This document shows, in pieces, positions 1 to 40,433 of a stretch of 40,433 nt of DNA. The translations under genes and the position numbers were made by a program. The notes under the pieces are model-generated. The model saw only the letters and a list, made by a program, of their open reading frames with translations. It had not been told where the DNA came from and did no database searches. The DNA is from Megasphaera geminata F0357 (GTDB lineage: Bacteria > Bacillota > Negativicutes > Veillonellales > Megasphaeraceae). Location: NCBI RefSeq assembly GCF_000239275.1, contig NZ_JH417605.1, forward strand, positions 94,480 to 134,912, given 5' to 3'. The first letter of the stretch is position 1. The number at the start of each line of letters is the position of its first letter.

Positions 1-86
1 TCCGACAGATGAGTGAAGACGGCACGATGACAACCTTATCACAGAAATGGTTCGGTGAAGATATTACGATTAAAGTCCGTAAATAA
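1..86 (+). CDS. Amino-acid ABC transporter substrate-binding protein (3' end only)
   Basis: Only the last 27 codons are in the window, ending at TAA 84-86. The visible tail contains a KWFGEDIT segment, which is the usual C-terminus of family 3 (polar amino acid) periplasmic binding proteins, where a TLSQKWFG-like helix closes the fold. The permease and ATPase genes directly downstream support the call. The ligand cannot be told from this fragment. The identification rests on a short tail plus context, so it is moderately confident. Confidence 0.7.
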   Translation, partial: RQMSEDGTMTTLSQKWFGEDITIKVRK

Positions 87-100
87 TTTGCAAACTTGCG

Positions 101-124
101 AATGAGGGGCTCCGGTCCCTCATT
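101..124 (+). terminator. Intra-operon stem-loop (possible attenuator)
   Basis: AATGAGGG (101-108) pairs perfectly with CCCTCATT (117-124) around an 8-base loop, between the binding-protein stop and the permease RBS. The U-tract is weak (TTCGTTT). It may be a partial terminator or an mRNA-stabilising hairpin that gives more binding protein than permease, as is common in ABC uptake operons. Confidence 0.45.
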
Positions 125-148
125 TCGTTTGCGTTCAGAGGAGTTTTC

Positions 149-799
149 ATGGATTACGTTCTTACAATTGTCCCTTCCGTTGCGGAAGGTTTACAAGTAA
201 CATTAAAAATTTTTGTTATTACCATAGTTTTCAGTTTACCCCTCGGTATTTTAATGGCGATGGCCCGGCTTGCGCCTCTTGTGCCGCTTCGTAAATTTAT
301 GGCGGCTTATATTTATTTAATGCGCGGCACGCCGCTTATGTTGCAGATCCTTTTTATCTATTATGGGTTGCCCTTTATCATTGAAGGCCTGCGGTTGCCC
401 GATTTCCCGGCCGCTATCATTGCTTTTGTCTTCAACTATGCAGCATATTTTGCGGAAATTTTCCGCGGCGGCATTCAGTCGATTGACAGGGGACAATACG
501 AGGGTGCAAAAGTCCTGGGCATGACCTACGGTCAGACGATGCGCCGTATTATTTTACCGCAGGTGATAAAACGGGTTTTACCGCCTGTCGCGAATGAAAC
601 GATCAATCTTTTAAAAGACACGTCTCTCGTGTATGTCCTGGCGATGAACGATATTCTCCGCATTACCCGCTCCATTGTACAGCGTGACTTCGATACGACG
701 GCTTTTGTTGTGGCAGCCGTGTTCTATTTGATATTTACTTTTGTTCTGACGCGGTTGTTCATGTATCTTGAAAAACGTTTTAATGTATATGAAGGTTAG
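149..799 (+). CDS. Polar amino-acid ABC transporter permease (HisM/GlnP type)
   Basis: This 216-residue inner-membrane permease has the length and pattern of the His/Glu/Gln/Arg/opine family. Several hydrophobic segments lie at about 18-40, 58-80, 85-105 and 185-207. The family motif RGTPLMLQ is at about 59-66. The EAA loop (EGAKVLGM followed by a conserved ILPQ) at about 118-140 docks onto the ATPase. Start ATG 149 is preceded by CAGAGGAG. It lies between the binding-protein tail and the ATPase gene (8-11 nt gap), so it is part of one uptake operon. The imported amino acid is not determinable from the sequence. Confidence 0.92.
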
Positions 800-810
800 G
801 AGGGGAAGTG

Positions 811-1579
811 ATGAGCTTTATTGAAATGAATCATATAGGCAAATACTTCGGGAATTTGGAAGTATTAAAAGACGTTACCCTCCATATGGACGCGGGCGAA
901 GTCGTTTCTATCATCGGTCCGTCCGGCAGCGGTAAGAGTACATTCTTGCGTTGTTTTTGTGAACTTGAAAAAATTGATAAAGGCGAAATCATTGTGGAAG
1001 GTGAAATAATGGCCAGTCAGCCGGACGGCAGCAGGCGGGCCGTGTATGCGGCACCGGCTAAAGTGCGTGAGATCTGCCGCCGTATGGGTATGGTATTCCA
1101 GCAATTTAATCTTTTTCCGCACATGACGGTTCTCGATAACATTCTTGAAGCGCCGCGTGTCGTTAAAGGAATGAAAGATACGGAAATTCTTCCTTTGGCG
1201 GAACAGCTTTTGCATAAGGTCGGTCTTGAAGAAAAACGGGATGTTTATCCGTCTCAGTTGTCAGGAGGACAGAAACAGCGTGTCGCTATCGCGCGCGCCT
1301 TGGCTATGAAACCGGATATTATGCTTTTCGATGAGCCGACATCGGCACTCGATCCGGAATTGACCGGTGAAGTCTCACGCACCATTAAGCAGCTGGCCGA
1401 TGATAGAAACGACCATGATTATTGTTACTCACGAAATGGCCTTTGCCAGAGAAGTGGCGGACAGAGTTATTTTTATGGCGGACGGTATTATTCAGGAAGA
1501 AGGTAAGCCTGAACGGATCTTTGAGCATCCTGAAAATGAACGGACGCAGAATTTCTTGCGTTCTATGCTGCGTTTTTAA
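811..1579 (+). CDS. Polar amino-acid ABC transporter ATP-binding protein (GlnQ-like), frameshifted
   Basis: The ATPase subunit powers the permease encoded just upstream. Walker [10 protein letters not shown] is at residues 36-44; a Q-loop ([10 protein letters not shown]), the signature [15 protein letters not shown] and Walker B with [10 protein letters not shown] follow in normal order. After 'IKQLADD' the reading frame is lost near 1400-1407. The expected continuation ([11 protein letters not shown]-loop histidine, then the C-terminus to TAA 1577-1579) is intact in the +1 frame. Removing one A in GATGATAGAAACG restores [18 protein letters not shown] 811 is preferred to GTG 808 because AGGAGGGG ends 6 nt before it. 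The break looks like a sequencing indel; if real, the protein lacks its switch histidine. Confidence 0.88.
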
Positions 1580-1661
1580 AGAATATATGAAGCAGCAACA
1601 ACGGGCGGTTCCCGTTCAGTGTATTACGGCGGTGAAAGAAACGATGGGAGAAGGCGATTTC

Positions 1662-2075
1662 GTGGTACTTGTATATGCATTGGCATCGGCTTTGTTTGCG
1701 GCGTTGACTACAGTATTAGCCAAACTCGGATTAGACGGGGTTAATTCGACCTTGGCGACAGCCGTTCGGACGGCTGTCGTTCTGCTCTTCTCGTGGGGGA
1801 TAGTTTGGGCTTCCGGCGACATGCAGCATATCCATGCTTTTTCACGGCGCAACTGGATTTTTCTCGTCCTTTCCGGATTGGCAACAGGATTTTCCTGGAT
1901 TTGTTACTTCAAGGCCCTGCAGATGGGTAAGGTCGGCCAAGTTGTGGCAATCGATAAGTTCAGCATTGTTCTGACAGTGGGTCTGGCGGCATTGTTTGCC
2001 GGTGAAGCCTTGACGGCAAAGACACTTGCCGGTGCGATTCTTATTGCGGCAGGAACACTTGTAATGGTCCTGTGA
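1662..2075 (+). CDS. Half-size EamA/DMT-family transporter (COG2510 type)
   Basis: A membrane protein of about 137 residues with five hydrophobic segments, comprising a single EamA repeat. The N-terminal motif (ALASALFAALTTVLAKLG) and the C-terminal GEALTAKTLAGAILIAAGTL are typical of the small COG2510 proteins, which presumably dimerise to make the ten-helix drug/metabolite transporter fold. The frame is open far upstream, but the good Shine-Dalgarno GGGAGAAGG at 1646-1654 points to GTG 1662, which also gives the family's usual length of about 140; ATG 1644 is the alternative. The substrate is unknown. It follows the amino-acid transporter, but nothing shows they work together. Confidence 0.75.
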   Translation: MVLVYALASALFAALTTVLAKLGLDGVNSTLATAVRTAVVLLFSWGIVWASGDMQHIHAFSRRNWIFLVLSGLATGFSWICYFKALQMGKVGQVVAIDKFSIVLTVGLAALFAGEALTAKTLAGAILIAAGTLVMVL

Positions 2076-2082
2076 CATAAAA

Positions 2083-2142
2083 GGGGGAAGGCTTTTGAGG
2101 TCACCTCATACCTCATTTCTTAGCCTTCCCTCTTTTTTTATT
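2083..2142 (+). terminator. Rho-independent terminator between convergent genes
   Basis: GGGAAGGCT (2085-2093) pairs with AGCCTTCCC (2122-2130), followed by TCTTTTTTTATT. It ends the EamA transcript, and the converging pyridoxamine kinase gene stops at 2141. Confidence 0.85.
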
Positions 2143-2983
2143 ATAATTTTTCCGGTGTCGCCAAAAGGCCGAGGCACGGTTCGATTTGTACGCCTTCTCG
2201 CGGATCCGAGCCGGCTTTGCGTGTATATTCAATGGCATGAGTCAAGAATGTAGTTCCTGTTTTTACGGCACCGTGCAGATCGCTGCCTCGTAAAAGCAAG
2301 CCTGTAACCGTACTCGTAAAGAGATCGCCGGTACCGCAGGTGGAAAAGTCCACTCTGTGAGTGATCGCTTCGTCAAAAGATTCACTCATACCGTCATAGC
2401 TGATATTTTTGATGCCTTCAGCTGTGGGTACGCTCGTAATAATGATTTGTTTCGGACCCATTTTAACGAGAGCGCGGCATTTTTCGAGCAAGCTTTTTGT
2501 TGTCGGCATAGTGGCGGTATCGGGAGCGGTTTCCAGGAGGAAGGCGGTTTCCGTATAATTCGGTGTAATTAAATCGGCTTTGGCGATAAGTGACCGCATA
2601 GCAGCGATGATAGATGTATCGAAGACGGGATAAAGGGCGCCGTTATCGGCCATTGCCGGGTCGACGACGGTTAAACTGTCTGCAGAGGCAAAGCGGTCAA
2701 TTGTTTCTTTAACAAGGTCTACCTGGGCGGGGCCTGCGAGAAAACCGCTGTAGACGGCGTCATAATGAAGATTGAGCTTTTCCCACATAGTGATGAGGCC
2801 CGGCATTTGCTGTGTCAGGTCGGTGCTCGTAAATTCACCGTAAGTCAAATTGTTGCTGAATACAGCCGTGGGAAAAGGGCATACTTGACTTCCCAATACG
2901 GAAATGACGGGGATGGCGGCCGTTAGGGAGCAACGGCCGAAAGAACATAGATCATGAATAGCCAAGACTCTTTTTGCAGACAT
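2141..2983 (-). CDS. Pyridoxamine/pyridoxal kinase (PdxK/PdxY-like, ribokinase fold)
   Basis: A cytosolic kinase of 280 residues that phosphorylates B6 vitamers for PLP salvage. The N-terminus (VLAIHDLCSFGRCSLTAAIPV) matches the COG2240 pyridoxamine kinases, in which a conserved SxxGxC-like segment lies near the vitamer site. A YSGFLAG segment and the C-terminal anion-hole motif CGTGDLF with the catalytic aspartate are present. ATG 2983 is preceded by GAGGAGG at 7 nt. It is monocistronic and divergent from the Nudix gene. Several PLP enzymes lie close by (decarboxylase and two desulfurases), which is consistent with but does not prove a supply role. Confidence 0.88.
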   Translation of the reverse strand: MSAKRVLAIHDLCSFGRCSLTAAIPVISVLGSQVCPFPTAVFSNNLTYGEFTSTDLTQQMPGLITMWEKLNLHYDAVYSGFLAGPAQVDLVKETIDRFASADSLTVVDPAMADNGALYPVFDTSIIAAMRSLIAKADLITPNYTETAFLLETAPDTATMPTTKSLLEKCRALVKMGPKQIIITSVPTAEGIKNISYDGMSESFDEAITHRVDFSTCGTGDLFTSTVTGLLLRGSDLHGAVKTGTTFLTHAIEYTRKAGSDPREGVQIEPCLGLLATPEKL

Positions 2984-3016
2984 ACATGTACCTCCTCGAA
3001 AAAAAACTGTACTTAT

Positions 3017-3046
3017 ATTTTATTGCGAGAATACTCGGTTTGTAAA
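3017..3046 (-). promoter_or_regulatory. Candidate sigma-70 promoter of the pyridoxamine kinase gene
   Basis: On the minus strand TTTACA (complement of 3041-3046) is separated by 18 nt from TAAAAT (complement of 3017-3022), about 35 nt upstream of the start codon. Confidence 0.45.
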
Positions 3047-3112
3047 TAGACAGAATCACCGTATAAGACCGCTCAACTGTACCGTCGTCTCTACTATCGC
3101 AGGTATGCTACT

Positions 3113-3123
3113 TATGGTACAAT
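3113..3123 (+). promoter_or_regulatory. Candidate extended -10 promoter for the Nudix operon
   Basis: TATGGTACAAT contains a TGn-extended -10 (TGG + TACAAT at 3118-3123). The identical 11-mer precedes recG. No good -35 is seen; a second TACAAT is at 3126-3131. Confidence 0.35.
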
Positions 3124-3166
3124 AATACAATCACGGCGATTTATTTGTATTTGTGTGGAGGTACGT

Positions 3167-3637
3167 ATGGTACAGGCCGGAGACACAACTATAGATTTAA
3201 GTGTGAAAGCAATGATTTTTTTTGAGGGAAAACTGCTGCTCTTGCAGAAAAATGACGGCGAAAAGGTGCATCATTGGGAGTTTCCCGGCGGCGGCCTGCG
3301 GCGCGGTGAAAATTTTCTTGCCGCCCTGAAACGGGAAGTAGCGGAAGAAACGGGGCTGCACATTAACGTGGACGGTATTGCCGGTACATGGCAATATAAG
3401 AAACGGAACGGACAGCTTTTGAACGGGTTAATCTTTATGGCTACGACCGATAAAAACGATGTTTGTGTCTCCCGTGAGCATTTGACTTATGCCTGGGTAA
3501 AGCCTGGGGAATTATATCGGTATCCTATTCACCGTTCTCTGCATTATGCGCTGGAGCAGATGAAAACCTGGAAAGCGGAGACGGCGGATTTGCTGAAAAT
3601 TTTCGTTACGGCTCCCCATGAGGTGGCTAATGAATAG
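3167..3637 (+). CDS. Nudix hydrolase (MutT-like)
   Basis: A small cytosolic pyrophosphohydrolase of 156 residues. The full Nudix box G-x5-E-x7-REVAEETGL is at about residues 42-64, with the catalytic REVxEE helix intact. The preceding WEFPGGGLRRGE segment is typical of MutT-type nucleotide sanitisers, but the substrate cannot be assigned. ATG 3167 has GGAGG 5 nt upstream; an in-frame GTG at 3155 is less likely because it overlaps the RBS. Its stop codon overlaps the start of the decarboxylase gene (ATGAATAG), so the two are translationally coupled and continue into tmk. Confidence 0.88.
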   Translation: MVQAGDTTIDLSVKAMIFFEGKLLLLQKNDGEKVHHWEFPGGGLRRGENFLAALKREVAEETGLHINVDGIAGTWQYKKRNGQLLNGLIFMATTDKNDVCVSREHLTYAWVKPGELYRYPIHRSLHYALEQMKTWKAETADLLKIFVTAPHEVANE

Positions 3638-5084
3638 AAAACAGATTGCGGCTCCTTTTGTAACGGCATTGGAGGAGTATTGTAACGAACGGTTTTTTTC
3701 TTATCATACGCCGGGGCATAAGCTCGGCAAGGGGGGATCAGCCTACCTGCGGAAGCTTTTCGGAGATGCCTTGCGCCGAGATCTGGGGCTCATGTATGCG
3801 TTGGATGATCTGTTTGATCCCGGCGGCCCTTTAGGCGAAGCCATGGAGCTGGCCGCCGACCTGTACGGTGCGGGCAGGACCTTCTTTTCCGTTAACGGGA
3901 CGACGGCCTGCGTAGAAGCCATGATTCTGGCTGTCTGCAAGGAAGGAGATGAAATCATCATTTCCAGAGAAGCCCATAAAAGTGTCATGAACGGACTTAT
4001 TTTGAGCGGCGCCGTACCGGTCTATATGAAAAGCCGTTTTGCCGTACCTGAACAGGTTTCACTCGGTTCCGACCCGGCTGAATTGAAACGGGTTGCGGCA
4101 GCCCATCCGCAGGCAAAAGCCGTCCTTTTTACCTACCCTACGTATGACGGTGTTTGTGTCGATTTAAAACGGATGGTATCTTTTGCTCATGAGGCAGGTA
4201 TGTATGTTCTTGTTGATGAAGCGCACGGCGCCCATTTCGGGATGCATCCCGAATTACCGTTGTCCGCTTTGGCGTACGGCGCGGATTGTGTGGCCCAGAG
4301 TACGCATAAATCAACAGGTTCTTTGACGCAGACCTCGATGCTCCATTGCCGGCGAAATTTGCCGTTTATTGACAGAGTTGCCGCAGCCATGCAGCTCGTT
4401 CAGTCTACGAGTCCGCATTATTGGTTTCTGGCGTCTCTTGACAGCGCGCGGCAACAATTGGCGCTTGAAGGAGAAACGCTGCTCTGCAGGACATTGGAAC
4501 TGGCTCGACAAACCAGGATCGACCTGAATAAGATTCCCGGCATATGTTCTTTCGGTGCGGAAATTACCGCATATGAAGGAGTTTCCGCCTTTGATGAGAC
4601 GAAGATCACTATTGATTTCAGCGGTCTCGGATTGACCGGCGCAGAAGCGGAAAAATTTCTACGTCATGAAGGCGTAGAAGCGGAACTTACTGCCGGCGGA
4701 CATGTTCTCTGTCTCATTACTATCGGAGACGATGAAGAAAGTGTGCAGGCACTCGTTGCAGCGTGTCGGGCAATTTCCGCAAAACACGATGTTACGGCAG
4801 GTGCCGGCACATATGAAGAAATACCGCTGCCGGAACCGACAGTAGCCCTGTCGCCGCGTCAAGCCTGGCAGCGATCGGCAAAACCGTGCGCTCTTACACA
4901 TGCAGTCGGTTGCGTAGCGGCAGAACCGGTGATTTTTTACCCGCCCGGTATACCTGTCCTGACTCCCGGTGAGAAAGTGACTGCCCAGTGCGTCACATAT
5001 ATAAAGAAGAAACGAAGTGAAGGATATGATGCACACGGTTGTATGGATAAGACTGTGCGGACCTTGCAGATTATCCCGACATAG
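3630..5084 (+). CDS. Orn/Lys/Arg decarboxylase-family PLP enzyme (SpeA/YaaO type)
   Basis: A fold-type I PLP enzyme of 484 residues, the size of the short Gram-positive arginine/lysine decarboxylases (B. subtilis SpeA and YaaO class). HTPGHK is at residues 26-31. VDEAHGAHF precedes the Schiff-base lysine in STHKSTGSLTQ (K227), which is the classic signature. A C-terminal decarboxylase domain with PPGIPVLTPGE closes the protein. The start at ATG 3630 overlaps the Nudix stop and uses GAGGTGG as RBS. The decarboxylase-tmk order resembles yaaO-tmk of Bacillus. Which basic amino acid it uses is not visible; polyamine synthesis or acid resistance are possible roles. Confidence 0.9.
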   Translation: MNRKQIAAPFVTALEEYCNERFFSYHTPGHKLGKGGSAYLRKLFGDALRRDLGLMYALDDLFDPGGPLGEAMELAADLYGAGRTFFSVNGTTACVEAMILAVCKEGDEIIISREAHKSVMNGLILSGAVPVYMKSRFAVPEQVSLGSDPAELKRVAAAHPQAKAVLFTYPTYDGVCVDLKRMVSFAHEAGMYVLVDEAHGAHFGMHPELPLSALAYGADCVAQSTHKSTGSLTQTSMLHCRRNLPFIDRVAAAMQLVQSTSPHYWFLASLDSARQQLALEGETLLCRTLELARQTRIDLNKIPGICSFGAEITAYEGVSAFDETKITIDFSGLGLTGAEAEKFLRHEGVEAELTAGGHVLCLITIGDDEESVQALVAACRAISAKHDVTAGAGTYEEIPLPEPTVALSPRQAWQRSAKPCALTHAVGCVAAEPVIFYPPGIPVLTPGEKVTAQCVTYIKKKRSEGYDAHGCMDKTVRTLQIIPT

Positions 5085-5092
5085 GAGAACAT

Positions 5093-5770
5093 ATGGCAGC
5101 AGGAAAATTAATTATTATTGAAGGCAGTGACGGCAGCGGTAAAGCGACGCAGACGGAACTTCTGCGTCGCCGTCTGCGAACGGACGGTCATTCTGTTATG
5201 GCCGTTGCCTTTCCTGATTACAGCAGTGAATCAAGCGCACTTGTGAAGATGTACTTACGCGGTGATTTCGGCGCCAAAGCGGACGCCGTAAATCCGTATG
5301 CCGCTTCGGCCTTTTATGCGGTCGACCGGGTAGCTTCATATGAGCGAAAATGGAAGGGATTTCTGACTGCCGGCGGTATTGTCCTCGCTGACAGGTATAC
5401 GACGAGCAATATGCTATATCAGATGATAAAGATAAATGATCCTGCAGAAAAGGAAGAATACCTTGACTGGATTTGGGAATTTGAGTTTCATAAGCTCGGA
5501 TTGCCCGAACCGGATGGAGTGATTCTTCTGGACGTACCGCAGGATGTCAGTGAGCGGCTGATGGCTGTGCGCACGGGAAAAACCGGCGGTGAAACGGGAG
5601 ATATTCATGAAAAAGATCGTGATTTTCTTCGCAAATGCCATGCCGCATACGGTGAATTGGCTGATAAATACGGCTGGCAGAAAGTTGCTTGTGCCGTTGA
5701 CGGTGAATTGCGTTCTGCTGAATCTATTCATGAAGATGTATATCGATTGGTTGCAGACATCATAAAATAA
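5093..5770 (+). CDS. tmk: Thymidylate kinase
   Basis: dTMP kinase makes dTDP for DNA synthesis. The 225-residue protein has the P-loop GSDGSGKAT at 11-19, FPDYSSESS for dTMP contact, the ADRYTTSNMLYQ segment with the conserved DR(Y/W) motif, and a lid-like region around residues 155-180 (VRTGKTGGETGDIHEKD). The form with K-A-T in the P-loop and a longer C-terminal half is the version common in Clostridia-like Firmicutes. The start ATG 5093 follows AGGAG, 8 nt after the decarboxylase stop, so it belongs to the same operon. Confidence 0.9.
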   Translation: MAAGKLIIIEGSDGSGKATQTELLRRRLRTDGHSVMAVAFPDYSSESSALVKMYLRGDFGAKADAVNPYAASAFYAVDRVASYERKWKGFLTAGGIVLADRYTTSNMLYQMIKINDPAEKEEYLDWIWEFEFHKLGLPEPDGVILLDVPQDVSERLMAVRTGKTGGETGDIHEKDRDFLRKCHAAYGELADKYGWQKVACAVDGELRSAESIHEDVYRLVADIIK

Positions 5771-5893
5771 AGTTTTGTCATCGACAGGCCGGCCGGGGTG
5801 TCCGACTTGACAGCAGATCGCCGTTCTGTTACTATGAACGGGCATCCTGATGGTGGTTACAGAGAGAAATCACAATGGCCGATCATAAAATCA

Positions 5894-5923
5894 TTGACAA
5901 GAGTAAAAAAGTTATGATAACAT
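5894..5923 (+). promoter_or_regulatory. Promoter of the tRNA block
   Basis: A perfect TTGACA (5894-5899) is followed 18 nt later by TAACAT (5918-5923), just upstream of the first tRNA. The overlapping TATGATAA gives alternative -10 choices. Confidence 0.6.
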
Positions 5924-5935
5924 ATTTGTTGTCAT

Positions 5936-6010
5936 GCGGAAGTAGCTCAGTGGTAGAGCACCACCTTGCCAAGGTGGGGGTCGCGAGTTCGAGCCTCGTT
6001 TTCCGCTCCA
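5936..6010 (+). tRNA. tRNA-Gly (anticodon GCC)
   Basis: A full cloverleaf with an encoded CCA end (6008-6010). The anticodon stem CCACC/GGTGG flanks the loop TTGCCAA, with anticodon GCC at 5968-5970. It is the first gene of a four-tRNA transcript. Confidence 0.97.
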
Positions 6011-6037
6011 TTTTTCTCTTTAGAGGAAATTGTATAT

Positions 6038-6113
6038 TCCTCAATAGCTCAGTTGGTAGAGCAATCGGCTGTTAACCGATTTGTCGTAGGTTCGAGTCCT
6101 ACTTGAGGAGCCA
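6038..6113 (+). tRNA. tRNA-Asn (anticodon GTT)
   Basis: The acceptor TCCTCAA pairs with TTGAGGA. The anticodon loop CTGTTAA gives GTT at 6071-6073, the T-arm is GTAGGTTCGAGTCCTAC, and the CCA end is encoded. Confidence 0.97.
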
Positions 6114-6114
6114 C

Positions 6115-6189
6115 GGCCCCTTGGTCAAGTGGTTAAGACACCGCCCTTTCACGGCGATAACATGGGTTCGAATCCCGTAGGGGTCACCA
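6115..6189 (+). tRNA. tRNA-Glu (anticodon TTC)
   Basis: The acceptor GGCCCCT pairs with AGGGGTC. Anticodon TTC is at 6148-6150 in the loop CTTTCAC, and CCA is encoded. It begins one base after the tRNA-Asn CCA. Confidence 0.97.
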
Positions 6190-6194
6190 CACTC

Positions 6195-6270
<76 letters not shown>

Positions 6271-6275
6271 TCGAG

Positions 6276-6308
6276 AAAAACCTCATCCTTCGGGATGAGG
6301 TTTTTGTT
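6276..6308 (+). terminator. Terminator of the tRNA block
   Basis: AAAAACCTCATCC, a TTCG-type tight loop, then GGATGAGG and TTTTTGTTTT. It is a strong hairpin right after tRNA-Val. Confidence 0.93.
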
Positions 6309-6385
6309 TTAGTTGCTTGCGGTAACGGGAGTAATCGCGTTACCGTTTTTGTATGGGAATAGGCGCGTCCGGCAGTTTGATTGTA

Positions 6386-6829
6386 TCAGTGGCGATTTTG
6401 CCGCACGCGTTTGTTGCCGACAACCATTGTGCGGGACAGACTCTTGTACGCCATATCGGTGAAGAAGAGGAAGCCGAAGAGGAAGACGAGACCGTAATCC
6501 CAGGTCAGTACTTCCGTTTGCCCATAGACGTAGAGACAGCCGCTCGTCAGGATGAAACTGATATAGAGAGCGATTACGGCGCACCAGGTTCGTTGGCCTC
6601 TGTCACGAAGAGTATAAAAGCGTTTGAATTTAATATAAAGGGCAATTGTTGAAAATAAGAGAACGCCTCCGACGGTTGCCGAGACAGTAACGGGTGTTTG
6701 GAAAAAGAAACCTGTAAGTAGTATAATCATAAGCAGGAGGGTCCACAAAAAGATGCCGATTTGCAAGTGTAAATCTCTTTGCGGATCAGATATATCGTAA
6801 TCGCGGTGACGTTGCCTGTGACGTGACAT
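6386..6829 (-). CDS. Small four-helix membrane protein of unknown function
   Basis: The protein is not recognised. It has 147 residues, with a basic, Arg/His-rich N-terminus (about residues 1-22) followed by four strongly hydrophobic segments at about 25-45, 52-70, 83-105 and 113-132, and a basic C-terminus ending in KRVRQNRH. The positive ends and four helices suggest an inner-membrane protein with both termini in the cytosol. Start ATG 6829 is chosen because GGAG (AAAGGAG) precedes it; an in-frame upstream ATG exists at 6853 but lacks an RBS. It diverges from the COG2509 flavoprotein gene across an 80-nt shared promoter region. Confidence 0.6.
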   Translation of the reverse strand: MSRHRQRHRDYDISDPQRDLHLQIGIFLWTLLLMIILLTGFFFQTPVTVSATVGGVLLFSTIALYIKFKRFYTLRDRGQRTWCAVIALYISFILTSGCLYVYGQTEVLTWDYGLVFLFGFLFFTDMAYKSLSRTMVVGNKRVRQNRH

Positions 6830-6908
6830 GAGGAACTCCTTTCCATACTGCATGGTCTACGTTATTATAGCACATTGCGCCGAATCTTCGGCAGAGGAGA
6901 AATGAATA

Positions 6909-8302
6909 ATGAAACCCGTTAAAGCCTATGATCTGATTATTATCGGCGCCGGTCCCGCCGGTATCTTTACGGCTCTGGAGCTGGCCGATAAGGGACTGAA
7001 AATCCTTATGGTCGAAAAGGGGCAGGATATTCGTGAGCGTATAGTGACAAGCCGCAATAAGAATGCGCCCGCCAAAGACAAGATGCGTAACGTCGTCTGC
7101 GGCTGGGGCGGTGCCGGCGCCTTCAGTGACGGGAAGCTGACTCTGACGACCGAATTCGGCGGTAATCTGGATGATTATATGTCCAAGGCCGATTTGACGG
7201 AGAAAATCAATTATGTAGACGATACATACTGTCTTTTCGGAGGCGCTGAACGTAAAGTATACGGTGACGAGCATACGGAGCTTATCCGTGAGCTGCAACG
7301 CAAAGCTACGGCGGCGGACTTGCGTCTTATACCGGCGCGTATCCGTCATTTAGGGACGGATGTCAATGCGGAAATTCTGACGAATATGCGCGATTTCCTT
7401 GAAGGTAAAGTAGATATCATGGCCGATACGGCAGTGGAACACATTGTGGCGAAAGAGGATGAAATCAAAGGGGTCATCATTGGCGGGCAGCTTTACAGCT
7501 GTCGTTATCTTGTCAGCGCTCCCGGCCGCGAGGGATCCGAATGGTTTATGGAAGAAGCGGAAAAACTCGGTATTCAGTTGACCAGTAACGCCGTGGATAT
7601 CGGTGTGCGTGTGGAAATGCCGGCGGAAGTTCTGGAATCTATTACAGATGTCATCTATGAGTCGAAGCTTGTTTATTTCAGCCGTTCATTTGATGACCGC
7701 GTGCGCACGTTTTGCATGACCCCTTTGATTTCGTTGTTGAAGAAAATAATGACGGCCTGCTTACGGTAAACGGCCATAGTTATGCCCATAAGAAGAGTGA
7801 AAATACGAATTTTGCCGTTCTTGTTTCCAAAAAATTTACAGAACCTTTCAGGGAACCGATTAAATACGGTAAATATATTGCCAACCTTGCGAATATTCTC
7901 GGAGGCGGCGTTATAGTGCAGCGTCTGGGGGATCTTAATGACGGCCGTCGTTCTACGCCTGAACGAATCATGCGCGGACTCGTCCGCCCGACTATGGATA
8001 AGGCAACGCCCGGTGACTTGTCGCTTGTTTTACCGTACAGGCACTTGCAGGATATTAAAGAAATGCTTGAAGCGCTGGATAAGGTGGCGCCCGGCGCCAA
8101 TTCGCGGCATACTCTTTTATACGGGGTGGAAGTTAAATTCTACTCGAACCGCATTGAATTGAGCCCGAATCTGGAAACGAAGATTAAGAATTTTTTTGCT
8201 ATCGGCGACGGCGCCGGGATTACACGCGGCCTTATTCAGGCATCGGCGGCAGGCGTAACGGTCGGGCGGGAAATAGCCGTCCGTGAACGGGAACGTCGTT
8301 AA
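6909..8302 (+). CDS. COG2509-type FAD-dependent dehydrogenase/oxidoreductase, frameshifted
   Basis: An uncharacterised but widely conserved flavoprotein. An N-terminal Rossmann motif GAGPAG (13-18) follows the basic Lys/Tyr start. GWGGAGAFSDGKLTL in the middle is the hallmark of this family. Near the C-terminus, FFAIGDGAGITRGLIQASAAG forms the second FAD contact. The frame breaks at 7717-7723, inside a conserved RTFCM(N/T)P motif. Adding one base (AAC CCC or ACC CCC) gives a continuous protein of about 464 residues. The homopolymer C-run at the break suggests a sequencing deletion. GAGGAG sits 9 nt before ATG 6909. The physiological role is unknown. Confidence 0.85.
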
Positions 8303-8612
8303 GGATACTGTATTTAATGCCGGAACGGGGCGTCATATTTTAATAGCCATGGGGACCTGTCTGTTGCGGGCTGTTTGATATCTACTTTCCTCAAGGATGG
8401 ACCATGTTTTGTCATCCCTGTCGGGAGCGGAAAGGTTCAGCCAAAAAATAAGTGACCTTTTAATCATTAAAAAGAGTAATCATACTTTGCATAATTTATT
8501 ACCATCCATAATCGGCAGACTGCTGATTATGGATATTTTTTATAAATATTATGCGAAAAATGAGAACAAAGATATAATATATAAAGTCTATACAGAAAGG
8601 AGGTCAGTCAGT
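8303..8612. other. Intergenic region: terminator-like hairpin and promoter before the NifB-like operon
   Basis: About 310 bases lie between two plus-strand genes. 8303-8500 holds nothing recognisable. A long perfect inverted repeat ATCCATAATC/GATTATGGAT (8504-8534), with an inner GCAG/CTGC stem and followed by ATTTTTTAT, is a strong terminator. A TATAAT -10 at 8573-8578 (with TTATGC 18 nt upstream) then precedes the RBS AAAGGAGG (8597-8604). This layout isolates the next operon from the flavoprotein gene. Confidence 0.6.
8504..8541 (+). terminator. Strong hairpin terminator upstream of the NifB-like operon
   Basis: ATCCATAATC (8504-8513) pairs with GATTATGGAT (8525-8534). The loop itself contains GCAG-A-CTGC, and ATTTTTT follows. 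It most likely ends transcription from the flavoprotein gene. Confidence 0.7.
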
Positions 8613-9482
8613 ATGAATTTTTGGAAAGAGCGGATTTCAAGACGGCAGCTTATTAAGAGTGCGGTCGCCGCTACAGCCGCCGCCACTGCAGTGCCGAACC
8701 TGATTTCGGCGGGTTATACGCCGTTTAAATCCGATTCTTTGGATGTCTGGACTTGCGGGGGATTATCGGAAGCTTTTCTTCAGATAAATGATTTATATGA
8801 AGCGAAAACCGGGCATAATATTCAATATACGGGTGCGTTTGCGGGCGCACTGGGCAAGGCTCTGTTGACCCTTAAAGGGCAGACCGAGGTTTTCGGTGCG
8901 CGCGGCCTGGAGCTGGCGCAGAATATGCGCAAAAAAGGTATCAGCCTCGGGTTTAAACCGCTTTGTTTTACAGATTATGTCATTGCAGTACCGAAGGGCA
9001 ATCCGGCAGGCATTCGTGACCTTAAAGATTTGTCCGAACCGGGTGTTCGGGTTATGTTGCCTTTAGGCGCGTCTCCACCGGGCAGCGCCTCCGTTCAGGG
9101 GATTTTGAAAAAGTCGGGCCTTACGGATCCGATCATGCAAAACATGACTGTCAATGAAACGTGTGTTATCAAGATGCTGTGCGGTCTCATTGAGGGCAAA
9201 GGCGATGTTTCCATCATTGAAAAACGGCTTACCACGCATGCTCGTTTCAAAGATAAGATTGAATACATGCCTATTGAACCGAAATTTATCCCGCCTGCAC
9301 CGCTTACTTTTACTATTAATATCATGAAGTATGTTCAGGATAAAAAGCTGGCAGATGACTATGCGGATTTTGTCCGTTCCGAAGAAGGCCAGTCAATTCT
9401 TGAGAAGGGCGGTTTCACGTCCGTTCATTCGGCTCGCGGTCTGGATTTAATAGAAAGGTTCGGCGTAAAAGATGTCCAATAA
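8613..9482 (+). CDS. Tat-signal ModA-like substrate-binding protein
   Basis: A 289-residue exported protein. The N-terminus has SRRQLIK at 9-15 followed by an alanine-rich h-region, which fits a twin-arginine signal. The mature part resembles the ModA/WtpA class of oxyanion-binding proteins: VWTCGG, a GALGKALL segment, and the 'FTDYVIAVPKGNPAGIRDLKDL' region that normally crosses from lobe 1 to lobe 2. No ABC permease or ATPase lies nearby, which is unusual. Instead the gene overlaps by 11 nt the NapH-like gene and then the NifB-like gene. Start ATG 8613 is set by AAAGGAGG at 8 nt. The ligand (molybdate, tungstate or another anion or metal) is open. Confidence 0.75.
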   Translation: MNFWKERISRRQLIKSAVAATAAATAVPNLISAGYTPFKSDSLDVWTCGGLSEAFLQINDLYEAKTGHNIQYTGAFAGALGKALLTLKGQTEVFGARGLELAQNMRKKGISLGFKPLCFTDYVIAVPKGNPAGIRDLKDLSEPGVRVMLPLGASPPGSASVQGILKKSGLTDPIMQNMTVNETCVIKMLCGLIEGKGDVSIIEKRLTTHARFKDKIEYMPIEPKFIPPAPLTFTINIMKYVQDKKLADDYADFVRSEEGQSILEKGGFTSVHSARGLDLIERFGVKDVQ

Positions 9483-10248
9483 TGCAAAAACAAAAGAATT
9501 TTACCTCCCCAAGCTGCGTCGTCTTGTACAACTCGTTTTCCTCGCAGTCATGGGCAAATGGATCTATTACGGAATATTCCGATGTCCCTTTATCGTTCCC
9601 TTTGTCAATTGTGAACGATGTCCTGTCATCACCTGTTGGGGACGTATTACCGCTTACTTCTTCGGTTTCTGGCTCTTTATTCCGCTTCTGGCCGTCTTTT
9701 TGGGACGTGCTTTCTGCGGTTGGCTCTGTCCGAGCGGTTTTGTCAATCAACTGCTCGGTAAATTGGCTGTTACGAAGTTGAAAGTTCGTAATAAGTACAT
9801 GCGTTTGGCACAAATCGGCATGGTTCTGACCGTCTTCATCGGGTTGTGGGTATACTTTGCCTATGATAACCCGCGCGTCATGATTCCGATCCGTACGAGT
9901 GATGAATATTTTAATGCCGTCATCATGTCCGTCCGGTTTTCCGATTGGTACTGGGCCGTTCGTACGGTTATAGTCGTTTCGCTCATTGCGGCGTCACTTA
10001 TTATTGCCAACTTCTGGTGTCGTTTTGTATGTCCCGTCGGCGGAGCGATGGAACTTGTCCGCAAGATTTCTCTTTTCCGCGTTTATAAGACGGCAGCCTG
10101 CGACAATTGTGATGCATGTTTGCGTAAGTGTGAAATGGGTACGCGTCCTGACGAAATGAACTGTACTAATTGCGGTGATTGCCTGAATGTGTGTCATGCC
10201 GATGCCATCAAATTCGGGCGAAAGGGTAAAAATGATGACAGGCAGTAA
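9472..10248 (+). CDS. NapH/MauN-like membrane polyferredoxin
   Basis: A 258-residue inner-membrane electron-transfer protein. Hydrophobic segments lie at about 20-36, 60-80, 105-125 and 155-175. Two CxxxCP-type loops are present: CGWLCPSG at 82-89, and CRFVCPVGG near 183, as in NapH/CcoG/RdxA families. At the C-terminus two complete CxxCxxCxxxC sites (CDNCDACLRKC and CTNCGDCLNVC) can each bind a [4Fe-4S] cluster. An additional cysteine cluster (C38, C47, C50, C55) follows the first helix and is not part of standard NapH. The start overlaps the binding-protein gene, and the end overlaps the radical SAM gene by 17 nt. A role as electron donor to the radical SAM enzyme is an inference. Confidence 0.85.
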   Translation: MSNNAKTKEFYLPKLRRLVQLVFLAVMGKWIYYGIFRCPFIVPFVNCERCPVITCWGRITAYFFGFWLFIPLLAVFLGRAFCGWLCPSGFVNQLLGKLAVTKLKVRNKYMRLAQIGMVLTVFIGLWVYFAYDNPRVMIPIRTSDEYFNAVIMSVRFSDWYWAVRTVIVVSLIAASLIIANFWCRFVCPVGGAMELVRKISLFRVYKTAACDNCDACLRKCEMGTRPDEMNCTNCGDCLNVCHADAIKFGRKGKNDDRQ

Positions 10249-11065
10249 GACGCAGTCCTTCCTTAATAATCACCCCTGCTTCAATAAGGAAGCGTCTGTC
10301 AATTGGGGCCGCGTACATTTGCCGGTTGCGCCGCACTGCAATATCCAATGTAATTTCTGTAACCGGATGTATGATTGTGCCAACGAAAATCGTCCCGGCG
10401 TAACCCAAAAGGTATACAAACCTGACGAAACGGTCCCGTATCTGGAAAAACTTTTTGCAAAGCGCAGTGATATTTCCGTTATCGGTATTGCCGGACCGGG
10501 GGATCCTATGGCTGATGCCGATGAAACTCTGACTACTTTCGAGAAGTGTAAGGCCCGGTTTCCTCACCTTATGCTCTGTCTCTCAACGAACGGACTGGCG
10601 TTGCCCGAACATATTGATGAAATCATTTCTGTAGGCGTCAGTCACGTGACCGTTACGGTTAATGCGGTTCGGCCCGAAGTAGGCGCCGATGTCTATGCGT
10701 GGGTGCGTTACAACGGCATAACTTATAAAGGCATTGAAGGTGCGAGAATTCTCTTGGAACGCCAGGATGAAGGTATTCGGAAGTTGAAAAAAAAGGGCAT
10801 GATCGTAAAAATCAATACAGTCGTCATTCCCGAGGTCAATATGGATCATGTTCCCGAAATCGCGGCCAAGGCGAAGGCCTGGGGCGCGAATATTATGAAC
10901 TGTATGGCCATGATTCCCGTTCACGACACTCCTTTTGCAGGCAAAAAAACACCGTCTCAGAAAGACATTCATCGCTTGCGTCAATTTATCGGGCAAAATA
11001 TGCGGCAAATGACCCATTGCAGTCGTTGCCGTGCCGATGCCTGCGGTAAACTCGGGGCAGAATAG
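10232..11065 (+). CDS. Compact NifB-like radical SAM protein
   Basis: This 277-residue protein looks like the catalytic core of NifB, the enzyme that builds the NifB-co [8Fe-9S-C] precursor. It has HPC at 14-16, the VAPxCNIQCNFCNR core with SAM-cluster cysteines C36/C40/C43, the YDCANENRPGV segment, GIAGPGDP, LCLSTNGL, and a C-terminal HCSRCRADACG (CxxC at 263/266). All are positions where NifB proteins are conserved, and the HPC and CxxC cysteines belong to the K-cluster ligands. The C-terminal NifX-like domain is absent, as in short archaeal NifB. No nifHDK, nifE/N or nifX is in the window. Start ATG 10232 (or 10235) follows AAAGGG. Another metal-sulfur cofactor is possible. Confidence 0.82.
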   Translation: MMTGSKTQSFLNNHPCFNKEASVNWGRVHLPVAPHCNIQCNFCNRMYDCANENRPGVTQKVYKPDETVPYLEKLFAKRSDISVIGIAGPGDPMADADETLTTFEKCKARFPHLMLCLSTNGLALPEHIDEIISVGVSHVTVTVNAVRPEVGADVYAWVRYNGITYKGIEGARILLERQDEGIRKLKKKGMIVKINTVVIPEVNMDHVPEIAAKAKAWGANIMNCMAMIPVHDTPFAGKKTPSQKDIHRLRQFIGQNMRQMTHCSRCRADACGKLGAE

Positions 11066-11068
11066 ACG

Positions 11069-11102
11069 ATAAAAGACCTGGCCGGAAGAGCAGGTCTTTT
11101 AC
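11069..11102. terminator. Bidirectional terminator
   Basis: AAAAGACCTG (11071-11080) and CAGGTCTTTT (11091-11100) form a perfect stem between the converging NifB-like and desulfurase genes, so it can serve both strands. Confidence 0.9.
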
Positions 11103-11106
11103 TCCG

Positions 11107-12254
11107 TCAGCCGCAAATGGTATGTAATGCTTTTATGGCTGTAGCAATGTCCTCTTTTGTGTTAAAATAACCAAAAGAAAAGCGTACAGTTCCGCAGGGG
11201 AAAGTGCCTAAGGTCTTATGGGCCGACGGTGCGCAGTGAAGGCCGACGCGAGTTAAAATGCCGTATTCCGACTCTAAGCGAACGGCTATTTCCGAGTTGT
11301 CCATGTCCTCGGCAGCTATGGAAACGACGGCTGTACGATCAATGATATCCGTCCTGCCGGCAACGGTAATGCTTGTCATATCGGAGATTCCCGTGAGAAA
11401 GTGTTCTGTTAAAGACAGTTCCTTTTTATGGATGGTTTCGATACCTTCCGTGCGGACGAATTCCAGGGCCGCATGAAGACCGATAATCCCGGGAAGGTTC
11501 AGCGTGCCCGCTTCGAACTTATCCGGCAGAAAATCCGGCATCTCTTCCGTATGAGAGAGGCTGCCTGTGCCGCCTGCAAAAGGGGTGTCATTACTTCGGC
11601 GAGTTCATCGGTGATGACAAAACCGCCGATGCCCTGCGGGCCGAGGAGCCCTTTGTGACCGGTAAAGCAGAGGACGCCAATGTTCATCTCCGCCATATTG
11701 ATGGGGACTGTCCCCGCCGTTTGCGCCGCGTCAACAATAAAGAAGAGATTATGCTTCCTGCAGAACGCGCCTACTTCTTTTAAAGGCATAACGGTACCGC
11801 ATACATTAGAAGCATGGGTCATGACTACGGCTTTTGTTTCGGGCCGGACATAGTTGTCCATCTCTGTGAGGATAAGGCTGCCGTCTTTATGACAGGGAAG
11901 CCTGTCAAAGGTAAGGCCTTCTTTTTCCAGTTGCACGATCGGACGCATAACGGCATTGTGCTCCATTTCCGAAACAAGGAGATGGTCACCTCTGCCAAAG
12001 AGTCCTTTTATGACCATGTTTAAACTCATAGTTACATTCTGTGTAAAAATAACATTTTTCACGTCGCTGCCGCCGAAGAGTTCTTTCAGCCAGAGTCGGG
12101 TCATGAAGACTTTTTCTTCCGTGTCGTAAGCGGGAGCATAAGAACCGCGGTTGATATTGACCCCGCTGTTTGTGATGAAATCACTCATGGCGGCGGGTAC
12201 GGCCGCCGGTTTCGGAAAGGTTGTCGCGCCGTTGTCCAAGTATATTCTTTGCAT
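11107..12254 (-). CDS. Cysteine desulfurase-family protein (EF2568/TIGR01977 type), frameshifted
   Basis: A class V aminotransferase-fold PLP enzyme, about 382 residues once repaired. The N-terminus ([13 protein letters not shown]), H in [11 protein letters not shown], the PLP lysine in [13 protein letters not shown] (K201) and the catalytic-loop cysteine in [14 protein letters not shown] are all present. This subfamily is often encoded beside selD, and it may release Se from selenocysteine or S from cysteine. The frame breaks near 11572-11577. Adding one base gives [21 protein letters not shown], a conserved stretch. ATG 12254 is preceded by GGAGGAG. It is divergent from yedE across about 165 nt. 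Substrate preference for Se over S is inferred only from context. Confidence 0.85.
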
Positions 12255-12420
12255 TTTCTGTCTCCTCCATGTAAATTCCCTTACTCCGTTCAGTATAGTG
12301 GACATGGGGAGGTTTTTCAAATATCCGGATGAGAAATATTAATAAGGATATTTAAATACAGAAAAATAAAATATGTAATGCAGAACGGTGCAGTTTTCGG
12401 ATTTGAAAGGAGGATTTATT

Positions 12421-13482
12421 TTGGAATTAACACATGAAAAACGAGCTATTATCATTGCCGGTTTAATCATCGGCGCTATCGCCGGATTCCTGGTTCTTGC
12501 CGGAAATCCCGCAAACATGGGTTTTTGCATTGCCTGCTTTGTCCGCGATACTGTCGGCGGGCTGGGGTTGCACCGCGCCGCGCCTGTACAGTATATTCGT
12601 CCTGAAATTGTCGGTCTTATTTTAGGTTCGTTCTTCTTATCGCTTATCCGCGGTGAACATCAGACGAAAGGCGGTTCGTCGCCGCTGACGCGTTTTGTCC
12701 TCGGCTTTTTCGTCATGATCGGATGCCTCATGTTCCTGGGTTGCCCCTTCCGCCTGATTCTTCGTCTTGCCGGGGGTGACTGGAATGCCGTTATGGGATT
12801 TGTCGGTTTTGCTGTCGGCATCGGTATCGGCACGATTTTCCTTAAAAGAGGATATTCTCTGAAACGCACATATACGCTTACCAAACTTGATTCGGCAGCG
12901 ATGCCGGCTATTACGGCTGTTTTATTGATTCTTCTCGTTACGGCCCCCGCCTTTATCTTCTTCAGTGAAAAAGGTCCCGGTGCAACGCATGCATTCTGGG
13001 CGGTATCCCTTATTGCCGGTCTCGTAGTCGGCGGCTTGGCGCAGTATACGCGCCTTTGCATGGTCGGCGGTATTCGTGATATAATTTTGTTCCACGAAAC
13101 AAAATTGATTATGGGGTTTGTAGCTGTATTTGTTGCGGCATTTCTCGTAAATCTCGCATTCGGCAACTTCCATCCGGGCTTCGCTAATCAGCCCATTGCC
13201 CATACAGACGGCCTGTGGAACCTTCTCGGCATGGCACTTGCCGGTTTCGGCAGCATTCTTCTCGGCGGTTGCCCTTTACGCCAGCTCATTTTAACGGGCG
13301 AAGGCAACTCCGACTCGGCAATTGCCGTTCTCGGACTCGCGACAGGTGCGGCATTTTCGCATAATTTCGGCTTGGCCGCTTCCGGTGCGGGCCCGACATT
13401 TAACGGTGAAGTGGCTGTTATTTTCGGGTTTGTCATAGCATTCATTATCGCCGTCGCAAATACGCGTAAGCAAAACGCGTAA
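12421..13482 (+). CDS. yedE: YedE-type selenium-metabolism membrane protein
   Basis: A polytopic inner-membrane protein of 353 residues with about ten hydrophobic segments. It belongs to the YeeE/YedE family, whose YedE/FdhT branch co-occurs with selenium use. Paired cysteine motifs lie at helix ends: MGFCIACFVRD near the start, FLGCPFRLILR, RLCMVGGIRD and GGCPLRQLI. These recurring cysteines match the family's proposed role in moving thiosulfate- or selenium-bearing groups. The start is taken as TTG 12421 because AAAGGAGG ends 7 nt upstream; the open frame before it lacks an RBS. The gene leads the operon with yedF, the DUF3343 gene and selD. Confidence 0.87.
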   Translation: MELTHEKRAIIIAGLIIGAIAGFLVLAGNPANMGFCIACFVRDTVGGLGLHRAAPVQYIRPEIVGLILGSFFLSLIRGEHQTKGGSSPLTRFVLGFFVMIGCLMFLGCPFRLILRLAGGDWNAVMGFVGFAVGIGIGTIFLKRGYSLKRTYTLTKLDSAAMPAITAVLLILLVTAPAFIFFSEKGPGATHAFWAVSLIAGLVVGGLAQYTRLCMVGGIRDIILFHETKLIMGFVAVFVAAFLVNLAFGNFHPGFANQPIAHTDGLWNLLGMALAGFGSILLGGCPLRQLILTGEGNSDSAIAVLGLATGAAFSHNFGLAASGAGPTFNGEVAVIFGFVIAFIIAVANTRKQNA

Positions 13483-13497
13483 AAAGGAGGGATTACG

Positions 13498-13701
13498 ATG
13501 ATAGACGCAAGAGGATATTCTTGCCCTGAACCGGTCATTATGGCAAAAAAAGCGTTGGAATCCGGTGAACAGGAATATGAAATGATGGTTGACACTCATA
13601 CGGCCATGGAAAATGTAACTCGTTATGTATCGCGTAACGGGTATGCCGTTACTTCCACCCCGGAAGGCGGCGATTTCCGGCTCGTTTTTAAAAAGAAATA
13701 G
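13498..13701 (+). CDS. yedF: YedF/TusA-like single-domain sulfur or selenium carrier
   Basis: A 67-residue TusA/SirA-fold protein. The family motif Cys-Pro-x-Pro occurs as SCPEPVIMAKKAL, whose cysteine (residue 9) can carry a persulfide or perselenide. In many Firmicutes the selenium-linked YedF is about 200 residues with a second DsrE-like domain; here only the TusA domain is present, with a separate DUF3343 gene next door. The RBS AAAGGAGG lies directly ahead of ATG 13498, 15 nt after yedE. It probably accepts Se or S from the desulfurase or from YedE and passes it towards SelD; this is inference from context. Confidence 0.88.
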   Translation: MIDARGYSCPEPVIMAKKALESGEQEYEMMVDTHTAMENVTRYVSRNGYAVTSTPEGGDFRLVFKKK

Positions 13702-13723
13702 AGACGAAGAAACAGGTGTGATC

Positions 13724-13966
13724 ATGCGTTATATCGCTACTTTTTACTCGCACTTCGGTGCCATTCGTTTTAAAAACGAAGCGCACTCTTCGGTGACGTC
13801 GATTGAATTGATGCCCGTGCCGCGAAACCTGAGTTCGTCTTGCGGCACGTGTGCCCGTTTCGAGGCACCTGACGACTATACCTATCAATGCGATGAAAGT
13901 GGTGAAGTCGAACAGGTCGTTCGTGAAACGGACAACGGTTTTGAACAGATTTACAGTTCGACATAA
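13724..13966 (+). CDS. DUF3343 putative Se/S carrier-like protein
   Basis: An 80-residue protein of the DUF3343 (Se/S carrier-like) family. The hallmark is the 'MPVPRNLSSSCGTC' stretch at about 31-44, where a conserved cysteine follows a proline-rich loop; here there are two (CGTC). The N-terminal YIATFYSHFGAIRFK strand-helix is also typical. ATG 13724 is chosen, with in-frame GTG 13718 as alternative; the RBS is weak. It lies between yedF and selD (12-nt gap to selD) in one operon. A role in handing selenium to SelD is suggested by family co-occurrence, not shown. Confidence 0.82.
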   Translation: MRYIATFYSHFGAIRFKNEAHSSVTSIELMPVPRNLSSSCGTCARFEAPDDYTYQCDESGEVEQVVRETDNGFEQIYSST

Positions 13967-13978
13967 AGGGTGATTACA

Positions 13979-15016
13979 ATGAGCAGTAATATTAAATTAA
14001 CGGAAATGGCGTCCTGCGCCGGCTGAGGCGCTAAAATCGGCGCCGGTGTACTGGCGCAAATGTTGGACGGCATTCCCCGCCACCACGATGATCGTCTTAT
14101 CGTAGGGTATGATAAGAGTGACGATGCCTCTGTCTATGTAGTGCGCGACGATTTGGCGATTGTTCAGTCCGTCGACTTTTTTCCTCCTATCGTAGACGAT
14201 CCGTATACGTTCGGACAGATTGCGGCAGCAAACTCGTTAAGCGATATTTTCGCTATGGGCGCTGAACCGAAACTGGCAATGAATGTTATGGCTATCAATT
14301 CGGCCATGGGGCAGGAGGCTGTGCGGGACCTTTTGCAGGGAGGCTACAGTAAGGCTTATGAAGCGGGCGTGCTTATTACGGGAGGGCATACCATTGAAGA
14401 TAAAGAACCGAAGTACGGCCTTTCCGTAACCGGTTTCATGCATCCCGCTCAACTTCTCAGCAACTCGTCAGCCAGGGAAGGAGATATCTTGCTTCTGACG
14501 AAGCCGCTTGGCGTCGGTATTTTGACGACGGCCGCCAAGGTAGGCCTTGTTGATGAAACATTGGAACGGCAGCTCTTCAAAGAAATGGCGGAACTCAACA
14601 AGTACGGCCGTGATATCATGATCAAGTATGATGTACACAGCTGTACGGATATTACCGGATTCGGCCTTATGGGGCATGCTTATGAAATGGCGTCGGGAAG
14701 CGGTGTGACCATTCACCTGGATGCGGCGGACGTGCCGTATCATGAAGAAGCGATTGCAATGGCAGAGCAGGGATTCATTCCTGCCGGAGCTTATCGCAAC
14801 CGTGATTATACGGAAGGCCATGTTCGCATAGAAGGTAATGTGAGCGCCCCGGTTCTGGATATTCTCTATGATCCGCAAACTTCCGGCGGCCTCATGATCG
14901 CTGTCAGTGAAAAAGACGCAATCGCTTTGGAAAGAGAATTGAAGGGCAGCCTGCCGTGCGGGCAAATCATCGGCCATGTAACGGCAAAAGAAGATGCTGA
15001 CCTTGTTATTGACTAG
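13979..15016 (+). CDS. selD: Selenide, water dikinase, itself a selenoprotein (UGA = Sec16)
   Basis: SelD makes selenophosphate from selenide and ATP for Sec-tRNA and selenouridine synthesis. From ATG 13979 the protein reads ...TEMASCAG, then TGA at 14024-14026, then GAKIG. The UGA falls exactly where SelD proteins carry catalytic Cys or Sec, and the next residues (GAKI) include the catalytic lysine. An open frame from about 14060 onward carries the remaining PurM-like ATP-binding features (VQSVDFFPPIVDDPYTFG; DIFAMGAEP; CTDITGFGLMGHA; DPQTSGGL). The product is 345 residues counting Sec16. A possible SECIS hairpin lies downstream. It is the last gene of the yedE operon, followed by a terminator. 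A conventional caller would miss the first 27 codons. Confidence 0.95.
14024..14060 (+). promoter_or_regulatory. UGA recoding site with candidate bacterial SECIS element of selD
   Basis: After TGA 14024-14026, GCGCC (14040-14044) pairs with GGCGC (14053-14057) around the loop GGTGTACT. The 13-nt distance from the UGA and a loop starting with GGU resemble bacterial SECIS hairpins, which put G/U-rich loops about 11-16 nt downstream of the UGA. A competing shorter stem (GGCGC 14027-14031 with GCGCC) is possible. Confidence 0.6.
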
Positions 15017-15023
15017 GTGTATT

Positions 15024-15062
15024 GAAGAAGGCATACATCGTGTGATGCATGCCTTCTTTTTG
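15024..15062 (+). terminator. Terminator after selD
   Basis: GAAGAAGGCAT is followed by ATGCCTTCTT (stem about 15025-15057, with an extra CATC/GATG pairing) and then TTTTTGT. It ends the selenium operon. Confidence 0.85.
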
Positions 15063-15335
15063 TATATATTTGTGTAAATAATCCCGTGAATGAGCGGGAT
15101 GTTTTAGCCGTAAGAAACGGACAGATCCTTAATGAATGATTAAAATTGATCAATCCCGCCACATGGGCTTTTCTGGAGCTGAAACGGGCGGCCTTTCGGA
15201 AACGCGCTTCAGTAAAAGTTGTACCGGAGTGCACGATACTGAGATAAGTTAAAAGACATAAAAAAATCGCCTGATATGGTGTATAATAAAGAATATAAAT
15301 TATATTCATGCTTGCGCACAAAGGAGAGAGTTAAC
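15063..15335. other. Intergenic region before purB
   Basis: About 270 bases without a convincing gene. A perfect -10 TATAAT is at 15282-15287, 48 nt before the purB start, with no strong -35. A short stem ATCCCG(tgaatga)GCGGGAT lies at about 15082-15101. No purine-riboswitch core was recognised. The rest shows nothing identifiable. Confidence 0.5.
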
Positions 15336-16630
15336 GTGATTGAACGCTATACCAATGAAGCAATGGGTCATATTTGGAGTGAACAGAACGAATGGGATAC
15401 GCTGAAACTGGTGGAAATCCTTGCCAGTGAAGCACAGGCCGAACTCGGCAATATTCCGAAAAAAGCAGCTGAAGAAATTCGTGAAAAAGCGGCTTTCTCC
15501 GTTGAACGCATTCATGAAATAGAAGCGGAAACGCATCATGATATTGCCGCTTTTGTTTCCAACCTTTCCGAAAATATCGGCGAAGCAGGAAAATATGTCC
15601 ATCTCGGACTCACGTCTACAGATGTTAAGGATACGGCTTTGGGTTACATGTTAAAACAAGCTTCTGAGATTCTCCTGGCAAGGATTTGGAAGCATTCCGT
15701 AATGTCTTACGCCGTCGTGCCGTTGAATTTAAATATACGCCGACTATCGGGCGTACGCACGGCATTCATGCCGAAGCGACAACTTTCGGCTTAAAGCTCT
15801 GCGTGTGGCTTGCCGAAACGGAACGCAATATTAAACGCATGAAGCGTGCGAAAAATGTCGTTTCTGTCGGCAAAATTTCCGGTGCCGTCGGTACTTATGC
15901 GGATATAGATCCTTTCGTCGAAGAGTATGTCTGCAAAAAACTGGATATTACACCGTCGCCCGTTTCGACACAAACATTGCAGCGGGACCGTCATGCCGAA
16001 TTCATGACGACCTTGGCCGTTATTGCCAGCTCAATTGATAAATTCGCAACGGAAATCCGTCATCTTCAGCGTACGGAAGTCCGCGAAGCGGAAGAATATT
16101 TCAGTCCCAAACAAAAAGGGTCATCCATTATGCCGCACAAGCGTAATCCCGTTACATGCGAACGTATGTGCGGCTTAGCCCGTGTTATCCGCGGCAATGC
16201 GCAGGCTGCTCTTGAAGATGTAGCGCTCTGGCATGAACGCGATATTTCTCATTCTTCCGTGGAACGCATCATTCTTCCGGACAGTACGATTGCTCTCGAC
16301 TATATGCTCACCACGTTCACTCGTGTTATTGACAGGCTTATCGTTTATCCGGAAAAAATGATGCAAGATCTGAAACTTACAGGCGGCCTTATCTTCAGCC
16401 CCATTCTTCTTAATACGCTTGTCGAAAAAGGAGCCGTTCGCGAACAGGCATACCGTTGGGTACAGCGTAATGCAATGAAACGATGGCTTGAAGGGGAAGA
16501 TTTCTTGGATAACCTGAAAAAAGACGAAGATATTGCTGCCGTCATGACAAACGAAGAAATTGAGGAATGCTTTGACGTTAAAAAAATGCTCCGCCACGTT
16601 GATACGATTTTTGCTCGTTTCGGCTTGTAA
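15336..16630 (+). CDS. purB: Adenylosuccinate lyase, frameshifted
   Basis: PurB cleaves SAICAR and adenylosuccinate in purine synthesis. The N-terminus (RYTNEAMGHIWSEQNEWDTL), the THHDIAAFV and LGLTSTDVKDTALGYML segments, GRTHGIHAEATTFG with its catalytic His, and the fumarase/lyase signature GSSIMPHKRNP (about residues 261-271) are all present. The frame is interrupted at 15678-15682. Adding one A (GCA AAG GAT TTG) restores LLAKDLEAFRNVLRRRA, after which the protein is collinear with the family at 432 residues. The GTG 15336 start has AAAGGAGAG 7 nt upstream. Loss of purB would cause purine auxotrophy, so the homopolymer indel is more likely an artefact. Confidence 0.9.
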
Positions 16631-16696
16631 GATAACTGACTGTACTTATATTGCTGCGGCGGTGCGGATGGTTTTTTCCGGAGGAGGTTTTTAACT

Positions 16697-17836
16697 GTGT
16701 ATTTTGATAACGCCGCAACGACGGCACACAAGCCGGAAATCGTTGCCAGAACTGTTTATGATGCGTTAGCTGCAGGAGAATACGGTAATCCGTCCCGCGG
16801 CGCACATGATTACGCCATGCGTGCTTATCGTATTATCGCGGCGGCTAAAGAAGATATAAAAACCCTTTTTCGTGCCGGTAATGCATATGAAGTCGCCTTC
16901 ACGCATAATTCGACCGTTGCCTTGAATATGATTATCAAAGGGCTGTTAGGTGCAGGTGATCATATCATTTCGACGACATGGGAGCACAACGCTGTCCTGC
17001 GTCCTCTATATCAGCTTGAAGCGGCGGGGGCAAGCCTTGACTTTGTCACGTCCGATGCCGGGACGGGGGCCCTGCATTATGATGAATTCGAAAAACTTCT
17101 TCGTTCCGAAACAAAGGCCGTTGTTTGCAATCACGCGTCGAATGTAACAGGGAACATCATGGATCTTGATTTTATCAAGCGGTTTTGTAAGAAACACGGT
17201 CTTATGCTCATTGTCGATATGTCTCAGACTGCCGGTGCCTATCCGATCGATATGGCTGACGGTATCATTACGGCAGCCTGCTTTACGGGGCATAAGTCTC
17301 TTTACGGTCCCGGCGGAACCGGCGGTATGGTCGTGCGCACAGGACTCGACGTGAAACCTCTTATTACGGGAGGCGACGGGCTGCATACCTTTGACCGTGA
17401 GTTCCCTCATACCGTGCCGGGCGTCTTTGAGGCGGGAACGGAAAATATTGCCGGTATTGCCGGACTGTCAGCAGGCGTACGTCTGCTCCTGGAACGGGGG
17501 GAGGACGGGATCATGGCTACGCAGCAACATTTGGCAGATATTTTCACGGCAGGGATACAAGATATTCCCAATCTCACCTTATATGCCGATTTCCGGCGGC
17601 CCCGCGTTAATGTCTTTGCCGTCAATATCGGCGAAGCGGAAGCGGCCCTCGTCGGTGAGATTCTTTGGGAAGAATTTGAAATGGCTACGCGTGCCGGTTT
17701 TCATTGCGCCCCTCTCATCCATAAAGAATTGCATACGGATAAGCGGGGAATCGTCCGTTTTTCTTTCAGCCTTTATACGACGGAAGAAGAAGTGCGGGCG
17801 GCCGCGGCCGCGTTGAAAGATATTGCCGCCCGTTGA
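16697..17836 (+). CDS. Second cysteine desulfurase-family protein (EF2568/TIGR01977 type)
   Basis: An intact 379-residue paralogue of the desulfurase at 11.1-12.3 kb. It shares the same architecture: MYFDNAATTAHKP, WEHNAVLRPL, HASNVTGN, PLP lysine in CFTGHKSLYGPGG (K200) and GFHCAPLIHKELHTD with cysteine C337. It starts with GTG 16697, with GAGGAGG 9 nt upstream. It lies between purB and a TDT transporter (21-nt gap), with no terminator seen, so it is likely co-transcribed with the transporter. Two copies within 6 kb around a selenium operon suggest a division of labour (Se or S, or delivery to different acceptors), which cannot be settled from sequence. Confidence 0.9.
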   Translation: MYFDNAATTAHKPEIVARTVYDALAAGEYGNPSRGAHDYAMRAYRIIAAAKEDIKTLFRAGNAYEVAFTHNSTVALNMIIKGLLGAGDHIISTTWEHNAVLRPLYQLEAAGASLDFVTSDAGTGALHYDEFEKLLRSETKAVVCNHASNVTGNIMDLDFIKRFCKKHGLMLIVDMSQTAGAYPIDMADGIITAACFTGHKSLYGPGGTGGMVVRTGLDVKPLITGGDGLHTFDREFPHTVPGVFEAGTENIAGIAGLSAGVRLLLERGEDGIMATQQHLADIFTAGIQDIPNLTLYADFRRPRVNVFAVNIGEAEAALVGEILWEEFEMATRAGFHCAPLIHKELHTDKRGIVRFSFSLYTTEEEVRAAAAALKDIAAR

Positions 17837-17857
17837 CCTTGTACTTGCGGAGGGGAT

Positions 17858-18820
17858 ATGAAATTTTTTGCCTCGTTACCGTTACCCGTTGCCGGAATAG
17901 CTTTGGCGACCGCCTCCTTAGGCCGGCTTTTGGGAGCATATGCCGTCTTTCTGCAAGACCTGTGCGGGCTGACAGCTGCGGCGCTGTTAGTGTGTCTTCT
18001 GCTGCGCTATGTGAAAAGTCCTCTTTATAAAGAGGAAAAGGAGAACCCGCTGACGGCGCCGATTATTCCCTTATTGCCCATGACGATCCTCGCCCTTTCC
18101 GGCTATGGTTCCGAGCTTCATCCCGTGCCGGGGCTTTGTCTGCGGTATATTGGCTTTCTTTGGCACGGCTGGTATATTCTCGATTTCACGGAACGGACAC
18201 TTCGTAATTTCCGGCTCGAACGGGTGCTGCCGTCGTGGTTTGTCGTCTATGTCGGTATTGTCATCTCGGTTATAACCATGCCTCTCACTGCAGGCGGGAC
18301 CATAGGGGCGATAAGTTCCTCCGTTCCGGAGGAACCCTTCAGCCGTATCGGGTTGGTAACAATACTTCTTGCTTGGGGGCTTACGGCCTATATTTTTATA
18401 GGCGGCCTTATTTTTTATCGTTTGCGATATATCCCTCTGAAGCCCTTTGAAATACCGACGCTGGTTATCTTTTCGGCCCCGCCGGCGCTTTGTCTTTCCG
18501 CGTACATTCATACGGTGGGCTTGCCTGATTTACCTCTCTTGGTTTTTCTTGCCGTGTCGGGGCTTTTTTTCTATATTTGCAGCCTTGTCGTTATCATTCG
18601 CTTCTGGAGAGAACAAAAATTTTATCCGACTATGGCGTCTTTTACTTTTCCTCTTGTCATCTTTGCGACGGCCGCCTGCGGCACGAGTCTTGCGCTCCTG
18701 GGACCGGGACCGCATGCTGCGGGTATTGCCGCAGTAACCGCAGGTATAGCAGCGGTTGTGACTGCAGGTACGGGTATCGGGTTTGTACAGCATATATGGC
18801 GGCAAAGAAAATTTACATAA
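17858..18820 (+). CDS. TDT-family (TehA/SLAC1-like) transporter
   Basis: A 320-residue inner-membrane protein with about ten hydrophobic segments. The opening 'LPLPVAGIALATASLG' is the recognisable first-helix motif of the tellurite-resistance/dicarboxylate transporter family, which includes TehA, Mae1, fungal sulfite pump Ssu1 and plant SLAC1 anion channels. Start ATG 17858 has GGAGGGG immediately upstream. It follows the second desulfurase by 21 nt and ends at a strong terminator. Coupling to a desulfurase hints at a sulfur or selenium anion (sulfite or selenite) rather than malate, but this is only contextual. Confidence 0.8.
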   Translation: MKFFASLPLPVAGIALATASLGRLLGAYAVFLQDLCGLTAAALLVCLLLRYVKSPLYKEEKENPLTAPIIPLLPMTILALSGYGSELHPVPGLCLRYIGFLWHGWYILDFTERTLRNFRLERVLPSWFVVYVGIVISVITMPLTAGGTIGAISSSVPEEPFSRIGLVTILLAWGLTAYIFIGGLIFYRLRYIPLKPFEIPTLVIFSAPPALCLSAYIHTVGLPDLPLLVFLAVSGLFFYICSLVVIIRFWREQKFYPTMASFTFPLVIFATAACGTSLALLGPGPHAAGIAAVTAGIAAVVTAGTGIGFVQHIWRQRKFT

Positions 18821-18827
18821 ACATAAA

Positions 18828-18858
18828 ATAAGGTCCGACTGTGCGGTCGGACCTTTGG
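18828..18858. terminator. Bidirectional terminator between the TDT gene and the macB-like gene
   Basis: AGGTCCGAC (18831-18839) pairs with GTCGGACCT (18846-18854) around TGTGCG. It lies between converging genes; the flanking A-run and T-run are short. Confidence 0.8.
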
Positions 18859-18870
18859 CATATGTTGAGT

Positions 18871-20088
18871 TTATTCATATCGAAGTGCTTCGATGGGATC
18901 GAGTTTTGCCGCTTTTTTGGCCGGATAGATACCGAAGAAGAGTCCGATACCGACAGAAAAGGAGAAGGATATGATGATCGGACTGAGCGTGATAACCGGT
19001 GTGAAGGCGCCGCTTGATTTGACAGCTTCAGCGATACCTATGCCGATGAGAATACCCAGGAAACCTCCGATTACGCCGATAATGACGGCTTCGATGAGAA
19101 ATTGAGTCATAATCGTTTCATATGTTGCGCCCAATGCCTTGCGGATGCCTATCTCCCTTGTCCGTTCCGTGACGGATACCATCATGATATTCATGATGCC
19201 TATGCCGCCGACAATGAGGGAGATTGCGGCGATACTGCCGAGAAAGAGGGTGAGCATGGCGGTCGTGCTGTTCATGGTTTCCAGGATGCTTGTCAGGTTG
19301 TTGACGGTAAAGTCGTCTTCCTTGCCGTTTGTAATATGATGGCGTTGACGCAGCAATGCTTCCACCTGACTTTGTACTTCGTTGATTTTGTCGGGGGAAG
19401 ATACCTGGATATTGATGGAACGAATGAACGTAATTCCCATGAGACGTTCCTGTGCCGTTGTTAACGGAACGAGAACAACGTCGTCCTGATCTCCTCCCAT
19501 TGAAGCCTGGCCTTTTGGTTCCAGCACCCCTATGACTTTAAAAGGCTGGTTGTTGATACGAATATTATGGCCTACAGGATTTTCCGTGCCGAAGAGATTG
19601 GAAGCTACGGTCGGGCCGATAACCGCGACGCGATTACGAGAATCCAAGTCAGTCTGACTGATGAAAGAGCCCGATGTAACAATAAGCGACCGGATATTAA
19701 GGTATTCCGGAGTGACGCCATAGACGGAAGTATTCCAGTTTTCATTGCCGTTGACGATCTGGTAGGCACTGTTTACAGTCGGCGCCACATAATCTATATT
19801 CTTGATTTTTTTCTTAATTGCCGTTGCGTCATCAAGCTTCAGTTTCTGTCCAGAACCGGCTGCCGAACGGACGCCGCGGGAGTTCGTTGAGCCCGGCGTA
19901 ACGATGAGCATATTACTGCCCAGACTGGCGATGGAGTCGGTAACGTTCTTTTTGACGCCCATACCGATAGCAATCATGATGATAACCGCGGCAACTCCGA
20001 TAATGATGCCGAGCATCGTCAAAACGGAACGCAGTTTATTGGAACAAAGCGCCGTTAAGGCAATGGAAATACTTTCTCTAAACAACAT
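18871..20088 (-). CDS. MacB/FtsX-like ABC transporter permease
   Basis: A 405-residue membrane subunit of a MacAB/LolCDE-type mechanotransmission transporter. One N-terminal helix (SVLTMLGIIIGVAAVIIMIAIG) is followed by a large extracytoplasmic MacB_PCD domain (about 60-235). Three C-terminal helices follow (about 280-300, 325-350, 365-390), with the conserved GIGIMNIMMVSVTERTREIGIRKALGA cytoplasmic loop. No ATPase domain is fused; the separate ATPase gene lies immediately upstream and overlaps by 11 nt. With the HlyD-like adaptor it forms a tripartite-style efflux system. Antibiotics, peptides or siderophores are possible cargo; the sequence does not tell. Confidence 0.9.
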   Translation of the reverse strand: MLFRESISIALTALCSNKLRSVLTMLGIIIGVAAVIIMIAIGMGVKKNVTDSIASLGSNMLIVTPGSTNSRGVRSAAGSGQKLKLDDATAIKKKIKNIDYVAPTVNSAYQIVNGNENWNTSVYGVTPEYLNIRSLIVTSGSFISQTDLDSRNRVAVIGPTVASNLFGTENPVGHNIRINNQPFKVIGVLEPKGQASMGGDQDDVVLVPLTTAQERLMGITFIRSINIQVSSPDKINEVQSQVEALLRQRHHITNGKEDDFTVNNLTSILETMNSTTAMLTLFLGSIAAISLIVGGIGIMNIMMVSVTERTREIGIRKALGATYETIMTQFLIEAVIIGVIGGFLGILIGIGIAEAVKSSGAFTPVITLSPIIISFSFSVGIGLFFGIYPAKKAAKLDPIEALRYE

Positions 20089-20785
20089 CCATGACCACCC
20101 CTTTGCCGGCGTCCTTCGTAATTACACCGTCACTCAGCAGCAATTGTCTGCTCGCACGGGCGGCGATTTCCGGTTCGTGCGTGACGAGAATGATCGTTTT
20201 CTTTTCCTGATGTAAGCTTTCGAAAATATCCATAATTTCGTGGGTTGACTTTGTGTCCAAGTTGCCTGTCGGTTCGTCGGCCATGATAATATGAGGATTA
20301 TTGATCAGTGCCCTGGCGATAGCGACGCGTTGCCGCTGCCCGCCGGAGAGTTCGTTCGGTTTGTGGTGGGACCATGTGCCGAGACCGACGGCACGGAGCT
20401 TTTCCATGGCCCTTTCTGTCCGTTCTTCCTTGCCTATACCGGCATATACTAGGGGAAGGGCAACATTATCGAGGGCAGAAATACGACCCAGGAGATTAAA
20501 GTTCTGGAATACGAAGCCGATACTTTTATTTCTTGTTAAGGCCAACTCATTGTCGGACAAGTTTGCCACCTCTCTGCCGTCGAGTTTGTAAGATCCCGAT
20601 GTAGGGCGGTCGAGACAGCCGAGAATATTCATGAGTGTAGACTTACCGGATCCGGACGGCCCCATAAGGGCTGCAAATTCGCCTTCTGCAATTTGCAGTG
20701 TAATACCGGCAAGGGCGGCAAAATCCTGTGAGCCGATGCGGTATGTTTTGCGGATGTCCTGTAAGTCTATCATTATTTTATCCAT
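20078..20785 (-). CDS. LolD/MacB-type ABC transporter ATPase
   Basis: A 235-residue cytosolic ATPase with Walker [10 protein letters not shown] at 42-50, Q-loop (VFQNFNLLGRIS), signature [15 protein letters not shown], Walker B with MADEPTGNLD and H-loop ILVTHE. The DEPTGNLD form and the 'GCLDRPTSGSY' segment are typical of the LolD/FtsE/MacB group. It sits in the middle of the three-gene efflux operon: 14 nt after the adaptor gene, and overlapping the permease start by 11 nt. ATG 20785 is chosen, with in-frame ATG at residue 5 as an alternative. Confidence 0.93.
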   Translation of the reverse strand: MDKIMIDLQDIRKTYRIGSQDFAALAGITLQIAEGEFAALMGPSGSGKSTLMNILGCLDRPTSGSYKLDGREVANLSDNELALTRNKSIGFVFQNFNLLGRISALDNVALPLVYAGIGKEERTERAMEKLRAVGLGTWSHHKPNELSGGQRQRVAIARALINNPHIIMADEPTGNLDTKSTHEIMDIFESLHQEKKTIILVTHEPEIAARASRQLLLSDGVITKDAGKGVVMDVV

Positions 20786-20799
20786 ATCTTTATCCTGCC

Positions 20800-21931
20800 T
20801 TAAATGGGGGGGCCTCCGCCTTGGTGGCTTGATTTATTTTCGGTTGAAGTATAGGATACCGATACCTTTTCCCCTACAGAGAGGCCTTGTGTAATTTCGA
20901 CGTATTCGTCACTGTATATACCCGTTGTAACAGTAACATTTTCCGTCGAGCCGTCTTCATGGACAACGATGACGTAAGCCCCGTTATTATTGGTTTTAAG
21001 CGCCGCAATGGGAACAACGACAGCATTGTCTTTTTCTGATGTATTGATGTCGACGCGGGCTGTCATGCCGAGTCGAAGTTCATCATTCGGGTCGTCAACG
21101 TCTAAGGTGACATAGTAATAAATGACACTTGCCGGCAGGTGAGGATGATGTGGTGCTGCCGGTATTTGTTGTGTCCCATGAGTTACCCGTATCGGTTTGA
21201 GAAATTTTGGAGACATGGGCTGTAAATGTTTTGTTCATATATGTGTCTACGGTAAAGGTTGCTTCCTGACCGACCTTTATCTTGCCGATATCCGTTTCGT
21301 CGACTTTGGCGATGATTTGCTTTGTTCCCGTATCGGCGATGCGCATGATGACTGTCGGATTGCTGTTGCCTTGGACGGCCATTGTGCCGGGGGTTTTCGG
21401 TTCGCCGACGATGACGCCGCTCATCGGCGCCGTAATGACTGTTTCGGCAACGTCCGATTCGGCCTCGCTCAGTTCGCTGGCTGCCGTATCATAGGCGAAT
21501 TTTGCGTCATCATAGTCCTGCTTGGAGCCGGCCCCTTGTTCGTACAATGAGTTGGTCCGTTCGAATTTCAGTTCCGCATTAGTCAGTTTGAATTGTGCCT
21601 GGTCTTTCTTAGCGGCGTAGTCCTTGCCGTCCAGTGTTGCCACAACCTGTCCCTTTTCGACCCGGTCATTTTCTTTAACCGGTACGGTACTCAGGCGGGC
21701 CGTAATTTTCGGTGAAACTTCGACAGAGTTGACCGGGCTGATAACACCGGTTGCCGATACAACGGATTTGATGTTCATGTGTGTAACTTCAACCGTGTCG
21801 GTGGCCGCACTGTTTTGTGATGTTGCCGTGTATTGAAAATAGGCATAGACACCGACTGCACAGCATGCTATGAGAGCTGCTGCAATAAGGGCCTTACGTT
21901 TTCGCATAAATAATTGTCTGGTTAATTTCAT
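20800..21931 (-). CDS. MacA/HlyD-family periplasmic adaptor, frameshifted
   Basis: The membrane-fusion subunit of the efflux operon, about 377 residues when repaired. A basic start and one N-terminal helix (ALIAAALIACCAVGVYAYF) anchor it. The biotinyl-lipoyl half (SPKITARLSTVPVKENDRVEKGQVVATLDGKDY), a coiled-coil hairpin (about 95-150), the second lipoyl half (TAPMSGVIVGE) and a beta-barrel domain follow. The frame is lost near 21131-21136, between SSSPA and SVIYYYVTLDVDD; removing one G (or adding two bases) reconnects them. The C-terminus is Gly/Pro-rich. ATG 21931 is preferred over the upstream ATG 21952 because it begins MKLTRQLF and follows AGGTGAGG. It is the first gene of the operon. 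Confidence 0.87.
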
Positions 21932-22098
21932 GTCCTCACCTGCCGGCAACAAAGCCGTTTAGAAAAATATTTTAAAGACTTGAGTACCAGTATACCATAA
22001 AAGCGGGGATATCGTTACTTTTTTTTGTGTATATACGGTATGGAATTTATGGATTTTTGATGAATCCCGTTTATAGTAAATTAAGGACCGTATTTTCA

Positions 22099-22127
22099 TT
22101 GACAGTTCTTACAAAGGTGCTTATACT
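22099..22127 (+). promoter_or_regulatory. Sigma-70 promoter of the TPP riboswitch-cytX transcript
   Basis: A consensus TTGACA (22099-22104), a 17-nt spacer, and TATACT (22122-22127), which places transcription start a few bases before the riboswitch. Confidence 0.8.
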
Positions 22128-22140
22128 GAAAACAAAATTC

Positions 22141-22221
22141 AACAGGGGAGCGTAACAGCTGAGAGGAAGTACTGCTTCGACCCGGAACCTGATGTGGATA
22201 ATCCCACCGTAGGAAACAATC
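22141..22221 (+). promoter_or_regulatory. TPP (thi-box) riboswitch
   Basis: The thi-box core is plain to see: GGGGAGC, CTGAGA (22159-22164), GACCC, then GAACCTGATGTGGATAAT and a CCACCGTAGGAAA closing segment. It normally binds thiamine pyrophosphate and shuts off the downstream gene. Here that is cytX, a predicted pyrimidine-precursor transporter. Confidence 0.95.
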
Positions 22222-22229
22222 GGAACTGT

Positions 22230-22263
22230 GACGGGGCATCTTTCAGATGGCTCCTTTTTTATG
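22230..22263 (+). terminator. Expression-platform terminator of the TPP riboswitch
   Basis: GGGGCATCT is followed by TTC and AGATGGCTCC, then TTTTTTAT. The imperfect stem plus U-run sits directly before the cytX RBS, suggesting control by premature termination. Confidence 0.75.
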
Positions 22264-22277
22264 TAAAGGAGATATAG

Positions 22278-23435
22278 ATGGAAAAGTTAAAGACTTCTGT
22301 TATAAGTAACGGGTTGTTGTGGTTCGGTGCGGGGATTTCTATTGCCGAAATTTTGACAGGTATGCTTGTTGCGCCGCTCGGGTTTCGGCAAGGGGCCGCT
22401 GCTATTATCCTCGGTCATATTATCGGCGGTCTGATTATGTACGGTGCCGGTCTTATCGGTGCACGTACCGGCTTATCCGCAATGGAAACGGTACGCCTCG
22501 CTTTCGGCCGCAACGGCAGCAGATGGTTTGCCTTTTTAAATGTTATCCAGCTTATCGGTTGGACTGCCGTCATGATTGCCGTGGCTGCCGTTGCAGCCGA
22601 TGTGCTTGTACCGCTCGGCAATACAGTGTGGAGCATTGTTGTCGGCGCCGGGATTGCCTTATGGATCGTCTTGGGCCTGAAGAACCTCGGCAGGATTAAT
22701 ATCGTCGTCATGGCAGCCCTTTTCGGGTTGACCGTATTCCTCTCCCATGTTATTTTTCAAGGTACATTGCATATTGCGGAAGGGAGTATGACTTTCGGCG
22801 GGGCTGTTGAACTGGCTGTCGCCATGCCTCTTTCATGGCTGCCCGTTATTGCCGATTATACGCGGACTGCCGAGAGACCCGCTGCCGCCACTGCAGGGAG
22901 CTGTCTCGCTTATTTTATTGCCAGCTGCTGGATGTTTTTCATTGGTATGGGTGCCGTCCTTTATATCGGTAATGACGACCTGGCCGGTATTATGGCCCAG
23001 GCCGGTATGGGTATTGCCGGTATTATAATTATTCTCTTGTCGACGGTTACGACTACGTTTCTCGATGCGTTGTCCGCCGGCATTAGCAGCAAGACCGTTG
23101 CGGACTCTTTTTCCGAAACGGGAGCGGCCCTTGTTGCCTGCATCATTGGCGTTGTCTTGGCGGTGATTGCCGATGCCGGACAGTTCGAGGCGTTTCTGTA
23201 CCTCATCGGTTCTGTTTTCGCACCGATGACGGCCATACTTTTGGCGGATTACTTCATTCTCGGTGCCGACCGAAGAGAGGAGGGCGTCAATGTCCTTAAT
23301 ATCATTCTTTGGATAGCGGGGTTCTGCCTCTATCGTCAGGTGCTTGATATGGATACGCCTCTCGGTGTAACCTTTCCGGTTATAGTGATTATTATGCTCC
23401 TGAGCATTGCTCTTCATAAGATTATAAAAAATTAG
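22278..23435 (+). CDS. cytX: CytX-like hydroxymethylpyrimidine transporter (NCS1 family)
   Basis: A 385-residue membrane transporter of the nucleobase:cation symporter-1 family, with about 11-12 hydrophobic segments. 'GLLWFGAGISIAEILTGMLVAPLG' is the family's first-helix signature; the PLSWLPVIADYTRTA loop and TTFLDALSAGISS are further NCS1-type features. Control by a TPP riboswitch supports the CytX assignment (uptake of the HMP precursor for thiamine salvage) rather than cytosine or allantoin. AAAGGAGAT precedes ATG 22278. It is a single-gene unit closed by the terminator at 23449. Confidence 0.9.
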   Translation: MEKLKTSVISNGLLWFGAGISIAEILTGMLVAPLGFRQGAAAIILGHIIGGLIMYGAGLIGARTGLSAMETVRLAFGRNGSRWFAFLNVIQLIGWTAVMIAVAAVAADVLVPLGNTVWSIVVGAGIALWIVLGLKNLGRINIVVMAALFGLTVFLSHVIFQGTLHIAEGSMTFGGAVELAVAMPLSWLPVIADYTRTAERPAAATAGSCLAYFIASCWMFFIGMGAVLYIGNDDLAGIMAQAGMGIAGIIIILLSTVTTTFLDALSAGISSKTVADSFSETGAALVACIIGVVLAVIADAGQFEAFLYLIGSVFAPMTAILLADYFILGADRREEGVNVLNIILWIAGFCLYRQVLDMDTPLGVTFPVIVIIMLLSIALHKIIKN

Positions 23436-23448
23436 GGATGTTAACACA

Positions 23449-23480
23449 AAGACCCCGTTCGAACGAACGGGGTCTTATTT
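23449..23480. terminator. Bidirectional terminator
   Basis: GACCCCGTTC (23451-23460) pairs with GAACGGGGTC (23465-23474), flanked by AA and TTATTTTT. It separates the converging cytX and PBP1A genes. Confidence 0.92.
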
Positions 23481-25523
23481 TTACCGTTTCTTTTTTGATT
23501 GTTTCTGTTGCTTTTGTGAGTCCTGCTTGTCTGAATTGTCCTTTTGTTCCTTGACGGCATCTTTTTTATCGCCGCTCTTATCGCTGTCCTTATCGTCTTT
23601 GACCTCTTTGACTTCTTCTTTAGGTTCTTCGTAATATGCTTTGCTCATCCCCGCAGGAACCTCGAAGTCATCCGCAGGCGTGCCGCTTACCGCCGAAACC
23701 ATATAGTCATGCCAGATTTGAGCCGGTACAGTGCCGCCGTAAATTTCGCCGAGGCTCTGGCTGCCCGTGTCATCGCCGACCCAAACGGCCGTTACTATAT
23801 CCGGGGTGTAACCGATAAACCAGGCGTCGTGATTGTCATCGGTCGTGCCCGTCTTGCCGGCAGCCGGACGACCGATGGAAGCGGCCGTACCCGTACCGCG
23901 AGTGATAACGCCTTCGAGCATGGAGGTCATTTCATAGGCCGTCTTTTCGGACATAACCTGCGTCTTTTGCATTTCGCTGTCCGAACTGTTGTCTTCGAGA
24001 ACGTTGCCGTTTCTGTCAAGGATTTTTATAATGGCTGTCGGTTTGATGTGAACGCCTTTATTGGCAAAGGTGCCGTATGCACTGGCCATTTCAAGCGGTG
24101 TAACGCCTTTCGTCAAGCCGCCGAGGGCGGCGGCGGCCAGATTATCGTCATTCGGGCTGCCGTCTTCAACAAGCGTTGTAATGCCCAGTTTCTTGGCATT
24201 GGCAATGACGTTGGCAGGACCGACTTTATCGGCAAGCTGAACGGCGATCGTGTTAACGGAGAGCGCCAGTGCTTTCCAGAGAGGCATACTGCCCCGGAAC
24301 GTGTTATCCGCGTTGTTCGGAGACCAACTGCCGTAGGATACCTTCTTATCTTCCACTGTCGTGTCGGGAGACATGTCGTGTTCCAATGCTGTCATGTAGA
24401 CGAAAGGCTTGAAGGCCGAACCGGGTTGACGGACGGCCATGCTGGCGCGGTTGAAACTGTCCTGGCCGCGACCGCCGACCATGGCAAGGATGTAACCGTT
24501 TTTCGGGTTAATCGAAACGATAGCTCCCTGCGGCTGTGTCAAACCTTGATCGTCTTTATGTGTTTCCGGCAGGTTATCCATGGCTGTGACGGCGGCATGT
24601 TGTTTGTCCGTATCAAGGGTTGTATAAATTTTCAGGCCTTCTTTATACAGCGCGTCGTCACCGTATTTCTGAGCGACTTCCTGGGTTACGTAGTCGATAA
24701 AGTATGCCGTTTCATCCGTCGCATCGCTCGTCGTCTTTTGTTTGATATCCAGCTCCGACCGCTTCGCTTCTGCCGCTTGTTGCGGAGTAATATACCCGTA
24801 TTTTTCCATCTGACCGACGACGACATTTTTGCGGGCCGTCGCTTCACTGATACTGGAAGAATAATAATTCGGGCTCTTCGGCAGGCCCGCGATCATGGCG
24901 CATTCGGCAAGGGTTAATTCACCGACGTCTTTATTGAAGTACGTCTTTGCCGCTGTTTGAATGCCGTATGCGCCGCGACCGAAATAAATCTGGTTCATGT
25001 ACATTTCGAGAATTTCTTTTTTACTGTATTTACGTTCCAGCTCAAGAGCCAACATGGCTTCCTGGATCTTGCGTTTTAGTGTCTGATCCTGAGAAAGAAA
25101 GGCATTTTTGGCGAGCTGCTGCGTAATGGTACTGCCGCCTTGGGCGATGCCGCGATGTGTCACGTTGGCGGCGACAGCGCGGAGAATACCGATAGGATCG
25201 ATACCGATGTGATCGTAAAAACGATTATCTTCCGCGGCAATAAAAGCATTTTGCAGATTTTGCGGCACTTTATTGATGTCAATGGGTAATCTGTTTTGGT
25301 CGGAATGCAGAATGGTAATTAATTTACCCTGACTGTCAAAGACTTGCGATGACACGGCGGGACGCATATTATTGCCGACCTCCGGCAGGCTGTGATAGGC
25401 TGCGAAAATATAGCCGAACGTGAGGCCTGCAATAATGACGAGTACCAGAGCCGCCATGACGCGGAAAGAGTGGAGCGGTCCGCGTTTTTTCGCATGGTTG
25501 GCTCTGCGTCTGGGTGTATACAT
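23481..25523 (-). CDS. Class A penicillin-binding protein (PBP1A)
   Basis: A 680-residue bifunctional peptidoglycan synthase. After a basic N-tail, one helix (about 22-44) anchors it. The GT51 glycosyltransferase domain follows with EDNRFYDHIGID and GGSTITQQLAKN (catalytic Glu in EDxxFxxHxG, then the RKxxE-like KRKIQEAMLALELE). The transpeptidase domain has SxxK as SAFK in RQPGSAFKPFVY, SVN in ALSVNTIAVQ, and KTGTT. The last 40 residues are a Lys/Asp/Gln-rich low-complexity tail, presumably disordered. ATG 25523 has AGGAGG upstream. It is monocistronic. Confidence 0.95.
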   Translation of the reverse strand: MYTPRRRANHAKKRGPLHSFRVMAALVLVIIAGLTFGYIFAAYHSLPEVGNNMRPAVSSQVFDSQGKLITILHSDQNRLPIDINKVPQNLQNAFIAAEDNRFYDHIGIDPIGILRAVAANVTHRGIAQGGSTITQQLAKNAFLSQDQTLKRKIQEAMLALELERKYSKKEILEMYMNQIYFGRGAYGIQTAAKTYFNKDVGELTLAECAMIAGLPKSPNYYSSSISEATARKNVVVGQMEKYGYITPQQAAEAKRSELDIKQKTTSDATDETAYFIDYVTQEVAQKYGDDALYKEGLKIYTTLDTDKQHAAVTAMDNLPETHKDDQGLTQPQGAIVSINPKNGYILAMVGGRGQDSFNRASMAVRQPGSAFKPFVYMTALEHDMSPDTTVEDKKVSYGSWSPNNADNTFRGSMPLWKALALSVNTIAVQLADKVGPANVIANAKKLGITTLVEDGSPNDDNLAAAALGGLTKGVTPLEMASAYGTFANKGVHIKPTAIIKILDRNGNVLEDNSSDSEMQKTQVMSEKTAYEMTSMLEGVITRGTGTAASIGRPAAGKTGTTDDNHDAWFIGYTPDIVTAVWVGDDTGSQSLGEIYGGTVPAQIWHDYMVSAVSGTPADDFEVPAGMSKAYYEEPKEEVKEVKDDKDSDKSGDKKDAVKEQKDNSDKQDSQKQQKQSKKKR

Positions 25524-25848
25524 TATATCCTCCTGTACTATTTCGAATGTAATTTGCCGTACGAAATGTACTACATTTTATATTATCGTTCCTATTATAT
25601 CGCATCTGTATGAGATAGGGAAATGTTTTTGAAACTGTGTAGACCGTTCGGAAACAGAATATAGCCTTATCTTCCCGCCTTTTATACATAAGGAACAGTG
25701 CACGGGAAAATAGAGTATGCTAATAAAATAAAAAATACTGTTTATCGTAAAACAGTTGACAGAAATAGAATAAGTGATATACCATAAAGAGGCGGGAATA
25801 AGAAATTGGTATTTACAAATGAGGATATCTTAATTGGAGGTAAAAGAC
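25524..25848. other. Divergent promoter region between PBP1A and ppsA
   Basis: About 325 bases. On the minus strand a TATAAT (complement of 25594-25599) can serve PBP1A. On the plus strand TTGACA (25756-25761), 16 nt, TATACC (25778-25783) is a good ppsA promoter. A repeated GTAC spaced by GAAAT at about 25559-25571 could be a protein site, but this is only a symmetry. GGAGG precedes ppsA ATG 25849. Confidence 0.55.
25756..25783 (+). promoter_or_regulatory. Sigma-70 promoter of ppsA
   Basis: TTGACA (25756-25761), a 16-nt spacer and TATACC (25778-25783), about 65 nt upstream of ATG 25849. A CcpN-like regulator gene follows ppsA and may act here; no operator was recognised. Confidence 0.6.
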
Positions 25849-28286
25849 ATGGATAGAAACAGTGCTTTTATTTTATGGTTCGATGAACTTCGTCGCAGTG
25901 ACGTTAATCTTGTAGGCGGCAAATCCTCATCTTTAGGTGAATTGACGTCCGCTACGAACGTACCTGTACCGTACGGCTTTGCAACGACGGCGGAAGGCTA
26001 CAGATACTTTATGACGAAGACGGGCCTTAATAAGAAGATAAAAGAATTGTTGAAAGAGCTGACCGATGTAGAAGATCCTGTACAACTTCGCTCGGTAACG
26101 GCAAAGATTCGTGAAGCCGTTTGTGCTGAAGAAATGCCGGCAGAGCTTGCTGAATCAATTCGTAAGGGATATCGGGAATTGGCGGAAAAAGTAGGAGAAC
26201 CGGAACCGTTCGTTGCCGTTCGCTCCAGCGCCACCGCTGAAGATCTGCCTGACGCGAGTTTTGCCGGTCAGCAGGATACATATCTCAATGTCAGCGGCGC
26301 CGATATGGTTATTCAGAAGGTTAAAGAATGCTTGCGTCCACTTTTACGGATCGTGCGACATACTATCGCACAAAGAAGGGATTCGACCATTTGGATGTCG
26401 CTCTCAGCGCCGCGGTTCAGATGATGGTCTTCTCCAAGTGTGCCGGCGTTATGTTTACGGTTGACCTCGTTACGGGTGATGATTCAACCATTACGATTGA
26501 AGGGGCGTGGGGTCTTGGTGAATATGTTGTGCAAGGCACGGTTACGCCCGATAATTTCCGCATTAAAAAAGATGATCTCTCTATCGTATCGAAAATAATT
26601 AATGCGAAGCCGGTTCAACTCGTCCGTAAAGCCGGCGGCGACTGTGAAGAATTGCCTGTGCCGGAAAAACTTCAAAAGGCATCGGTTCTGACGGAGGAGC
26701 AGGTTAAAGAGCTGGCGGCCTATGCTAAAGCGATTGAAAAACACTACGGCTGCTACATGGATATGGAATGGGGCGTTGACGAGCGCGACGGCAAAATTTG
26801 GTTGCTCCAGGCCCGGCCTGAAACTGTTTGGTCTGCAAGAATGACAGATAAGAAAACCGTATCGGAAGGAGAACCCATGGAAACGACGACAGAACGTACA
26901 ATAGTAGTTAAAGGCCTGCCTGCAAGTCCCGGCCGTGCGGCAGGTAAAGCCCACGTTATTTTGGATCCGGCCCGTATCGGAGAATTTAAAGACGGCGAAA
27001 TCCTTGTCACGACCATGACGGCCCCTGATTGGGTGCCGGCTATGAAGAAAGCCAGAGCTATCGTTACGGATGCAGGCGGTATGACTTGCCATGCCTCCAT
27101 TGTCAGTCGCGAACTCGGTATCCCTTGCATTGTCGGCACAAAAAGCCGCAGTACGGAAGCTACAACGACAATCAGGGACGGTGCTGAAATTACGGTCGAT
27201 GCCACTAACGGTGTTGTTTACGAAGGATATGTGGAAGACCTTGTCAAAGCGAAAGACAGCCATGCTGAGGGCGGTGTCATGACTGTTGCGGAAGCGGCTC
27301 CTATTACGGGAACGAAGATTTACATGAATCTCGGGAATCCGGATATGGCTGAAAAATACAGTGTCTTACCGTGCGACGGTATCGGTCTCATGCGTGAAGA
27401 ATTTATTTGGACAACATTTATTCATGAGCACCCCCTGTACCTCATCGAAATCGGGCATCCCGAACGCGTTGTCGATCAACTTGCCGAAGGCATCCGTAAG
27501 ATGTGCCAGGCTATGGCGCCCCGCCCTGTAACGCTCCGTTTCAGCGATTTCAAGTCCAGTGAATATCGCGACCTTAAAGGCGGCGATAAATTCGAGCCGA
27601 ATGAAAGCAGCGCTCTTCTCGGCTGGCGCGGCGCTTCCCGTTACTATGATCCGAAATACATTGAAGCATTTAAGCTTGAATTGAAGGCTGTACGCAAGGT
27701 CCGTGAAGAATTCGGCTTGAAGAATCTCAATGTTATGGTTCCTTTCTGCCGTCGTGTTGACGAAATGGAAAAAATCGTCGCCCTTATGGATGCCGAAGGC
27801 CTCCATCGCGGGCCGGATTTTAAAGTATGGCTTATGGCCGAAATTCCGTCCAATATCATTCTTGCAGACCAATTCAACAAGTTCGTTGACGGATATTCTA
27901 TAGGATCCAATGATTTGACGATGCTCGTTATGGGATGTGACAGAGACAACGAAACGGTTGCCTCTCTCTTCGACGAACGTAATCTTGCCGTTAAGCGGGC
28001 TATACGCCATCTTATCGAAGTGGCGCATGGAGAAGGCAAGACTGTATCTATCTGCGGTCAGGCCCCGAGCGTGTATCCGGACTTCACGGAATTCCTTATT
28101 AAGAGCGGCATCGATTCCATCTCCGTCAATCCCGATGTCGTTGCTTCAACGCGTAAGAGTGTAGCGCAGATCGAACAGCGTATTCTCATGGATTCTCTTA
28201 CGGGAAAAGGCAGAGCGGATGCGGAAGACTATATGGTAAGCCTGTGTAGCGGCTTTTGCACGGACAGAGCGCTTTGTTTTAGATAA
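25849..28286 (+). CDS. ppsA: Phosphoenolpyruvate synthase, frameshifted
   Basis: PpsA converts pyruvate, ATP and water to PEP, AMP and Pi in gluconeogenesis. The N-terminal ATP-grasp domain (VGGKSSSLGEL; RSSATAEDLPDASFAGQQDT), the phospho-His swivelling domain with TDAGGMTCHASIVSREL (His about 415, Thr two residues before it) and the C-terminal TIM barrel (CDGIGLMREEF; GSNDLTMLVMGCDRDN; CGQAPS) are all present, about 812 residues in total. One frame break sits at about 26332: adding a T (TGC TTT GCG) gives KECFASTFTDRATYYR, as in PpsA homologues. ATG 25849 follows GGAGG. Downstream are a CcpN-like repressor and the DUF299 regulator. Confidence 0.93.
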
Positions 28287-28321
28287 AAAGCCTTGCTGAA
28301 TTTTTGGCAAGGCTTTTTTTC
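28286..28321 (+). terminator. Terminator after ppsA
   Basis: AAAAGCCTTGC (28286-28296) pairs with GCAAGGCTTTT (28307-28317), followed by TTT. The repressor gene has its own signals downstream. Confidence 0.9.
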
Positions 28322-28390
28322 GAAAAATGATCGTGAGTACGGTGAGAAACAGCAGTACATTTTTTTATTCACGTGTCGGAGGTGAAACAC

Positions 28391-29032
28391 GTGTTATCGG
28401 AACGTCAGGAGACAATCCTTGAGATTGTCAGAACTAACAGCCCCGTGACGGGGCAGCATATAGCGGAGCGGCTCCACGTTACCAGAGCGGCTTTACGGTC
28501 CGACTTGGCCATTCTGACCATGTTGGGACTCATTGACGCACGGCCGAAGTTGGGGTATTTTTATACGGGCAATAAGGAAGAAGACTTTCTTTCCCGCACC
28601 CTGACGGAAATCAAAGTGGCCGACTACCTGTCTCAGCCGGTTGCGGTTGATGAAAAAATGACTGCCTATGATGCGGTTATCGCCCTTTTTACAGAAGATG
28701 TGGGGACAGTTTTCGTTATGGCCGATGACATGCTTGTCGGTCTCGTATCGCGCAAAGATCTTTTGAAAGCGGCCATGGGGAATAATGATCTTCGTTCCCT
28801 GCCGGTGCGTATGGTCATGACGCCGGTGAGCAAGATCATTTATGTCGAAGAAGATGAAAAAGCTCTTGTCGCCGCACAGCGTCTTTTGGAATATGAAATC
28901 GACTGCCTTCCCGTTGTGCGTATCGTTGAAGACAGAGCAACAAAAAAGAAAGGGTTGCATATTTTGGGGCGCGTATCAAAAACCAATATTACCCGGCTCT
29001 TTACGGATTGTGCCGCAGGAAGGAGAGCATAA
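28391..29032 (+). CDS. CcpN/YqzB-like HTH-CBS transcriptional regulator
   Basis: A DNA-binding regulator of 213 residues. The winged-helix N-terminus (RQETILEIVRTNSPVTGQHIAERLHVTRAALRSDLAIL) is followed by a pair of CBS domains (about 75-200; VADYLSQPVAVDEKMTAYDAV and PVRMVMTPVSKIIYVEEDEKAL), the arrangement of B. subtilis CcpN, which represses gluconeogenic genes and senses adenine nucleotides. GTG 28391 is used because GGAGGTG is 6 nt upstream; GTG 28373 is in frame but lacks an RBS. It overlaps no gene but abuts the DUF299 gene (stop TAA 29030-29032, next ATG 29033). Regulation of ppsA by ATP/ADP is a likely inference. Confidence 0.88.
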   Translation: MLSERQETILEIVRTNSPVTGQHIAERLHVTRAALRSDLAILTMLGLIDARPKLGYFYTGNKEEDFLSRTLTEIKVADYLSQPVAVDEKMTAYDAVIALFTEDVGTVFVMADDMLVGLVSRKDLLKAAMGNNDLRSLPVRMVMTPVSKIIYVEEDEKALVAAQRLLEYEIDCLPVVRIVEDRATKKKGLHILGRVSKTNITRLFTDCAAGRRA

Positions 29033-29854
29033 ATGGAAAAACCGATTATTTACGCCTGCTCCGATTCGCTCGGTGAAACGGCGGAACGTGTTGCTCGTGC
29101 GGCAGCCAGCCAATATGACAAGCAGGAGTTTAATATTGTCCGCTTGCCTTACATTCGTTCGGAACAGCAAATAGAAGAAATTGTTCGGAAGGCAACGGAC
29201 GAGAACGCTATGATTTGTTATACTATCATTTCGCCCGTATTGCGTAAACGTTTACAGTCGTTGGCGGAAGGGGCCCATATTCCCGTTATTGATATTATCG
29301 GCCCCATGATGAGGGGGATCGGTAAACTCACCGATACGGAGCCGACTATTAAGGCCGGTATGATCCACCGCCTGGACGGTGAGTATTTTAAACGCGTCGA
29401 TGCCATTGAATTTGCCGTGAAATTTGACGACGGTAAGAATCCTCTCGGGTTTTTAAAGGCGGATATTGTTATTATCGGTGTGTCGCGTACATCGAAGACC
29501 CCGTTATCCATGTATTTGGCTCATAAGCGCGTAAAAGCGGCTAATTTACCGCTCGTGCCGGAAGTACCTCTGCCGCAGGAACTTTTTGAAGTACCGGCCC
29601 GCAAGATCGTCGGTCTGATCATCGATCCGTATAAATTGAATTTTATCCGCTCCGAACGCCTCCGTACGATGGGACTCGAACCGGATGCCAGCTACGCCGA
29701 TGTAGACCGTATTAATGAAGAACTGGAGTATGCTCAAAATGTCATGCGCCGGCTTCATTGTCCCGTCATTGATGTGTCTGCCAAGGCCATTGAAGAAACG
29801 GCTAATCTTGTTCTCGATATTATTAAGCGCAATAAAGAATTATACGATGAATAA
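29033..29854 (+). CDS. PEP synthase/PPDK regulatory kinase-phosphorylase (DUF299)
   Basis: A 273-residue bifunctional regulator that inactivates PEP synthase or pyruvate phosphate dikinase by ADP-dependent threonine phosphorylation and reactivates it by Pi-dependent phosphorolysis. The opening YACSDSLGETAERVARAA, HRLDGEYFKRVDAIEFAVKFDDG, the P-loop-like GVSRTSKTP at 149-157 and DPYKLNFIRSERL are all family hallmarks. The target Thr-x-His of PpsA is present upstream. The start abuts the CcpN-like gene with AAGGAGAG as RBS. The ppsA-ccpN-DUF299 set forms one gluconeogenic control unit. Confidence 0.95.
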   Translation: MEKPIIYACSDSLGETAERVARAAASQYDKQEFNIVRLPYIRSEQQIEEIVRKATDENAMICYTIISPVLRKRLQSLAEGAHIPVIDIIGPMMRGIGKLTDTEPTIKAGMIHRLDGEYFKRVDAIEFAVKFDDGKNPLGFLKADIVIIGVSRTSKTPLSMYLAHKRVKAANLPLVPEVPLPQELFEVPARKIVGLIIDPYKLNFIRSERLRTMGLEPDASYADVDRINEELEYAQNVMRRLHCPVIDVSAKAIEETANLVLDIIKRNKELYDE

Positions 29855-29855
29855 A

Positions 29856-29890
29856 AGAAGGCGTGCGGGAATGGTGCCGCACGCCTTTAC
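29856..29890 (+). terminator. Terminator after the DUF299 gene
   Basis: AAGGCGTGCGG (29858-29868) pairs with CCGCACGCCTT (29877-29887), followed by TACTT. It is GC-rich and stable. Confidence 0.85.
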
Positions 29891-29909
29891 TTACAGTATA
29901 TGGCTCATA

Positions 29910-29948
29910 ATAAAAAGAGATGACCTGTCCGAGATCATCTCTTTTTAT
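29910..29948. terminator. Terminator for rpmB (works on either strand)
   Basis: AAAAAGAGATGA (29912-29923) and TCATCTCTTTTT (29935-29946) form a perfect 12-bp stem just after the rpmB stop on the minus strand. Confidence 0.9.
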
Positions 29949-29954
29949 GGTAAA

Positions 29955-30146
29955 CTACGCATTACGCTGTACTTTGCCGGAACGAAGGCAACGAGTGCAA
30001 ACATTAATGCGTTTTACTTCTCCGTCTACGATGGCACGTACTCTTTGGATATTCGGTTTCCACGTTCTCTTTGTTTTTAAATGGGAATGGCTGACGTTCA
30101 TACCGCTCATGGTACCTTTGCCGCAAATTTCACAATAATTTGCCAT
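29955..30146 (-). CDS. rpmB: 50S ribosomal protein L28 (four-cysteine, zinc-type)
   Basis: Ribosomal large-subunit protein of 63 residues. MANYCEICGKG and NVCTRCLRSGKV provide two CxxC pairs, the zinc-binding version of L28 rather than the cysteine-free version. The middle carries the HSHLKTKRTWKPNIQ motif that marks L28. ATG 30146 has AAGGAGGTG upstream; the longer open frame 5' of it is not translated protein. It is alone on the minus strand between two plus-strand units. Confidence 0.96.
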   Translation of the reverse strand: MANYCEICGKGTMSGMNVSHSHLKTKRTWKPNIQRVRAIVDGEVKRINVCTRCLRSGKVQRNA

Positions 30147-30187
30147 AACGCACACACCTCCTTGCAGTGTCACAGTACAACATAAAA

Positions 30188-30216
30188 ATAATAGCATAAA
30201 AAATAAGGTGAGGCAA
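30188..30216 (-). promoter_or_regulatory. Promoter of rpmB
   Basis: On the minus strand TTGCCT (complement of 30211-30216), a 17-nt spacer and TATTAT (complement of 30188-30193), about 40 nt upstream of the start. Confidence 0.6.
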
Positions 30217-30255
30217 GAATTATTTGCCTGTTTATTCATGATTCAAGATACACGG

Positions 30256-30266
30256 TATGGTACAAT
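30256..30266 (+). promoter_or_regulatory. Extended -10 promoter of recG
   Basis: TATGGTACAAT includes TGG before the -10 TACAAT (30261-30266). The same 11-mer precedes the Nudix operon at 3113-3123. Confidence 0.45.
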
Positions 30267-30322
30267 AAAACGGGTAAAATAACAAGCGGACTCTTTCGCG
30301 TGTGTAGATAAGAGGAGAAATA

Positions 30323-32356
30323 ATGACTGTTGCCATTACGGAAATAAAAGGAATAGGTGCGCAAAAGGGAAAACTCTTTGCCAAAGTCGGGATCAGGACC
30401 GTGACGGACTTACTGCAGTATTTTCCCCGCGCTTACGAAGACCGGTCACACATTGTACCGATCGGTGAAGCCGCCGCGGCGGAAGGCCTGTCCGTTCTTA
30501 TCAACGGCACGGTTTCATCCGTGACGGAAGTACGGCCCCGTCGCGGCATGACGATTCTTAAAGTTTTTATAAGCGACAGTACGGGAGCAGTGGAACTCAT
30601 CTGGTTTAACCGGCCTTTTAAAAAGCGTATGTTCCGTAAAGGCATGGAAGTACATGCTTTCGGTAAAATAGAACACCGGTACGGCCGTTTGCAGATGAAT
30701 TCGCCTGAAGCCGAGCCGGGGGTTGCCGCGCCGGGCGGCTTGGTTCCTGTCTATGCGTTGACGGACGGACTCTATCAAAATGATTTTCGTAAGGCCGTCA
30801 CCGCCGCTTTTGCGTACGCAAAAGAATACGGCGATGTGTTGCCGGCCTGTTTATCTGCAGAAGTAACGGGTCGTGCCGTGACGGCGGAGATGTATAAAGC
30901 CATACATTTTCCGCCTGACTTTGAGGTACTTAAAAAGGCGCGTAAAATCCTTGCTTTTGAAGAACTTTTTTCACTGCAGGCGGGACTTCTTCTCAAGCGG
31001 CAGGAAAATAAAGCGGGGCGCGCCGTCAAATTCGGTCCGAACGGGAAACTTGTCAAAGGACTTCTCAATAACCTACCCTTTACCCTGACGCAGGGGCAAA
31101 TAGACGCTTTTTCGGATATACAAAATGATGTGGAAACGGAGTCTCCGATGCAGCGTTTGATACAGGGGGACGTCGGTTCCGGTAAGACGGTCGTTGCCGC
31201 TCTGGCCTTGGCAAAGACTGTGGAAAACGGCTATCAGGGCGCCTTGATGGCGCCGACAGGTATTTTGGCAGTGCAACACTATGAAGAGTTTACCCGTCTC
31301 TTTACCGGATTGCCCGTGACGGTCGCTCTTTTGACCGGACGGTCAACGGCCAAGGAAAGAGCCGAGCTGCTCCGAGGGTTGGCAAATCGGGATATAGATA
31401 TTCTTGTCGGTACTCATGCGCTCATTCAGGAGGATGTCGTTTTTGCCGATTTGGCTCTTGCCGTAACGGATGAGCAGCATCGTTTCGGTGTAAAACAACG
31501 GGTAAAATTGCGCGATAAAGGAAAAGCCCCCCACTCGCTTTATATGACGGCTACGCCTATTCCGCGGACATTGGCGCTTTCCGTGTACGGGGATCTGGAT
31601 GTTTCAACTATTAGAGAGGTGCCGCCGGGCCGTAAACCCGTTAAAACGTACGCCGTCGGTGAAGGCATGCGTGCGCGTGTTTACGCGTTTATGAAGAAAC
31701 GAATTGCCGAAGGGCAGCAGGTTTATGTCGTCTGTCCTCTCGTGGAAGAATCGGAAAGCGCCGATTTACAGGCAGCCTCGGCTCTTTATGAGGATTTGAG
31801 TCGGCATGCCTTTAAAGAATACCGTTGCGGCCTCGTCCACGGGCGTATGAGCGGTAAAGAAAAAGATGCCGTTATGGATGCATTTCGACAGGGGGACCTT
31901 AATATCCTGTCGGCGACAAGCGTTATAGAAGTAGGCGTAAACGTACCGAATGCAACGATTATGCTCATTGACGGAGCTGAGCGTTTCGGTTTGGCTCAGC
32001 TCCATCAATTGCGCGGCCGGGTCGGCCGCGGCATCCTTCAAGCTTATTGTATCCTGCTTGCCAAGAGCGGCAGTGAAGAGACGCGGCAGCGCATGAAATG
32101 GATGGAAACGATACATGACGGGTTCAAGCTTTCTGAAAAGGATTTGCTTCTGCGCGGATCGGGACAGCTATTCGGGTATATGCAGCACGGCTTACCTGAT
32201 TTGCGTGTAGCCGATATTGTCGGTGACGCGGCTCTTCTCGTGCCGGCGAGAGAAGCGGCACAACACTATTTGCGTGAACCGGGGCGGAAGGAAATTATCG
32301 TTAAAGCGCTGAAACATCGGTTCGGCGACAGCTTTGCAAAGATTCTCAATAATTAA
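30323..32356 (+). CDS. recG: ATP-dependent DNA helicase RecG
   Basis: A 677-residue branch-migrating helicase that regresses stalled forks. The N-terminal wedge/OB domain opens with IKGIGAQKGKLFAKVGIRTVTDLLQYFPRAYEDR. Walker A GDVGSGKT is at about 282, then DEQHRFGV (DExH box, motif II), MTATPIPRTLAL (motif III), and the C-terminal helicase half (VEVGVNVPNATIMLIDGAERFGLAQLHQLRGRVGRG). The C-terminal TRG-like tail is present. ATG 30323 follows AGAGGAG. It lies ahead of guaB with about 110 nt between, so separate promoters are possible. Confidence 0.96.
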   Translation: MTVAITEIKGIGAQKGKLFAKVGIRTVTDLLQYFPRAYEDRSHIVPIGEAAAAEGLSVLINGTVSSVTEVRPRRGMTILKVFISDSTGAVELIWFNRPFKKRMFRKGMEVHAFGKIEHRYGRLQMNSPEAEPGVAAPGGLVPVYALTDGLYQNDFRKAVTAAFAYAKEYGDVLPACLSAEVTGRAVTAEMYKAIHFPPDFEVLKKARKILAFEELFSLQAGLLLKRQENKAGRAVKFGPNGKLVKGLLNNLPFTLTQGQIDAFSDIQNDVETESPMQRLIQGDVGSGKTVVAALALAKTVENGYQGALMAPTGILAVQHYEEFTRLFTGLPVTVALLTGRSTAKERAELLRGLANRDIDILVGTHALIQEDVVFADLALAVTDEQHRFGVKQRVKLRDKGKAPHSLYMTATPIPRTLALSVYGDLDVSTIREVPPGRKPVKTYAVGEGMRARVYAFMKKRIAEGQQVYVVCPLVEESESADLQAASALYEDLSRHAFKEYRCGLVHGRMSGKEKDAVMDAFRQGDLNILSATSVIEVGVNVPNATIMLIDGAERFGLAQLHQLRGRVGRGILQAYCILLAKSGSEETRQRMKWMETIHDGFKLSEKDLLLRGSGQLFGYMQHGLPDLRVADIVGDAALLVPAREAAQHYLREPGRKEIIVKALKHRFGDSFAKILNN

Positions 32357-33923
<1,567 letters not shown>

Positions 33924-33939
33924 GAAGCGGAGGGGCGTA

Positions 33940-34668
33940 ATGGACGGCACTATCGAAATATTGTCCATCCCTGTCGATAATGTATCGATGGAGGAAGCAA
34001 CGGAGTTTGTTTTTAACTGCATCGAAGAAGGAAAGGCCGCATCAATTGCTACGGCAAATGCGGAAATGCTTATCCGCGCCCGCGAAGACAGTGAACTGGC
34101 CCGGATTTTAAAAGATGCCGATATGGTAGTTCCCGACGGCGCCGGCGTACTTTGGGCCGCGGAACAACAAGGCAGAAAGTTCAAAGAACGTGTCGCCGGC
34201 GTTGATTTGGCTTATGCCGTTATGAAAAATTGTGTCGTTAAGGGAACGAAGATATACTTTTTCGGCGGCGCTCCGGGTATTGCCGAAACGGCTGCGGCCA
34301 ATATGAGGGCGCAAGTAGGTGAGCTTAATATTGCAGGCATGCATGACGGATTTTTTACGGCAGCGGAAGAACAATCTATTGTCAATGATATTCGGAATTC
34401 GGGAGCGCAGATTCTTTTTGTCGCTCTCGGCGTGCCGAAGCAGGAAAAATGGATCAGCAGGCACTTGTATGAATTGGGTCCCTGTGTCTGCATGGGCGTT
34501 GGCGGTACATTTGACGTACTGGCGGGAAAGGTCTGCCGTGCACCCGAATGGATGCGGAGAAATCGTCTCGAATGGCTCTACCGCCTCTGCAAAGAGCCGA
34601 GCAGGGCATGGCGTATGCTGGCTCTGCCTAAGTTTGTAGCTGCCGTGAAATTCGGCAGTAACTCCTAG
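33940..34668 (+). CDS. TagA/WecG-family (GT26) glycosyltransferase
   Basis: A 242-residue transferase that adds N-acetylmannosamine or a related sugar to a lipid-linked GlcNAc in wall or surface polymer synthesis. The family motifs are present: TANAEMLIRAREDSELARIL, DMVVPDGAGVLWAA, YFFGGAPGIAE, FVALGVPKQEKWI and GVGGTFDVLAGKVCRAPEWMRRNRLEWLYRL. RBS CGGAGGGG precedes ATG 33940. It leads the psd-pssA-GT2-surE string, all involved with the envelope except surE. Confidence 0.92.
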   Translation: MDGTIEILSIPVDNVSMEEATEFVFNCIEEGKAASIATANAEMLIRAREDSELARILKDADMVVPDGAGVLWAAEQQGRKFKERVAGVDLAYAVMKNCVVKGTKIYFFGGAPGIAETAAANMRAQVGELNIAGMHDGFFTAAEEQSIVNDIRNSGAQILFVALGVPKQEKWISRHLYELGPCVCMGVGGTFDVLAGKVCRAPEWMRRNRLEWLYRLCKEPSRAWRMLALPKFVAAVKFGSNS

Positions 34669-34683
34669 GCCGAGGTGACAGAG

Positions 34684-35445
34684 ATGAAAAAACCTTTTAT
34701 AATTGAGGACGGATATCCTTTTATTGCCGTACCCTTTTTTTTAGCGGTTCTTGCGGCGTATTTTGTCAATTTCTATGTTGCCGTAGTGCCTCTGGTCCTG
34801 TCGGCGTACTTTATGTATTTCTTTCGCAATCCTCATAGGACCATTCCGAGCGATGAAACGCTTCTCGTCTCACCGGCCGACGGTACCGTTGTCAGTGTGG
34901 AACCGGCCCATGAAGACTTATATTTGGGGCAGGACTGTTGCAAAATAGTTATTTTCCTGTCCATTTTTGATGCCCACGTCAACCGCACGCCGCTGTCGGG
35001 GGTCATTAAATTTCAACAGTACACGTGCGGCCGTTTCAGACCTGCTTATAAGGACGGTGTCGGCTATGAAAATGAACGCTATGCCCTGGGTATTGATAAC
35101 GGGCGTACACGGTTATTGATTACTCTGGTTGCAGGCGTTTTGGCACGACGTGTCGTTTCATGGGTTACCTTGGGTGACGTACTGGAACACGGTCAGTTGT
35201 ACGGTATGATCAAATTCGGCTCCTGCATTGAAATCTATGTGCAGGATAATGTGGAGATCTCTGTTAAAAAGGGTGATCGCGTTCGCGGCGGAGAATCAAT
35301 AATAGGGAGGATTGTGAAAGAAATACATAAATCCCTGCTTATTTACTTCCGGAAATTTATGCTTCGGTGTTCTCAGTATGATCTTATCCTCACAGGGGAA
35401 TTTTACGTGGGGCGCTTTATGTATTTTCTTTGCCATGCTTTGTGA
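34684..35445 (+). CDS. psd: Phosphatidylserine decarboxylase proenzyme
   Basis: Psd converts phosphatidylserine to phosphatidylethanolamine and self-cleaves to make a pyruvoyl cofactor. DAHVNRTPLSG carries the family's catalytic His, and FGSCIEIYV contains the Gly-Ser cleavage site. The protein matches the short (about 210-residue) PSD-A form; its conserved end is about residue 210 (VRGGESIIGRI). The open frame runs on 43 codons to 35445, reading across the start of pssA in the wrong frame, so the true C-terminus is probably near 35313. Start ATG 34684 is preferred over GTG 34675 because GAGGTG precedes it. See the psd/pssA junction finding. Confidence 0.88.
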   Translation: MKKPFIIEDGYPFIAVPFFLAVLAAYFVNFYVAVVPLVLSAYFMYFFRNPHRTIPSDETLLVSPADGTVVSVEPAHEDLYLGQDCCKIVIFLSIFDAHVNRTPLSGVIKFQQYTCGRFRPAYKDGVGYENERYALGIDNGRTRLLITLVAGVLARRVVSWVTLGDVLEHGQLYGMIKFGSCIEIYVQDNVEISVKKGDRVRGGESIIGRIVKEIHKSLLIYFRKFMLRCSQYDLILTGEFYVGRFMYFLCHAL

Positions 35446-35986
35446 CGCTATGGACGGCCGTTCCGCTCGTGCGCTCGGCGTCAGCGGTGACTTCGGCAAA
35501 GAGTTGGATTCTTTGTCCGACTGCGTTTCTTTCGGTGCCGCCGCCGCGTTTTTGATGTATAATTACACCCTTCATACGTTGGGGTGGATCGGCGTGATTC
35601 CGGTCCTTATATATTCTGCTCTCGGCGGTATTCGTCTAGCGCGTTTTAACATTAATACGGATACTGTTCACGGCTATTTCCAAGGCATGCCGATTCCTAA
35701 CGGCGGCTGTCTTTTTGCGACGTATGTCCTTTCGGGCGTTCATCTGCCGGCGCCGCTTATCGCCGTAATCGTAATTCTGGTCGGGTATGATTTGGTCAGT
35801 AAAATACATCACCCCGATTTCAAGGGACAAAGTGCGGACATGCTGCACAAATCGGCTCTTTTTATTACCCTTGCCGCCGGTGCCGCTATGTGTGTCTATG
35901 ATTGGCATCTCGCTATTACCCTGCCTTTTGCGTTATATATCGTATACGGTTTACTTAATACGGCAATGAATGGGAAACTCATTTAA
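35314..35986 (+). CDS. pssA: CDP-diacylglycerol-serine O-phosphatidyltransferase, N-terminus out of frame
   Basis: PssA makes phosphatidylserine for Psd. The CDP-alcohol phosphatidyltransferase motif is complete: CDAMDGRSARALGVSGDFGKELDSLSD (D-G-x2-A-R-x8-G-x3-D-x3-D). Six or so hydrophobic segments follow. The expected N-terminus (KKYINPCLFTSGNLCFGVLSM) is present from 35318 in the pssA frame but has no start codon; the first in-frame ATG is 35378. Removing one A from GTGAAAGAA (35314-35322) would give an MKKYINPCLFTSGN start. That would also put it in frame with psd, so a fusion or a second indel must be considered. Confidence 0.88.
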
Positions 35987-36000
35987 ACTGGGAGTTGAGA

Positions 36001-37254
36001 ATGGAACACATAGCGGATCTGCTTATGATCCCCGTACAGGTAATAATCGTATTCTATACGCTCTATTACTTTGTTCTTGCCCTGTCTGGCTTAATAAAAA
36101 AAGAAGATAAAACCATGGCACCGCCCGAACATACCTTTGCCGCCGTCATTTGCGCACATAATGAAGAAACCGTCGTAGGTGAGCTTATCGATAATCTGAA
36201 GGAACTCAATTATCCGCGCAGTATGTACGATATTTATGTCGTTGCCGATAATTGTACGGACAATACGGCTAAGGTCTGTGAAGCACACGGGGCCTTCGTA
36301 AAAGTCCGCGTCAATACAAAAGAAGTCGGTAAAGGTTTTGCTATGGATTGGATGTTTGACCGGCTTTTAAAACAGGAAAAGCAATATGATGCCTTTGTTG
36401 TTTTCGATGCGGACAACCTGGTTCATCCCGAATTTTTACGGGAAATGAACAATCATCTCTGCAAAGGAGAAAAGGTCATTCAAGGCTATATGGATTCGAA
36501 AAACCCGACGGACTCGTGGGTTGCCGGGACCTTTTCTATCGCCTTTTGGCTCATCAACCATATGTGGCATCGCGCTAAGTACAATATCGGTCTTTCGACG
36601 GCTCTCGGCGGAACGGGCATGTGCATCGCTACGGATATTGTTCGCACCTACGGCTGGGGATGTGACTGCCTTACAGAGGATATGGAATTTTCTATGAAAA
36701 TACTTCTCGAAGGCGTACGTACATGCTGGGCTCATGATGCCATCATTTATGACGAAAAAGTCGTCGGTTTCAGAGCATCCTGCCGCCAGCGTAAACGTTG
36801 GGCACAAGGGCAGACGGACTGCGGGGAGCGGTTCATGCCGAAGCTTTTTGTGAAAGGCATTCGGACCGGTAATATTCGTATGCTCGACGGGATTATTACG
36901 CTGTCGCAGCCGTATTTTATGATGATGTCGACTATTTACGCTTTTTTTTCATACATTAATACAACCTGGTACCCTTTCTACACCAACATTTTAAATCAAC
37001 TTGTGCCGATGGAAATATGGACGGTTCTCTTTGTAGCGCAATACGCTATTCCGATTATCGTTCTCCTGCAAATTAAAGTACCTCTTAAATCGTGGGCTTA
37101 TCTCATCGTCTATCCGCTCTTTATGTACAGCTGGATTCCCGTCAATTTCCTCGGTTTTAAAGATCGTCATGATATGAGGTGGAGCCATACTCTTCATACG
37201 CGCGCCGTTTCTTATGACAGTACGGCTCTCTTGCGAAAAGAAAATAAGAAATAG
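36001..37254 (+). CDS. Membrane GT2 glycosyltransferase (poly-GlcNAc/cellulose-synthase-like)
   Basis: A 417-residue processive-type glycosyltransferase. One N-terminal helix (about 10-30) is followed by the GT-A domain: AAVICAHNEETVVG, VVADNCTDNTA, VVFDADNLVHPEFL (DxD) and the Q-x-x-R-W motif as CRQRKRWAQGQ. C-terminal hydrophobic segments (about 300-330, 340-385) anchor it. A TEDMEF motif (acceptor ED) is present. The sugar cannot be assigned. ATG 36001 has GGGAG upstream; TTG 35995 is in frame. It is 14 nt after pssA and followed by surE. Confidence 0.88.
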   Translation: MEHIADLLMIPVQVIIVFYTLYYFVLALSGLIKKEDKTMAPPEHTFAAVICAHNEETVVGELIDNLKELNYPRSMYDIYVVADNCTDNTAKVCEAHGAFVKVRVNTKEVGKGFAMDWMFDRLLKQEKQYDAFVVFDADNLVHPEFLREMNNHLCKGEKVIQGYMDSKNPTDSWVAGTFSIAFWLINHMWHRAKYNIGLSTALGGTGMCIATDIVRTYGWGCDCLTEDMEFSMKILLEGVRTCWAHDAIIYDEKVVGFRASCRQRKRWAQGQTDCGERFMPKLFVKGIRTGNIRMLDGIITLSQPYFMMMSTIYAFFSYINTTWYPFYTNILNQLVPMEIWTVLFVAQYAIPIIVLLQIKVPLKSWAYLIVYPLFMYSWIPVNFLGFKDRHDMRWSHTLHTRAVSYDSTALLRKENKK

Positions 37255-37263
37255 GAGTATGTC

Positions 37264-38034
37264 ATGCACATTTTATTAACTAACGATGACGGTGTTTCGG
37301 CTCGCGGCATAGGTATTCTTGAAGAAGTTATGTCTGTCCATGCAGATAAAGTCACTGTTGTGGCACCCGTAGGACAACGCAGTGCCGCGTCTCACTCCAT
37401 GTCCATCAATAAGGATCTTTATTGTCAGGAAATAGAGAGCAATTATCCCAATGTCCGTAAATTCTCTGTCAACGGCACGCCTGTCGACTGTGTGAAAACA
37501 GCGCTGGAATTCTTTTTGGCCGATGATATGCCGGACCTCATTATTTCCGGCATCAATGACGGGTATAATCTCGGCAGCGATGTCCTTTATTCCGGTACCG
37601 TTTCGGCAGCGATGGAAGGGCCGTATTATCAGATGCCGGCTATTGCCGTATCTATCGGTAAACTTACGGAAGTCCGCGGCTATGAAACGGCCGGGCTTGT
37701 CGCGGAAATTATTGATCGTGTTATTGTAGGCGGTAAATTTCCCGGTATTTTGAATGTCAACGTTCCCGGAAAAAAGGGGAAAATCAGTATTGATAATGTT
37801 GTTGTAGTACCTCAGGCGGTACAGATTTATCGTAACGTCATTCTGCAAAAGAAAGATCGCGACGGAGCGACATGCTTTCGCGTCGTTGGGGACAGTGATA
37901 TGTCGACGGCACCGCGATTCAGTGATATAGCCGGTATCCGCAGGGGTCATGTGACAGTTACGCCTTTGCGCTGGCAGCAGACGGCAACCGCCGCGATGGA
38001 AACGGTTGCGCATCTGATTTTTCATAACCACTGA
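37264..38034 (+). CDS. surE: 5'/3'-nucleotidase SurE
   Basis: A 256-residue survival-type acid phosphatase/nucleotidase. The N-terminal metal-binding NDDG (N7, D8, D9), VVAPVGQRSAASHSM, SGINDGYNLGSDVLYSGTVSAAMEG and the C-terminal DI..I..G..TVTPL segment are the family hallmarks. AGGAG precedes ATG 37264, 9 nt after the GT2 gene. No obvious terminator is seen before the glycine riboswitch promoter. Confidence 0.96.
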   Translation: MHILLTNDDGVSARGIGILEEVMSVHADKVTVVAPVGQRSAASHSMSINKDLYCQEIESNYPNVRKFSVNGTPVDCVKTALEFFLADDMPDLIISGINDGYNLGSDVLYSGTVSAAMEGPYYQMPAIAVSIGKLTEVRGYETAGLVAEIIDRVIVGGKFPGILNVNVPGKKGKISIDNVVVVPQAVQIYRNVILQKKDRDGATCFRVVGDSDMSTAPRFSDIAGIRRGHVTVTPLRWQQTATAAMETVAHLIFHNH

Positions 38035-38059
38035 TTAATAAAATTTTAGTGAAGAGGTA

Positions 38060-38088
38060 TTGCATAAAAAACAACCTTGCTTTATAAT
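38060..38088 (+). promoter_or_regulatory. Sigma-70 promoter of the glycine riboswitch transcript
   Basis: TTGCAT (38060-38065), a 17-nt spacer and a perfect TATAAT (38083-38088). Confidence 0.8.
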
Positions 38089-38099
38089 GGGCACACAAC

Positions 38100-38285
38100 C
38101 GCATATAGATGGATGAAGCATATGGGAGAAGACGGAAGTCTACCGAAGGAGTTAAACTCTCAGGTGTCCGAAAGGACGGGACCGTATGTGGACATATCTC
38201 TGGAGAGTCCCTAACGGGCGCCGAAGGTGCACGAAGTACCAGTACTTCTTATCTCTCAGGCAAAAGGACAGAGCTTAGGATAATC
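38100..38285 (+). promoter_or_regulatory. Tandem glycine riboswitch
   Basis: Two aptamers are visible. The first has TGGGAGAAGAC, CTACCGAAGGAG and CTCTCAGGTGTCCGAAAGGACG. The second has TCTCTGGAGAGTCC, GCGCCGAAGGTGC and TCTCTCAGGCAAAAGGACAGAG. Glycine binding controls the downstream symporter; the terminator-like stem at 38329-38364 suggests an ON/OFF transcription switch. Confidence 0.93.
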
Positions 38286-38328
38286 TATAACGACGCAGAT
38301 AAACGTATATAGATGTGTTTTCCTTGTT

Positions 38329-38365
38329 CCTGTCTCCGGAGATGTCGGTGACAGGTTTTTTATTT
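38329..38365 (+). terminator. Expression-platform terminator of the glycine riboswitch
   Basis: CCTGTC (38329-38334) pairs with GACAGG (38350-38355), enclosing CTCCGGAG, and TTTTTTATTTT follows. It lies between the aptamers and the symporter RBS. Confidence 0.7.
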
Positions 38366-38387
38366 TAAGGAAAAGGAGCCGATTGTA

Positions 38388-39770
38388 ATGAATGTAGAGA
38401 TGTTAAATGCTGTAGACAGTTTTATTTGGGGGCCGCCTCTCCTGATACTCCTCATCGGGACAGGGATTATGCTTACCGTCCGCTTGGGGCTTATCCAGAT
38501 CTTCAAGTTGCCGCGCGCGTTAAGGCTTATTTTTACGGCCGAGAATAAAGGCAGCGGTGATATTGACAGTTTTAAAGCTCTCTGTACGGCTTTAGCGGCA
38601 ACTGTAGGGACCGGGAATATCGTCGGTGTAGCAACGGCTATTCATGCCGGCGGTCCCGGCGCCGTCTTCTGGATGTGGGTGGCCGCTTTTGTCGGTATGG
38701 CAACGAAGTACGCGGAAGGCTGCCTTGCCGTTAAATACAGAACGGTGGACGAGAACGGCGATATTGCCGGCGGACCGATGTATTATATCGAACGCGGCCT
38801 TGGTAAAAAGTTTAAACCGTTAGCGGTTATTTTTGCTGTCTTCGGTGTTCTTGTAGCTTTCTTCGGTATCGGCACCTTTGCACAGGTCAATGCGATTGTA
38901 GAAATTACGCAGCTGGCTACGGATATTCCCGTGCCGTACACGGCGGCTGTATTGACAATTGTTGTTGCAGCCGTAACGATTGGCGGCTTACAGTCTATTT
39001 CCAGAGCGGCTTCGAAAATCGTTCCGGCGATGGCGGTCCTCTATATCATCGTTACAGTCGGTTTCCTTATAATTTGTCATGCCCAGGTGCCGGCAGCTAT
39101 TATGGAAATTCTTACGGACGCTTTCACACCGACGGCTGCGGCAGGCGGTTTTCTCGGAGCTTCCGTGCTCGTAGCCATGCGCAACGGTGTTGCCCGCGGC
39201 GTGTTTTCCAATGAATCCGGACTTGGCTCCGCTCCTATCGTAGCGGCGGCGGCCAAGACAAAATGGGCATCGGAACAGGGGCTTATCTCCATGACAGGTA
39301 CATTTATTGATACGATTATTACCTGTACGCTTACGGGTCTTGTTATCGTCATCAGCGGTGCTTGGACGGGCGATTTCAACGGGGCGGCGCTTACGAACGC
39401 AGCTTTCCAACAGGCATACCCGGCAGTCGGCAGCCTTGTCCTTTGTGTCAGCCTCACTCTCTTTGCGTTTACGACGATCCTTGGCTGGAATTATTACGGT
39501 GAGCGTTGCATTGCGTACCTTGTAGGGGTTAAAGGGATTTTGCCGTACCGTGTATTTTTCATTTTTCTTGTAGCCTGCGGAGCCTTTGTTAAACTTGATG
39601 TTATCTGGATCCTTGCCGACATTGTAAACGGGCTCATGGCGATTCCCAACCTTGTAGCCCTTATCGGGTTGAGCAGCATTGTCGTGGCCGAAACAAAGGC
39701 GTATTTTGCACACATAGAGGAAAAGAAAGCGGAAGAAACAGTAAGGGAATTTGTTGTGGAAAAACAGTAA
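38388..39770 (+). CDS. Alanine/glycine:cation (Na+) symporter, AGCS family
   Basis: A 460-residue inner-membrane amino-acid transporter with about 11 hydrophobic segments. GTGNIVGVATAIHAGGPGAVFWMW and GVARGVFSNESGLGSAPIVAAAAKT are the AGCS-family signature regions, the second carrying substrate and Na+ contacts. Regulation by the upstream tandem glycine riboswitch indicates glycine (or alanine) as substrate. AAAAGGAG precedes ATG 38388. The C-terminal tail is charged and probably cytosolic. Confidence 0.95.
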   Translation: MNVEMLNAVDSFIWGPPLLILLIGTGIMLTVRLGLIQIFKLPRALRLIFTAENKGSGDIDSFKALCTALAATVGTGNIVGVATAIHAGGPGAVFWMWVAAFVGMATKYAEGCLAVKYRTVDENGDIAGGPMYYIERGLGKKFKPLAVIFAVFGVLVAFFGIGTFAQVNAIVEITQLATDIPVPYTAAVLTIVVAAVTIGGLQSISRAASKIVPAMAVLYIIVTVGFLIICHAQVPAAIMEILTDAFTPTAAAGGFLGASVLVAMRNGVARGVFSNESGLGSAPIVAAAAKTKWASEQGLISMTGTFIDTIITCTLTGLVIVISGAWTGDFNGAALTNAAFQQAYPAVGSLVLCVSLTLFAFTTILGWNYYGERCIAYLVGVKGILPYRVFFIFLVACGAFVKLDVIWILADIVNGLMAIPNLVALIGLSSIVVAETKAYFAHIEEKKAEETVREFVVEKQ

Positions 39771-39783
39771 AGGTACCTGATCG

Positions 39784-39822
39784 ACAAGCCGCCTGAAAGA
39801 AATTTCCCGGGCGGCTTGACTG
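39784..39822 (+). terminator. Terminator after the symporter gene
   Basis: CAAGCCGCC (39785-39793) pairs with GGCGGCTTG (39810-39818). A T-rich stretch follows a few bases later. Confidence 0.75.
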
Positions 39823-39913
39823 ATTTATATCTTTTTCTTTCCTTGGAAATCCGGACCGAAAGAGTTGCACGATATCGGGTTTTTGATATAGGCTGAAGCA
39901 GCCTGTCTTTTTC

Positions 39914-39942
39914 TTGACGAACCATCCTTTTACCGATATAAT
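39914..39942 (+). promoter_or_regulatory. Promoter of tRNA-Leu
   Basis: TTGACG (39914-39919), a 17-nt spacer and TATAAT (39937-39942), 30 nt upstream of the tRNA. Confidence 0.85.
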
Positions 39943-39971
39943 TAATAACGTGCTAATGCACGGGTCCGCTT

Positions 39972-40056
39972 GCCGGAGTGGCGGAATGGCAGACGCACTT
40001 GACTCAAAATCAAGCGATGAATAGTCGTGTGGGTTCAAGTCCCACCTCCGGCACCA
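39972..40056 (+). tRNA. tRNA-Leu (anticodon CAA)
   Basis: An 85-nt class II tRNA with a long variable arm. The acceptor GCCGGAG pairs with CTCCGGC. Anticodon stem CTTGA/TCAAG and loop CTCAAAA give CAA at 40005-40007. CCA is encoded. Confidence 0.96.
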
Positions 40057-40061
40057 AGTAA

Positions 40062-40092
40062 AATAGCGCCCTGAAGGGGCGCTGTTTTTATT
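40062..40092 (+). terminator. Terminator of tRNA-Leu
   Basis: AGCGCCC (40065-40071), a TGAAG loop, GGGCGCT (40077-40083), then GTTTTTATTTT. Confidence 0.92.
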
Positions 40093-40192
40093 TTATCCTT
40101 TTTATAAAAAGGTCGTATAAGGAATCTCGTTTTCTCTGATTTCCGCTTATGATATACTGAACAGACAGAAATTTTTAAGGAGGATACATTTC

Positions 40193-40433
40193 ATGTTTAA
40201 TATAGGCATGAGTGAAATGATACTAATCTTTATCGTCGCCCTTATTGTGTTCGGTCCCGATAAGCTTCCGGAAATTGCCCGCACTCTCGGCAAAAGTGCC
40301 CGTGAATTAAAGAAAGCCGGCGATGATCTTGTTGAAGCGGCGACGGATACAAAGCGTGCTGCCGATATTGAAGTGGTGGGAGTCCGGGAATCACTCAGTA
40401 AGTTTAAAGAAGCGCAGGCCATGATGAAGGACA
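40193..40433 (+). CDS. tatA: Sec-independent translocase TatA/TatE-family protein (3' end outside window)
   Basis: The first 80 codons are visible. A single N-terminal helix (about 7-21) is followed by the FGPDKLPEIARTLGKSAREL hinge and amphipathic helix that define TatA/TatB proteins. The charged tail then begins and runs off the window. AAGGAGG is 9 nt before ATG 40193. TatA assembles the Tat pore, which could export the twin-arginine binding protein encoded at 8.6 kb. TatB cannot be excluded without the C-terminus. Confidence 0.9.
   Translation, partial: MFNIGMSEMILIFIVALIVFGPDKLPEIARTLGKSARELKKAGDDLVEAATDTKRAADIEVVGVRESLSKFKEAQAMMKD

Follow-up and report, generated by a model that had tools for sequence, protein, structure and literature searches.

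The [8Fe-9S-C] cluster has long been tied to the nitrogenase family, and an exception was reported in 2025 with McrC/Mmp7 of the methanogen MCR activation complex, where L-cluster-like clusters are described outside the Nif family with Cys and His ligands (PMC12176620). NifB-like genes can also sit with nitrogenase-like genes (PMC3464626), and for the methylthio-alkane reductase system MarBHDK the assumption is that the NifB-like MarB supplies an enzyme that is not diazotrophic (PMC12552129). Here we describe a three-gene unit from Megasphaera geminata F0357 that encodes a ModA-like binding protein with a twin-arginine signal (SBP), a NapH-like polyferredoxin and a short NifB-like protein; the window referred to below is the whole stretch of 40,433 nucleotides that was analysed (contig NZ_JH417605.1, positions 94,480 to 134,912). 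With the NifB/NifB-co branch of nitrogenase biosynthesis the unit shares the NifB core, its ligands and presumably its product, but NifEN and NifDK are often missing from the host and the partners are a putatively exported SBP and the NapH-like protein. MarBHDK differs from the unit in its nitrogenase fold and NifH-type reductase MarH (PMC12552129). McrC/Mmp7 is closer in that NifB-type [8Fe-9S-C] clusters are reported there outside the Nif fold, held by Cys/His ligands, but those proteins are archaeal, act in the MCR activation complex and are not exported binding proteins (PMC12176620). No description of a NifB-SBP-NapH unit was found among the titles and abstract openings that searches of an open-access library listed. 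The features of the locus are as follows.

8504..8534, + strand: terminator-like hairpin 5' of the unit (14-bp, then T-run; -19.1 kcal/mol, z -6.3)
8613..9482, + strand (ATG 8613): SBP, Tat-type, ModA-fold, with three invariant cysteines C48, C118 and C184 (profile matches, alignment, predicted fold)
8754..8756, + strand: SBP Cys48 codon (W-x-CGG; alignment)
8964..8966, + strand: SBP Cys118 codon (PLCFT; alignment)
9162..9164, + strand: SBP Cys184 codon (CV, helix start; alignment, fold)
9472..10248, + strand: NapH-like membrane polyferredoxin, 16 invariant cysteines (Fer4_5, NapH/MauN match, alignment)
9583..9636, + strand: extra N-terminal four-Cys motif C38-C47-C50-C55, outside residues 61-248 matched by the NapH/MauN model
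10232..11065, + strand (ATG 10232 or 10235): NifB core protein without NifX domain (profile, ligands, tree)
10271..10279, + strand: HPC motif; C15 corresponds by position to K1 ligand Cys30 of MaNifB (alignment)
10316..10318, + strand: His28, corresponding to MaNifB His43, the nitrogen ligand of K1 (spacing from C15)
10337..10360, + strand: CxxxCxxC radical-SAM motif C35, C39, C42 (alignment)
10376..10378, + strand: C48, by position K1 ligand Cys63 of MaNifB (alignment)
10577..10579, + strand: C115, taken as K1 ligand Cys129 of MaNifB (alignment)
11018..11029, + strand: C-terminal CxxC (C262, C265), taken as K2 ligands Cys274/Cys277 of MaNifB (alignment)
about 11070..11101, no strand assigned: terminator-like hairpin where the NifB and desulfurase-like genes converge (-20.9 kcal/mol, z -4.4)
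11107..12320, - strand: cysteine-desulfurase/selenocysteine-lyase-like aminotransferase V of the EF2568 type, here broken into two frames (ORFs)
12388..13482, + strand: YedE family putative selenium transporter (TIGR04112 501.8 bits, cut-off 200)
13498..13701, + strand: YedF/TusA-like sulfurtransferase (TusA above cut-off, YedF models below)
13724..13966, + strand: small Se_S_carrier-like (DUF3343) protein, read from sequence; its relative at locus L116 matches PF11823
13979..15016, + strand: SelD with in-frame TGA (CAGUGAK; profile match, sequence)

The first-pass annotation had described three overlapping genes isolated by a terminator at each end. The three ORFs are intact and confirm the 11-nt overlap of the SBP and NapH-like genes (9472-9482). 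The overlap of 17 nt given for the NapH-like and NifB-like genes holds for a NifB start at 10232 and shrinks to 14 nt for a start at 10235. Both hairpins fold better than all 200 shuffles; the one at 8504-8534 was also listed by a terminator consensus scan, while the one at 11070-11101, which lies directly 3' of NifB and could serve both convergent genes, was not, and the scan as a whole returned 6 terminator-like sites against 7.2 in shuffles, hence no excess.

The gene order SBP-NapH-NifB recurs in 11/11 other small-NifB loci of the host's order. A further scan, using a profile of NifB-linked SBPs and two peptide patterns, located 80 additional loci, and the three-gene unit proved to be conserved over several phyla. 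The SBP-NapH pair is present in 76/80 of these loci, with an 8-nt overlap in 54 of the 76, and NifB is attached in 53/80 (45 downstream, 6 upstream and 2 fused to the SBP in a single open frame), a share biased upward because the profile was built from NifB-linked SBPs. A chance neighbourhood of the three genes was ruled out by the order-level loci and then by this attachment. Both SBP-NifB fused frames have the Tat motif in their interior, a poor fit to simple export. Where NifB is not attached (27 loci), 23 genomes match NifB elsewhere, one of them with its NifB attached to a second SBP copy (G085, L172) and two with NifB fragments that may be missing flank (G067 and G086). NifB was not found in the remaining 4 genomes, all MAGs, one of which (G072) is probably incomplete since it has nifDK-type matches. 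Where the SBP stands unattached, the genome apparently depends on a NifB of the long, nif type. In the family of the sulfate reducer Solidesulfovibrio alcoholivorans, NifB occurs in 37/37 genomes with the SBP against 79/162 others (Fisher 1.2e-10), and the comparison gives 1.2e-5 for the 17 SBP genomes with a listed NifB that does not adjoin the SBP; these tests ignore phylogeny, and what looks like a single lineage makes up the 8 genomes in which a long, nif-type NifB lies 6-7 kb from the SBP.

The NifB-like protein matches the 441-position nifB model TIGR01290 with an E-value of 7.6e-101 and 338 bits, just under the cut-off of 343.65; the protein is short and lacks a counterpart of the model's C-terminal third. 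Solved NifB chains are likewise short (288-309 residues). The SAM-cluster cysteines, the HPC motif and the C-terminal CxxC noted in the initial reading are present, and alignment to MaNifB, with ligand numbering as given in PMC6053413 and PMC7145814, showed the SAM motif, the K1 ligands (three Cys and His) and the C-terminal CxxC to be kept. A counterpart of the third K2 cysteine, MaNifB Cys264, was not found, as no Cys lies about 10 residues before C262. It is also absent from the 6y1x sequence, so Cys264 is perhaps not a general requirement. In the group with NifB upstream, the K1 residue Cys48 is shifted, or missing in L169. In a NifB tree the protein falls within a 24-row clade made up solely of unit-linked NifBs. 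That tree comprised 80 rows of NifBs only, with no non-NifB outgroup; of the NifB matches elsewhere in the genomes it included 30 loci plus L016 and L018, and it left out the unit-linked fragments L109, L110 and L118, the fragment L193, both SBP-NifB fused frames, and L188 and L190 as repeats of L102 and L104. Because unit-linked NifBs occur in more than one clade, including an archaeal-like clade with the opposite gene order, the link between NifB and the unit probably arose at least twice.

The SBP matches SBP_bac_11 (E 8.3e-40), and its predicted fold is ModA-like (pLDDT 94), with molybdate-binding proteins as nearest solved folds. It shares this fold with ModA/PEB3 and adds to it three invariant cysteines, a Tat motif and the lack of a transporter partner. 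Cys118 and Cys184 are each kept in 81/81 sequences and Cys48 in 80/80, the last count being biased upward because one of the two search patterns includes this residue. Two of the three align at or beside ModA pocket segments, judged by the ligand residues of E. coli ModA. The twin-arginine motif was recognised by pattern in 80/81 SBPs, the remaining one (L174) reading DRRFWLK, and the window SBP scores just below threshold for Pfam TAT_signal (20.7 vs 22.7 bits); the signal marks the SBP as a putative Tat substrate.

The second protein of the unit shares with the NapH/NosR/MauN polyferredoxins a Fer4_5 region and ferredoxin-type cysteines, but it carries the extra N-terminal four-Cys motif and has the SBP as genetic partner. 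The NapH/MauN model matches it with an E-value of 3.1e-16, yet at 59.7 bits against a cut-off of 213; inspection of the window ORFs by eye revealed no nap neighbours, so the protein was not assigned as a NapH of nitrate reductase. No PDB relatives were found at E 0.01.

Downstream of the unit lie sulfur/selenium genes that the first-pass annotation had left out. The desulfurase-like gene, split in the window, has an intact relative in L084 that matches TIGR01977 with 468.6 bits (cut-off 377). In the host's order YedE is present in 12/12 genomes with the unit and in 8/49 of the remaining ones; for genus g12 the figures are 6/6 and 0/8. Across the 80 loci, YedE lies near the unit in 17 and a YedF-like gene in 13; a desulfurase-like gene does so in 11, the one of L117 being only 26% alike. 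The genes of the YedE-YedF-DUF3343-SelD set described in PMC9312934 are neighbours of the unit in Negativicutes and in some further phyla; that paper does not tie the set to NifB, and 'nifb' does not occur in its text. YedE and the desulfurase-like gene point to a sulfur or selenium link. Two other neighbouring families were considered as clients and set aside as too rare, with one member of each scanned: HGD-D (double-cubane-type) proteins (cluster c15, 5/80 loci) and molybdopterin oxidoreductases (cluster c5, 8/80 loci).

We propose, with a probability of about 0.5, that the unit forms a NifB system independent of nitrogenase, in which the NifB cluster is passed to the SBP for Tat export, with the NapH-like protein as redox partner. 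This reading is favoured because the SBP tracks NifB, the ligands are kept and no nitrogenase-fold protein was found in 25/55 genomes with unit-attached NifB. The short NifB would use a SAM-derived carbon to join a pair of [4Fe-4S] clusters into NifB-co, a cluster of the [8Fe-9S-C] type; this step is well supported at the level of sequence. While the SBP is still in the cytoplasm, the cluster or a derivative may then be loaded into its ModA-like cleft, where the three invariant cysteines would hold it. Against this step, the unit contains no NafY/NifX-type carrier. The folded, loaded SBP would leave through Tat. Once outside, it might act as an extracytoplasmic redox enzyme trading electrons with the NapH-like polyferredoxin. 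NosR/NapGH-type proteins serve exported metalloenzymes, an analogy for this pairing. The genomic context hints that the substrate or product could be a form of sulfur or selenium, with YedE for its uptake and YedF, the desulfurase-like protein and SelD for its further handling.

Several other explanations were weighed against this system. NifB might serve the host's own nitrogenase-like proteins, with SBP and NapH as accessories. The first-pass annotation saw no nitrogenase genes and suggested that the host may lack nitrogenase; this is true of the window, but the same contig carries a nitrogenase-like double cluster, HDK-hypDEF-HDK-hydF, about 90 kb from the unit, and certain nitrogenase-like enzymes (MAR) are believed to draw on a NifB-type product (PMC12552129). 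In the host genome, which is 88% complete, there are three PF00148 matches of 77-109 bits, and the three D/K-like proteins scanned, leaving out a frame-shifted fourth, all score far below nifD/E/K cut-offs; a complete nitrogenase (HDK and EN) was not found in it. However, 11/16 genomes of the host family with the HDK cluster lack a NifB of the unit kind, and PF00148 drew no match in 25/55 of the genomes whose NifB is attached to the unit: 7/12 at E 0.001 (G007 and six of genus g12) and 18/43 at E 1e-8 (16/41 when only further genomes with NifB beside the SBP are counted). Nitrogenase-fold proteins are present in the other 30/55. The HDK cluster is therefore independent of the unit, and a partnership with it was rejected as very improbable because the distributions do not fit. 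A changed function, in which this NifB homologue performs other radical-SAM chemistry such as modifying the SBP or NapH, is also unlikely. The protein is short, lacks the NifX domain, forms its own clade and has one non-conserved K2 position, but the K1 and SAM ligands, the His43 equivalent and the C-terminal CxxC are retained, the solved chains are short too, and genomes with an unattached SBP seem reliant on long, nif-type NifBs. Use of NifB chemistry outside nitrogenase is thus well supported by tree position, kept ligands, conservation across phyla and the many hosts without a nitrogenase-fold protein.

The role of the SBP is the part of the earlier interpretation that fared less well, leaving it partly supported overall. 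Of the findings it named as refuting, none came up: the protein falls inside the NifB clade, related genomes show synteny, and the host genome, at 88% completeness, yielded nitrogenase-like genes but no complete nitrogenase. It had cast the SBP as sensing or supplying a metal oxyanion (molybdate- or tungstate-like) for a NifB-derived cofactor used elsewhere, with NapH giving electrons. The ModA-like fold fits, as does a second SBP or ABC-ATPase-like gene close by in the Solidesulfovibrio loci L152, L159, L164 and L168. ModA-like binding proteins, though, usually carry Sec signals and not a Tat motif. Given that motif, the three invariant cysteines and the absence of any permease or ATPase partner (modBC) in the unit, the SBP looks more like a client of the NifB product, and the oxyanion role seems unlikely. 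Ordinary molybdate uptake was ruled out by the cysteines, the missing transporter and the modA equivalog score (TIGR01256, 25.8 vs 62.5 bits). The three cysteines could instead hold a different metal, a common type of Fe-S cluster or a ligand that reacts with thiols. Along these lines, the unit might be a selenium/sulfur assimilation device in which SBP thiols trap sulfur, selenium or arsenic species (or hold an ordinary Fe-S cluster), NapH reduces them and the NifB cluster resides in NapH or another protein. The YedE distribution and the selenium, desulfurase-like and YedF-like genes beside the unit speak for such a trap; yet 63/80 loci have no YedE match in the stretch examined, and a separate NifB client would be required even though the SBP tracks NifB when unlinked. 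We regard it as rather unlikely.

Returning to the nitrogenase-independent NifB system, its fullest form, which we put forward tentatively and at somewhat less than even odds, is that a NifB-made carbide cluster, Tat-exported in a ModA-fold SBP, would constitute an ATP-independent reductase outside the nitrogenase fold, fed by the NapH-like protein and perhaps acting on sulfur/selenium compounds, in sulfate reducers, Sporomusa, Veillonella, Megasphaera and others. If true, such a system, widespread in bacteria and built on a small, exported acceptor, would be one more exception to the tie between this cluster and nitrogenase, NifB genes in bacteria without nitrogenase would be explained, and caution would be due in using nifB as a marker of diazotrophy. 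It would also offer a one-domain scaffold for the study and engineering of the [8Fe-9S-C] cofactor. Our analysis suggests a second, unrecognised use of the NifB cluster outside the cytoplasm in many anaerobic bacteria, including some in which no nitrogenase was found.

An earlier description of a Tat-type ModA-like binding protein (SBP), a NapH-like protein and a NifB-like protein encoded by overlapping genes between two hairpins was confirmed for the open reading frames (ORFs), overlaps and hairpins alike:

8504-8534: hairpin with T-run, 5' of the unit
8613-9482: SBP with a twin-arginine signal, intact ORF
9472-10248: NapH-like polyferredoxin, intact ORF
10232/10235-11065: NifB core protein (two possible starts), intact ORF
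about 11070-11101: hairpin, 3' of the unit

The overlaps measure 11 nt and then 17 (or 14) nt. Apparent two-frame splits elsewhere in the window (808-2075, 6909-8302, 11107-12320 and 15276-16630) suggest indel errors of the draft genome; the unit's three genes are intact.

Judged by identity, solved relatives and phylogeny, the third protein is a NifB. It shares 41-43% identity with a genus mate's long NifBs, and of its four solved relatives three chains are named NifB, the fourth (6y1x) having been deposited as a radical SAM protein. The tree proposed in the first-pass annotation placed it inside the NifBs, within a supported clade of 24 members, all unit-linked, that is separate from the long nif-type NifBs, even those of the same genomes (Sporomusa, M. 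cerevisiae). Further unit-linked NifBs make up two groups that the tree leaves unplaced relative to this clade. A separate archaeal-like group shows the gene order NifB-SBP-NapH, and the NifB-SBP link was therefore probably made at least twice. Among 52 unit-linked NifBs, C15, C35, C39 and C42 are present in 52/52, C115 in 50/50, C262 and C265 in 48/48 and H28 in at least 95%; C48 occurs in all 46 downstream-type rows, with a cysteine nearby in 7/8 upstream-type and fused rows. For MaNifB, PMC6053413 and PMC7145814 give Cys30/63/129 (precursor site K1), Cys264/274/277 (K2) and His43 as ligands. The window NifB keeps the SAM cysteines, the K1 ligands and the C-terminal CxxC; an equivalent of K2 Cys264 is absent from it and from 6y1x.

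No nitrogenase genes are visible in the window, as noted earlier, but the whole genome (1.8 Mb, 57 contigs, 88% complete) does contain nitrogenase relatives. The window's own contig (C46, window at C46:94480-134912) begins with a nitrogenase-like cluster at about C46:450-13000 (L004:450-13003), which encodes a TM1266-like regulator, NifH-, NifD- and NifK-like proteins, HypF, HypD, HypE, a second NifD-/NifK-/NifH-like set and HydF, some genes being frame-shifted. Its three scanned D/K-like proteins score far below the nifD/nifE/nifK cut-offs, so the cluster is nitrogenase-like and not nitrogenase. Of 17 genomes of the family, 16 have the first NifD-like protein, 11 of these without a NifB of the unit kind, and six have the NifB unit. 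Conversely, the unit is present with no PF00148 match (the sign of a nitrogenase-fold protein) at E 0.001 in G007, of the same family, and in six genomes of g12, a genus of the order, two of these being single-contig. The two systems are therefore independent of each other. The HDK sets are interleaved with hypF, hypD and hypE, and the first NifD-like protein does not depend on NifB; if HydE/HydG were absent from the host, this cluster could provide an alternative source of hydrogenase ligands. A lone NifX/NafY-like (PF02579) match at G000:C25:72563-72826 (L008) in the host genome is a possible cluster carrier.

More widely, PF00148 gave no match in 16/41 genomes with NifB beside the SBP (E 1e-8, L103's left out), in two genomes with a fused NifB-SBP frame at the same threshold and in 7/12 unit genomes of the order (E 0.001), that is in 25/55 genomes, many of them draft MAGs; the other 30/55 contain nitrogenase-fold proteins.

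A NifB of the unit kind was found in 12/61 genomes of the order, and the synteny survey suggested earlier returned SBP-NapH-NifB in 12/12, with further loci beyond the order. GTDB species genomes were scanned with an SBP alignment, and the resulting set is biased in two ways: the profile was built from 12 NifB-linked SBPs, and only candidates containing YTGAFAGA or VW[TS]CGGL[SA]E were accepted. The best 80 of 83 loci come from Negativicutes, Campylobacter concisus, many Desulfobacterota, and MAGs deposited under Acidobacteriota, Phycisphaerae, Bacteroidales, Chitinivibrionales and other names. Within these 80, NapH lies downstream of the SBP in 76 (commonest overlap 8 nt, 54/76), and NifB directly downstream in 45, upstream in six and in one open frame with the SBP in two; 27 have no attached NifB, of which seven stop <1 kb past the SBP stop codon. 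The continuous frames (L139:5823-7607, Phycisphaerae MAG; L174:7140-8843, Chitinivibrionales MAG) are candidate NifB-SBP fusions; the twin-arginine motif would be internal in a single protein. The Campylobacter concisus units (L102, L104) have NifBs of ~75% identity nested in the tree beside Megasphaera micronuciformis, which makes horizontal transfer likely. HGD-D (double-cubane type) genes lie near the unit at L112, L121, L142 and L175, in some cases with a BcrA-type ATPase gene.

The SBP tracks NifB even where the genes are unlinked. Fifty genomes were searched (29 first counted as unattached, including two fused, six upstream and 15 chosen downstream), and 46 gave a TIGR01290 (nifB model) match at E 1e-20. 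NifB lies elsewhere in the genome for 23/27 truly unattached loci, although G085's sits at a second SBP locus and G067 and G086 hold fragments only. At this threshold NifB was not found in G062, G072, G073 and G083, all MAGs; G072 carries nifDK-type matches. In a sample of 199 genomes of the Solidesulfovibrio alcoholivorans (G082) family, 37 have the SBP and 116 NifB, with NifB in 37/37 SBP genomes vs 79/162 SBP-free ones (Fisher 1.2e-10, ignoring kinship and with NifB common in the family). The listed NifB is adjacent in 13 SBP genomes and non-adjacent in 17 (eight at 6-7 kb), adjacency being readable in 30/37. At the Solidesulfovibrio loci L152, L159, L164 and L168, 6-7 kb separate SBP-NapH from a long nif-type nifB, and the same region also contains a second SBP or an ABC-ATPase-like gene.

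Three cysteines are conserved in the SBP (80/80, 81/81 and 81/81 sequences), also without NifB alongside (29/29 each), and 80/81 carry the twin-arginine pattern. Cys48 falls within one search pattern, Cys118 and Cys184 within neither; Cys48 is present in all readable sequences of the 31 holding the other pattern, so its conservation is not only a search effect. The predicted model (mean pLDDT 94) best matches molybdate-binding proteins. In profile alignments C15 (mature numbering) maps to the loop of the first strand, near the ModA serine, C151 to a helix start and C85 to a strand between; the segments at C15 and C151 are those that bind the oxyanion in ModA. The aligned ModA and PEB3 chains have no cysteine at either. 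Sixteen cysteines of the NapH-like protein are invariant across the 76 or 77 rows; four of these cysteines (C38, 47, 50, 55) fall beyond the region that the NapH model covers.

Downstream of the unit, the window encodes a frame-shifted EF2568-type desulfurase/Sec-lyase-like gene, YedE, a YedF/TusA-like protein, a Se_S_carrier-like protein and SelD. Because selD (13979-15016) contains a TGA in frame at 14024-14026 (CAGUGAK), the ORF listed from 14060 lacks the true start; SelD is probably a selenoprotein. YedE occurs in 17/80 fetched stretches (best 80 of 83 loci) from at least three phyla, in 12/12 unit genomes of the order vs 8/49 others, and in g12 in 6/6 vs 0/8.

We propose that NifB would make its usual cluster and that its likely client is the SBP, which accompanies NifB also where the two are unlinked. 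Tat would fit an exported SBP that needs loading before export, and the NapH-like protein would fit electron exchange across the membrane; what we observe is the genes, their ligand residues, their distribution and their co-occurrence, and what we infer is the cluster in the SBP, the export, the redox role and the substrate. McrC/Mmp7 is a known precedent for L-cluster-like clusters outside the Nif fold (PMC12176620), and MarB is assumed to supply a non-nitrogenase enzyme (PMC12552129). Of the first-pass interpretation, a use of NifB outside nitrogenase stands as likely; its client, taken there to be another enzyme, is instead probably the exported three-cysteine SBP itself.
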